Assembly (NCBI GenBank): GCA_013415565.1
Contig: JAAEET010000008.1
Location: forward strand, 1-44,564
Reading direction: 5' to 3'
Origin: Methanomicrobiales archaeon
GTDB lineage: Archaea > Halobacteriota > Methanomicrobia > Methanomicrobiales > Methanospirillaceae
DNA: 44,564 nucleotides
The position numbers and the translations under genes are program-made. The notes beneath the pieces were generated by a model. That model did no database searches. It saw only the letters and a program-made list of their open reading frames with translations, and had not been told where the DNA came from. Of the stretch, positions 1 to 44,564 are shown one piece after another (position 1 is the first letter of the stretch; each line of letters opens with the position of its first letter).

Positions 1-334
1 CGGCGGGGTGATGGAGCTCCCGGAACCCCGGACCGGTGGGCGGTGGCCTTGAATGCTGGTATTCCGTCCAATATGAGGAATGGCAGACCCATTGGAATAT
101 AAGGCACTATCGCATCTAGGGCCGCCGCAGCGGCGGGGCGGAGCGCCGGGAACGTCAAAACGGACCCTTATTCCAGTGATTCACTATCTACGGGCTCCCT
201 CCCTCAAAATAACAACCCAATGCCTTCGAAATCTAAAAAGAACCGCAATATTCCCCTCGGTCTTCACCCCCGCCCAATGCCCTTCATGTCCCCTGACCCC
301 CGCATATGTGCCCCGGAAGGGGCAGGAGAACAGT
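1..334. other. Non-coding stretch at the left edge
   Basis: No convincing gene lies in these 334 bases. A reading frame continuous with the gene at 335 runs back to base 80, but its residues are low-quality (Pro, Arg and Ser rich), it crosses a GC-rich palindromic repeat, and a good ribosome binding site sits just before 335, so I treat it as untranslated. The notable content is the structured repeat at 107-156, a sibling of the one at 42487-42535. The first 100 bases could be the downstream flank of a gene outside the window. Confidence 0.6.
107..156 (+). repeat. GC-rich structured repeat, copy A
   Basis: This 50-base element matches 42487-42535 on the same strand. Shared blocks are CTATCGCATC (107-116), the 17-base block CAGCGGCGGGGCGGAGC (128-144), and a 12-base end with two mismatches (145-156). 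The two copies differ by one base in length. Bases 122-136 form a palindrome, CCGCCGC then A then GCGGCGG. The identity of blocks in two intergenic sites 42 kb apart indicates a dispersed extragenic repeat. No coding capacity or transposase is associated with it. Confidence 0.75.
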
Positions 335-838
335 ATGGCAGATTTTGTCATGAAGAACAACACCAAGACCGCGGTCAGGGAACTGGCCGCACCGATCGCC
401 GATGTGACCGCCTTTGACGGGATCGTCCAGGGAGTGCTCTCCGGCAACCCGTTCGGGTGCACGGCCTATGAAGCAGCCGGAGTCTCCCAGGACCCGGTCG
501 TAAAGTCACGCGAGAACTACACCGCACGGATCCTCTACCAGAATGGCGAGGCAAAAACCATCGGGCAGATCACCGCCCGGGCAGGAAGCGTTGCCGGCTT
601 TACGGCAAACATCACCGAGCTCCTCGGAAATAACGCGCTCTCCACGGCGATGGGCGGTGATGCGGTCAGGGATGCCGAGAACGAACGGTTCCTCTGCACG
701 CTGCGGTGTCACGATCCCTCCGGGGAGATCTACTACGTCACCTTCAGCCGCGACCAGCTCAGGATCTCGTCCTACTCGGATGACGCGATCGTGGCCGTGG
801 TGGAAACATGGGCAGACACCATCCCTGCGCTTGCCTGA
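335..838 (+). CDS. Conserved-looking hypothetical protein, 167 aa
   Basis: I do not recognise the family. The protein has no signal peptide or membrane segment and reads as a soluble mixed alpha/beta domain: an acidic helical start, a central segment (around residues 50-75) with alternating hydrophobic residues suggesting strands, and a C-terminal part (around 120-160) with further strand-like stretches and two cysteines. The start at 335 is chosen because GGCAGGAG precedes it at proper spacing; an upstream extension would be unlike protein. The next small gene begins 22 bases after the stop on the same strand, so the two may be cotranscribed. The overall size and composition resemble small conserved proteins of methanogens, but function is unknown. 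Confidence 0.7.
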   Translation: MADFVMKNNTKTAVRELAAPIADVTAFDGIVQGVLSGNPFGCTAYEAAGVSQDPVVKSRENYTARILYQNGEAKTIGQITARAGSVAGFTANITELLGNNALSTAMGGDAVRDAENERFLCTLRCHDPSGEIYYVTFSRDQLRISSYSDDAIVAVVETWADTIPALA

Positions 839-860
839 GGTTCATGAGGTCTGGACTGCC

Positions 861-1019
861 ATGGTGGTGGAAGCGATGGACGGCACGGTCATCATCACCG
901 CGATCCTGATCGGCGCCGGGCTCCTGGCCTATGTTGTCATTCCCGGCCTGATCCTGATGTGGGACCGGGTGCTTGATGCTGTCGGCACGAATGAGGAGGG
1001 AGGAAAGAAGGGGGTCTAA
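861..1019 (+). CDS. Small single-pass membrane protein, 52 aa
   Basis: The product has one strong hydrophobic segment (about residues 9-33: VIITAILIGAGLLAYVV and following) flanked by an acidic N-terminus and a charged, Lys/Glu-rich C-terminus, as expected of a small integral membrane protein. An alternative start is ATG at 876, five bases after a GGTGG stretch, giving 47 residues; that site has the better ribosome binding signal. It lies 22 bases after the preceding hypothetical gene. No family is recognised. The hydrophobic pattern and the adjacent gene argue for a real gene, but its short length keeps confidence moderate. Confidence 0.5.
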   Translation: MVVEAMDGTVIITAILIGAGLLAYVVIPGLILMWDRVLDAVGTNEEGGKKGV

Positions 1020-1079
1020 ACCCCCATCTCCAGCCCACAAGATTTTAATACAATCATGGCCATTTATTTCGGGATTATT

Positions 1080-1682
1080 ATGGATTTCATTGAACTGGTC
1101 AAAGGGATGCTCCTATCGCCGGTCGAGACCTTCCAGAAGGTCAGGAAGGCCGATCTCGGGGATGCTCTCAAGTATTTCATGATCCTGGTGGTCATCAACG
1201 CCGTGCTCTCGGTGATCATCAGCCTGGTCGCCCTCTCGTCGATGTGGGCGGTATACAGCAGTATTTTCGAAGGCCTCGGCATCGCCGTCCCGGCAGCCGC
1301 CGGGTTCGGGATCGTCGTCATCGCCATCCTGATGATCTTTGTCAACCTGCTGGTCCTGTTCATCGCGGCGGCCTGGTTGCACCTCTGGGTGTACATCCTC
1401 GGGGGCAGGAAAGGGTATGTGGAGACGCTCAAGGCCATCGCCTACGGGAACACCCCGCACCTCCTGATCGGGTGGATTCCCCTGATCGGATTCATCGGGT
1501 CGATCTGGTCATTCGTCCTCTATATCCTGGGAGTTCGCGAGCTCCATGAGGTATCCACCGGCCGGGCTGCCCTGGCGCTTATCCTTGCCGTCGTGGTTCT
1601 ACTGATTATCATTATAGCGCTTGCTGCAGCGTTCTTTTTCGCACTGGTAAGCTCCGGCGTGATGCCGGTAAACACATTTTAA
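1080..1682 (+). CDS. Yip1-family multi-pass membrane protein
   Basis: This 200-residue protein has about five membrane helices and the Yip1-domain layout: a short amphipathic start with a PVETFQKV-like segment (the usual P-x-E-x-F motif), then hydrophobic helices with a GGRKGYVETLKAIAY loop in the middle. The start at 1080 is preferred over ATG 1056 because it aligns with the start of the second Yip1 protein in this window (19716-20312: NPSESFWKV and GGRKGIWQTV). Yip1-domain proteins are membrane proteins of largely unknown function in archaea. An AT-rich TATA-like stretch (about 1041-1052) precedes it. It is followed by a T-rich stretch (1698-1703) and then fmdE, so it may be its own transcription unit. 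Confidence 0.8.
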   Translation: MDFIELVKGMLLSPVETFQKVRKADLGDALKYFMILVVINAVLSVIISLVALSSMWAVYSSIFEGLGIAVPAAAGFGIVVIAILMIFVNLLVLFIAAAWLHLWVYILGGRKGYVETLKAIAYGNTPHLLIGWIPLIGFIGSIWSFVLYILGVRELHEVSTGRAALALILAVVVLLIIIIALAAAFFFALVSSGVMPVNTF

Positions 1683-1724
1683 TCCCTCCCCTCCCTCATT
1701 TTTTCCAGCATACGGTGATAATTC

Positions 1725-2342
1725 ATGAAGAACGGACTACCCCCTTTCGAAGAGGTGGTTGCCTTCCACGGACACTCCTGCCCGGGCCTGGCCATCGGCT
1801 ACCGGGCCGCCGCCGCCGGCCTCTCCGCGCTGCAGGTCGACCGGCCGAAGGATGAGGAACTGGTGGCAATCGTCGAGAACGATGCCTGCGGCATCGATGC
1901 CATCCAGTTTGTTGCCGGGACCACGCTCGGCAAGGGAAACCTGATCTTCAGGGATTACGGGAAACGCGCCTACACCTTCATCAACCGGAAGACCGGCGAG
2001 GCGGTGCGGGTCGCCGAACGATACGAGTTTTCGGAACAGAAGGGTGATCCGCGTCTGGCAGAACTCAGGCCGAAAGTCTTTTCCGGGAGGGCAACGGCGG
2101 CGGAAGAGGAAGAGTTCGGACGACTGACTGCCAGGTACGTCCGGCACCTCCTCACCATGCCCGAAGAGGAGATGTTTGCCGTGACCCGGGTGAAGGTGGA
2201 GATCCCTGAAAGGGCGCGGATCTTCCGATCCATCCGGTGTGCAGACTGCGGCGAGACCGTTGCCGAGTCACGCGCCCGGGTGCAGGAGGGGAAGATCGTC
2301 TGTATCCCCTGTTTTGAACACTACGACCGCGGCTGGGGCTGA
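1725..2342 (+). CDS. fmdE: FmdE-family protein
   Basis: This 205-residue protein matches the FmdE family, named for a gene of the molybdenum formylmethanofuran dehydrogenase operon; the enzyme catalyses the first step of CO2 reduction to methane, but the precise role of FmdE is unsettled. Visible family features are the HGHSCPG motif at residues 15-21, the ENDACGIDAIQ segment near 51-61 and TTLGKGNL shortly after. The C-terminus carries a zinc-ribbon pair, CADC and CIPC, separated by about 20 residues. GGTGA ahead of the ATG at proper spacing supports the start. No fmd/fwd subunit gene is nearby, so it acts away from the operon. Role in molybdenum cofactor or metal handling is possible but unproven. 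Confidence 0.88.
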   Translation: MKNGLPPFEEVVAFHGHSCPGLAIGYRAAAAGLSALQVDRPKDEELVAIVENDACGIDAIQFVAGTTLGKGNLIFRDYGKRAYTFINRKTGEAVRVAERYEFSEQKGDPRLAELRPKVFSGRATAAEEEEFGRLTARYVRHLLTMPEEEMFAVTRVKVEIPERARIFRSIRCADCGETVAESRARVQEGKIVCIPCFEHYDRGWG

Positions 2343-2614
2343 AAGCAGGGATCGGGCACTTCCGGAATGGTCAGGTCTGTCACCTGCGGGTCGGGATTGG
2401 GAAAGATACAGGAAGGTATCGGGATGAGCGGGCAGAATACCATTCACGATAAAAAAATGAACCGCGATTCCGGCCGTAAGGCCGGATAGTTCTCTGTATA
2501 CGGTGTGTGGAACCGTCATGCCCTCTGCGGCCTTACGACCGCTCCGGGAGCAGGGAGAAATGGGACCTGAATTGTATTAAATTTTATTATTATTGTAATA
2601 CTCTGTATGTAAAA
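2343..2614. other. Intergenic region between convergent fmdE and HTH gene
   Basis: No gene is supported in these 272 bases. A perfect hairpin lies at 2469-2486: TCCGGCC, loop GTAA (a GNRA tetraloop), GGCCGGA. A nearby stretch at about 2526-2539 repeats the same sequence inverted with a mismatch (GCGGCCTTACGACCGC). The last 50 bases next to the HTH gene are very AT-rich and probably serve transcription termination for both convergent genes. Confidence 0.5.
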
Positions 2615-2956
2615 TTATTCACCTGCATCACAGATGGCGAGCTGGTACATCCAGTCGAGCAGTTTCGGACACTCCACCACGTCGCATTCGATGTCGCAGG
2701 CGATGCAGGGGATCAGCTCTTCGCCGGCAAGGAGCTGGCCGGGATTCACCGGCCGTCGCTGTGCCTTGAGTATGAAGGTCTTGATCCCGTCTTTCCGGAA
2801 CTCGATCCGCTCGATAAGTCCGGAATCGAGAAGTTTCTTGACGATCCTCGAGCACTTCCGGCTGTCCACCTCGAGGATCTTCCAGAGATCGCTCTGGAGC
2901 ACTCCCTCCGGTTTCTGCTGGATTACTTTCAGCGCGTCTTCTTCTGACTGGGTCAT
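2615..2956 (-). CDS. Winged-helix protein with C-terminal cysteine cluster
   Basis: The 113-residue protein begins with a winged-helix DNA-binding domain (about 1-65): QSDLWKILEVDSRKCSRIVKKL is a textbook helix-turn-helix, followed by a two-strand wing (ERIEFRKDGIKTFILKA). The C-terminal third has a cysteine pattern CIAC-x3-C-x4-C plus a further Cys near the end, which could bind an iron-sulfur cluster or zinc. The architecture (winged helix plus possible cluster) resembles archaeal RPC34/TFE-beta-like proteins, but I cannot confirm that. It is the second gene after an LSM protein, six bases downstream on the same strand, so it is probably cotranscribed with it. Likely a transcription regulator, possibly redox- or metal-responsive (inference). 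Confidence 0.78.
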   Translation of the reverse strand: MTQSEEDALKVIQQKPEGVLQSDLWKILEVDSRKCSRIVKKLLDSGLIERIEFRKDGIKTFILKAQRRPVNPGQLLAGEELIPCIACDIECDVVECPKLLDWMYQLAICDAGE

Positions 2957-2962
2957 AGCGTC

Positions 2963-3199
2963 TCAGGCGCTCGGAGAAATGGAGAGGATATTGTTCCCGC
3001 GGATCACGACCGTACCGAGATTTCTCCCCCGCTGGCCGTCGATAAACTCGGTCGTCTCATCCATATGGATATTGAGGTACTCATCAACCGCCACAAGGCG
3101 ACCCTGGAGCTTCCGGTTGTCATCCTTGATCTCGACGGTTATCTTTGATTCCACGAGAGAGAATACCTTCTTGATTGGCAGTACGATCCCGTTCACCAT
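2963..3199 (-). CDS. LSM (Sm-like) RNA-binding protein
   Basis: At 78 residues it has the length and two signature blocks of archaeal Sm-like proteins: Sm1 (VEIKDDNRKLQGRLVAVDEYLNIHMDETTE, about 22-51) and Sm2 (LGTVVIRGNNILSISP, about 61-76, with the IRGNN core). Such proteins form six- or seven-membered rings that bind U-rich RNA. The winged-helix gene follows six bases downstream. The promoter region upstream is shared with the divergent btuF-like gene; a TATA-like CTTTAATATTC lies about 30 bases upstream on the coding strand, implying a very short leader. Confidence 0.92.
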   Translation of the reverse strand: MVNGIVLPIKKVFSLVESKITVEIKDDNRKLQGRLVAVDEYLNIHMDETTEFIDGQRGRNLGTVVIRGNNILSISPSA

Positions 3200-3287
3200 C
3201 TGCCATTCATTGGGGCTGTCTGAATATTAAAGGTTGCCTCACGAACATAAAACAATATAACTTGTTTTAACACAAAAAGAATGAGCA
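3200..3287. promoter_or_regulatory. Divergent promoter region of LSM and btuF-like genes
   Basis: The 88 bases between these divergent genes are AT-rich. For the minus-strand LSM gene, a TATA-like element sits at about 3226-3236. For the plus-strand importer, ATATAA at 3255-3260 lies close to 30 bases ahead of the ATG at 3288, which would give a nearly leaderless transcript. No cobalamin riboswitch-like GC-rich leader is visible. Confidence 0.5.
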
Positions 3288-4175
3288 ATGAAGATCATCG
3301 CTCTCATGACCTGCTCCCTCCTCCTGATCATTCTCGCCGGCTGCTCCGCCCCTGCCGGCATACCGGAGCGGACCTTCACCGACGATGCCGGTACCACCGT
3401 GAATATCCCGGACCGGGTGGAGCGGGTGGTCTCCCTTGCCCCGAGCGAGACCGAGCTCTGCTGTGCGGCGGGCGGCTGCGACCTTCTCGTAGGGAGGACA
3501 GACTACTGCACCAATCCTCCCGGGATCGAACAGGTGGAGACCGTGGGAGGTCCCCGGACCTTTGCCGTCGAAAAGGTGATCGGACTCGCCCCGGACCTGG
3601 TCCTCGCCACAACGGTCTCGGATCCTGTCAGGATCCAGGAGCTCCGGTCGGCAGGCCTGACGGTCGTGGTCTTCAGGCTGGAGAATATCGACGACATCTA
3701 CCGGAACATCGAATCACTCGGCATTCTTCTCTCCGTTCCCGATTCGGCCGCCGAGCTCGTAGAAAACCTCACGGCGCGGCAGAGGGAGATCGAACAGCGC
3801 TCACCGGGAAATGAGCGGGTAAAAGTCCTCTATGTTCTCTGGGACGAACCGCTCTACGTGGCCGGTGCCAATACCTTCCAAAACGACCTCATCACCCGGG
3901 CAGGGGGGATCAACATCATGGAGGATACCGAAGGCTACGTCACCATTTCTGATGAGGCGGTGGTGAACCGTGCGCCCGAGGTCATCATCGTCTCCCGGGA
4001 GCACACCGCGGGACGTACCCGGATTGCGGACCGGCTGCTGTCACGGCAGTCGCTTGCCGATGTCCCTGCCGTAAAGGAGCACAGGATCTGCGAGATGGAA
4101 GCCGACCTGGTCAACCGCCCGGGGCCGCGGGTGATCACGGCACTGGAGATGTTCTCCCGATGCATCAACGCCTGA
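3288..4175 (+). CDS. btuF: Corrinoid ABC importer substrate-binding lipoprotein
   Basis: This 295-residue protein begins with a lipoprotein signal peptide (MKIIALMTCS then a hydrophobic stretch and lipobox LAGC ending at Cys19). The rest is a BtuF-like periplasmic-binding fold: RTFTDDAGTTVNIPDRVERVVSLAPSETE (about 31-59) is the classic start of these receptors, and GPRTFAVEKVIGLAPDLVLAT and a C-terminal domain follow. It should capture a corrinoid (or iron chelate) outside the membrane and deliver it to the permease. The permease gene overlaps its end by 16 bases, and an ATPase gene follows. Corrinoids are needed for methyl-tetrahydromethanopterin:CoM methyltransferase. Substrate is inferred from family resemblance; an iron-siderophore substrate cannot be excluded. 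Confidence 0.88.
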   Translation: MKIIALMTCSLLLIILAGCSAPAGIPERTFTDDAGTTVNIPDRVERVVSLAPSETELCCAAGGCDLLVGRTDYCTNPPGIEQVETVGGPRTFAVEKVIGLAPDLVLATTVSDPVRIQELRSAGLTVVVFRLENIDDIYRNIESLGILLSVPDSAAELVENLTARQREIEQRSPGNERVKVLYVLWDEPLYVAGANTFQNDLITRAGGINIMEDTEGYVTISDEAVVNRAPEVIIVSREHTAGRTRIADRLLSRQSLADVPAVKEHRICEMEADLVNRPGPRVITALEMFSRCINA

Positions 4176-5182
4176 ACCTCCCCCTTGCCATCGCGGCCCT
4201 CTGCGGGATTCTTGCCGCCGCCATGATGCTCGGGGTGGCGGTGGGGGAGACCGCAATCCCGTTTTCACGGGTCGTCGCCATCATCGGGAGCACCGTACTT
4301 CCCGTCACCCAGGACTGGACCGCTGCTGAAGAAACGATCGTCCTCCTTATCCGCCTGCCACGGGTGATTCTGGCAGCCCTGGTCGGCGCTGCACTGGCCA
4401 TCTGTGGTGCTGTACTGCAGAGCCTCTTCCGGAACCCGATGGCCGATCCGTTCCTCCTGGGGATCTCCAATGGTGCTGCGCTCGGCGCATCCCTGGTGCT
4501 CGTCACCGGCCTTGCGGTCGGAGCCGGCATCCTTGGTGTCCCGCTGGCGGCCTTCACCTTCGGGCTGGTCACCATCATTCTCGTCTACGAACTTGCCCGG
4601 GTGGGGAACCGCGTGCCGGTTCCCTCCCTCCTCCTCTGCGGGATCGCCGTCGCCGCGTTCATGTCTGCGGGAACCTCGTTCCTCCTCTTTGTCTCAGGCG
4701 AGAACCTCCACCAGGTCGTCTTCTGGCTGCTGGGCGGAATCTCGGGACGGGGATGGGAGTACGTCGTTCTCCTCCTGCCGTTTGTCATCGGGGGAAGCAT
4801 CCTCTTCCTCTCCCTTGCCCGCCCGCTGAACGCCCTGATGTTCGGGGAGGAGTCAGCCCAATACCTCGGAATCGATGTCGAACGTCTGAAGAAGCTGGTG
4901 CTCGTGGCGGTATCACTGGTCACCGGGGCAGCGGTTTCGGTGAGCGGTATCATCGGCTTTGTCGGCCTGATCGTTCCCCACATGGTCCGGCTCCGGGCCG
5001 GGCCCAACCACCGCGCCCTCCTCCCGCTGTCGCTCCTGGCCGGGGCCATCCTCCTGGTCCTTGCCGATCTCGCCTCGCGGGTGATCCTCGCGCCGAACGA
5101 GCTGCCGATCGGGATCATCACCGCGCTGTGCGGCGCGCCATTCTTCGCCTACCTGCTCCGGAGGAGGTCCCGGGAGATATGA
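4160..5182 (+). CDS. btuC: FecCD/BtuC-type ABC permease
   Basis: The 340-residue product is hydrophobic throughout, with about ten membrane helices typical of FecCD/BtuC permeases. Recognisable family blocks are LLIRLPRVILAALVGAALAICGAVLQSLFRNPMADPFLLGISNGAALGA (about 61-109), the cytoplasmic coupling region GEESAQYLGID (about 230-240) and the conserved GFVGLIVPHMVRLRAG (about 272-287). It would form a homodimeric channel for the substrate delivered by the lipoprotein. The start overlaps the preceding gene by 16 bases and the stop overlaps the ATPase start as ATGA at 5179-5182, so the three are translationally coupled. Confidence 0.93.
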   Translation: MHQRLNLPLAIAALCGILAAAMMLGVAVGETAIPFSRVVAIIGSTVLPVTQDWTAAEETIVLLIRLPRVILAALVGAALAICGAVLQSLFRNPMADPFLLGISNGAALGASLVLVTGLAVGAGILGVPLAAFTFGLVTIILVYELARVGNRVPVPSLLLCGIAVAAFMSAGTSFLLFVSGENLHQVVFWLLGGISGRGWEYVVLLLPFVIGGSILFLSLARPLNALMFGEESAQYLGIDVERLKKLVLVAVSLVTGAAVSVSGIIGFVGLIVPHMVRLRAGPNHRALLPLSLLAGAILLVLADLASRVILAPNELPIGIITALCGAPFFAYLLRRRSREI

Positions 5183-6426
5183 CGATCCTCATGGCCGGGG
5201 ACCTGACCTTCTCCTACGGGAGGAAACCGGTGCTCGAGGGGATCGACCTGGAATGCCGGCGGGGGGAGGTGCTGGGGATCCTCGGCCAGAACGGTTCCGG
5301 CAAGACCACCCTCCTCCGGCTCCTTGCCGGTTACCTGAAACCGGAGCGGGGATCCGTCCTCTACCGGGGCACGGATATCTCGGCAATGAGCAGTTCCGAT
5401 CTGGCGCGAATAAGGGCGGTGGTCGGTCAGAGTGCCGGCGTGAACTTTGATTTCCCGGTAGCGGATTTTGTGATGCTCGGGAGGACCCCGTACCTCTCCC
5501 GCTTCGGCCGTGAAAGCGCCCATGATTTCAGGATGGTGGAACAGGCGCTTGACCTGACGGATACCGGCCATCTCCAGGACCGCCTGATCAGCAGACTCTC
5601 CGGCGGTGAACTGCAGCGGGTCACTATCGCCCGGGCACTCGCGCAGGAGCCGGAGATCCTGATGCTCGATGAACCAACCTCCCACCTTGATGTCCGCCAC
5701 CAGCTGGAGATCATGGATCTTCTCGGGAAGCTCTCCCGCAGCATGACCGTGATCACCATCGTCCACGATCTCAATTCAGCCTTCCGCCACTGCGGCAGGG
5801 TTGCCCTCCTCCACAGGACTCACCTCCACTCCTGCGGACCGCCGGAAGAGGTCCTCACTCCCGAGGCAATCCGGGAGGTCTTCTCGGTCCGGGCATCCCG
5901 GGCCGAGGGCCCTGACGGAGGAGGGCCCCTCCTCTCCTTCTCCCTTCCCCCTCCCGACCCGGATCGCAGGGACGTGCGGGTCCACGTGATTTCCGGGGGC
6001 GGGTACGGGAGAACGGTCCTGCATGCCCTTGCCGGCAGGGGATACCAGGTGAGTGCCGGGGTGCTGAACGAAGGGGATCTCGATCTCGATGTGGCGCAGT
6101 ACCTCGGTTGCCGGGTGATCACGGCCCCGCCGTTCTCCCGCATCGGGGAGAACGAGCGGCGGCGCATGGAGGAGGTCGCACGGGAGGCAGATGCAATCGT
6201 CGTCGTGGCAATGCCCGTTGGTGAAGGCAATATCGAGAATATCAGGTTTGCCCGGGATATGGCCGCAGGCGTCCCGGTCATCCTGTATGCCCCTTCCTGC
6301 ACCCTTTCCGGCCTGGACTATGCCGGCGGCGAGGGTGACGCAGTCTACGGGGCGCTGCGGCAGCGGGCGATCCTGACCTGCTCACTTGGGGAACTGATCG
6401 ACCGCCTGGCTGCGGTCACCACGTGA
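5179..6426 (+). CDS. btuD: Corrinoid ABC importer ATPase with extra C-terminal domain
   Basis: The first 255 residues are a full ABC ATPase: Walker A GQNGSGKT at 36-43, Q-loop near Q84, signature LSGGE at 140-144, Walker B LMLDEP at 161-166 and switch histidine H196. The remaining 150 residues (about 265-412) form an additional alpha/beta domain with a glycine-rich first loop (HVISGGGYGRTV), alternating hydrophobic strands (AIVVVAMPVG, VPVILYAP) and helices, suggestive of a Rossmann-like fold. I recall similar tails on archaeal BtuD proteins, including haloarchaeal ones, but know no assigned function. The start at 5179 overlaps the permease stop (ATGA). The gene is convergent with the FBP aldolase/phosphatase gene. 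Confidence 0.92.
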   Translation: MTILMAGDLTFSYGRKPVLEGIDLECRRGEVLGILGQNGSGKTTLLRLLAGYLKPERGSVLYRGTDISAMSSSDLARIRAVVGQSAGVNFDFPVADFVMLGRTPYLSRFGRESAHDFRMVEQALDLTDTGHLQDRLISRLSGGELQRVTIARALAQEPEILMLDEPTSHLDVRHQLEIMDLLGKLSRSMTVITIVHDLNSAFRHCGRVALLHRTHLHSCGPPEEVLTPEAIREVFSVRASRAEGPDGGGPLLSFSLPPPDPDRRDVRVHVISGGGYGRTVLHALAGRGYQVSAGVLNEGDLDLDVAQYLGCRVITAPPFSRIGENERRRMEEVAREADAIVVVAMPVGEGNIENIRFARDMAAGVPVILYAPSCTLSGLDYAGGEGDAVYGALRQRAILTCSLGELIDRLAAVTT

Positions 6427-6429
6427 TGG

Positions 6430-6453
6430 GGACGCCGGGCGTCCTCAAAAAAA
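6430..6453. terminator. Hairpin and A/T run between convergent btuD and fbp
   Basis: A perfect stem GGACGC (6430-6435), loop CGG, GCGTCC (6439-6444) is followed by a run of seven A at 6447-6453. Read on the minus strand this run is seven T directly after the fbp stop, the usual archaeal termination signal; the hairpin may help stop the plus-strand btuD transcript. Confidence 0.5.
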
Positions 6454-6456
6454 GTG

Positions 6457-7554
6457 TTATTCCGGAATCGGCTTCCAGCGATCCCGGAACTGTTTCTCAA
6501 CGTTTGGAAGCGTCGTGTACTCCATCTCATCGAGCGAGAGCCGGTGGGGCTCGAACGGTCCGTGAGCCCGCAGGATGTCGGCAAGCTCGTTGCACCTGTC
6601 CCTGACGCGATCGAATGCCGGGTCGTCGAACATGTCGGCGGGACCGATCAGCTTGCCGTTGCAGACCTGGAATCCGAGACAGAGGACCCGCGGGGGGCCG
6701 TCAAACCGGGTACAGTTCGCATCGGGCAGACCAACCGGCATGAAGGGTCCGTGATGGGAGCCCCGCATCCAGCCGGCCACGATGAAGGGGATGGCGAAGG
6801 GATCCAGGATCTCGCCGACCGCAGGAAGACCGCTCTGTCCCCGGACGATCATGACCGGATCGTCCTTGCCGACATACTTGCCTGCGATCAGGCTGAGGCG
6901 CTGGGTACTGGTCGAGGCCGCAACGACCCCGTCCTTTCTCCGGACGTACTTGACCACGTACCGGGAGGGTGCGCCGATGTAGGCCAGCAGGCTGTAGATC
7001 TCTTCGGGAGTCCGGAACTCGATCATCCGCTTTTCCATCACGTCATGGACTTCAAAGATGAACCCCTCGTGCATGGTCGGGTCGATGACCAGTCCCGGGG
7101 TGTTGAAGGGATCGGCGAACATCTTGTACAGGTAGAAGTTCCATGCGCCGGGCTCGGTCTTGTCGGCCATGAAGACCAGGACCGGGTCCGATCCCCGCTC
7201 TTCGAACTCCATTTCCGCCACGCCGGGGCCCATGCCCTTCACGTTCCCTGAGAAGGCCTCGGAGAGGATATCCTGGCCGGCACCGTAGAGTTTCATCTCT
7301 TTTGCCATCTTGGTGCACTCGGTAAAGACCTTCCAGGAGAGGGCATGGATCTTCTCGTCATCCTCGCCCCGTGTATGGGTCATGATGAGCTCCGTATCGT
7401 CGCCGCAATGGGTCACAAAAGAATCGATCAGGAGCTTTCCCTCCTCTTCCCTGAGCATTTTGGCCGCCTTTTCAAGAATTTTCGGATGGGTGCGGGAATG
7501 GCCCGGAAAACTCCCGATGTCGGCCTTAATCACAGAAATCGTCGTCGTGGGCAT
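6457..7554 (-). CDS. fbp: Fructose 1,6-bisphosphate aldolase/phosphatase
   Basis: At 365 residues it matches the archaeal bifunctional FBP aldolase/phosphatase (class V FBPase), which condenses triose phosphates to fructose 1,6-bisphosphate and hydrolyses it to fructose 6-phosphate, committing carbon to gluconeogenesis. Motifs include the N-terminal metal-binding DIGSFPGHS (12-20), CGDDTELIMTH (about 50-60), LYGAGQDILSEAFSGNVKGMGPG (about 89-111), DPFNTPGLVIDPTMHEGF and the AGKYVGKDDP block that carries the lysine used for Schiff-base chemistry in the family. It is transcribed towards btuD and is separated by 59 AT-rich bases from the hsp20 gene upstream, so it probably has its own promoter. 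Confidence 0.97.
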   Translation of the reverse strand: MPTTTISVIKADIGSFPGHSRTHPKILEKAAKMLREEEGKLLIDSFVTHCGDDTELIMTHTRGEDDEKIHALSWKVFTECTKMAKEMKLYGAGQDILSEAFSGNVKGMGPGVAEMEFEERGSDPVLVFMADKTEPGAWNFYLYKMFADPFNTPGLVIDPTMHEGFIFEVHDVMEKRMIEFRTPEEIYSLLAYIGAPSRYVVKYVRRKDGVVAASTSTQRLSLIAGKYVGKDDPVMIVRGQSGLPAVGEILDPFAIPFIVAGWMRGSHHGPFMPVGLPDANCTRFDGPPRVLCLGFQVCNGKLIGPADMFDDPAFDRVRDRCNELADILRAHGPFEPHRLSLDEMEYTTLPNVEKQFRDRWKPIPE

Positions 7555-7613
7555 CAGAAACCACTCACTAGTACATTACTGCAGCACAATAAAAGATATC
7601 GGGTTTTAAAAAT

Positions 7614-8033
7614 TCAGGGACTGGGGAGGGTGACCGGGGTATAGGAGACCTCCAGCACTCCGTGTTTACAGGAGATCTCAACCGTTCCCTTCTGTGCCGG
7701 GGGAACCTTTGCGCTGGCCCGGTAGAGCCGCTCGCCGTCCTTTGCCCAGATGAATACCCGGTCGTCCCGGAAGAGGACCTGGATATCGCCGGGTGCGATC
7801 CCGGGAAGTTCGGTTACGAGGGTGACCTTGTTTCCGAAGGTATGCACCTCGATCTCAGGCTCGGTCCCGTCGCCCCGGACCAGCAGGCCGGGGTTGCCGG
7901 CAGGACCGGATGGGGGAATGATGATCTGCACGCCGATAATCACCGGCCCCGCCTGGCCGGCGCCGGTCATTTCCATGATCCGCCGGATCATGTCGTCAAT
8001 ACCGTGTCCCTCGTCTGATGATGTATCACTCAT
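7614..8033 (-). CDS. hsp20: Small heat-shock protein (Hsp20/alpha-crystallin)
   Basis: This 139-residue protein has a glycine- and proline-rich N-terminal arm (1-50) and an alpha-crystallin domain (about 52-130): EIEVHTFGNKVTLVTELPGI, DIQVLFRDDRVFIWAK and the C-terminal GVLEVSYT block (the A-x-x-x-n-G-v-L element). The short C-terminal tail VTLPSP lacks the usual I-x-I anchoring motif, which may limit oligomer size. It begins 22 bases after the VAT/Cdc48 gene on the same strand, so both are probably in one stress transcript; the same pairing of cdc48 and hsp20 is known from Archaeoglobus fulgidus. Confidence 0.9.
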   Translation of the reverse strand: MSDTSSDEGHGIDDMIRRIMEMTGAGQAGPVIIGVQIIIPPSGPAGNPGLLVRGDGTEPEIEVHTFGNKVTLVTELPGIAPGDIQVLFRDDRVFIWAKDGERLYRASAKVPPAQKGTVEISCKHGVLEVSYTPVTLPSP

Positions 8034-8055
8034 GGTTTTTTCGTTCTCTCTTGGT

Positions 8056-10446
8056 TCAGATCGCTGCCTTCTTCAGCTCGTCCTCGAGCTGGTGGGTCAG
8101 CCGTTTTATCTCGTTCCAGTCTTTTGTCCTGGAAAAGACAAGTGTTTCGAGCGTACCCGTGTCCGGTTTTCCCTCGCGCCGGAGCCCGGCGCGTTTGATG
8201 GCCCCGAGGGCATTCTCGAGGATCTCCCGCTGGTCCTGGTTGTAGAGGAGCTCCCAGGCCTGGCGCTCTGCTGCCTCGAGGGCGTCCCGGTCGAGCGATG
8301 CGCGTACTTTCTTTTTTGCCGCATCAAAGTGTTTCCGGGTGAGGCGAACGTTGATAACTGCATCGGCGATCTCGTTCTCGCTCTTGCCTGCCATTGCCAC
8401 GATGAACTCCCGCATTGCGGCAAGTTTTGCCTCGCGGACCAAAGCCTCGATATCGGCACCGACGTAGTTCTCGGTCTCGGCGATGAGATCGTCAATGGTG
8501 ACATCCGGCGTAAGCAGGGCGCCGGCCTCCCTGAGATAGACCTCGAAGATCTTTCTCCTGGAATCCCGGTCGGGCGGCGGGACATAGATATGACGCTCCA
8601 TCCTGCCCGGCCGCATCAGGGCCGGGTCGAGCATGTCCGGGCGGTTGGTGGCCCCGATCACCGTCACATCCTTCAGTTCCTCGAGGCCGTCCAGTTCGGT
8701 CAGGATCTGGCTGACCACGCTCTCGGTCACGTGCGAGGAGCCCATGTAGGTGCCCCGCTTGGGTACCAGCGCATCGACCTCGTCGAAGAAGATGATGGAT
8801 GGTGCGGCCTGTCGTGCCTTCCGGAAGATCTCCCGCACGCCCTTTTCCGACTCCCCGACCCATTTGGAGAGGAGTTCGGGTCCCTTGACCGAGATGAAGT
8901 TGCACTCGCTCTCGTTTGCGACCGCCTTGGCAAGCAGGGTCTTTCCGGTGCCGGGAGGTCCGAACAGGAGGATACCCTTCGGAGGCTTGGTCTGGAGCTT
9001 CTCGAAAACCCCGGGGTACTTCAGCGGCCACTCGACCGCTTCTTTCAGCTCCTGCTTGACCTCCTCGAGACCGCCGACATCCTCCCAGGTGATGTCGGGA
9101 ACCTCGACCAGCACCTCACGCATGGCGCTCGGCTCCACGTGCTTGCGGGCTTCATCGAAATCGGCACCGGTCACCCTGAGCTGCTCGAGGAGCTCGGCCG
9201 GGATCTCCTGGTCGAGGTCGATCTTTGGCAGGATCTTCCGGAGCGCGTGCATCGCGGCTTCTTTCACCAGCAGCGCGATATCGGCCCCGACAAACCCATG
9301 GGTGGTGTCGGCATACTCATCAACCCTGACATCGTCGGCAAGGGGAACGCCGCGGGTATGGACCTGGAAGATCTCCAGCCTGCCCTTCTTGTCCGGGATC
9401 CCGACCTCGATCTCGCGATCGAACCGGCCGCCCCGCCGGAGGGCCGGATCGAGGGCATCCGGGATGTTTGTTGCCGCGATCACCACCACCTGGCCCCGTC
9501 CCTTCAGCCCGTCCATCAGGGAGAGGAGCTGGGCGACGACCCGGCGCTCAACCTCGCCCTTGGTATCCTCCCGTTTGGGTGCGATCGAGTCGAGCTCGTC
9601 GATGAAGATGATCGCCGGCGCGTTCTCCTGCGCCTCCTCGAAGACCTCGCGGAGCTTGCCCTCGCTCTCCCCGTAGTACTTGCTCATGATCTCGGGCCCG
9701 GAGAGGGTGATGAAGTGGGCATCGACCTCGTTTGCCACCGCTTTTGCAATCAGGGTCTTTCCGGTGCCGGGCGGCCCGTAGAGGAGCACTCCCTTGGGAG
9801 GCTCGATTCCCAGACGCTCGAAGAGCTCGGGATGCCGCAGCGGAAGCTCGATCATCTCCCTGACCATCTCAAGCTCCCGGGAAAGCCCGCCGATATCCTC
9901 GTAGTGGACATCGGAAATTTCCTTCTTCTTTCCCTCCGCCGGCTTATAGGGGGTCTCTTTGAGTTCGATCTCGGTCTCTTCCGTAACAACGGCGGGCCCC
10001 CGGGGGGTGACCTTTGCAATCACCAGGGTCAGGGGATTGCCGATCACGTCCACCCGGACGGTCTGCCCCTCCATAACCGGGCGCCCGCGGAGCACCCGGG
10101 AGAGGTACTGCTCCCCGCCGACCAGCCGGATCGGCTGGGTCGGCTGGATCACCACTTTCCGGGCGATCCCGACCTCGACTTTCCGAATTTTTACCTTCTC
10201 ATCGACACCGGTCCCGGCATTTCCCCGGATTGTTCCGTCGATCCTGAGAATACCCAGGTTGGTGTCCTGGGGAAATCCGGGCCAGACGATAGCCGTCGCC
10301 CGCTTCTTGCCCTGGATCTCGATGACATCGCCCGACACCACGTCGAGTGCCCGCATCATCTCGATGCTCAGGCGGGCGATACTCCTGCCGGCATCGTCAC
10401 GTGCCGCTTCCTTTACCACTACCTCAACGTACTCTGTATCTGCCAT
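8056..10446 (-). CDS. VAT/Cdc48-type double AAA ATPase
   Basis: The 796-residue product is the archaeal VAT/p97/Cdc48 unfoldase, a hexamer that unfolds proteins for the proteasome. The N-domain (about 1-175) has the double-psi barrel features ([38 protein letters not shown]). D1 carries Walker A GPPGTGKT at 224-231 and Walker B IIFIDELD at 279-286; D2 carries Walker A at 496-503 and the IIFFDEVDA block. The C-terminus is the AAA lid plus a basic tail. A strong TATA (TTTTATATAA on the minus strand, 10492-10501) and two palindromes lie upstream, and hsp20 follows. Long antisense frames across this gene are codon-usage artefacts. Confidence 0.97.
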
Positions 10447-10462
10447 GGAACAATCAGTCCGC

Positions 10463-10501
10463 GTAAATATTTACTAAAAGTTAGTGTTCGATATTATATA
10501 A
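10463..10501 (-). promoter_or_regulatory. Promoter and palindromic operator-like sites of cdc48-hsp20
   Basis: On the minus strand the TATA box TTTTATATAA occupies 10501-10492, about 46 bases ahead of the start codon at 10446. Between them are two adjoining palindromes: ACTAA-AAG-TTAGT (10473-10485) and GTAAATATTTAC (10463-10474). The expected transcription start, about 25 bases after the TATA, falls at or next to the second. Repeats straddling the start of an archaeal stress operon are typical of repressor sites (inference). The CTAA-N3-TTAG core resembles, with different spacing, the CTAAC-N5-GTTAG motif I recall for the A. fulgidus heat-shock regulator HSR1. Confidence 0.6.
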
Positions 10502-10507
10502 AACTAG

Positions 10508-11083
10508 CTATGACTCCCGGGGAGAAATCTCGACAACGCCATCTTCGGTAACAATAACATCCATGCGCACATCATGCTCGTCGGCCGGAATCCGGTCCAC
10601 CTCGAGGCAGGAGAAGGCCACGCCGATCTTCATCATCCCGGGATGATCCGAGAGGAAGCGATCATAGTACCCGGCACCGTATCCAAGACGGAATCCCCGG
10701 CGGTCAAAGGCCATCATGGGTACCACCACGAGATCGATCCCGGACGGATCGGCCGGTATCTCGCATCCGACCGGCTCGGGGACGGAGAAGGTGCTTGGAC
10801 GGAGCACTCCGGGATCGCGGAGAAACGAGAGGCGGAGCGTCCGGGTCTCCTGTTCGATGATCGGCACCACGATCCTGATACCGCGGGCAAGCAGGCGTTC
10901 GATCAGCCCGGATGTGTCCACTTCCCCGGGTTTTGAGGCGTAGACCATGACAGGATCTGCCCCGTCGATGACTCCCAGCAGGTGCCGCCTGATTGCCGCA
11001 GAATGCGAGGAGATCTCAGCAGGTGTCAGACGGCACCGTATCGCCCGGGCACGTTCCCGTGCAGCCTCTTTATCGTGGCCCAT
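10508..11083 (-). CDS. 5-formyltetrahydrofolate cyclo-ligase family protein
   Basis: The 191-residue product has the 5-FTHF cyclo-ligase (MTHFS) layout: a basic helical start (MGHDKEAARERARAIR), a central DPVMVYASKPGEVDTSGLIERLLARGIRIVVPI block, and the diagnostic C-terminal FRLGYGAGYYDRFL motif, which binds ATP in the family. These enzymes convert 5-formyl-THF to methenyl-THF; in methanogens, which use tetrahydromethanopterin, the physiological substrate is uncertain. The start at 11083 is the conserved one; an upstream extension would be unlike protein. It ends close upstream of the cdc48 promoter. Confidence 0.88.
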   Translation of the reverse strand: MGHDKEAARERARAIRCRLTPAEISSHSAAIRRHLLGVIDGADPVMVYASKPGEVDTSGLIERLLARGIRIVVPIIEQETRTLRLSFLRDPGVLRPSTFSVPEPVGCEIPADPSGIDLVVVPMMAFDRRGFRLGYGAGYYDRFLSDHPGMMKIGVAFSCLEVDRIPADEHDVRMDVIVTEDGVVEISPRES

Positions 11084-11229
11084 TCGTGGTACTACGTGGG
11101 AAAAAAGAGCAGATAAGGATGTGGATCGGTGCCGTACCAGAAGTCCCGCACCGGAAGTGCCGGGTCCCCCGGACGACCATAGATTTTTATAGCCCCATCT
11201 GCTTATTGCTCCCTGCAGGAGGACATGCA

Positions 11230-11457
11230 ATGCCATACCGTTGGAAGGAGAAAGTTGATGTGGATGAGACCATTGTGGTCATCAAGAATGTGCTCGACAA
11301 GGAACCTGAACTCCCGAACTGGCTGGTCAAGACCATTTACGGGGCGATTCGCGATTCGGATCCCGCCATGGCGAAGTATTTCTATGCCGAAGTGAAGAAA
11401 TACGTTCCCGCCTCCATGAAATACTTCGAAGAAGGCTCGACCCGTGCCCCTATCTGA
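11230..11457 (+). CDS. Small conserved hypothetical protein, 75 aa
   Basis: A strong GGAGG (about 11217-11221) sits a few bases ahead of the ATG, so translation is well supported. The 75-residue product has no membrane segment or cysteine motif; it reads as a short helical, acidic and lysine-rich protein, with aromatic residues spread through the C-terminal half (YFYAEVKKYVPASMKYFEE). I do not recognise a characterised family. It stands alone between the cycloligase and thiC, with a TATA-like TTTTTATAG about 35-45 bases upstream (around 11183-11191). A T-rich stretch (11465-11475) follows its stop. Confidence 0.75.
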   Translation: MPYRWKEKVDVDETIVVIKNVLDKEPELPNWLVKTIYGAIRDSDPAMAKYFYAEVKKYVPASMKYFEEGSTRAPI

Positions 11458-11460
11458 AAA

Positions 11461-11482
11461 ATGTTCTTTTTTCTAAAAAATT
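11461..11482. terminator. Bidirectional T/A-run terminator between convergent genes
   Basis: The 25 bases between the 75-aa gene and thiC are TTCTTTTTTCTAAAAAATTTC-like: a T-run for the plus strand and a T-run (read on the minus strand) for thiC. Such oligo-T tracts are the main intrinsic termination signal in archaea, so this short spacer can serve both genes. Confidence 0.55.
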
Positions 11483-12757
11483 TCAGAAATTGAAGTGCCG
11501 GTTCACGATCTTCAGGGCACAGTAATCGCCGCACATGGTGCAGGCATCGGTGTCTGCAGGCATCCGTTCTGCCCGGATCTGCCGGGCACGGGCCGGGTTC
11601 ATGGCCAGCTGGAACTGCCGCTCCCAGTTGAGATCCCGGCGTGCATGCCCCATCTCGAGATCGGAATCCCGCTTCTTCAGCTTGATCATGTCCCCGACGT
11701 GGGCGGCGATCCGGGAACTCATAACACCCTCGTACACCTCTTCCGGAGTGGGGAGGGCGAGGTGCTCGGAGGGTGTCACGTAGCAGATGAAGTCCGCCCC
11801 GTAAGCCGAGGAGAGGGATGCGCCGATGGCGGCCACGCGGTCGTCGTAGCCCGGTGCAATGTCGGTCACCAGCGGGCCGAGCATGTAGAAAGGCTTGCGG
11901 TTGGTCACCCTCTTCTGGAGGATGACGTTTGCTTCAATTTCATCGATCGGGATGTGGCCGGGCCCTTCCACGATGACCTGGACGCCGTCGGCATGAGCCT
12001 TGTCGGCAAGCTCGGCATTGATGATCAGCTCCTGAATCTGGGCCCGGTCTGTTGCATCGTGCACCGCACCGGCACGCATCCCGTTGCCCATGGAGAGCGT
12101 GACCTCGTGTTCCTTCATGATCTCGAGCAGGTAGTCGAACTCAGAGTAGAGCGGGTTCTCCTTCTCGTTGTGCAGCATCCACGCGGTCATGAATGCCCCG
12201 CCCCGGGAGACCAGCCCGCCGTGGCGCCCCTGGTTCTGGAGCCTTTTTACCGTCTCCCAGTTGATGCCGGTGTGGATGGCCATGAAGTTGGTTCCAAGCT
12301 TCGCCTGCTCCGCCGTGACGCGGAAGAGGTCGTCCTCGCGCATATGAACCACGGCGCCATCCTTCCGGGCAGCCTCGATAAAGGCCTGGTAGAGGGGGAC
12401 GCTCCCGACCGAAAGCGTGGTATTGGCGATGACCTGGCGACGGATATCCGTGAAGTCCCCGCCGGTTGAGAGCTCCATCAGGGTGTCTGCCCCGGCCTTC
12501 TCGGCCATCTTGACTTTTTCGATCTCCATCGGGATATCCACGATATCGGAAGAGGTTCCGATCGAGGCGTTCACCTTGGTGCGCAGCCCTTCCCCGATCC
12601 CGCAGATCTTCACGTCGCGGTAGGGAGAGACGGGGATGGTTATGTGCCCGCCGGCGATCCCCCGCCTGATGAAGTCCTCGGTCACTCCTTCCTGCCGGGC
12701 AACGATCCGCATCTCTTCGGTTATCGTGCCCGACCTGGCGCTGTCAATGAGGCTCAT
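11483..12757 (-). CDS. thiC: Phosphomethylpyrimidine synthase ThiC
   Basis: ThiC is a radical SAM enzyme that rearranges aminoimidazole ribotide to hydroxymethylpyrimidine phosphate for thiamine synthesis. The 424-residue product has the short archaeal-type form lacking the long N-terminal domain of many bacterial ThiC proteins. It includes [11 protein letters not shown] (about 61-71), [46 protein letters not shown] and the C-terminal CX2CX4C cluster motif CTMCGDYC that binds the 4Fe-4S cluster. The gene is transcribed leftward from a region shared with the divergent radical SAM activase. I see no TPP riboswitch in the leader. Confidence 0.97.
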
Positions 12758-12928
12758 GGATCAGGGTTTCTCAAAAGACCTGATAAAGGCTCTTTTTATC
12801 GATTGCGGACTAAATTTTGCTTGTCTTCTCCACAAGTAAATTTGATTTACGTTATCGCAACCTGATTTTATCACGGATTCCGGCCTGTTTTTCACCGCTT
12901 TCAATAGTTTGAAGAAAACCGGTACGCC
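12758..12928. promoter_or_regulatory. Divergent promoter region of thiC and radical SAM gene
   Basis: A minus-strand TATA-like CGATAAAAAG lies at about 12790-12800, about 35-45 bases ahead of thiC. Further upstream an inverted repeat GTAAAT-TTG-ATTTAC occupies 12836-12850; its half-sites are the same as those of the palindrome GTAAATATTTAC at the cdc48 promoter (10463-10474). Whether one regulator binds both is unknown; AT-rich coincidence is possible. Confidence 0.45.
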
Positions 12929-13780
12929 ATGATCTATGGAACGGTGAGAGGAGTGAAGGTCAACTACGGGGGATTCGTGGATCTTTCCACCAAGGACTGG
13001 CCGGGGCGGGCAGTCTGCACGGTATTTTTCCGCGGATGCCCCCTGCGCTGCTCTTACTGCCACAATGCAACCATCCAGACCGGCCGGGACGACCGGGATA
13101 TCGGGGAGATCATCGCCCGGATCGATGAGGCCCGGGACCTCGTCTCCGGGGTCGTCTTCTCCGGCGGGGAGCCTACGATGCAGCCTGCCCCTCTCGCCGC
13201 TCTCTGCCGGGCGGCAAAGGAACGGGGACTGCTCGTGGGGATCCAGACCAACGGCTACTTTCCGGACACCCTCGCACTCCTCATCGGGGAACGACTGGTT
13301 GACCGGATCGCACTCGATTACAAAACGCGGTGGGAAGGGTATGCCAAGCGCTGGGAAGGATACGCGGGGGCATGCGCGGAAGACTACGCGCTCCAGGCCG
13401 ACCGGTCGATTGCAGTGTGCGAGGATGCCCGGATGTCGGGAAGGCTCCCGGAATTCGAGATCGTGCTCACCATTTTCTGGGGAAACGAGAAAGAGATCCT
13501 GGGAATCGCCGATCACCTCCCGCGGGGAACCCTCGTTCTCCAGCAGGGGGTCCGGAAGAGGTTCTGGAAGGAGTGGACCGGTCCCGGCCAGGCCGGGTCG
13601 AATGCACGGAAGAGCCGGCAGGAGGTCGAGGGAGACCGGGCGCCCCTGACCTTCGATGAGCTGGCGGAGATCGCCGGATCGATGAAGAGGCTGGGGCGGA
13701 CGATTAAAATCCGGACACGGGAACGGGGAGAAGTGGTGTATGAAGGTGATCGGGGTCGTTGGCCTGCCGGCCAGCGGTAA
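12929..13780 (+). CDS. Radical SAM activating enzyme (NrdG/PflA-like)
   Basis: The 283-residue protein carries the radical SAM cluster motif CX3CX2C at C37, C41 and C44 (GCPLRCSYCHN), FSGGEPTMQ at about 77-85 and an N-terminal GGFVDLSTKDWPGRAVCTVFFRGC block typical of anaerobic ribonucleotide reductase activating proteins. Those generate a glycyl radical on a partner enzyme. Length exceeds the usual ~230 residues of NrdG, with a C-terminal extension (about 230-283). The C-terminal 14 codons overlap the next gene by 41 bases in another frame. No NrdD is present in the window, so the partner is unknown. It leads a tight four-gene train. Confidence 0.85.
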   Translation: MIYGTVRGVKVNYGGFVDLSTKDWPGRAVCTVFFRGCPLRCSYCHNATIQTGRDDRDIGEIIARIDEARDLVSGVVFSGGEPTMQPAPLAALCRAAKERGLLVGIQTNGYFPDTLALLIGERLVDRIALDYKTRWEGYAKRWEGYAGACAEDYALQADRSIAVCEDARMSGRLPEFEIVLTIFWGNEKEILGIADHLPRGTLVLQQGVRKRFWKEWTGPGQAGSNARKSRQEVEGDRAPLTFDELAEIAGSMKRLGRTIKIRTRERGEVVYEGDRGRWPAGQR

Positions 13781-14294
13781 AGGAGAATTTTCACGGATTG
13801 CGCGTGAGATCGGCATACCCGTGGTGGTGATGGGAGACGTGATCCGGGAAGCGGTGGTCCGGGCAGGGATGCCGGTCACGGATAGAAATCTCGGAGAGAC
13901 TGCAGGAAATCTCCGAAGGGAGCGGGGGATGGCCGCGATCGCGGAGCTCTGCATCCCGGAGATCGAACGGATCGCAGCCCCGGTGGTCCTCGTGGACGGC
14001 ATCAGGGGTGATGCCGAGGTCGATCTCTTCCACTCCCGCTTCCCCGGGTTCATTCTCATCGGGGTTGACGCACCGTTCGAAGTCCGGCTGGCACGACTTT
14101 CCTCCCGGGGCAGGGAGGACGACCGGCTCAACCGCGATGAGCTAAAAGAACGTGACCGGCGCGAGATATCATGGGGGCTCGGGCGTGCGCTGGCCCGGGC
14201 AGACTTCCTCATCCTCAATGACCGGAGCGTTGAAGCCTTCGAAGACCAGGCACGACGGCTCCTTGGGGAGATCAGGGAGGACCCATGTCCATAA
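13740..14294 (+). CDS. UPF0200-type P-loop nucleotide kinase
   Basis: The 184-residue protein starts with a P-loop, GLPASGKGEF (about 8-17), followed by MGDVIREAV and a lid-like basic segment LSSRGREDDRLNRDELKERD (about 120-139). This pattern fits the UPF0200/dephospho-CoA-kinase-like group of archaeal P-loop proteins, whose physiological substrate is not settled. It overlaps both neighbours (41 bases with the radical SAM gene, 10 with the TIM-barrel gene), which implies coordinated translation rather than a proven shared pathway. Confidence 0.85.
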   Translation: MKVIGVVGLPASGKGEFSRIAREIGIPVVVMGDVIREAVVRAGMPVTDRNLGETAGNLRRERGMAAIAELCIPEIERIAAPVVLVDGIRGDAEVDLFHSRFPGFILIGVDAPFEVRLARLSSRGREDDRLNRDELKERDRREISWGLGRALARADFLILNDRSVEAFEDQARRLLGEIREDPCP

Positions 14295-15058
14295 CCCCCT
14301 ATTTCTCGTCATCGGCACGGGTCTGGGACTCCATCGAATGGGTCTTTTCGATCGAGGATTCCGGTTTTGCCGGATGGGAGATTGTCGCCGACGGATCGTA
14401 CCGCCTGGACAACGCCGATACCATCTCCCGGATCGATGAAGTCATCCGGAGCACCGGGCTTGGGATCACCGTGCATGCCCCCTACGGGGATCTCAACCTG
14501 GCCACCCTCAACGACCCGATCTGGCGGGAATCGATCCGGCAGATCTGCTCCTGTATCGAGGCAGCCGCGGCGTGGACCGACCGGGTGACCATCCATCCCG
14601 GGTATCTCTCCCCGGTGGGAAAGATCATGCCCGACCGGGCATGGGGCCAGCAGAAGGAGGCACTCCGGATCATCGGAAAGGTCGCATCGGATCACTCCGT
14701 CCTGGCCTGCCTCGAGAACATGATCGCCGTCAGGGAGTTCCTCTGCCGGGACCCCGGCGAGTTGTTCGGCATGGTGGACGGGATCGAGGGCATCGGGGTC
14801 ACCATCGACATCGGGCATGCCCATACCGTCGGGAGGGTCCGTGAATTCCTCCCCTACCTTTCCCGGGCCTCGCACCTCCACCTCCACGACAACCACGGCC
14901 TGAGCGATGAGCATCTCGCCCTCGGGACCGGGACGATCGACTGGAATCTCGTCGGTCCCTGCATCGCCCGTGACTATTCCGGGGTTGCGGTGGTGGAGGG
15001 GCGGTCCCTTGAGGAGGGACGGGTCAGCCTCTCCCGGGTGCAGGGGTGGCGGGCATGA
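14285..15058 (+). CDS. Sugar phosphate isomerase/epimerase-like TIM-barrel protein
   Basis: The 257-residue protein has the xylose isomerase-like TIM-barrel pattern: WEIVADG near the start, GITVHAPYGDLNLA (about 59-72), VTIHPGYLSP, LACLENM, GVTIDIGHAHTVGR (about 170-183) and HLHLHDNHG (about 199-207). These histidines and acids normally hold metal ions. Proteins of this superfamily include sugar isomerases and AP endonuclease IV; the size and lack of the full Nfo motif set favour a sugar isomerase/epimerase-like enzyme of unknown substrate. It overlaps the kinase gene before and the RNase Z gene after (ATGA). Confidence 0.82.
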   Translation: MSITPYFSSSARVWDSIEWVFSIEDSGFAGWEIVADGSYRLDNADTISRIDEVIRSTGLGITVHAPYGDLNLATLNDPIWRESIRQICSCIEAAAAWTDRVTIHPGYLSPVGKIMPDRAWGQQKEALRIIGKVASDHSVLACLENMIAVREFLCRDPGELFGMVDGIEGIGVTIDIGHAHTVGRVREFLPYLSRASHLHLHDNHGLSDEHLALGTGTIDWNLVGPCIARDYSGVAVVEGRSLEEGRVSLSRVQGWRA

Positions 15059-15996
15059 GCGGGGAGACACTGCATGTCTTTTTCCTCGGGACCGCCGGGG
15101 CGCTCCCGACCCCGATGAGAAACCCGCCCTGCATCATGATCAGGCGGGGGTCCGATACGCTCCTGTTCGACTGCGGGGAGGGGGCCCAGCAGCAGATGAT
15201 GCGGGCGAGAACCGGATTTACGGTGGACGCCATCTTCGTCACCCACTGGCATGCGGACCATTTCCTGGGCATCGCCGGGCTGGTCCAGACACTCTCCTTC
15301 ATCGGGAGAACAGATCCCCTGCCGGTCTACGGCCCTGCCTGGGTCCATGAAGCGGTATCGGCGATCCGGTCGCTCTCCCGCTTCAACCTCAGGTTCTCCC
15401 TCTCATCGGTCCAGATGTCGCACGGGTCCGAGATCCGCTTCACCGGCTACCGGGTGAAAGCCTTTGCAACCGATCACGGGATGGAGAGCCTGGGGTACAT
15501 CCTCGAGGAGGACGGGCGCCCCGGTCGGTTCAACCGGGAAGAGGCAATCCGGCTCGGGGTCCCCCCGGGACCGCTCTTCGGCAGGCTCCAGCGGGGAGAG
15601 ACGGTCTGCATCGCCCGTGACGGTGCGGACGTCCACGTCGTTCCGGGTGATGTCATGGGGCCTCCCCGGCCGGGGCGATCGATCGTCTATACCGGGGACA
15701 CCCGGCCGGTCCACCCCGCCATCCTCGAGCTCTGCAGCAGCCCGGATCTCCTGATCCACGATGCCACCTACGACGATCAGGAGCGTGCCCGGGCACGGGA
15801 GGTCTTCCATGCCACTGCCGGCGAGGCAGGCGAGGCGGCCCGGGCCCTCAATGCCCGCATGCTCGCCCTCGTCCACATCAGCTCGCGGTATACCTCGACT
15901 GCCGGACACCTGAAGGATGCATCCCGGGCGTTTCCCGGGACCGTGTTCGCCCCCTCGGATCTCGATGTCATCGAAATTCCCTTCCGGGAAGACTAG
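15055..15996 (+). CDS. rnz: Ribonuclease Z
   Basis: RNase Z cuts the 3' trailer from tRNA precursors. The 313-residue product has the metallo-beta-lactamase signature HWHADH (64-69: THWHADHFLG), the start LHVFFLGTAGALPTPMRNPPCIMIR, GVPPGPLFGRLQRGE (the flexible-arm-following motif) and YTGDTRP and HDATY blocks that supply further metal ligands. It starts in an ATGA overlap with the TIM-barrel gene, four bases downstream of an in-frame ATG at 15046 that I consider less likely. The tRNA-Pro in this window lacks an encoded CCA, so it would need this processing plus CCA addition. Confidence 0.93.
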   Translation: MSGETLHVFFLGTAGALPTPMRNPPCIMIRRGSDTLLFDCGEGAQQQMMRARTGFTVDAIFVTHWHADHFLGIAGLVQTLSFIGRTDPLPVYGPAWVHEAVSAIRSLSRFNLRFSLSSVQMSHGSEIRFTGYRVKAFATDHGMESLGYILEEDGRPGRFNREEAIRLGVPPGPLFGRLQRGETVCIARDGADVHVVPGDVMGPPRPGRSIVYTGDTRPVHPAILELCSSPDLLIHDATYDDQERARAREVFHATAGEAGEAARALNARMLALVHISSRYTSTAGHLKDASRAFPGTVFAPSDLDVIEIPFRED

Positions 15997-16088
15997 ATCC
16001 CGGGGGATTTTCCATACAATGATAAGAGACGCAGGCGCATGGGTATGTATACCCGCGAATACACGGAGTGAAAAATATCGGTGAACGC

Positions 16089-17930
16089 ATGGATAATCCA
16101 GATGACGTAACGGTATACCGCATGGGGCCGGGCTGCGACCTTGGCGATGTCGAGCAGGGCAAGGTCTACATCGGCCGCGTGCAGGGATTTGCCAACTTCG
16201 GCACCTTTGTCCAGTTGAACGACCGGGTGAAGGGGCTGGTCCATAAGAGCAATATCAAGACCCGGCATAAAGAGCGCGAGACAATTCTCGTGAAAGTCAG
16301 AAACATCAGGGAGAACGGAAATATCGACCTCGAAGAAGTGACCTACCCGGTCTACACCGTGGAGATAGTGGAGCGGAAATCCACGGCCGTCCGGCTCGCG
16401 GAGCTCGGCACCAAGGTGGGACGGACGGTCAAGATCGAGGGAGAGATCGCCCAGATCAAGCAGACGAGCGGCCCGACCATCTTCACCATCGTCGATGAAT
16501 CAGGGACCGAGAACGCGGCGGCATTCATCGAGGCCGGCGTCCGGGCCTACCCGGAGGCCGAACTCGGCGACATCGTCAGGATCGTGGGGGAGGTGATGGT
16601 CCGCAACAACCAGCTCCAGATCGAGGTGGAGTCGCTGACGATCCTCACCGGAGAGGATGAAGAGCAGGTCAAACAGCGGATCAATGAGGCGCTTGACCAG
16701 CGCTCGGAGCCCCCCGACATCCCGCTCCTCATCAGGAGCGAGGTGCTCGAGAAGCTTCGCCCCCAGATGCGGAAGGTCGCCAAGGTCATCCGCCGGGCGG
16801 TCTTCACCGCCCAGCCGATCATCCTCCGGCACCATGCAGACGCCGATGGTATCTGCTCTGCAGTGGCCATTGAGCAGGCGGTAACCTCGCTCATCAGGGA
16901 GTCGGGCGGTGATTTCGACGCCGATTACTTCCTCTTCAAGCGTGCTCCCTCAAAAGCCCCGTTCTATGAGATCGAGGACATCACCCGGGACCTGGATTTC
17001 GCCCTGAAAGACCATGCCCGGTTCGGCCAGAAGCTCCCCCTGGTCCTGCTGACCGACAACGGGTCGACCGAGGAGGATCTCCCCTCGCTCAAAATGGCGC
17101 AGATCTTCGGGATCCCCCTCGTGGTGGTGGACCACCACCACCCGGACGAGATCGTCGACCAGTATCTTGCCGGCCATGTCAATCCCTACCATGTCGGCGG
17201 AGATTTCGGGATCACGGCAGGGATGCTCGGGACCGAGGTCGCCCGGCTGATCAACCCGTCCGTGGAAGAGTACATCCGGCACATTCCTGCCATCGCCGGG
17301 GCTGGCGACCGGAGCGAGGCGCCTGAACGGCGGCTCTACCATGACCTGGTGCGCGATCACTACTCCGATCAGGACTGCAAGGATATCGCGCTTGCCCTCG
17401 ACTATGAACAGTTCTGGCTCAGATTTAATGACGGCCGCGAGATCGTCAAGGACATCCTGAACCTGACCGGGAGGTTGGAGCGGCATAAAAACCTGGTCGC
17501 CCTGCTCGTTGAGGGAGCCAATGCCGCAATCGAGGACCAGATGAACGCCTCGATGCCCCATGTGCGCCACCAGACGCTTGCCAACGGCGCCGAACTCTTC
17601 CTCCTCGACGTGGAGATTCATGCCCACAAGTTCACCTTCCCCCCGCCGGGCAAGACCTCGGGCGAAGTGCACGACCGCCTGTGCCAGAAGCATGCCGGGT
17701 CCCCGGTTGTCACCATCGGTTTCGGCCCTGATTTTGCCGTGCTCCGGTCCAAAGGGGTGATGATGAACATCCCGAAGATGGTCCGCGAGCTCCGCGAGGA
17801 GATTCCCGGAGGCGGAATCAGCGGCGGAGGACACCTGGTGGTTGGGAGCATCAAGTTCGTGGAAGGCATGCGGGAAGAGGTTCTGCAGGGGCTGATCGAG
17901 AAAATCTCCCGTGTGCAGGCCGGGGTCTGA
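16089..17930 (+). CDS. S1-OB-DHH family phosphoesterase/nuclease
   Basis: This 613-residue protein is a three-part fusion. An S1 RNA-binding domain (about 22-85: GKVYIGRVQGFANFGTFVQLNDRVKGLVHKS) is followed by an OB-fold nucleic-acid-binding domain (about 105-190: GRTVKIEGEIAQIKQ..., GDIVRIVGEVMVRNNQLQIEV). The C-terminal half is a RecJ-like DHH phosphoesterase with HHADADG (248-254), LLTDNGSTEED (320-330), DHHHPDE (348-354) and the glycine-rich DHHA1 end GGGISGGGHLVVGSIKF. Archaeal relatives act in DNA or RNA processing; the exact substrate is unresolved. ATG 16089 is preferred over GTG 16068 because GGTGA precedes it. About 90 bases separate it from RNase Z, with a possible promoter. Confidence 0.9.
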   Translation: MDNPDDVTVYRMGPGCDLGDVEQGKVYIGRVQGFANFGTFVQLNDRVKGLVHKSNIKTRHKERETILVKVRNIRENGNIDLEEVTYPVYTVEIVERKSTAVRLAELGTKVGRTVKIEGEIAQIKQTSGPTIFTIVDESGTENAAAFIEAGVRAYPEAELGDIVRIVGEVMVRNNQLQIEVESLTILTGEDEEQVKQRINEALDQRSEPPDIPLLIRSEVLEKLRPQMRKVAKVIRRAVFTAQPIILRHHADADGICSAVAIEQAVTSLIRESGGDFDADYFLFKRAPSKAPFYEIEDITRDLDFALKDHARFGQKLPLVLLTDNGSTEEDLPSLKMAQIFGIPLVVVDHHHPDEIVDQYLAGHVNPYHVGGDFGITAGMLGTEVARLINPSVEEYIRHIPAIAGAGDRSEAPERRLYHDLVRDHYSDQDCKDIALALDYEQFWLRFNDGREIVKDILNLTGRLERHKNLVALLVEGANAAIEDQMNASMPHVRHQTLANGAELFLLDVEIHAHKFTFPPPGKTSGEVHDRLCQKHAGSPVVTIGFGPDFAVLRSKGVMMNIPKMVRELREEIPGGGISGGGHLVVGSIKFVEGMREEVLQGLIEKISRVQAGV

Positions 17931-18117
17931 ATCAGGCCCCCATCTGAACCCCGCAGGTACGTGGCAGAACCTTTTGGTAAGTGCGAAGAAATTCGCAGTT
18001 ATATGGTTCTGTTCCGTAAAAGAACCTATTTATATGCTTTCTTCACGGCACCTAATACAGATAGGTATTTATAGATCAGAATGACAATAACATCTCACAC
18101 TGCTGAGGCGATACAAT
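17931..18117 (+). promoter_or_regulatory. AT-rich promoter region with inverted repeats ahead of DUF7123-like gene
   Basis: Two TATA-like elements lie here: TTTATAT at about 18028-18034 and TTTATAG at about 18066-18072, the latter about 45 bases ahead of the ATG at 18118. Upstream are a hairpin TGCGAA-GAAA-TTCGCA (17982-17997) and an inverted repeat GGTTCT...AGAACC (18005-18010 and 18021-18026) flanked by ATAT-rich sequence. The arrangement resembles an operator near a core promoter, but no regulator is known. Confidence 0.5.
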
Positions 18118-18366
18118 ATGTCATCGGGAAAGATCCGAGACCGGTACAATGAAACCCAGCACCGGATCGTCCAGTACCTGCTGGGCGGTCTGTCGAAAGG
18201 CAAGCACTATTTCAAATCCAAGTACATTGCAAAGGAGCTTGGGCTTTCAGCGAAGGAGGTGGGGACCAACATGGCCATCCTCTCCGAGATCTGCCAGGAA
18301 CTGGCGATCATCAAGTGGAGCTATTCAAACAGCACGACCTGGATGGTAACACCCCGGGCCGTGTAA
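18118..18366 (+). CDS. DUF7123-like winged-helix protein, 82 aa
   Basis: The 82-residue protein reads as a compact winged helix: a helix that starts the domain (QHRIVQYLLGGLSKG), then KHYFKSKYIAKELGLSAKEVGTNMAIL as helix-turn-helix and IIKWSYSNSTTWMVTPRA as a wing. I recall a closely similar arrangement in haloarchaeal proteins of the DUF7123 group (YFKSKFIAEEVGLS... and KWSYTSATTWRV), which supports family membership, though I cannot check it. Function is unknown; a nucleic-acid-binding role is likely. The gene has a long AT-rich promoter with inverted repeats and is followed after 21 bases by a 62-residue gene. Confidence 0.82.
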   Translation: MSSGKIRDRYNETQHRIVQYLLGGLSKGKHYFKSKYIAKELGLSAKEVGTNMAILSEICQELAIIKWSYSNSTTWMVTPRAV

Positions 18367-18387
18367 TTTCGGAATGTACCCTTTTTC

Positions 18388-18576
18388 ATGACAAGGATTG
18401 CGGAGTTCGAATCGGCCATCGAATTCGTGGCCGTCATCAATGAGCACAAAGACTGCCTGATGTCCCAGGACACCACCCAGGACGACCCGTCCTGCCTGTG
18501 GTTCAACATCGACATCCCGAAGGGCCACGGCCTCAAGGCCGGTGATCGTGTCCGGGTCATCATCGAGAAAGTATAA
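18388..18576 (+). CDS. Small hypothetical protein, 62 aa
   Basis: The product begins with a helical acidic stretch (TRIAEFESAIEFVAVINEHKDCLM) and ends with a short beta-like segment typical of a small barrel: GHGLKAGDRVRVIIEKV resembles the L-x-x-G-D-x-V-x-V strand-turn-strand of AbrB or translation-factor type barrels. I do not assign a family. It follows the DUF7123-like gene by 21 bases on the same strand and ahead of the tRNA gene. The clean strand pattern at its end favours a real gene over a chance frame. Confidence 0.6.
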   Translation: MTRIAEFESAIEFVAVINEHKDCLMSQDTTQDDPSCLWFNIDIPKGHGLKAGDRVRVIIEKV

Positions 18577-18681
18577 TCATCTCCTTTTCCTTCCTGCAGC
18601 GCAGTTCTTCCGCCGCCGGAGGTCCACATTCGGGGCATAACGGGAAATTAGATATGCAATCCTCACCTATAGCATAAGAGC

Positions 18682-18755
18682 GGGGCCATAGGGTAGCCTG
18701 GCCATCCTAGGAGACTGGGGGTCTTCTGACCTGCGTTCAAATCGCGGTGGCCCCA
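18682..18755 (+). tRNA. tRNA-Pro (anticodon GGG)
   Basis: The cloverleaf folds fully: acceptor stem GGGGCCA/TGGCCCC, D-arm containing the GG pair in the AGCCTGGCC loop, anticodon stem GGAGA/TCTTC with loop CTGGGGG (anticodon GGG, reading proline codons CCC and CCU), and T-arm CTGCG/CGCGG with loop TTCAAAT. The discriminator is A at 18755 and CCA is not encoded. No intron is needed. A TATA-like AAATTAGATATG (about 18647-18657) sits some 30 bases upstream. Confidence 0.95.
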
Positions 18756-18804
18756 TCCCAGAACCTTTTCATGCCGAATTTTACAGGGGCGGGTGGTACT
18801 GCAG

Positions 18805-19668
18805 ATGAAGATTGATGACCGCTGTTTTGACTGTCTCCTCTCCCGGGTCGGCCTCGAGTGCCGTCTCTGCGGGGCCGGGCGGGAGAAGACCCGGCAGGTC
18901 CAAGAAGCATGTGCCGCCCTGCTCGGTGAGCTCCGTGACGCGCCGCTCCTCCACCCCCAGATCGCGAGCGCCATGCACCGCCACGCCTATGCGCTGCTGG
19001 GCATCCCGGATCCATTCGCTGAACTCAAGGAAGAGAGCATGCGGGAAGCCATCGCGGTCTGCCGGAAGGTCCGCGGAGATCTCGCCGGATTCCGGGATTT
19101 CGTACTCGCTTCGATCATCGGCAATACCTACGACTACGGGGTGAAGGGTCACACCGTAACCGGCGACTTCCTTTCGTATTTCAGGCAGGAGTTCGCAGCC
19201 GGCCTGGTCATCGATGATACGGTGCGAATCAGCAGACTCCTCGACCGGGTGGTCTATTTCACCGACAACTGCGGGGAGATCGTCTTTGACCGGCTCCTCC
19301 TCGAGTATCTTCATCGGCATGGATCCTCGGTCACCCTCGCGGTCCGGGATGCACCCATCCTGAACGACGCTACGCTCGAGGAGGCCCGGGCACTCCGCCT
19401 TGACCGGTTTGTCCGCACCATAACCACGACCGGATGCGGGTGTGAACTGGGTGTGCGCCTCGACTGCATGCCGGAGGATCTCTCGGCAGCGATGGACGAC
19501 TGTACCCTGATCATCGCCAAGGGCATGGCCAACTATGAGTCGCTCTCCGAATATACCGGTCTTCCTCCCGTCGCCTTCCTGATGGCGGTCAAGTGCGAGC
19601 CGATTGCCGAGGCGGTCGGTGTCCCCCGGGGCTCGAAGGTAGCCATGCTCAGGGAGGAAAGCCGGTAA
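18805..19668 (+). CDS. DUF89/ARMT1-like damage-control phosphatase
   Basis: The 287-residue protein matches the archaeal DUF89 group of metal-dependent phosphatases, proposed to hydrolyse damaged or excess phosphometabolites. Motifs are the N-terminal CFDCLLSR with a further CRLC, IIGNTYDYGVKGH (about 107-119), VYFTDNCGEIVFDRLLLE (about 150-167: the DNCGE metal-binding core), AVRDAPILNDAT and IIAKGMANYESL (about 236-247). ATG 18805 is preferred over GTG 18793 because a GGTGG sits about eight bases ahead and the family usually starts just before the CxxC. It follows the tRNA gene. Confidence 0.9.
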   Translation: MKIDDRCFDCLLSRVGLECRLCGAGREKTRQVQEACAALLGELRDAPLLHPQIASAMHRHAYALLGIPDPFAELKEESMREAIAVCRKVRGDLAGFRDFVLASIIGNTYDYGVKGHTVTGDFLSYFRQEFAAGLVIDDTVRISRLLDRVVYFTDNCGEIVFDRLLLEYLHRHGSSVTLAVRDAPILNDATLEEARALRLDRFVRTITTTGCGCELGVRLDCMPEDLSAAMDDCTLIIAKGMANYESLSEYTGLPPVAFLMAVKCEPIAEAVGVPRGSKVAMLREESR

Positions 19669-19715
19669 TCCCCTCCTTTTCTTTCCCGATCCTGGCATGC
19701 AGCAAGGAACGTTCT

Positions 19716-20312
19716 TCAGTACGGCCCGATCAGCGGCGGCCCGGTCATGATGACCTCTATGAAGAGGGGCCAGAAGAGGGCCGGGAGCACGATCAGGGCG
19801 GTGAGGATGGCAAGGATGACGGCGACGGCAGCCCGCAGACGCGAGATCTGGTGGAGTTCCTGGATCCCGATGATGCCGACCACCACGGACCAGAGAAGCC
19901 CGACCGGCGGCCCGATATCCGGGATCCACCCGATCAGCATCAGGGCGGTCAGACTGTAGAGCACCGACCGGACGGTCTGCCAGATGCCTTTCCTGCCACC
20001 GATCAGCCAGACCCAGAAGTGGAGGAGCAGCGAGTACACGAGGGCAAGAAGCCATGAAAAGACCAGCACCGCCAGGAACTTCAGGACGATGAGCTCCAGC
20101 CGGTCGATACCGAACCTGAATCCGAACAGGGCAAGGAACGGGTGATTGAATACCTCCATGGCGGTCATGACCGTCGCAAGAACCGCATAGATCACGGCGA
20201 TGATCAGGAAGAACAGGAGCGTGTCCCTGATATCCTCCTCCGCAACCTTCCAGAACGATTCTGAAGGATTGAAGAGGAATCCCCGCATTTTATCAGGGAT
20301 CGTGAACGCCAT
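19716..20312 (-). CDS. Yip1-family multi-pass membrane protein (second copy)
   Basis: The 198-residue protein has about five membrane helices, an N-terminal PSESFWKVAEEDIRDTLLFF segment, a central GGRKGIWQTVRSVLYS loop and an IGWIPDIG element. It is a paralog of the protein at 1080-1682: both share the P-x-E-x-F motif, the GGRKG loop and the GWIP element at the same spacing. The gene stands alone, convergent with the DUF89 gene and divergent from the NfeD gene. Function unknown; Yip1-domain proteins occur in many archaeal membranes. Confidence 0.82.
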   Translation of the reverse strand: MAFTIPDKMRGFLFNPSESFWKVAEEDIRDTLLFFLIIAVIYAVLATVMTAMEVFNHPFLALFGFRFGIDRLELIVLKFLAVLVFSWLLALVYSLLLHFWVWLIGGRKGIWQTVRSVLYSLTALMLIGWIPDIGPPVGLLWSVVVGIIGIQELHQISRLRAAVAVILAILTALIVLPALFWPLFIEVIMTGPPLIGPY

Positions 20313-20400
20313 TGCATCAGATTAGCGTGGTTTGTTCATATATAGGTAGCGAAGAGGGCGGTCCCACCATTTTTTCTCCCTGCCCGGCATACCCTGTTCC

Positions 20401-20865
20401 ATGGCCGACCAGATCAGCCTTACCATCGGCTGGATCATGATCATCATCGGGACCGTGTTCCTGGTCGCCGAGACCCTCAACCCGGGATTTTTCATCGCCG
20501 TTCCCGGAACGGTGCTCATCATTCTCGGGGTGCTGTTTGTCATCGGGGTGGATGTATTCTCATCGCCCGCCGGGATCATTCTCGGGGTGTTCATCGCCCT
20601 CGCCGCATCCGTCCTCACCATCTGGATCTACCGCAGGATCAATCCTGACGAGGCGTCTCCCACCACCATCAGCAGGGATTCCCTGCTCGGGCGGGAAGGG
20701 ATCGTGATCAGGAAAGTTATTCCTGATTCTCTCTCGGGAAAGGTGCTGGTGGCAGGTCAGGAGTGGAGTGCCAGGAGCGAAGGAGGCGAGATCGCCGCGG
20801 GAGTCCGGGTGAAGGTGGTCAGGTCCGAAGGAGTGCATATCGTGGTCGAGGAAGTGGGAACATGA
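20401..20865 (+). CDS. NfeD-family membrane protein
   Basis: This 154-residue protein is the short NfeD form: three or four membrane helices (about 7-82) followed by an OB-fold domain (about 92-150: LLGREGIVIRKVI...GKVLVAGQEWSARS...IAAGVRVKVVRSEGVHIVVEE). It lacks the N-terminal ClpP-like serine protease domain of long NfeD proteins. The partner SPFH/stomatin gene starts 61 bases downstream on the same strand, the standard NfeD-stomatin pairing; together they probably organise or protect membrane domains. Confidence 0.93.
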   Translation: MADQISLTIGWIMIIIGTVFLVAETLNPGFFIAVPGTVLIILGVLFVIGVDVFSSPAGIILGVFIALAASVLTIWIYRRINPDEASPTTISRDSLLGREGIVIRKVIPDSLSGKVLVAGQEWSARSEGGEIAAGVRVKVVRSEGVHIVVEEVGT

Positions 20866-20926
20866 GAAGAGAGAACGGGAGTCACCAGCGGTGCATGGCA
20901 GAACTCAATCCGAGGAATGAAGTGAC

Positions 20927-22027
20927 ATGGCAGTCGTAGAAACGCTGATTACAATCTTCCTGATCATCGCCATCGTGATCATCTTTGCCCGGGGCGTGGT
21001 AATCATCCAGCCCTACGAGCAGGGACTCCAGATACGGCTAGGCCGCTACATCGGCCGGATGAATCCCGGATTCCGGTGGGTCATCCCCCTGGTCACCAGC
21101 GTGGTGAAGCTCGACCTCCGGACCATGGTGATGGATGTCCCCTCCCAGGAGGTCATCACCAAGGACAACTCCCCGACCAACGTGGATGCCATCGTGTATA
21201 TCCGGGTCATCGACCCCGAGAAGGCGTTTTTTGAGGTCTCCAATTACCGGATGGCCACGGTGGCCCTCGCCCAGACGAGCCTCCGCGGCATCATCGGGGA
21301 CATGGAGCTCGACGAGGTCCTCTATAACCGGGACATCATCAATACCAAGCTCCGGGACATCCTCGACCGGGAGACCGATGCCTGGGGGGTGAAGGTCGAG
21401 CGGGTGGAGATCAAGGAGGTTGACCCGGTCGGGCCGGTCAAGCAGGCCATGACCGAGCAGACCGCAGCGGAGCGCGCCCGGAGGGCGGCGATCCTCCGGG
21501 CTGACGGAGAAAAGCGGTCGGCAATCCTCAAGGCGGAAGGGACGAAACGGAGCATGATCCTTGAGGCCGAGGGTGAACGGCAGAGCAAGGTGCTCCGGGC
21601 CGAGGGAGAGCGGATCTCCCGTATCCTCCAGGCGCAGGGTGACGCCCAGGCCCTCCGGATCCTTGCGGTCGGTTCCCGCCCGCTGGACAAAAAAGCCATC
21701 ACCGTCCTCTCCCTCGATACGCTGAAAGAGATGTCGGCAGGCCAGGCCACGAAAATCATCTTCCCCTTCGAGATTTCGGGCCTGATCCGTCAGGCGGCAA
21801 AGTTCATCGGGGCGGAGGAGGAAGCGCCGGTGGAGGCTGCGGGAGGAGAACTTCCCCCGGCAGACATCCTGGGAACGGTTCCGACTTCCGAAGAGGTGAG
21901 GACCATTCTCAAAGAGATGGATGCCCGTATCGCCACCGAGATCTCGGTCGATGAACTCAAGGACATCAGCAAGGCGAAGCGGCGGACCACCGAGGAGTTG
22001 ATCGAGGAGATCGAGAAGGGGGAGTGA
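20927..22027 (+). CDS. SPFH/stomatin-family membrane protein
   Basis: The 366-residue product has one N-terminal membrane helix (about 5-25), then the SPFH domain (about 27-180: IIQPYEQGLQIRLGRYIGRMNPGFRWVIPLV, LDLRTMVMDVPSQEVITKDNSPTNVDAIVYIRV). A long coiled-coil region follows with near-tandem units such as ILRADGEKRS, ILKAEGTKRS, ILEAEGERQS, VLRAEGERIS and ILQAQGDAQ (about 188-240). The C-terminus (290-366) is acidic and may be helical. Stomatins assemble into membrane cages. It is translated with the preceding NfeD gene, and ends 113 bases before the convergent tfuA, across an unusual hairpin. Confidence 0.93.
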   Translation: MAVVETLITIFLIIAIVIIFARGVVIIQPYEQGLQIRLGRYIGRMNPGFRWVIPLVTSVVKLDLRTMVMDVPSQEVITKDNSPTNVDAIVYIRVIDPEKAFFEVSNYRMATVALAQTSLRGIIGDMELDEVLYNRDIINTKLRDILDRETDAWGVKVERVEIKEVDPVGPVKQAMTEQTAAERARRAAILRADGEKRSAILKAEGTKRSMILEAEGERQSKVLRAEGERISRILQAQGDAQALRILAVGSRPLDKKAITVLSLDTLKEMSAGQATKIIFPFEISGLIRQAAKFIGAEEEAPVEAAGGELPPADILGTVPTSEEVRTILKEMDARIATEISVDELKDISKAKRRTTEELIEEIEKGE

Positions 22028-22070
22028 TAGAAAGCACCTTTTTCCACCTCCTGTCAGGGGACGTGCCGGA

Positions 22071-22137
22071 AACCGGGGGTGGCAGCATCCGGTGGAAGGA
22101 TAAACAAATCCCGGAACCGGGAACGGCACCCCCGGTT
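22071..22137. other. Long inverted repeat between convergent SPFH and tfuA genes
   Basis: AACCGGGGGTG at 22071-22081 is the perfect inverse of CACCCCCGGTT at 22127-22137. The 45-base loop itself contains TCCCG-GAAC-CGGGA (about 22109-22122). Sitting between two convergent genes it may act as a bidirectional terminator or cruciform; no oligo-T run is attached to it, so its role is unclear. Confidence 0.6.
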
Positions 22138-22140
22138 CGA

Positions 22141-22800
22141 TCACAATCCCAGTTCTTCTGCAAGCTCCCGGGTCCTGCGGAGAGCCAGGACAGCATCTTC
22201 CTTCTTCTGATCCACGGCATGCTCCCGGACAAAGGCCTCCAGCCGTTCGAGGTCCCGGCCCGGTATCAGCGATCGGGCAGACTCGACCAGGGTATCCCAG
22301 GTCCGGTCCGGGAAATAGCAGGAAATGGCGATCGATCTCACGATATCTGCGGTCTCCTTCTGCAGTATCCCGGATTCCACGGCCTTTCGCAGGGTGCAGC
22401 GGATGTTGATCAGGGGTTCTGAAAGGGGCGTATAGCTCTCGGGATCATAGACCAGGGCGACTTCGTCGTCCGAGACGAGCACGCCGTTCCGGTACAACCG
22501 GTAGATCTCCCCCACCCCCTCCATGCCGAGGGAATCGAGCTCTGCGGCACGAAGGGCCCCCATGCTGGAGGCACCAATCACCCGGACGCCGGACCGGAGG
22601 GCGTCCAGGATCTCGCGGTGGCCCACAGAGCTCTCCTGGAAGAAGACGCCGTCGATGAGGGTGATGATACGGGCGCCGGCCCCGACCGCACCCGGGATAT
22701 CCCCCCGCCGTGCTGGCGGGAGGTACGTGGCCGCGAGGATCCGGGCCGCCTCTTCCCGATCAAGGCTTGGCCCGAGAAACACGACGATTTCGTGCTGCAT
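22141..22800 (-). CDS. tfuA: TfuA-like protein, partner of YcaO
   Basis: The 219-residue protein matches TfuA: the start EIVVFLGPSLDREEA, GVGAGARIITLIDGVFFQE and GASSMGALRAAELDSLGM (about 85-103). TfuA proteins cooperate with YcaO enzymes; the archaeal pair is required for thioamidating a glycine in methyl-coenzyme M reductase (McrA), probably by supplying sulfide to YcaO. The first 41 bases overlap the end of ycaO in a different frame. ATG 22800 is the natural start. It is the last gene of the minus-strand unit before the convergent SPFH gene. Confidence 0.92.
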   Translation of the reverse strand: MQHEIVVFLGPSLDREEAARILAATYLPPARRGDIPGAVGAGARIITLIDGVFFQESSVGHREILDALRSGVRVIGASSMGALRAAELDSLGMEGVGEIYRLYRNGVLVSDDEVALVYDPESYTPLSEPLINIRCTLRKAVESGILQKETADIVRSIAISCYFPDRTWDTLVESARSLIPGRDLERLEAFVREHAVDQKKEDAVLALRRTRELAEELGL

Positions 22801-23971
22801 GGCACCGCCTCCCCGCCCGCTCCTGATCCATGGCATACATCTCGAGGCCGGGGACGATGACCCTGACCACGGGAACCCCGAGGGCTTCCCGGGTCAGGTC
22901 AACCACGATCACCCGGTCCAGGCCCGCATCGGTGAGTCTCCGGAGAGCCATCCCGATATCATCGAGAAAATCGCTGCTGTCATACGAGGGGATGGCTGAG
23001 AACTCGCGGATTGTTTCCGTCTCATACCAGTACCGGTTCATCCGCTTCGTCCGTTCGTACCCCATCCGTTTCCGGATATCGGCGACCGGGGTGTCTTCAC
23101 GGGCACCATGGATCTGGGTCAGGCGGCTCTGGGCGACTTCGGTCAGGGCCCGGAGAAGGGCAATCCGGGCGCTCGAATGGGTTCCCATTCCCATGGTCAG
23201 CAGGGTCGGGTCCTTCAGCAGCGTATCGTCTGAGACCGCCGCGACGGTGGGAATCCCGATATCGCTCGTGATATCCCTGATCGTGACATCCACGCCCGCG
23301 CCCCGGAATTTCCCGAGCAGATCGACGGCGAGGGTATCGGTGACGTGCTGCACGACCGGACCGGTGTCGCGGGATGCTTCCACCAGGGACCATGCATCCC
23401 GTTCTATGACCTCCATGAGGGCATGGAACACCGCTTCTTCGCGGGTGTTTCCCGAAGCAAGTCCATTGGTCGAAGTCCGGAAGAGCTGGAAGTACTCGAT
23501 CGGGAGCGGATGGAAGACGGCCGATGCGGGGACAGCAATCTCCTCGTTATTCATCAGATCGTAGCCGGCGGTCCAGGGGATCGGGCTGTCGGGATCGGCT
23601 CCCGCCGGCAGGATGAGGTCGGCCGGGTCAAGCGCGGTCTCTTCCGCAGCGATACGTGAGAACCGTTCAACCCGGAGTACCTGCCCCTGCACTTCGGCGG
23701 AGAACCGTTCGATCCCTTCCATCATCGCCGAGACTTTTGCCTCGGCAGGCGTTGCCCCCTTCCCGTTATAGACCGAGACGGCTCCCTTCCCGGCCAGGGG
23801 ACGGATGCTGGAAAAGACCGGGATCCCGATACGGTCAAGGCTGGTGATGTCTGCGACCCGCGTGATGCCGGCGACCGGCAGGAGCTTCTCGATCCGGGCG
23901 AGGGTCGCTTCCGGAGGAACCGCACGCTGGGTATCGGCGGAGTATGACTTGATGCATGACGTGAGCTTCAC
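22760..23971 (-). CDS. ycaO: YcaO-family thioamidation enzyme
   Basis: YcaO enzymes use ATP to activate a peptide backbone carbonyl; the methanogen enzyme with TfuA makes the thioglycine of McrA. The 403-residue product shows the ATP/Mg-binding block GKGATPAEAKVSAMMEGIERFSAEV (about 70-94), VFHALMEVIERDAW (about 182-195) and GTHSSARIALLRALTEVAQSRLTQIHGARED (about 265-295). It begins at GTG 23971; a TATA-like CTGATATACC lies about 55 bases upstream on the coding strand. The C-terminal 13 codons overlap tfuA in another frame and give a basic end, so no proline-rich tail of the azoline-forming type is present. Confidence 0.95.
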   Translation of the reverse strand: MKLTSCIKSYSADTQRAVPPEATLARIEKLLPVAGITRVADITSLDRIGIPVFSSIRPLAGKGAVSVYNGKGATPAEAKVSAMMEGIERFSAEVQGQVLRVERFSRIAAEETALDPADLILPAGADPDSPIPWTAGYDLMNNEEIAVPASAVFHPLPIEYFQLFRTSTNGLASGNTREEAVFHALMEVIERDAWSLVEASRDTGPVVQHVTDTLAVDLLGKFRGAGVDVTIRDITSDIGIPTVAAVSDDTLLKDPTLLTMGMGTHSSARIALLRALTEVAQSRLTQIHGAREDTPVADIRKRMGYERTKRMNRYWYETETIREFSAIPSYDSSDFLDDIGMALRRLTDAGLDRVIVVDLTREALGVPVVRVIVPGLEMYAMDQERAGRRCHAARNRRVSRAKP

Positions 23972-24061
23972 GGGAAAGGCCCCTTGTTCCTCTTGAAGGC
24001 TGGTAGAGAAAGATAGGCTGGTATATCAGATAGTCCTTTTTCTCAAACCGGATCCGTACCC

Positions 24062-25363
24062 TTACATCGTCGTAATGGAAAAGAGGTAGGGCAGCATGAT
24101 CAGGGAGAGGAGGATGACCACCATGAGGGTCGAGACCGCCGAGGTTACCACCGGTGCGAACCGGAGCCATCCCCGCCGCTCAAAGGCCCGTTCGACCCCT
24201 TCTTTCAGAATGTAGCCCCCGTCAAGGGGGACCATGGGGATGGCATTGAAGATTCCGACGCTGATATTGATCCACCCGCACCAGAAGAGGAAATGGATGA
24301 TCCCCCAGAAGCCGGCAAAGGGCACGATATAGAACTGCTGGGCAGGGGTCTCAAGGGCGAGGATCCGGAGCGGATTCCCGAAGCCGGTGATATCGAAAGG
24401 AACGGTCAGGAACCGGAGGAACCCGACGGGGGAGATGCTGTCGCCGATGGTATCGAGGATCAGCTGCCCGTCGTAGTACGAGATGCCCATGAATCCTGAT
24501 TCGCGGCCGGGCAGCCCGTCGGGCCATGTCGTGAGCGTCAGCGTATAGGTTGCAGGCACACCATCGTGGAGCACGTTGAGCGTGAGGGTGTCACCGGGCC
24601 GGGTGGCGTTCATGAGTGCCGATACTTCGGCGGGGGTCTGGACGGGTGTTCCGTTCACCGCCTGGATGACCGAGTAGGCGGGCACGCCTGCCTGTTCGGC
24701 GGAGAAGTTCTGGTAGACACCCCCGATCACCGGTCCGGTCACCGGCACGACCAGGCCCATGAGCAGGATCATCACCAGGAAGCAGATTCCTCCGATCACG
24801 ATGTTGTTGGTGATCCCGGCCCCGAACATCCGGATCTTGCGCATTCCCCGGGTCCGGTTGAGGTCTTCTTCATCCGGTTCGACGAAGAACCCGATGGGGA
24901 CTACCAGGAGGAGGGCCCCGACGCTCTTTACCGCGATGTTCTCGACTCGGGAGAGGATGCCGTGGCCGAATTCATGGATGGCGATGGTGATCACGAATGC
25001 CAGCCAGACGGCGATGGTTGAGGGAATATACTCGTTGATTCCCGGGATCAGGAGGATGTTCTGGGGGGCGTAGATGCCGGTCGGCGGCGGCCGGACGGCG
25101 AAGGTATACTGGAGGGAGAGGAAGAGGAGCACGGTCATCCCTACCGAGATGATGACCACCATCACCACCCCGAAGCTCCCGTAGAGGCGGAAGAAGGAGG
25201 AGAATCGTGCGAACCGGTCGAAGAAGCCGACTTTCATGCTCTTGATGGCCATGATCGGGCCGTAGAAGACGATATGGTCGGAGAAGATTCCCCGTATCCT
25301 GATCACTGCCGCTATACTGGCGTAGATCGCGATGAGGAGCAGCAGCACCAGGAGCCAGTCCAT
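24062..25363 (-). CDS. Site-2 protease family (M50) membrane metalloprotease with PDZ domain
   Basis: The 433-residue protein is an intramembrane zinc protease. It has hydrophobic segments at 1-20 and 66-90, the zinc motif HEFGH at 130-134, a PDZ domain (about 215-280: AEQAGVPAYSVIQAVNGTPVQTPAEVSALM), and the second metal-ligand motif NAIPMVPLDGG, with LDG at 380-382. These enzymes cut membrane-embedded substrates, often to release regulators; the target here is unknown. The ycaO gene follows 90 bases downstream, probably with its own promoter. Archaeal homologs are widely conserved. Confidence 0.93.
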   Translation of the reverse strand: MDWLLVLLLLIAIYASIAAVIRIRGIFSDHIVFYGPIMAIKSMKVGFFDRFARFSSFFRLYGSFGVVMVVIISVGMTVLLFLSLQYTFAVRPPPTGIYAPQNILLIPGINEYIPSTIAVWLAFVITIAIHEFGHGILSRVENIAVKSVGALLLVVPIGFFVEPDEEDLNRTRGMRKIRMFGAGITNNIVIGGICFLVMILLMGLVVPVTGPVIGGVYQNFSAEQAGVPAYSVIQAVNGTPVQTPAEVSALMNATRPGDTLTLNVLHDGVPATYTLTLTTWPDGLPGRESGFMGISYYDGQLILDTIGDSISPVGFLRFLTVPFDITGFGNPLRILALETPAQQFYIVPFAGFWGIIHFLFWCGWINISVGIFNAIPMVPLDGGYILKEGVERAFERRGWLRFAPVVTSAVSTLMVVILLSLIMLPYLFSITTM

Positions 25364-25561
25364 TCTTCAGATATGGGGAAGAATGGCAGATAACGGTTTG
25401 GACGGGGGAAACGGGATGAAGCAGGCGCGGGACCATCCCAATACGACCGGAAGAAAAAAACCGTTTGGACCGTCAGTAACCTGGTGCAGGATTTGCTATC
25501 CTGGCCCGGCGGGGTGGAGTCAGGGATGGCCGCCATGGAACCCTCCATGGGATCGGTTTTT
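25364..25561. other. Intergenic region between site-2 protease and RNase HII
   Basis: These 198 bases contain no supported gene. An imperfect direct repeat is present: AACGGTTTGGACGG (about 25391-25404) and ACCGTTTGGACCGT (about 25461-25474), and an inverted repeat CCATGGAACCCTCCATGG-like palindrome near 25532-25549. The protease promoter presumably lies at the left end. I cannot identify an RNA gene here. Confidence 0.4.
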
Positions 25562-26209
25562 TCAGAAGAGCGAAAAGCGCGAGAGATCGGATTGTTCGGC
25601 ACGACAGATGAGGGTCCGGGTCGTTTCCCACGAGGCCCGGGCGCAGGATGGGGGTTTGCCGTGTTCGCGGATGTAGTTCTCAAGAAAGGCGATGGTCCTC
25701 GCGTCCGAGGGATAGCCGCTGCCGATCTCGCCGAATGACGATGAGAGATCACCGATAATCCGGTCCCGGGCGACCTTGGCGACGATGCTTGCCGCCGAGA
25801 CAACCGGACGGTTCTCATCGGCATGGTGCTCGGCCGTGATCCGGCAGGAAAAATCAAGGCAGGCGGCGACCGTCCGCCCGTAGCGGGAGGCGATGACATC
25901 GCAGGCATCGACATAGGCCCGGTGCGGCCGAAGCTCCGCGATCACCCGGGCATGGGCCCGGGCCATGAGCAGGTTCATGCTCCCGCACCGGCGGAGAATA
26001 TCGATATCGGCGGCATCGATCACCAGCACCGCGGTGGGAAGGCTGCCGGTGATGAGGTCGGAGAGGCGGGTTCGTTCCGCCGGCCGGAGGGCTTTTGAAT
26101 CCTTCACGGGGATACCGGAAAGATCACGGGGCGTGCGGCAGGCGACCGCTGCCACCACCAGGGGGCCGAGCACGGCGCCCTTTCCCGCTTCGTCCACCCC
26201 GCAGAACAT
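25562..26209 (-). CDS. rnhB: Ribonuclease HII
   Basis: RNase HII cleaves RNA in RNA-DNA hybrids and removes misincorporated ribonucleotides. The 215-residue product starts MFCGVDEAGKGAVLGPLVVA, with catalytic D6 and E7, and carries VIDAADIDILRRCGSMN and PVVSAASIVAKVARDRIIGDL, the family's C-terminal block. The length is typical. ATG 26209 is chosen over ATG 26230 because the family starts just before GVDEAGKG and GTGATC lies before it at good spacing. The gene is divergent from trkA across 57 bases. Confidence 0.95.
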   Translation of the reverse strand: MFCGVDEAGKGAVLGPLVVAAVACRTPRDLSGIPVKDSKALRPAERTRLSDLITGSLPTAVLVIDAADIDILRRCGSMNLLMARAHARVIAELRPHRAYVDACDVIASRYGRTVAACLDFSCRITAEHHADENRPVVSAASIVAKVARDRIIGDLSSSFGEIGSGYPSDARTIAFLENYIREHGKPPSCARASWETTRTLICRAEQSDLSRFSLF

Positions 26210-26266
26210 CCGATCACAGGTACGATGCACAAATTATTTCAATGCCAATGATGGAAACCCAGAACT

Positions 26267-26935
26267 ATGTACATTATCATTGTCGGGCTCGGCGGGATCG
26301 GGAGGAGCCTGACAGCGCAGTCGGTCGAGCATGGCGACAACGTGGTGATCATCGACCGTAATGAGCAGCGCTGCAGCGATATGCTCGAGCATTACGATGT
26401 CCTGGCCATCACCGGCAATTCGACCGACAAGGCAATCCTCGAGGATGCGGGAATCGACCGTGCCGATGCCCTGGTTGCAACCACCAGCGACGACTCGGTC
26501 AACCTGATGACCTGCTGGCTTGCGAAACGGTACAAGGTCCCAAACGTGGTCTCGATCGTCAACCAGACCGAGCACTCGGATCTCTTCAAGGAGGTCGGGG
26601 TGAAGATCAGCGAGAATCCCGATGAACTGGTGGCATCCCGTCTCTACTACTGGGCCAAGAACCCGATGCTCCAGCAGCTCGCATCCATTCCCGGCGGCAC
26701 CATCTTCGAAGTGGTTGCCGAGAAGGGAGCCCCGATCGTGGACCACGAGATCCGGGAACTCAAGGTCAAGGACTTCGTCTTCATCGCCATCAGGCGGCTT
26801 GGCGGAGAACTGATCATCCCCGGAGGTGCGGTCAAAATCCGGCCCGGCGATACCATCACCGTGTTTACCAAAAAAGAGGCGGAGAGCGAGACCCTCGAGC
26901 TCCTGAACCGCCAGCTGCGCAAATCACCCGATTGA
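26267..26935 (+). CDS. trkA: TrkA-type potassium channel/transport regulator
   Basis: The 222-residue protein has a TrkA-N Rossmann domain ([12 protein letters not shown] at 3-14, [26 protein letters not shown]) and a TrkA-C domain (about 135-220: [48 protein letters not shown]). It binds NAD(H) or nucleotides to gate K+ uptake through a membrane partner, for which no gene is seen in the window. Its last 12 bases overlap the end of the convergent geranylgeranyl reductase gene. Confidence 0.94.
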
Positions 26936-28120
26936 CGCCATCAGGCCGGCAAGGTCGGCGAGGAGGAGGGGATTTCGCTTGATAATCTCTTTTAGGAGCG
27001 ATATGGTCGAGAAGTCCTTCAAATCGATGGCTTTCGCGGAGTGAATGATGGCATTCAGCTTGGCGTCCGAGAGCGTGATGAACTTCTCCTTGATATGCCA
27101 GTTCCGTTCGATGGTTTTCCCCATGGGGGATTTGCGCCATCTCTCTTCATAGGGCATGAGTGCCTCCCTGGTGCAGCCTCCGTCCGTCATGGCGGCTGCT
27201 CCGACCTGGGCGGCAAGGCGGCCGGTGAACATGGCATTGTAGATACCCCCGCCGGTCATGGGATCCACGACCCGGGCCGCATCACCGACAACCATCAGGC
27301 CGTCCATGACGGTCGATTCCAGGGGACGGCAGACCGGGACCCCGCCAACGATGCACTCGATGGTCTTGCCGGAAGGGAACGTATCTGCGACAAACCGGTC
27401 GAGGTAATCTTTTGCCCGGTTCCCCGGCCCGCTCTTCTTGCCGGAAATCCCGATCCCCACGTTGGCGGACCGCTCCCCCTTGGGGAAGATCCAGAGGTAG
27501 CCTTCCGGAGCGACCTTGTTGCCGAGATAAAAGACGGTAGTGTTGGGGTCGATGTCGATATCGGTCATAAGGTACTGGGCCGAACTCATGATCTCCCGGA
27601 CCGGTACCGTGGTATCAATCCCGCACCACCGGGCGAACTTTGATTCCACGCCGTCAGCAGCGATAGTGAGATCGGCATGGATCTTCTTCCGTGTTCCGCA
27701 GTACTCGATGACAGCACCTTTTACGGCCCCGCCGGTGATGATCGGGGCCGAGGCACGGGTTTTCACCATGACGTCTGCTCCGGCCTCCGCTGCCTGCCAG
27801 ACCAGTTCCCGGTCAAAGAACTTCCGATCGAGGATGTAGCCGACTTTGCTTCCGGCCATCTCGGATGCAAGCTTCATGGAGACGCCGTCGGGGGCGACCA
27901 GTTCGGCGCCGGTCACCTCGGCAGATATCCAGCGTTCATCCGGCTTGATGAACTCTGCAAGCGCTTCTTTCCCGATACCCTCGGCGCACCTGACAGGAGC
28001 CCCGATTGCAGGGCGTTTCTCGATCAGCAGTACGGAGTACCCTGCCGTCGCCGCAGTCCTCGCGGCCAGCGCCCCCCCTGGTCCGCCTCCGATGACGAGG
28101 AGGTCATACGACTCCTTCAT
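26924..28120 (-). CDS. Geranylgeranyl reductase family FAD enzyme
   Basis: This 398-residue flavoprotein matches the digeranylgeranylglycerophospholipid reductase family, which saturates the isoprenoid chains of archaeal membrane lipids. The FAD-binding [26 protein letters not shown] lies at 11-36, followed by [10 protein letters not shown] (about 48-57), [18 protein letters not shown] and [28 protein letters not shown] (about 270-297). The ferredoxin gene just upstream (28117-28287) overlaps its start as ATGA; a Methanosarcina acetivorans reductase is known to require a ferredoxin encoded near it, so this pair probably works the same way. It overlaps trkA at its end by 12 bases. Confidence 0.95.
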
Positions 28121-28287
28121 TTCGTCACCTCCAGGGCCCCGAGCGGGCAGACCTTGGCGCAGATACCGCAGGAGGTGCAGGTCTCATCGGCTTCAAGGTA
28201 CGCGTCGATCAGCTCGAGCGCACCCTCGGGACAGACCGAGACGCAGCATCCGCAGTACCCGCAGATATCACGGTGAATCTTCAGCAT
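28117..28287 (-). CDS. Two-cluster 4Fe-4S ferredoxin
   Basis: The 56-residue protein has two 4Fe-4S motifs: [14 protein letters not shown] (about 9-22) and [14 protein letters not shown] (about 37-50). The start [12 protein letters not shown] is chosen at 28287 because it precedes the first cluster by the usual eight residues; an upstream extension is unlike protein. It overlaps the reductase gene as ATGA and is its likely electron donor. A TATA-like TATAGCATAAGG lies just upstream on the coding strand, so the leader is short. Confidence 0.93.
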
Positions 28288-28389
28288 CCTTATGCTATAG
28301 GCAGGGAGCACCCATAATCCTTTCTTCGGGTAACCTGACAAATTCAACGTTTTTCAGAAAAAGAGTGCCAAAATGGGTTTATTTTCCGG

Positions 28390-29514
28390 CTAAAAGAAGG
28401 AAAAGGACCCGTATCTGCCGCCTCCGCCCGGAACCAGGTGCACCCTCGCTGACCGGAAGGCGTCGATGGCCCGCGCGACGCCCTCGTCCACCCGGGCCAG
28501 ATCAGGGACCGGGATCCGGGTCAGGACCCGGATCTCGTCCCCGAACGTTTGAATGAACCGGTCGTACACCATCAGGCAGGATTTCGTTGACGGTGATGAT
28601 GTATCCAGGACATGCCGGATAATCTCCCCGAGGGGGATGATGTGGAGGTAGGGCGGGCGTCGGGTGGGATGCCCGGTCGAGAGCGCGGCTGCCCGGTCGG
28701 CGACCCCTCTCGTTATTCTCCCGCCGTCATCCGGGCACTTCCACCGTGCGGCTTCCGCTTCGGCATGGCTGAACTGACGGAAGCAGCGGGAACAGGCGGT
28801 CCGGTTGTACTTTCCTTCCTCGGGAAAGAAACCGGCATTCAGGAAGATTGCTCCTTCACGGATGGCGTCAATCACGCCGCCCGGAGTCTCCTCGCTCACC
28901 GAGATGCCGGTAAACTCCCGGCCGAGGCGGATCGGATCAGGGCTGTGAGCGTCCGAATTGGAAAGGAACGGGATGCCGGCCAGTTCCGGGATTGCTGCAC
29001 CATAGCTGCTGTCCGCGGAGAGGCCCAGCTCCAGGAAATCGATCGGTTCCACTCCGTAACAGGCCTCCGGCGAATCGAATGACGCATAGAGGGATGTCCA
29101 GGGGGTGAATGCATGGGCGGGGCCGATCAATCCTTCAACGGCATGCACGGACCGGGCAATCTCTTCTCCCGAGAGCCTGACATGCGGCCGGCCGGTCCGG
29201 TGCAGGTTCGTTGCATGCGGTGCAAGCAGGGTCTGCAGATCGCGGCAGCGGTCGAAGGAATCGAGGATGATGAGATGGTGGACACGGTTCCTGTCCTCTA
29301 CCTCGGTAGTGGGAACCACGAGCACCTCTGTATCACCGCGGAGACGTTCCTGCCAGAGTTTCCGCCACCCGTCATGGAGGGCATCACCGCTCCCCAGGAT
29401 CCCGATTCCTTTCCTCGTGCAGGAGGCAATGAGGATATCGGGGAGCATATTCCGGGAGGAGGCGATGGAAAAACAGGAATGTATGTGCAGGTCGCAGAAG
29501 AGCTGCATGCTCAC
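28390..29514 (-). CDS. PHP-domain endonuclease Q-like protein
   Basis: The 374-residue protein starts with the PHP motif CDLHIHSCFS and continues with the EndoQ-type block KGIGILGSGDALHDGW (about 35-50), VPTTEV, GPAHAFTPW, FLSNSDAHSPDP and a zinc-finger-like region (CSRCFRQFSH...WKCPDDGGRITRGVADRAA, about 234-270) that matches the family formerly known as TIGR00375. EndoQ of Thermococcus cuts DNA 5' to deaminated bases (hypoxanthine, uracil), starting repair. It starts in an ATGA overlap with the PAC2 gene. The length is somewhat shorter than EndoQ from Thermococcus (about 420), mainly at the C-terminus. DNA-repair role is inferred from family. Confidence 0.85.
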   Translation of the reverse strand: MSMQLFCDLHIHSCFSIASSRNMLPDILIASCTRKGIGILGSGDALHDGWRKLWQERLRGDTEVLVVPTTEVEDRNRVHHLIILDSFDRCRDLQTLLAPHATNLHRTGRPHVRLSGEEIARSVHAVEGLIGPAHAFTPWTSLYASFDSPEACYGVEPIDFLELGLSADSSYGAAIPELAGIPFLSNSDAHSPDPIRLGREFTGISVSEETPGGVIDAIREGAIFLNAGFFPEEGKYNRTACSRCFRQFSHAEAEAARWKCPDDGGRITRGVADRAAALSTGHPTRRPPYLHIIPLGEIIRHVLDTSSPSTKSCLMVYDRFIQTFGDEIRVLTRIPVPDLARVDEGVARAIDAFRSARVHLVPGGGGRYGSFSFF

Positions 29515-30266
29515 ACGAAATACCGGAGCTCGTCGTCCTGTGAGATCCGGTCCCCGTCAATGAGCTTCTGGAGCATGAACTCCATCTCTTCTGCACGCTG
29601 CTCGAGCAGGGTCGGGTCGATCTCGATTCCCAGGAGGCCGGACAGAACCCGGAGCAGGCTGGCAGCGCTCCGCGGATCCACGAGGTAGCCGGAGGTCTCG
29701 CCCATGAGGCAGATACCCTCCATGCCCCGGGAGAGGCCGAGGCCGAGGAGGAGACCTGCAGCCCCGACGATTCCCCCGCCCGGTTCATCACGGCTGACAA
29801 TCGCACCTGCAGCCTCGACCGCATCCTTGAGATCAGGATGGTTCACCGCACCAAGGACCCGGGGCTCTTCCACCAGGTGGCCGACTCCGTAGCCGCCCAG
29901 CGTGTAGACTCTCTGCACACCGCAGGCTTCAGCGACGTCCAGGTAAGCGTCGGCGAGGAGGTAGTGGCCTTCGGCTGATGTCGCCTGGTAGTCCCCGACA
30001 AGGAAGAGGAACCGGTGATCCTCACCCTCATAGAAGTAGATCTCGTTGTTGGCCAGCCTGACCGTACCCTGTTCGTCGATGATGACCTGGGGCGGGAAGA
30101 AGATGGACTCGATCTCTGCCACCTTCCCGGCCCCGAGCTCCCGGATGAGGTGTTCGGCAACCAGCTTGCCGACATGACCGATCCCCGGGAGCCCTTCGAT
30201 CAGGATCGGCGCCTGGATTCCGTCTTCCGGGGTCCTGTCGATGAACCGGATGGTTATGTCATCCAT
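29511..30266 (-). CDS. PAC2-family (proteasome assembly chaperone) protein
   Basis: The 251-residue protein has the PAC2 signature: APILIEGLPGIGHVGKLVAEHLIRELGA (about 19-46), FFPPQVIIDEQG, YTLGGYGVG (about 121-129) and LGLGLSRGMEGICLMGETSGYLVDPRSAASLLRVL (about 174-208). Eukaryotic PAC2 helps build proteasome rings; archaeal relatives may be chaperones, but function is unproven. The start overlaps nop10 by 13 bases and the stop overlaps the EndoQ-like gene as ATGA. Its place in the Nop10/aIF2-alpha operon is common in euryarchaea. Confidence 0.92.
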   Translation of the reverse strand: MDDITIRFIDRTPEDGIQAPILIEGLPGIGHVGKLVAEHLIRELGAGKVAEIESIFFPPQVIIDEQGTVRLANNEIYFYEGEDHRFLFLVGDYQATSAEGHYLLADAYLDVAEACGVQRVYTLGGYGVGHLVEEPRVLGAVNHPDLKDAVEAAGAIVSRDEPGGGIVGAAGLLLGLGLSRGMEGICLMGETSGYLVDPRSAASLLRVLSGLLGIEIDPTLLEQRAEEMEFMLQKLIDGDRISQDDELRYFV

Positions 30267-30415
30267 GTCCGTGCAATCCTCCGGTACCGGCCGTACCGGT
30301 CTTCAGGAGAGAACCGTGCAGGGTGGGGAGATGCTGTTGCATTCCCGCAGACCGGACAGGTATCCCGGAGCGTGTAGGTAAAATCGAGGGGGCAGCGCCT
30401 GATTCGGGCGGTCAT
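30254..30415 (-). CDS. nop10: Ribosome biogenesis protein Nop10
   Basis: This 53-codon gene encodes archaeal Nop10, a small zinc-ribbon-like component of H/ACA ribonucleoproteins that guide pseudouridylation. The product starts MTARIRRCPLDFTYTLRDTC, has CPVCG just after (about 20-24) and ends with HPARFSPEDRYGRYRR, matching the family's conserved P-x-R-F-S-P-x-D-x-Y-x-x-Y-R motif. It starts in an ATGA overlap with the aIF2-alpha gene (30412-30415) and its end overlaps PAC2 by 13 bases. Because of its length it is easily missed by automatic calls. Confidence 0.95.
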   Translation of the reverse strand: MTARIRRCPLDFTYTLRDTCPVCGNATASPHPARFSPEDRYGRYRRIARTWMT

Positions 30416-31200
30416 GCACTCTTTCCGGACTTGGGTTTCTTGACAAACCTGCCCTCGCCGCCGGCACGCTCAACCACGCCGATAGCCGCACTCGCCGCCT
30501 TTTCGATGGCCTTCTCGGCCTTCTTGTAGTCCGGGGCGGTGACCTTGATCCGGTAGGTCGGGGCTCCCAGGTAGGTGAGCTCGATCTCCGTGTCCGCGAT
30601 CTTCGGTTCGGCACTCCGGAGGGCCCGCCGGATGATGTTCACCCCGTCAGGCTTGGTCGAGGTGAGGATCAGGTTTCCCGCAACCGTAACCCGGGGAACC
30701 TTGACGTTCTCCCGGGCAACGGAGGCGAGTGCATCGACGACTTTTCCGGAGAGACCGGTCTTCCTGAGGGATTCTTCGCCGCCCGAAACGAGTTCTTCGA
30801 AGACCGAGTAGAGGTCACCGTATTTCTTGTAGAGGGCGGCTTTGATCACCTCGGGCTTTTCTCCGGAGGCCTCCGCTGCAAACCCGATCCACTTGGCTGC
30901 CTTCGACTCGTTCTTCCACTCGCGGATCTTCTCCCGACGCTGGTGGTCGTTGACGTCTTTCAGGGAGAGATCAATGTGCCCACGGTTCCTGTCGACGTGG
31001 AGCACCTTGCAGACCACCTTCTGCCCCTCGCGGATATGGTCGCGGATATACTTGATCCATCCCGTGGCAATCTCCGAGATGGGGATCAGGCCTTCGAGCC
31101 CTTCATATTCGTCGAGGGAAACAAACGCTGCGAAGTCCTTGATGTTCCTGACCGTGCAGACCACCAGTTCTCCGGCCGAAGGCCATGATCGCTCACTCAT
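30412..31200 (-). CDS. Translation initiation factor aIF2 subunit alpha
   Basis: The 262-residue protein is aIF2-alpha, which with beta and gamma delivers initiator tRNA to the small ribosomal subunit. It has an N-terminal S1 domain (about 9-83: GELVVCTVRNIKDFAAFVSLDEYEGLEGLIPISEIA, GHIDLSLKDVN), a helical middle domain, and a C-terminal alpha/beta domain (about 170-250). It starts ten bases before eS27's stop and overlaps nop10 at its end. The order eL44, eS27, aIF2-alpha, Nop10 is the conserved euryarchaeal superoperon. Confidence 0.97.
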   Translation of the reverse strand: MSERSWPSAGELVVCTVRNIKDFAAFVSLDEYEGLEGLIPISEIATGWIKYIRDHIREGQKVVCKVLHVDRNRGHIDLSLKDVNDHQRREKIREWKNESKAAKWIGFAAEASGEKPEVIKAALYKKYGDLYSVFEELVSGGEESLRKTGLSGKVVDALASVARENVKVPRVTVAGNLILTSTKPDGVNIIRRALRSAEPKIADTEIELTYLGAPTYRIKVTAPDYKKAEKAIEKAASAAIGVVERAGGEGRFVKKPKSGKSA

Positions 31201-31209
31201 GCGGGTAAC

Positions 31210-31398
31210 TCACTCGTAGGTTTCCAGGATATCTGCTTTAATCTGTGCCTTTCCGCCCGCCGGTTCGGCAAGAACCTTGCCGCAGACCACGCAGTCCACC
31301 ACGGTGCTCGCCTTCTCGAATACGATCTGCTCGTTCTCGCAGTCCGGGCATTTCACCTTGACAAACCTGCTCCGGTTCTTTCGTGACTGTTGTACCAC
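31210..31398 (-). CDS. rps27e: 30S ribosomal protein eS27
   Basis: At 62 residues it matches eS27: a basic N-terminus ([17 protein letters not shown]) and a zinc finger formed by CPDC (about 17-20) and CVVC (about 36-39). It starts four bases after the eL44 stop. Zinc-binding residues are complete. It is translated with eL44 and aIF2-alpha in one operon. Confidence 0.97.
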
Positions 31399-31402
31399 GG
31401 GA

Positions 31403-31681
31403 TCACTCCTTCAGTTCGAATTTTCCGGTCCGGAAACCCTTCCGCAGGTGGGCTTTGCCGCAGACCTTGCAGCGGTACCGGACGTTGATCTTCTTGGTGG
31501 GCTTGTCCCCTCCGGGGACCTTGGAGAACTTGCCCATGTTCCCGACCGTGCTCCTCCGCGCCTTCTGGCGGTCGATCCAGTGGAGACCGGTGGTCTTGCT
31601 CTTCTTCACCTTCTCCACCTCATGGGTCTGGTGATTCCTGCAGAACGGGCAGTAGGTTTTGAATTTCACTGGCATTTTCAT
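31403..31681 (-). CDS. rpl44e: 50S ribosomal protein eL44
   Basis: The 92-residue product matches eL44 (formerly L44e/L36a-like), with [20 protein letters not shown], a CX2C pair (CPFC) near residue 12 and a second pair CKVC near 75, plus the family's [12 protein letters not shown] end. It binds 23S rRNA near the E site. It is the first gene of the operon; a TATA-like CTTAAATATC lies about 55-65 bases upstream on the coding strand, at roughly 31736-31746. Confidence 0.97.
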
Positions 31682-32123
31682 GATATTTACCTCGGGTTAC
31701 CCGGTATCGAATATCAGTATTATTTGCCCGGGTTGATATTTAAGATTGTGGGATTGCCAACAATCGCTTAATTCTCTCCGGGAATTCTTTTTCACAGCGA
31801 CTGAAAAAGCAGTGATCCTGTTTCATCTCTGGCTATAAAAAGAATCGTAAGGGGATCGTCCCTCAATATAAATTCTCCGGGTTCTCTTGTGCCCGGGGAG
31901 CTTGGGCAGGCTCGTCTCCAAACCGATGGCATATCAATCAGGAGCGACACGGACCATTTCCGGCCCTTTTTGGGATTTCAGACCACAATTGCGGGTGATT
32001 GGTGATACGGTGATCAAGGAAAAGGTTGCCTGTTTTTCCGGCCGGCAGTTATATGGTCCCGGAAATGTCAGCATCGACTGTATCGATAGGCCCCATTTAT
32101 TGATTATTTCATGAACTCTTCCG

Positions 32124-32141
32124 GTTTGGAATAATCCAAAC
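32124..32141. promoter_or_regulatory. Perfect 7-bp hairpin/palindrome upstream of secreted-protein gene
   Basis: GTTTGGA, loop ATAA, TCCAAAC form an exact inverted repeat just ahead of the AT-rich stretch that may hold the promoter of the gene at 32221. Such a symmetric site next to a TATA box could be a regulator binding site; it could equally be RNA structure from an upstream transcript. Confidence 0.45.
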
Positions 32142-32194
32142 GATGAAAATTATCCATAAAAAACAATTTTGGCTCTCCTTCCGATTGAAACTAT

Positions 32195-32214
32195 CAGCAT
32201 GAAATGCTGGTGAA
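32195..32214 (+). promoter_or_regulatory. Leader hairpin overlapping the ribosome binding site
   Basis: CAGCAT (32195-32200), loop GAA, ATGCTG (32204-32209) form a perfect stem whose 3' arm ends at the first G of the GGTGA ribosome binding site (32209-32213) of the secreted-protein gene. Structure at this spot could tune translation or protect the 5' end of the messenger. Confidence 0.45.
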
Positions 32215-32220
32215 ATTTTA

Positions 32221-33018
32221 ATGAAGAAATTCGCACTCCTTGTAACAGCCCTGGTGCTTCTCATCGGGCTCGCGACCGCCGATCTCGGTATTTATCCGGT
32301 TCCCGAGACACAGGGTATCGTCACGTCCACGTCTGTCAACACAGTGGGTAATTTTGCGTCTGCAACGGATCTCTCCTGGCGGATTACCGACGATCCGCAG
32401 GGTCTGCCAGGAGTTCCTGTTCTTGAAGGAAGTATCTACGAATCAACCTATACCGAGGACTCCCAGACGCATGGCGTCGGCCTGATGCTGTACGACAAGG
32501 AACTTGATGTCGAGACCTCAGGCCAGATCAGCGGCCAGTGGAACATCGAGGCAACCAAGCAGATCGCGTTTGTCGGCATTGACGGTGCTTCCGTCGTCTC
32601 CAGCGACACCATCATGGTTGACGGTGCCGCAGAGATAGGAGTTACTGATGCGTTTTTCATCTGCCCATTCGCCAGTAGCACCCAGATCTTCCACCCGATA
32701 TTCTGCAACAGGGCAGAAGCCGGGAGCACCATTGATATGACCGTAGCCAACGTCCGGACCGCCACGACCGACCGGTTCGTGAAGCTCTCTGCCGACCACC
32801 CGGTCGAGATGAACCACGATCTCCGGGTAACTGAGCTCGTTACTGATGTTCCGTCAGTCGGTATGGCTTCTGCGTTCATTGATGTCCTGATCCAGGAAGC
32901 CATGGCTGACGAGATATTCCCTAATGAGCGCATCGAGTATACCGAAGAGACCACCGCTGACGGTGCCATCACCCTCTTCGACAAGCTCATGCACTATGAG
33001 TCCGGCATGGTCAGGTAA
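32221..33018 (+). CDS. Secreted protein of unknown function
   Basis: The 265-residue protein has a standard Sec signal peptide (MKKFALLVTALVLLIGLATA, cleavage around residue 20-21). The mature part is acidic, rich in Thr, Ser, Ala and Val, with many alternating hydrophobic stretches suggesting an all-beta surface or extracellular protein; it has only two cysteines (CPFA and FCNRA near 148-162), possibly a disulfide. There is no C-terminal anchor, PGF motif or lipobox. GGTGA lies ten bases ahead of the ATG. The gene stands isolated between core operons with AT-rich flanks and a terminator-like hairpin after its stop. I do not recognise a characterised family. Confidence 0.85.
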   Translation: MKKFALLVTALVLLIGLATADLGIYPVPETQGIVTSTSVNTVGNFASATDLSWRITDDPQGLPGVPVLEGSIYESTYTEDSQTHGVGLMLYDKELDVETSGQISGQWNIEATKQIAFVGIDGASVVSSDTIMVDGAAEIGVTDAFFICPFASSTQIFHPIFCNRAEAGSTIDMTVANVRTATTDRFVKLSADHPVEMNHDLRVTELVTDVPSVGMASAFIDVLIQEAMADEIFPNERIEYTEETTADGAITLFDKLMHYESGMVR

Positions 33019-33284
33019 GACAAAAAAGCCAGGAGGAAACTCCCGGTTCTTTTAATTATTCCCATATTTTACCAAATCCGGGTCGATCCCGTTAACCGCG
33101 GACCGGCCTTGATACGGTTTAATTGATCCCGTGGGCGTTCCTGCCTGCACACCATTCTCTTGGATAAGGTTAATCACGATCTCCAGGGCATGTTAACCGG
33201 GCAAAACCATGTGCTTATCGACGTATCCAATGAGCAAACGGATTCTTCATCCACACGAATTAAAATTTTATTTCCAATTTCCGA
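33019..33284. other. Intergenic region after secreted-protein gene
   Basis: No gene is supported in these 266 bases, which separate a plus-strand gene from the convergent GINS gene. The first 50 hold a terminator-like hairpin. The rest contains no open frame with protein-like content and ends in a strongly AT-rich stretch (about 33258-33297) next to the GINS stop. Confidence 0.5.
33035..33060 (+). terminator. Hairpin plus T-rich tract after secreted-protein gene
   Basis: CC-A-GGAG, loop GAAA, CTCC-C-GG (about 33035-33052, one A-C mismatch) is followed directly by TTCTTTTAATTATT. A stable GNRA-loop hairpin plus U-rich tail resembles a factor-independent terminator, and it lies 17 bases after the stop of the gene at 32221-33018. 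Confidence 0.6.
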
Positions 33285-33896
33285 TTAATTAATTTTCAGG
33301 AGTATATTGCGTTCACACAGGACTTCGGCATTCCGAAGGGGAAGGGTCACGATATCCTCCCGGCAGAGCTGGTAGATCCGGCCGTCGACACCCATGAACG
33401 GTTCCATGTCGGAAAGAACCCGGGAGAGCACGTAGTCCGGACCGGCCGGCTGGGCTTCCAGCACATCTGCGCACCGTTCGGCTTCAACGGCGGCTTCGGC
33501 ACGGCTCACCCCGGCTCCGGTGGCCGGGACCGGGATGAGCCGGCACCGGGAATGGGAAATCGCCAGGGTCACGGCGTCAAACATCTCCCGCTCCTCGGGA
33601 AGCATCCGCTTCAGTTCATCGCGGTCAACGTACTGCCCCTCCTCCTGGGTGCGGGCGAGGGCGAGGATCTTCTCGGACCGGAGCATGAAGAGGTCATGGA
33701 GCGTCTCCCGGATACTGCTCACCCGTTCGATCAGGATCCGTGCCCTGTCGGAGAAGGGATCCTCGCTGGCATACACCTCCTCGAGGAGCGATTCGAGGTT
33801 CTTCCCGGACGAATAGAAGAGATCCTTGGGAATGGAGAGGAGGCGGCCGGTCTCGCGTTCCGAGAGGAGGATGCTCCGGAGCTCATCGAGGTGCAT
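33285..33896 (-). CDS. GINS-family DNA replication protein (Gins51-like)
   Basis: The 203-residue protein matches archaeal GINS (Gins15/51 type): a mainly helical A-domain (about 1-130: MHLDELRSILLSERETGRLLSIPKDLFYSSGKNLESLLEEV..., REMFDAVTLAISHSR) and a small beta-rich B-domain at the C-terminus (about 150-203: YVLSRVLSDMEPFMGVDGRIYQLCREDIVTLPLRNAEVLCERNILLKI). GINS binds MCM helicase and primase at the fork. ATG 33896 is used because the upstream extension is unlike protein; one base separates it from the primase stop, so the two are cotranscribed, a common archaeal arrangement. Confidence 0.9.
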   Translation of the reverse strand: MHLDELRSILLSERETGRLLSIPKDLFYSSGKNLESLLEEVYASEDPFSDRARILIERVSSIRETLHDLFMLRSEKILALARTQEEGQYVDRDELKRMLPEEREMFDAVTLAISHSRCRLIPVPATGAGVSRAEAAVEAERCADVLEAQPAGPDYVLSRVLSDMEPFMGVDGRIYQLCREDIVTLPLRNAEVLCERNILLKIN

Positions 33897-33897
33897 A

Positions 33898-35049
33898 TCA
33901 GGTCCTCCCGGCGATCTCGGCAAGACCCCTGCAGCAGAGGAAGACGGCGAGGGCTTCGGGAACAACCGATTCACCTTTCCCGATCCGGTAATCGTTGCCC
34001 ATGAGGGGCATGGAGAGCTCCCGCTGGGAATCGATGCGGACATCCCGGGTGCCGAACACCACCGCGTCGGTCAGCGGATCGAAGGAGGAGAGCTCCCGGA
34101 TGGAAAGGGGGGTGACCCGGAACCCGCTTCCTCCGTGCAGGGAGGTCGGCATCCGGATGAGCCTCTTGATATCCGTCGTTACCGGTTCATCGGCGAGTGC
34201 AGCTTTTTCCCGGAGCAGGGAGATGAATTTTCCATCCTTCTGATCGGCTACTGCCCGGATCACTTTTCCGACCGTTGCATCCTTCAGGTTGACACCCGGG
34301 GGACTTGCCGCGAGGGCTGCCCGGAGATCACCGGTCCGCTTCTGGAATTCCTCAGCGGTCACCTTTCCCACCCCATCGAGCGCCGAGAGCTCGGCGACGG
34401 CGTCTTTCTGCTCCATCCTCTCCAGCCACAGCAGGTACTCGGTCAGTGCAGCTATATATCGCTGATGCCATCCGCGGGGCGAAGGTGATGGGTGGGAGAG
34501 CATGATCCCGGGATCGATCCCGATACCGCAGAGGTAATCGATCAGCTCCCGGCGCTCGGCACTTCCCCATCCCCGCACCGCAATCTCCCTGATGTGGATA
34601 TGGTACCCGCGGCCTCCCGAGAAGACGAGCTCGATCTCACGTTCCGCAAACCCGAGTTCTTCGGTGAGCATGGCGATCAGCTTGACGGTCTCCTCTTTCA
34701 CCCGGGAGAGCATCATGTCGTAGGGACCCCTGACGATATGGTCGGCATCGAGATCGAAAATGAGGTCTGCACCGAGCCACTCCTTCTCCGCCATGGTCGG
34801 GGCATGGGGCATGCTGTAGTAGGCGGCCGAGTAGTAGAGGTGCGCCGGGGCCATGTTCCGGATATACTCCATCAACTCATCGTTCCCGGGAAACCCGATG
34901 TGCCGCCGCATCCGGATCTCCGGGTATTCGGGATCAAAGAAGACAAAAGCCCATTCCCGCTGACCCACCGAGGGGGGAGCGGTAAGCGTACCGGTCCGGT
35001 AGTAGTCTGAAAACCGCTGCTTCACGAATTCGAGGGTCGCCGGCTTCAT
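33898..35049 (-). CDS. priS: DNA primase small (catalytic) subunit PriS
   Basis: The 383-residue protein has the archaeal/eukaryotic primase catalytic motifs: DLDAD at 99-103 (metal-binding aspartates), FSGGRGYHIHI (about 143-153) and a C-terminal SLHGGSGFRVTPLSI block. It makes RNA or DNA primers with PriL, not found in this window. An internal domain (about 205-280) is less conserved and may be specific to methanogens. It overlaps elp3 by ATGA at 35046-35049 and precedes GINS by one base. Confidence 0.96.
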   Translation of the reverse strand: MKPATLEFVKQRFSDYYRTGTLTAPPSVGQREWAFVFFDPEYPEIRMRRHIGFPGNDELMEYIRNMAPAHLYYSAAYYSMPHAPTMAEKEWLGADLIFDLDADHIVRGPYDMMLSRVKEETVKLIAMLTEELGFAEREIELVFSGGRGYHIHIREIAVRGWGSAERRELIDYLCGIGIDPGIMLSHPSPSPRGWHQRYIAALTEYLLWLERMEQKDAVAELSALDGVGKVTAEEFQKRTGDLRAALAASPPGVNLKDATVGKVIRAVADQKDGKFISLLREKAALADEPVTTDIKRLIRMPTSLHGGSGFRVTPLSIRELSSFDPLTDAVVFGTRDVRIDSQRELSMPLMGNDYRIGKGESVVPEALAVFLCCRGLAEIAGRT

Positions 35050-36620
35050 CCCAGATCCTTGATCATATAGGGACCCCTGCGTTCATAGCCCTGCCTGCGA
35101 TAGTATGGCCTGACCCCGATGCCGCTCATGACCGCCACCTCGCGGTATCCCGTTCCCGCAGCGATCTCTTCTGCGAGCCCGAGCAGCTGTTTCCCGGTCT
35201 TCCGGTGCTGCCGCTGGTCGGGCTGCGGTGCCATGCCGAGAGGAACGATGCTGCCATAGACATGGAGTTCACGGAGGAGGGCCGCTTCCCGGATCTCCTC
35301 ACGCCACCGGAGCCCCCCGGTACGGAGGCGGGCAAACCCGATGAGGGAATCCCCGGACACCGCCGAGATGAAGTGCTCTCTTCCCCCGGCGCATTCGTAG
35401 CCTTCCTCGCGAAGCTCGTACACTCCGCCGGGCGGAAACCTGCCTGCTTCGCGGCACCGGATGCAGCGGCACCGCTGCCCCAATGACGACAGCCGCTGCT
35501 GACAGAGCTGTCGGAAGTTGCTGTGCCGGGAGCCGGCGACAATCAGCCTGGCCGGAATGTCCCGCTGGATGCGCTGGAGGCGGACGTAGTCCGGGAGGAG
35601 CGATTTACCATAGGCAATGAGATCGATCAGGGTCTCTTCATCATACGGGGCATACTGTTCATCCTTCCAGAGCTGCTCGATCTCGGATCCCGGCGTCACC
35701 AGGGTCGGATAGATCTTGAGGAAATCGGGGCGGTAGGCAGGGTTCCTGAAGAGCTCCTCAAAGAGCCAGCGATCCCGATCCGGGGTGCTCCCCGGCAGGT
35801 TGGGCATGATATGGAATCCGACCTTCAGCCCCGCATCCCGCAGGAGCCGGTTGGCGGTTATGGTGTCCCCGGTGGTGCACCCCCGGCGGTTGAAGGCAAG
35901 GATGGCATCGTCGAGGTGCTGGACCCCGAGCTCCACCTTGGTGACCCCGAGGGAGAGCATGCGGGTGATCTCGCTGGTCCCGCACCAGTCGGGCCGGGTC
36001 TCGAAGGTGATTGCCACGCACCGTACCGGTGCATACTCGTTCTGGCGGAACAGGGCGGCACTATCGGCACCCTCCGGGGCAGGATGCCCCCGGTACTCGT
36101 TCATCGCTCTCACGCAGGAGGAAACGAACCATTCCTGGTACTCAGCGGGACGTGCGGTCATGGTTCCGCCCATGACGATCAGCTCCACCTTGTCAACGTG
36201 GTGGCCCAGCTGTTCAAACTGCTCCAGCCGTGCCCTGACCTGCCGGTACGGATCATACTCGTGCAGCCGTGCCCGGAGCGCCGCAGGCTCCTCGCCGGTG
36301 TATGACTGGGGGGACCGGAACGGGTGCCCGGGACCGCCGGGGCAGGGCAGGCATTTCCCGTGGGGGCAGGGAAAGGGGGATGTCATGACGGCGACCGGTG
36401 CGACTCCCGACAGGGTCCGGGTGGGTTTGACGAGGAGAATCTCCCGGAGGCGTTCACGTTCGTCCGGCAGGGCGGCAGCAAGCAGGTCGGAGTTCCGTGG
36501 AATGGAGGGAAGACCGTACTTTTTACAGACCTCCACCTTGATCCGGGTGACGCCGGAAGGGGGGGTGTTCCGGGAAAGGAGGAGATGAATGATCTCCCGG
36601 TGAACGTCCGGACCTGCCAT
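35046..36620 (-). CDS. elp3: tRNA U34 modification enzyme Elp3
   Basis: The 524-residue protein combines a radical SAM domain and a C-terminal GNAT acetyltransferase. The cluster motif CX4CX2C is at C85, C90, C93 (CPHGKCLPCPGG); VELIVMGGTMTARP, GTSEITRMLSLGVTKVELGVQ and GSTPDRDRWLFEEL follow. The GNAT part (about 435-520: LRELHVYGSIVPLG, HRKTGKQLLGLAEEIA, MSGIGVRPYYRRQGYERRGPYM) acetylates the wobble uridine. ATG 36620 is preferred over the upstream ATG 36668 because the family begins around this point and the preceding residues overlap the UPF0058 gene. It overlaps PriS by ATGA. Confidence 0.95.
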   Translation of the reverse strand: MAGPDVHREIIHLLLSRNTPPSGVTRIKVEVCKKYGLPSIPRNSDLLAAALPDERERLREILLVKPTRTLSGVAPVAVMTSPFPCPHGKCLPCPGGPGHPFRSPQSYTGEEPAALRARLHEYDPYRQVRARLEQFEQLGHHVDKVELIVMGGTMTARPAEYQEWFVSSCVRAMNEYRGHPAPEGADSAALFRQNEYAPVRCVAITFETRPDWCGTSEITRMLSLGVTKVELGVQHLDDAILAFNRRGCTTGDTITANRLLRDAGLKVGFHIMPNLPGSTPDRDRWLFEELFRNPAYRPDFLKIYPTLVTPGSEIEQLWKDEQYAPYDEETLIDLIAYGKSLLPDYVRLQRIQRDIPARLIVAGSRHSNFRQLCQQRLSSLGQRCRCIRCREAGRFPPGGVYELREEGYECAGGREHFISAVSGDSLIGFARLRTGGLRWREEIREAALLRELHVYGSIVPLGMAPQPDQRQHRKTGKQLLGLAEEIAAGTGYREVAVMSGIGVRPYYRRQGYERRGPYMIKDLG

Positions 36621-36627
36621 ACAAGAG

Positions 36628-36903
36628 TTATTGTTCGACGAATGCCTTCTCCGGGACCATATCGACATTCATCAGATGGTTCCGGGAATGAAGGTGGGTG
36701 ACGATTTCATCACCGAGGGCGAGAATAGCTTCCTTGTGACATTTTTTGTTCTTATGGATGTGTACCGGTGAAATTTCCAGAGAATCATACCGTTTCGTGG
36801 GGATTTCTTGATTGGTGATGTTTTCCGAGTATTTCTTGATGTGAATCATCAGCATGTGGAGATGGAGGAGCTCTTCTTTTTGCACGCTATCACCTTTCTT
36901 CAC
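36628..36903 (-). CDS. UPF0058 family protein
   Basis: The 91-residue protein matches UPF0058, small archaeal proteins of unknown function: the QKEELLHLHMLMIHIKKYSEN start and multiple histidines (HIHKNKKCHKEAI, THLHSRNHL) that could bind metal. It is the first gene of the minus-strand unit that continues with Elp3, seven bases downstream. The 38 bases before it are shared with the divergent ADP-ribosylglycohydrolase gene. Confidence 0.88.
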   Translation of the reverse strand: MKKGDSVQKEELLHLHMLMIHIKKYSENITNQEIPTKRYDSLEISPVHIHKNKKCHKEAILALGDEIVTHLHSRNHLMNVDMVPEKAFVEQ

Positions 36904-36941
36904 GTCATCTTTTTTTCAGAGAGACAAGATATTCATTTTGG

Positions 36942-37826
36942 GTGATCTTTATATCCAGCTTTTCGCACGCAACAGGGGCGCTCACAGGACTTGCAATTGG
37001 AGATGCTTTGGGTGCGCCCCTTGAGGGCCTTCCCCCTCCGGTACGAAAAGTCACAGAAATGGAGTATTCATGGAAATGGAACCGTAAAGCGGGTATTTTT
37101 ACCGATGATACCGCCCAGGCCCTGGCAATCGCCGAATCTCTCGCCGTCTGCCACGGATACTCTCCCTCCGACGTCATGCAACGGCTGCTCGCCGGGTACG
37201 AACGCGATCCTTCCGTATACGGCCCCACCTCCGGCAGGGTCTTTGAACTGGTTCTTGGTGGCGTGGATCCCGGGGCCGCGGTCCGGATCGCTCACCGGCT
37301 GGGCGGGTCATCCCGGAGCAACGGCAGCGTGATGCGGGGCCCGCCGATCGGGATCTACTACGCGGGGCCGCTGGTCGAGGCCTGCAGCGAGGCATGCTCC
37401 CGCCTCACCCACTATGACCCGGTTGCCGGCGCCTGCTCGGCGTTCCTGAACCGGATGGTCAGTGACCTCTGCCGGGGGGCCTCCCGGGAACGGGCGTACG
37501 GCAGGGCTCTCTCACGGTGCAGGAACGGGGAGGTCGCCGCCATGCTCGGGGATTTCCGGGGATACGAACCGGTTCCGGGTCTCGATGCACTCCTTGCCAC
37601 CCATACAGCCCTGGCCGTCTTCATGAACGGCAGGAACTTCGAGGAGATGCTGGTCTCGGCGGTCAACCTCGGCGGGGATGCAGATACCGTCGGTGCCCTT
37701 ACCGGGGCGCTGGCCGGTGCCGCATTCGGGATCGCCGCGGTCCCTCCGCGATGGCTGGCAGCACTCCGCGATCTTCCCCTGGTCACCACGACCGCCTGGC
37801 GTCTCTGGGCGGCGTCATGGGAGTGA
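36942..37826 (+). CDS. ADP-ribosylglycohydrolase-type (DraG/MacroD-like) hydrolase
   Basis: The 294-residue protein matches the ADP-ribosylglycohydrolase family: GALTGLAIGDALGAPLEG (about 12-29), FTDDTAQALAIAESLA (about 53-68), GGSSRSNGSVMRGPPIGI and the C-terminal NLGGDADTVGALTGALAGA (about 243-261), in which the acidic residues hold two magnesium ions. It may remove ADP-ribose or related groups; the target is unknown. The only in-frame start before the conserved region is GTG 36942, whose bases GGTGATC also resemble a ribosome binding site, so the true start is uncertain. It is divergent from UPF0058 across 38 bases. Confidence 0.88.
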   Translation: MIFISSFSHATGALTGLAIGDALGAPLEGLPPPVRKVTEMEYSWKWNRKAGIFTDDTAQALAIAESLAVCHGYSPSDVMQRLLAGYERDPSVYGPTSGRVFELVLGGVDPGAAVRIAHRLGGSSRSNGSVMRGPPIGIYYAGPLVEACSEACSRLTHYDPVAGACSAFLNRMVSDLCRGASRERAYGRALSRCRNGEVAAMLGDFRGYEPVPGLDALLATHTALAVFMNGRNFEEMLVSAVNLGGDADTVGALTGALAGAAFGIAAVPPRWLAALRDLPLVTTTAWRLWAASWE

Positions 37827-37915
37827 CGCGGACCGGGTCCTGAGCATCTGCTCCGGGGTATGAACCACTCACGGAATTCTTGGCTGAGGGAGTCTCCTCC
37901 CGAGAGACGAATGAA

Positions 37916-38365
37916 TTACTGGACGGGCATCAGTTCGACAAGCTGCAGGCTGCGGCCTTTCTCACAGACATCCGGGGCGTTCCCGATAACATCCAGCACG
38001 ACATACTTCTCTCCATCGTTCAGCCCCTCGGGACGGCAGAGGTCGTAGTTGGGACAGCCCTCCCGGGAACAGGAGAACTCGAACTGGATCCGTGTATTCC
38101 TGATGGCCATATCGGCACTGATGAGCACCGGGATCGGCGACTCGATAACCTCGACGGAGAGAGCTCCGTTCAGGTGAACCGGGCAGCTGTGCTCGGTCTT
38201 GCGGACACCGACGATACGGTACCTGCGCCCCTTCTTCAGGTTATTGCAGGCCTTGCTCAGTTTGCAGGATCCGCAGTCCCCGATGGTTCCCTCGTAAACG
38301 AACTCGAGCCCGTTCTTGGCAAGCTCCCTTCCGATCAGCGTCACTTTCGATTTTGTCTCGGTCAT
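37916..38365 (-). CDS. UPF0179 family protein
   Basis: The 149-residue protein matches archaeal UPF0179, of unknown function. It has several cysteine groups, GDCGSCKLSKACNNL (about 29-43), SCPVH, CSREGCPNYDLC (about 98-109) and VCEKGRSLQLVEL, that could bind zinc or an iron-sulfur cluster. It follows EgsA by three bases on the same strand and is probably cotranscribed. It ends 90 bases from the convergent ADP-ribosylglycohydrolase gene. Confidence 0.88.
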   Translation of the reverse strand: MTETKSKVTLIGRELAKNGLEFVYEGTIGDCGSCKLSKACNNLKKGRRYRIVGVRKTEHSCPVHLNGALSVEVIESPIPVLISADMAIRNTRIQFEFSCSREGCPNYDLCRPEGLNDGEKYVVLDVIGNAPDVCEKGRSLQLVELMPVQ

Positions 38366-38368
38366 AGC

Positions 38369-39448
38369 TCATTCCTCGTACAGCATACGGATCAGGTGTT
38401 CGGCGGACTCCCGCGAGAGTCCCATGTCCAGGATCGTGAACCGCTCCGGCCGGATCTCCTTCGCGAGCAGCAGCGCGTCGGCCGCAGTCGTGTCCGGGAT
38501 CCCCACTTCCGCGGGCGTGACCGGGGCGCCGATCTGCCGGAGTGCCTCCCGGATCTCCCGCCAGTCTCCCCCGTGGAGGTACATGGTGACGATCGTCCCG
38601 ATACCGCAGGCCTCGCCGTGCAGCGCTTTTCCGGGGGCCAGCCGCTCCAGTGCATGCCCGAACTTGTGTTCCCCCCCGGATCCCGGGCGGGATGAGCCGG
38701 CGATGCTCATGGCAACCCCGGACGAGACCAGGGCCTTGGTCACGAACCAGGCGCTCTCCTCCTGGGAGGGCTTGATGGTCCGGGCGTTCTTCATCAGGAG
38801 CTCGGCGGTCATCCGGGAGAGCGCAATCGCATACTCGGATACCGGTTCACCCCGGAGACGGTGAGCGAGTTCCCAGTCGAGGCAGGCGGTATAATTGGAC
38901 ATGATATCGGCACAGCCTGCGGCGAGAAGCCGGGGAGGTGCCCGGGCGATGATCCCGGTATCGGCGATAATGGCAATCGGGGGGTGGGCCTCGAGAGATG
39001 CGCTTCCCTCCTCCATGGGAACCGACGCACGGGCGGATGCGATGCCGTCATGGGAAGCTGCCGTCGGGACGCTGATGAACTGGCGATCGAGGTTGTAGGA
39101 GGCGATCTTCGCGGTGTCGATGACCCGCCCGCCTCCCACGCCTACCAGGAAATCGACATCCCGCGCCGCCTCTTCGGCTTCCCGGATCACCTGCATGCTG
39201 ATGCTCTCGGCGACAAAGGAACGGACGTCGTACTCTTCGGAGAGCAGGGAGATGACCTGGTCCCCGGCGAGAGTCCGGGTATGGGTACCGGTCACCACGA
39301 GCGCAGACCGGCCGAGCCGCAGGTCAGAGCAGACCGCCGAAATATGGGTGAGAGCCCCGTGCCCGATCACCACGTCACGGGGGAGCTGCATCCACCGGGA
39401 CCGCTCCGAGCCCTTCTGTTTGAGTACTTTAATACCGTCTGCGCTCAT
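38369..39448 (-). CDS. egsA: sn-Glycerol-1-phosphate dehydrogenase
   Basis: EgsA makes sn-glycerol-1-phosphate from dihydroxyacetone phosphate, defining the archaeal lipid stereochemistry. The 359-residue product has WMQLPRDVVIGHGAL (about 19-33), FLVGVGGGRVIDTAKIASYNL (about 99-119), SVPTAASHDGIASARAS (about 125-141), HKFGHALERL and HGEACGIGTIV, which together supply the NAD- and zinc-binding residues. The ATG at 39448 leaves only 11 bases to the divergent DUF63 gene, so an ATG at 39391 (MQLPRD) is an alternative. UPF0179 follows. Confidence 0.95.
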   Translation of the reverse strand: MSADGIKVLKQKGSERSRWMQLPRDVVIGHGALTHISAVCSDLRLGRSALVVTGTHTRTLAGDQVISLLSEEYDVRSFVAESISMQVIREAEEAARDVDFLVGVGGGRVIDTAKIASYNLDRQFISVPTAASHDGIASARASVPMEEGSASLEAHPPIAIIADTGIIARAPPRLLAAGCADIMSNYTACLDWELAHRLRGEPVSEYAIALSRMTAELLMKNARTIKPSQEESAWFVTKALVSSGVAMSIAGSSRPGSGGEHKFGHALERLAPGKALHGEACGIGTIVTMYLHGGDWREIREALRQIGAPVTPAEVGIPDTTAADALLLAKEIRPERFTILDMGLSRESAEHLIRMLYEE

Positions 39449-39459
39449 TAGGATCAGGA

Positions 39460-40308
39460 ATGATTAGGGAATTCATCTACAAATATTACATTGATCCTAT
39501 CAGGTATGGTCAGCCGTACAATATTGTCGATACCCTTACCTACGCTCTGGTTCTGATTGCGGCGATATATATTATTTACCGGTGGCTGAACGCATCGAAG
39601 ATCGTCCGGGTCGACGGGAGGTTCGTGATAGCGACCCTCCCCTTCGTGGTGCTCGGTGGGCTGCTCCGGGTGGTGCAGGACACCGGGATGATCACGTCCG
39701 GATGGCAGTACCTGCTGATCACCCCCCTGATCTACTTTGTCCTTTTCTTTTTCACCGTCTGTGCCCTGATCGTCAGCGCCCAGCTGCAGAAATCGGGCAT
39801 GGTGAAGGAATATATTCCGCTCTACGCCGGCACCGGGGTGGCGGCCTGTATCGGGATCAGCGGCCTCCTTGCCTGGTTCGGGCTGCAGAACGGAATCGTC
39901 TCCGTAAAGGTCTTTTCCATCATCATGGGAATGGGCATTGTCACCACGCTGGCCGTGTATGCCGCGATGCGCTACCTCTTCCGGTGGGTCTACGCCGCCG
40001 ACCCGGTCTATCTCGCCCTGATCTTCGGCCAGATGCTCGATGCGAGCGCCACGAGTTACGGGATCGATCTCCACCCGGTCCCCTACCAGGAGGTCCACGT
40101 GGTGGGATCGAACCTGATCGAGCTGACCGGCACGGCGTTCATCATGTTCCCGCTGAAGCTGGCCGTCCTCTTCCCCGGTATCTGGATCCTCCAGCACTAC
40201 CGCGAGGAGAGCCCGGAGACGCTCTGGCACCTCATCCTCCTTGCCATGATCACTGTCGGGCTTGCCCCCGGTGTCCGGGACATGGTCAGGATGGTGCTGT
40301 ATGTCTGA
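39460..40308 (+). CDS. DUF63 multi-pass membrane protein
   Basis: The 282-residue protein has about eight membrane helices and matches archaeal DUF63: IREFIYKYYIDPIRYGQPYNIVDTLTY (about 2-28), GGLLRVVQDTGMI (about 65-77) and LIFGQMLDASATSYGID (about 187-203) with conserved polar residues. Function is unknown. It is followed by a SpoIIM-like gene overlapping by eight bases, and begins only 11 bases from the divergent egsA start. A TATA-like ACTTTAATACC lies at about 39426-39436, inside the egsA coding region if that gene starts at 39448. Confidence 0.9.
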   Translation: MIREFIYKYYIDPIRYGQPYNIVDTLTYALVLIAAIYIIYRWLNASKIVRVDGRFVIATLPFVVLGGLLRVVQDTGMITSGWQYLLITPLIYFVLFFFTVCALIVSAQLQKSGMVKEYIPLYAGTGVAACIGISGLLAWFGLQNGIVSVKVFSIIMGMGIVTTLAVYAAMRYLFRWVYAADPVYLALIFGQMLDASATSYGIDLHPVPYQEVHVVGSNLIELTGTAFIMFPLKLAVLFPGIWILQHYREESPETLWHLILLAMITVGLAPGVRDMVRMVLYV

Positions 40309-40861
40309 GTTCGGGTGGTACGCGCTCGTCACCATCCTCATTTTCACCGCATCGGGTGCGGCAGGAGTCGCGGTCACGGCCGAGAACCCTGCCGTGGGAG
40401 AGCAGATGCTCGAGCTCTTCCGTGATGCCATTCTCGGCGAGATCCTGGACAGCACCCCGGCGGTGCTGGCGGTGCAGCTCTTCCTGAACAACCTCCAGGC
40501 CTGCACGATCATGTTCTTCGGCGGTGCCTCGCTCGGGCTGCTGACAGCGCTGATCATCCTTGCCAACGGTGTAGTGATCGGGTCGGTGATCGAGGTCGTC
40601 CGGCAGCAGCAGGGCCTCCTCACCATCGCCGCCGCCCTGATCCCGCACGGAATCTTTGAGATCCCGGCCTTCATTATCTCCGGAACGCTCGGGTTTCTGC
40701 TCGCCCTGGCACTCTGGCGGGAGTGGAACGGGACCGGGGATGCCGCTCTCTCGGCACTGGGCATGGGGAGGATCTTCCTCCTGGTGGTGCTTCCCCTGGT
40801 GGCCATCGCCGCGTTCACAGAGGCATTTATTACGCCGGAAATCATACGTTTGGTAGCTTGA
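40301..40861 (+). CDS. SpoIIM-family (stage II sporulation M-like) membrane protein
   Basis: The 186-residue protein has four or five membrane helices and the SpoIIM-like pattern: LAVQLFLNNLQACTIMFFGGASLGLLTALIILANGVVIGSVIEVV (about 56-100, with the conserved NN and G-rich helices) and PHGIFEIPAFIISGTLGFLLALAL (about 113-136). The bacterial relative acts in sporulation; archaeal homologs occur widely with unknown roles. ATG 40301 overlaps the DUF63 gene's end by eight bases, so the two membrane proteins are coexpressed. Confidence 0.9.
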   Translation: MSEFGWYALVTILIFTASGAAGVAVTAENPAVGEQMLELFRDAILGEILDSTPAVLAVQLFLNNLQACTIMFFGGASLGLLTALIILANGVVIGSVIEVVRQQQGLLTIAAALIPHGIFEIPAFIISGTLGFLLALALWREWNGTGDAALSALGMGRIFLLVVLPLVAIAAFTEAFITPEIIRLVA

Positions 40862-40870
40862 GGTTTTTTC

Positions 40871-42304
40871 ATGGACGATGAGCAGGGTGCCCTTCCGGCA
40901 AAAGAGGACTTCAGCGCATGGTACAATGAGCTGCTGTGGCGTGCCGAGATCATGGACGTCCGCTACCCGGTGAAAGGCCTCTACGTCTGGTTCCCGTTCG
41001 GGTTTGCGCTGCGCCGGAACGTGTACAACGAGCTCCGGGCACTGCTCGACTGCGACCACCAGGAGGCGCTCTTCCCCCTGCTCATCCCGGAGACCGAGCT
41101 TGCCAAGGAAGGCGAGCACATCAAGGGGTTCGAGGACGAGGTCTACTGGGTGACCCACGGGGGGACCTCACCTCTCGACGTGAAACTCGCGCTCCGTCCG
41201 ACCAGCGAGTGCGCCATCTACCCGATGTACCACCTCTGGGTCCGGTCCCATGCCGACCTCCCGATCAAGCTCTACCAGATCGTGAACTCGTTCCGGTACG
41301 AGACCAAGCATACCCGCCCGCTCATCCGGCTCCGGGAGATCACGTCCTTCAAGGAGGCCCATACGGTCCATGCCACCTGGGAGGATGCCGAGCGGCAGGT
41401 CGGGGAAGCGGTCCGGCTCTACCGGGCATTCTATGATTCGCTGTCAATCCCGGTGATCATCTCAAAGCGGCCGGACTGGGACAAGTTCCCGGGCGCCGAC
41501 TACACTATCGCCGTGGATACCATCATGCCGGACGGGCGGACCCTCCAGATCGGGACCGTCCACCACCTCGGGGACCACTTCTCGAAGACCTTTTCCATCA
41601 CCTACGAGGATATCAACGGTGAGCAGCAGTTCGCCTACCAGACCTGTTACGGGATCTCGGAGCGGTGCATCGCTGCCGTCATCAGCATGCATGGAGATGA
41701 CCGGGGGCTCGTTCTGCCGCCGTCCGTGGCGCCGGTGCAGGTGGCAATCGTTCCGATAACCATCGGGAAGCGGAAGGAAGAGGTCCTGGCGGCAGCGGCG
41801 GAGATCGAGCAATGCCTCTGCGCCGCCGGTATCCGGGTGAAGGTCGATTCCCGGGAGATCCGGCCCGGCGCGAAGTACTACTACTGGGAGATGCGGGGGG
41901 TTCCCCTCCGGCTCGAGGTCGGTCCGAGGGACATCGATGCCGGGCAGGTGACCGTGGTCACCCGGCTGGGCGAGAAGAGCGCCATTCCCCGTGCCGGGCT
42001 CGAAGATGGTGTATGCACGGCCCTGGCCGGTTTTTCTGCGGTGCTGACCAAGAGGGCAGAGGAGCATGTCCGCACGCACATACAGATCGTGGCAAGCATC
42101 GAGGAGCTCTCCGCCGCCGTTGAGAAGGGAGTCGCGGTCATCCCGTGGTGCGGAAAACGGGAGTGCGCCGATTTTATCGAGGAGAGCGTGAATGCGAGCG
42201 TGCTTGGCACCGAGATCCGGTCGGAATTCATCCCCGGGCAGACGGGACCCTGTGCCGCCTGCGGCAGGGAAGGGACCGGGGCACTTGTCGGACGGTCGTA
42301 TTGA
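40871..42304 (+). CDS. proS: Prolyl-tRNA synthetase (archaeal type)
   Basis: The 477-residue ProS charges tRNA-Pro, which is also encoded in this window. Class II motifs are visible: [19 protein letters not shown] (motif 1 area, about 41-60), [57 protein letters not shown] (motif 2, about 112-168), and [22 protein letters not shown] (motif 3 and anticodon-domain entry, about 276-297). The C-terminal zinc-like segment CGKRECADF and CAACGREG is typical of the archaeal/eukaryotic form. It follows SpoIIM by nine bases. Confidence 0.97.
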
Positions 42305-42364
42305 GATATCCATTACAATTTTTCCATTTTCCATTCGGCGAATGAATTATGTTATTCGACAGGA

Positions 42365-42394
42365 GGGGGTTTCACCCCCGGTCCCTTCGGGACC
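42365..42394 (+). terminator. Tandem TTC-loop hairpins after proS
   Basis: Two abutting perfect stems with identical TTC loops lie 60-90 bases after the proS stop. They could end or stabilise the transcript. No oligo-T tract follows immediately (the next is CCTTTCTT), so a terminator role is tentative; they may also be part of the neighbouring extragenic repeat. Confidence 0.45.
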
Positions 42395-42486
42395 CGCGGG
42401 CCCTGCCCTTTCTTCAACCACCCCCGAGATGCGATAAGATCCTTTCCAAGGTTTTGACAAATCTCTCAATTTTCATTCAATTGGCT

Positions 42487-42535
42487 CTATCGCATCCGGG
42501 GCGCCTCAGCGGCGGGGCGGAGCCCCGGGAGCGTC
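42487..42535 (+). repeat. GC-rich structured repeat, copy B
   Basis: A 49-base element matching copy A at 107-156 on the same strand: CTATCGCATC (42487-42496) and CAGCGGCGGGGCGGAGC (42507-42523) are identical, and the 12-base end (42524-42535) has two mismatches. It contains the stem GGGGC-GGA-GCCCC (42514-42526). Here TATCGCATC also pairs with GATGCGATA at 42428-42436, which copy A lacks. It lies in the intergenic space after proS. Confidence 0.75.
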
Positions 42536-42609
42536 TTCCTATCAGAAGGACAATCCTTTGGAAGAATAAAGAAATCGATGAAAAATTGAAAAAACTGTTC
42601 CCCAGCCCC

Positions 42610-43062
42610 TCAGCACTCCGGGCAGAAAAACAAAAACCTGAAGCCCGGGGTTGAGAGATCCCCGGTGACGACCTTCTTCCCGCCCGAAATATAGAATTTC
42701 CCGCACCCGGCGCAACGCTTGGGCTTGATCTGATCGATCCTGGTCCGGGGCACCTCGAGCATGAACCGGGTGTCAGGCTTCTGGCCGATCTCGTGGATGA
42801 CCCGGTCGCCGTATTCGTTGGCGAGCTGCATGACCTGGAGGGGGCTTGCCCCCATCTCCAGGAAGCGCTTGAAGAGGAAGTAGTGGAAGACCAGCCAGGG
42901 GAGGTCGGAACGGTCGAAAAACTCGTCAAGCTCGTTCTCCTGCTCGTCAAAGTCTCCGATGTCGCTGCCGCACAGCGGGCAGCGACCCTTCACCAGCTCA
43001 TCGAGGTAGACCTCTTCCCGGCAGCCGGGGCAGGTCGTATGGGCGTTGATTCGCGATGTCAT
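42610..43062 (-). CDS. Zinc-ribbon protein of unknown function, 150 aa
   Basis: The protein has two zinc-ribbon halves: an N-terminal CPGC...CPLCG (about 11-32) and a C-terminal CAGC...CPEC (about 117-150). Between them is an acidic stretch (DFDEQENELDEFFDRSD) and a helical middle (LPWLVFHYFLFKRFLEMGASPLQVMQLANEYGDRVIHEIGQ). The two ribbons at the ends may bind nucleic acid or another protein. I do not recognise a named family, although composition suggests a methanogen-conserved protein. The stop is the final codon after CPEC at 42610. Confidence 0.75.
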   Translation of the reverse strand: MTSRINAHTTCPGCREEVYLDELVKGRCPLCGSDIGDFDEQENELDEFFDRSDLPWLVFHYFLFKRFLEMGASPLQVMQLANEYGDRVIHEIGQKPDTRFMLEVPRTRIDQIKPKRCAGCGKFYISGGKKVVTGDLSTPGFRFLFFCPEC

Positions 43063-43386
43063 GGGACTATTCAGGGTCTGATGTTCAGGCTGCTCAATGA
43101 AAAGGAGCAGGGTATTTCAGCGTGCTGTAGTGAGTGGTCCGCATAACGGTACCGTGCTTATCACCGCACGCCTGGACCGGTACGGCACAACTATCCGCAG
43201 CGGAGGCCTTGGTCTCCGGTGCCGCTCCTCCGTTCTGCCGTGCTTCATCCAGTTTCTGTCCGTCTCTTCTGTTGGTGCCGGTATCTCTTAAAACTTTATT
43301 CCGAAGCAGGCAGGAATATCCGATACAATCGGAAAAATAAAGGTTATATAAGGTTTTTTTGGTCGGTCAGATCAGGCCGCGGCCGA
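43063..43386. other. Intergenic region between TPR gene and zinc-ribbon gene
   Basis: No protein gene is supported in these 324 bases. The right end is AT-rich with TTATATAAGG (about 43344-43353), a good TATA box in either orientation; read leftward it lies about 280 bases upstream of the zinc-ribbon gene, so either that messenger has a long leader or an untranslated RNA lies between. The middle contains palindromes such as GGAGGCCTTGGTCTCC (about 43201-43216) and repeated GGTACCG/CGGTACGG words, compatible with structured RNA, but I cannot identify a family. Confidence 0.4.
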
Positions 43387-44403
43387 TCAGCGCAGGAGTA
43401 TTCCGAAGACGCCCGAGAGGCACTCCAGCGCTTCCCGGCGGTTTCCCTGCCGCATGTTGGACATGCCCCGGGAGACCAGCTCCCGGATATCCTTCTTGTC
43501 GATGCCGTAGGCGATCATGAAGCATCTTCCCGATTCATCCAGGTTCCCCAGCATGAAATGGCAGTTGCTCAGAATGACCCAGGCGTCGGCATTGTGCTGA
43601 TCGTGGGAGATGACCCGGGAGAGGCATTCGATGGCCTCCTTGTACTTCCCCATCCGGCTCAGGGAAAAGCCCTTCCAGTACTGGGTCCGGCCATTCGGCG
43701 GGCAGACCTTCTCGGCCCGCTCCAGGCAGGATACCGCCCGTTCATGGTCTCCGGAAAGCGTATGGGCGACCCCCTTGTTGATCCACGCCGTGCAATAATC
43801 CGGATAGATCCTGAGCGCGTGGTTGAAGGATCTGATCGCTTCCTGGTATCGCTTCAGCTGCATCAGGGCATATCCCCGGTTCACCCAGGCGCCGATGTAG
43901 CGGGGACGGAGGATCGTGGCATTGGTGCAGCAGTCCAGTTCGGCATCCCACTTCCCGAGCTTCCCCAGCGCCTGACCCTTCAGGTTCCATGCCTCGGCGG
44001 AGTTCGGATCGATCTCGAGTGCTTTCTCGCAGCAGGCGATCCGGTCCTCGAACCTCCCCTGCATGCCGAAGGCAAAACCCTTCTGCAACCAGGCATCGAC
44101 TGATGAGGGATCGAGCTCGAGGACCCGGTCACAGATCCGAAGCTCCTCGAAATACCTTCCCAGTTTACCGAGGGCAAATCCTTTCCCCAGCAGGGTGGGG
44201 ATGTGGGCAGGCTGCCTGCGGAGTGCCTGGTCGAACCAGAACAGGGCCTCGTCCTGCAACCCCTTCCGGGAGAGGCGGACCCCTTCGGCGCAGAAGGCAT
44301 CGATTTTCCCCTCACGCATCAGGTACTGGTACCTTCCGGGGCTCGTTCCGTAGTAGTGGTTTTCTGTTCCCGGTGCCCCCCCCGAGGCAAGGGATTGTTC
44401 CAT
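43387..44403 (-). CDS. Tetratricopeptide repeat (TPR) protein
   Basis: The 338-residue protein is almost all TPR units of 34 residues from about residue 33 to the end: examples are AEGVRLSRKGLQDEALFWFDQALRRQP, LQKGFAFGMQGRFEDRIACCEKALEIDP, NLKGQALGKLGKWDAELDCCTNA, INKGVAHTLSGDHERAVSCLERA and WKGFSLSRMGKYKEAIECLSRV. TPR arrays are protein-binding scaffolds; partner unknown. No signal peptide is visible, so it is probably cytoplasmic. ATG 44403 is used because the upstream frame crosses the AT-rich promoter; its TATA-like TTAATAAAAAGG lies about 70-80 bases upstream on the coding strand. Confidence 0.88.
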   Translation of the reverse strand: MEQSLASGGAPGTENHYYGTSPGRYQYLMREGKIDAFCAEGVRLSRKGLQDEALFWFDQALRRQPAHIPTLLGKGFALGKLGRYFEELRICDRVLELDPSSVDAWLQKGFAFGMQGRFEDRIACCEKALEIDPNSAEAWNLKGQALGKLGKWDAELDCCTNATILRPRYIGAWVNRGYALMQLKRYQEAIRSFNHALRIYPDYCTAWINKGVAHTLSGDHERAVSCLERAEKVCPPNGRTQYWKGFSLSRMGKYKEAIECLSRVISHDQHNADAWVILSNCHFMLGNLDESGRCFMIAYGIDKKDIRELVSRGMSNMRQGNRREALECLSGVFGILLR

Positions 44404-44564
44404 TATAGAGAATTGAAGGGAATGAGGTGATAAAATCTCCGATTTCCGAGTCCAACCAGATATTGGCAAATAAGCCCTTTTTATTAACACAGCACGGAAT
44501 TAAAAAAATTTGAGTTGGCACTGTCTAATCTTCATAACGTTCTTCAACGTCTGTCCTCGCTCCT
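44404..44564. other. Promoter region of TPR gene and right edge
   Basis: The last 161 bases contain the AT-rich promoter of the TPR gene (TTTTTATTAAC at about 44478-44488 on the plus strand, i.e. GTTAATAAAAA read leftward) and a further AT-rich stretch (about 44500-44514). No gene start is visible before the window ends. Confidence 0.45.

What the first reader, a model, noticed from the sequence alone, without database searches (positions are those of the whole stretch)
31682..33284. Low-density island with an isolated secreted protein between core operons
A 539-base gap, one secreted protein gene (265 aa, no known family) and a 266-base gap interrupt an otherwise dense chromosome. The gene has several possible promoter and hairpin elements, its own terminator-like hairpin and a good ribosome binding site. 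It could encode an abundant surface protein.
Basis: partly seen in the sequence, partly recalled or inferred. Interest (0 to 1): 0.5.

Follow-up and report, generated by a model that had tools for sequence, protein, structure and literature searches.

The report
Archaeal sheath gene with altered leader
The lone secreted-protein gene is one of at least fifteen genes in this methane-producing archaeon for the amyloid-like tube that encases its cells; it sits inside an otherwise conserved housekeeping operon and lacks the intact mRNA hairpin seen at its sister genes.

Summary
The coordinates are exact: 539 bp, a 265-aa ORF (32221-33018), 266 bp. The protein matches no Pfam, NCBIfam or PHROGs model, but it is a sheath (SH/MspA-type) protein: homologous to the proven sheath protein of Methanospirillum hungatei (hhalign E 4.7e-31), with the same cysteine pair 14 residues apart and a confident all-beta model (pLDDT 93.9). 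It is not alone in its family: the draft genome holds 18 matches, 15 of them full-length main-type copies. What is unusual is its place, antisense between GINS and rpl44e, which lie at most 238 bp apart in 48 of 50 related genomes.

New here, as far as my few searches show: SH copies of this genus, and some in other genera including M. hungatei mspA, carry a conserved hairpin before the Shine-Dalgarno. A covariance model of it finds almost only SH genes. All 14 other main-type copies of this genome have it; the window copy keeps one arm in a different hairpin that pairs its Shine-Dalgarno and start codon. I predict a functional (pairwise dN/dS 0.09-0.25) but minor or conditional sheath subunit. 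Expression was not tested.

The parts
32221..33018 (+). Sheath (SH/MspA-type) protein gene, 265 aa; Sec-type signal peptide about residues 1-20 (by eye); Cys148 and Cys162
32183..32213 (+). Vestige of the SH leader element: left arm eroded (about 32183-32190), right arm TATCAGCAT kept (32192-32200), AGGAGG replaced by GGTGA (32209-32213)
   Evidence: 15.5 bits, E 0.036 in a window-only search; 3 of 7 pairs broken
32192..32212 (+). Hairpin of this copy, TATCAGCAT-GAA-ATGCTGGTG, that pairs most of the Shine-Dalgarno; a longer fold also pairs the start codon
   Evidence: (z -3.88, 0 of 200 shuffles as low)
32146..32163 (+). AT-rich stretch at about the place expected for the SH TATA box; not a good match
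   Evidence: family AT peak 33-26 nt before the hairpin; placed by reading
31682..31854 (-). Promoter and leader region of rpl44e; part of a 215-bp stretch (31640-31854) 93% identical to G007; TATA-like CTTAAATAT at about 31736-31744 (by eye)
33029..33046 (.). Terminator-like hairpin between the converging SH and GINS genes; T-run found on the minus strand
33285..33935 (-). GINS-like replication gene, upstream part of the interrupted operon; matches GINS models below their curated cut-offs; its last codons differ from those of intact relatives
31403..31681 (-). rpl44e, downstream part of the interrupted operon

Best explanation
The gene encodes a subunit of the amyloid-like proteinaceous sheath of a Methanolinea-type methanogen. 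The protein is exported by its signal peptide and, like M. hungatei SH, is expected to pack edge to edge into circumferential beta-rings that are cross-linked by the conserved cysteine pair. It is one of 15 main-type copies. The copy lies, in the opposite direction, at the GINS/rpl44e junction of a conserved replication/translation operon, so the 539 bp is now a divergent promoter region and the 266 bp a convergent terminator region. The main-type SH copies of this genus, and some SH genes of other genera including M. hungatei mspA, carry a short hairpin just before the Shine-Dalgarno, placed where the mRNA should begin; I infer that it stabilises the mRNA or keeps the ribosome site open for high expression. 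This copy has lost that hairpin and folds into one that covers the ribosome site, so it is most likely a weakly or conditionally expressed minor subunit. Shown here: homology, cysteine pair, predicted fold, copy number, unusual place, leader conservation and its loss in this copy. Inferred: export, ring assembly, how the gene got there, what the leader does, and low expression.
For: Homology to the 377-aa ORF with Cys257/Cys271 in the 3,544,738-bp genome G034, taken as M. hungatei JF-1 MspA/SH: BLASTP 1e-17, profile-profile 99.9%, E 4.7e-31, Cys148/162 aligned to Cys257/271. AlphaFold2 pLDDT 93.9 with 11 strand elements, whose order agrees with the core strands of the MspA model (mean pLDDT only 70.4). 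18 profile matches in the draft genome, 15 full-length main-type. Pairwise dN/dS of the window copy 0.09-0.25 with 36 of 37 compared copies of G000 and G007, one not computable. Place. Leader element; lost in the window copy.
Against: No expression, proteomic or microscopic data for this organism. Pairwise dS is near or past saturation (0.85-2.63), so the dN/dS values are rough. Signal peptide judged by eye and alignment, not by SignalP. Sheet topology and ring packing were not computed; the 5-strand cap reported for Methanolinea SH proteins was not identified in the model. The 14 other copies were in the training set of the leader model and the window copy was not, so that contrast rests also on the training-free hairpin scan. 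Copies without the element are common elsewhere: in G034 1 strong hit against 11 SH profile matches (some are pieces of one gene), in G024 7 hits at E <= 0.002 against 29. Some other leaders also have low predicted Shine-Dalgarno openness (6 of 77 as low or lower).
Confidence: 0.85

Rival explanations
1. A decaying SH copy: the coding sequence is still open but the gene is on its way to becoming a pseudogene after losing its leader at a new site.
For: Vestigial leader, occluded start, no clear 1:1 orthologue in G007 and a rather long branch of 0.61.
Against: Intact 265-aa frame; pairwise dN/dS 0.09-0.25; only 6 changes at positions where at least 95% of the 37 other copies agree, most of them conservative.
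Confidence: 0.12
2. A special case of the best explanation: a sheath subunit that is translated only when its leader hairpin opens, for example by temperature or a ligand.
For: The altered hairpin folds better than all 200 shuffles (z -3.88) and pairs both Shine-Dalgarno and start codon.
Against: A single sequence, no orthologous leader to test for covariation; intact leaders also fold better than most shuffles; a chance by-product of erosion is possible.
Confidence: 0.15
3. A virus-derived SH-like protein left by a provirus, like those described in viruses of sheathed archaea.
For: SH-like proteins 75-94% identical to the host's are reported in some viruses (PMC11576556, read in part).
Against: Housekeeping genes on both sides; no match at E <= 1e-5 in 50,697 phage records; none confirmed in IMG/VR, in a scan that finds close relatives only; it groups among host paralogues; no viral fold match at E <= 0.001.
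Confidence: 0.03
4. An S-layer or other surface protein unrelated to the sheath.
For: Secreted and surface-type by sequence (by eye).
Against: Homology and cysteine pair shared with the proven sheath protein; no Pfam domain at all.
Confidence: 0.02

Closest known systems
SH / MspA (Mhun_2271, WP_011449234.1), major sheath protein of Methanospirillum hungatei JF-1
   Same: Homologous over most of its length; cysteine pair 14 residues apart; signal peptide; same order of core strands in the predicted models; the M. hungatei gene carries the intact leader element.
   Different: 24% identity in the BLASTP alignment; lacks the roughly 120-residue cap insert; the window copy lacks the intact leader element.
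SH proteins of Methanolinea surveyed in PMC11576556
   Same: Multicopy SH proteins without Ig-like domains; 3-31 copies per genome in the Methanomicrobiales that have them.
   Different: The survey says Methanomicrobiales genomes contain a single SH cluster; here matches lie on 11 contigs of a draft genome, and in the single-contig G034 and G047 at many separate places. The words promoter, UTR, hairpin and upstream do not occur in its main text.
Viral SH-like proteins (PMC11576556)
   Same: Same core fold according to that paper.
   Different: No viral relative was found for this protein.

Membership tests
Archaeal sheath (SH/MspA-type) protein | Sequence homology to the proven M. hungatei sheath protein | tested here: met
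Archaeal sheath (SH/MspA-type) protein | Signal peptide for export | tested here: met
   By eye: MKK + hydrophobic stretch + ATA/D, aligned with the N-terminus of MspA, whose first 23 aa are a published signal peptide; SignalP not run
Archaeal sheath (SH/MspA-type) protein | Core of two six-stranded antiparallel beta-sheets | tested here: inconclusive
   Confident all-beta model with 11 strand elements in the order seen in MspA; sheet topology not inspected
Archaeal sheath (SH/MspA-type) protein | Two cysteines placed for links between rings | tested here: met
   Cys148/Cys162, 14 apart, aligned with Cys257/Cys271; that they form bonds was not tested
Archaeal sheath (SH/MspA-type) protein | 150-350 aa without Ig-like domains | tested here: met
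   265 aa, no Pfam domain
Archaeal sheath (SH/MspA-type) protein | Frequently several copies per genome | tested here: met
   18 profile matches at E <= 1e-5 in the draft genome
Archaeal sheath (SH/MspA-type) protein | Assembles into amyloid-like rings of a sheath | not testable with these tools
   needs electron microscopy or proteomics
SH leader element (described here) | 7-bp hairpin followed by AGGAGG near the expected 5' end of the mRNA | tested here: not met
   Window copy: 3 of 7 pairs broken, 15.5 bits, not reported at E <= 1 in the genome search
Known Rfam family | Match at the gathering score | tested here: not met
   No match in the window or in four loci that hold SH genes with intact leaders

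The most novel reading that the evidence does not exclude
Sheathed Methanomicrobiales share a dedicated mRNA-end hairpin for sheath genes, conserved from Methanolinea-type genomes to M. hungatei mspA although the proteins share only about a quarter of their residues. It is found almost only before SH genes and marks the copies meant for high expression. The window gene is a copy that moved into a housekeeping operon and traded this element for a hairpin that shuts its ribosome site, becoming a low-expression or conditional subunit.
Probability: 0.5. Interest if true: 0.65.

Novelty: new member of a known kind. Interest (0 to 1): 0.48.

Why it matters
How sheathed archaea make enough of a protein needed at about 160,000 copies per micrometre of sheath (PMC10593813, passages seen), and which of their many SH genes build the sheath, is open. 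A leader hairpin found almost only before SH genes, and in M. hungatei strongly only before its main sheath gene, is a directly testable marker for the expressed copies and a candidate control element. The window also shows that an SH copy can sit alone inside a housekeeping operon rather than in a cluster.

Tried and rejected
Pfam, NCBIfam and PHROGs scans of the protein: nothing; the Pfam scan of 119 family members gave only scattered weak hits in at most 6 members each, best Imm10 in 5 members at E 1.6e-4. PDB by sequence: best E 0.54, an antibody chain; by fold, one match below E 1e-3 (perforin-2, TM 0.09), the best rows being pore-forming ring proteins with TM-scores of 0.15 or less, judged meaningless; viral fold library, none at E <= 0.001. 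A phage or provirus origin was considered and disfavoured. I asked whether the leader palindrome is a DNA operator rather than an RNA hairpin: G-U cells outnumber A-C cells 30 to 10, but only 18 to 10 after thinning to 37 rows, mild support for RNA and not decisive. Leader elements as markers of other sheath or plug genes: the weak matches looked at were not before SH genes and looked like chance, so no non-SH member was found. A target-site duplication at the insertion was left open: both sides hold a similar stretch of about 13 bp, but this is also the GINS tail and rpl44e promoter. Whether the operon split once or several times in the genus is unresolved, because G001 and G003 are intact while G008, G010 and G011 have the two genes on different contigs and G004 has no rpl44e match.

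Full report
Observation. The geometry is exact. The SH gene diverges from rpl44e and converges on GINS. The surrounding genes are elp3-like, priS, GINS-like, rpl44e, aIF2-alpha and PAC2; the GINS models match below their curated cut-offs. Of 61 genomes examined in each have matches to both the GINS-like protein and L44e and 50 have them on one contig; by my hand count 48 of these 50 have gaps of 238 bp or less. The exceptions are this genome (1606 bp) and G007 (2247 bp, holding an antisense response-regulator/PAS gene and a run of N). The 173 bp upstream of rpl44e belong to a 215-bp stretch that is 93% identical between the two, so the split and the rpl44e upstream region are shared while the inserts differ. 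In the intact relatives read (G001, G003, G018, G019) the rpl44e TATA-like box overlaps the last GINS codons (by reading).

Identity. The protein has no Pfam, NCBIfam or PHROGs match. Searching 101 genomes gave matches in 40. One genome, G034, is a single contig of 3,544,738 bp (the length I recall for M. hungatei JF-1) with a 377-aa, 40.5-kDa ORF with cysteines 257 and 271. PMC6242892 (passages seen) gives 377 aa, 40.6 kDa and C271 for MspA; PMC10593813 (passages seen) names Cys257; PMC11641113 (passages seen) calls the sheath protein Mhun_2271. Homology to that ORF. The related genome G007, of the same genus, has contig lengths of Methanolinea sp. UBA277, so the source is a Methanolinea-type archaeon. 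PMC11576556 (three of six parts and passages seen) reports SH proteins in all Methanolinea and Methanospirillum surveyed and none in Methanoregula.

Fold. AlphaFold2 with 119 family members: pLDDT 93.9, pTM 0.86, 11 strand elements. The MspA model from 18 sequences is weaker (70.4), but its core strand elements correspond in order, with an insert of about 120 residues where the window protein has about 14. Cys148 lies in the stretch before the long strand that begins near Cys162.

Family in this genome. 19 single-sequence matches and 18 profile matches, some partial, on 11 contigs; 15 full-length main-type copies on 9 contigs. In single-contig G034 and G047 the copies are also dispersed, unlike the 'single cluster' statement in PMC11576556. 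In the tree of 89 proteins seven copies of this genome pair with a G007 copy, so much of the family is older than that split; the window copy has no clear partner. Pairwise dN/dS of the window copy is 0.09-0.25 with 36 of 37 compared copies, one not computable.

Leader element. Upstream of many SH genes lies TTGATGCTGAGAGTATCAGCAT-(about 6-10 nt)-AGGAGG. Of the SH genes at hand, start sites could be placed and a leader of at least 60 nt read for 103; others were skipped. From these 103 I used 74 distinct ones with the window left out; 9 without a convincing element were dropped by name, and loci from other genera entered only if listed by name, so the set is chosen for the element. By genome, 14 of 16 leaders of G000, 14 of 16 of G003 and 23 of 25 of G007 are in it. 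In this alignment 93.9% of cells pair against 89.8% in shuffles and 23-41% in slid versions; 24 cells changed on both sides against 6.4; covariation score 0.220 against 0.138, these three reached by 0 of 500 shuffles; but the number of pairs with a double change (3) is not above shuffles (294 of 500). An AT-rich stretch peaks 33-26 nt before the stem and a TG step lies at its edge, so the mRNA should begin at the hairpin; this is inferred. Model R1 hits 9 of 9 sheathed genomes and, 13 of 13 genomes with SH matches (11 of them not used in training) and 1 of 15 without (that one at E 0.0064). Of 294 genomes drawn from the phylum it hits 14 at E <= 0.001: 12 of the family and 2 others at about 6e-4. 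Of the 62 hit loci that I held, 56 have an SH start adjoining, 2 end at a contig edge (one visibly an SH start) and 4 are weak matches (E 0.0048-0.178) taken as chance. Eight places were looked at, three of them again among those weak ones: one is a cut-off SH gene and seven showed no SH gene. In M. hungatei the only strong hit is before mspA; PMC11576556 reports that gene as the most transcribed SH gene, with Mhun_1947 next at 100:13 and the rest very low. Against a general rule: most SH matches of G034 and G024 lack the element.

The window copy. All 14 other main-type copies of this genome are hit at E <= 0.06 (they were in the training set); the window copy scores 15.5 bits, E 0.036 in a search of the window alone, with 3 of 7 pairs broken. 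Its right arm pairs instead with a downstream ATGCTGGTG that holds most of the Shine-Dalgarno. Predicted openness of its Shine-Dalgarno is 0.21 against a mean of 0.57 over 77 leaders (6 as low or lower) and of its start codon 0.10 against 0.73 (2 as low or lower).

Literature on the leader. Searches for Methanospirillum with 'untranslated region' (3 papers, listing only), Methanolinea with sheath (7, of which I read parts of two, the rest listing only), sheath with mspA and expression (7, one of them read in passages, the rest listing only), a general one on archaeal stem-loops (12 of 176 listed), and word finds in PMC11576556 and PMC11641113 showed no description of it. The library lacks most subscription papers and all preprints, so it may be described elsewhere.

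Judgement. A new member of a known protein family, in an unusual place, with a changed leader. The protein reading is firm; the expression reading is a prediction. On checking I corrected counts (9 and 11 contigs, 173 bp of shared upstream region, which SH genes carry the element); none of these required a change of odds.

Noticed in passing
L061:4151-4960 and 7469-7891; L063:288-1235 and 4762-5157; L071:320-1198 and 10665-11066; L078:1274-1657 and 1822-2640: In four genomes a divergent SH-like protein with adjacent cysteines and a half-length SH protein (C-terminal half only) lie on the same stretch, in three of them beside an SH array; G034 and G047 show a similar pair of matches. They could be special sheath or plug parts, for example ring ends.
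   Followed up: no
L179:3993-6233: In the near relative G007 the same GINS/rpl44e junction holds a different insert, an antisense response-regulator/PAS gene, beside a run of N.
   Followed up: partly
L185-L191: In G008, G010 and G011 GINS and rpl44e lie on different contigs, and in G004 GINS has another gene downstream; the junction may be a frequent break point in this genus.
   Followed up: partly
G000 contigs C25, C34, C7; G007 C11, C27; L240, L243: Several SH genes or their leaders lie at or near contig ends, so drafts probably undercount copies.
   Followed up: no
L082:5324-6152: One SH gene of G039 is read as two overlapping fragments in different frames, a likely broken copy or sequencing error.
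   Followed up: no
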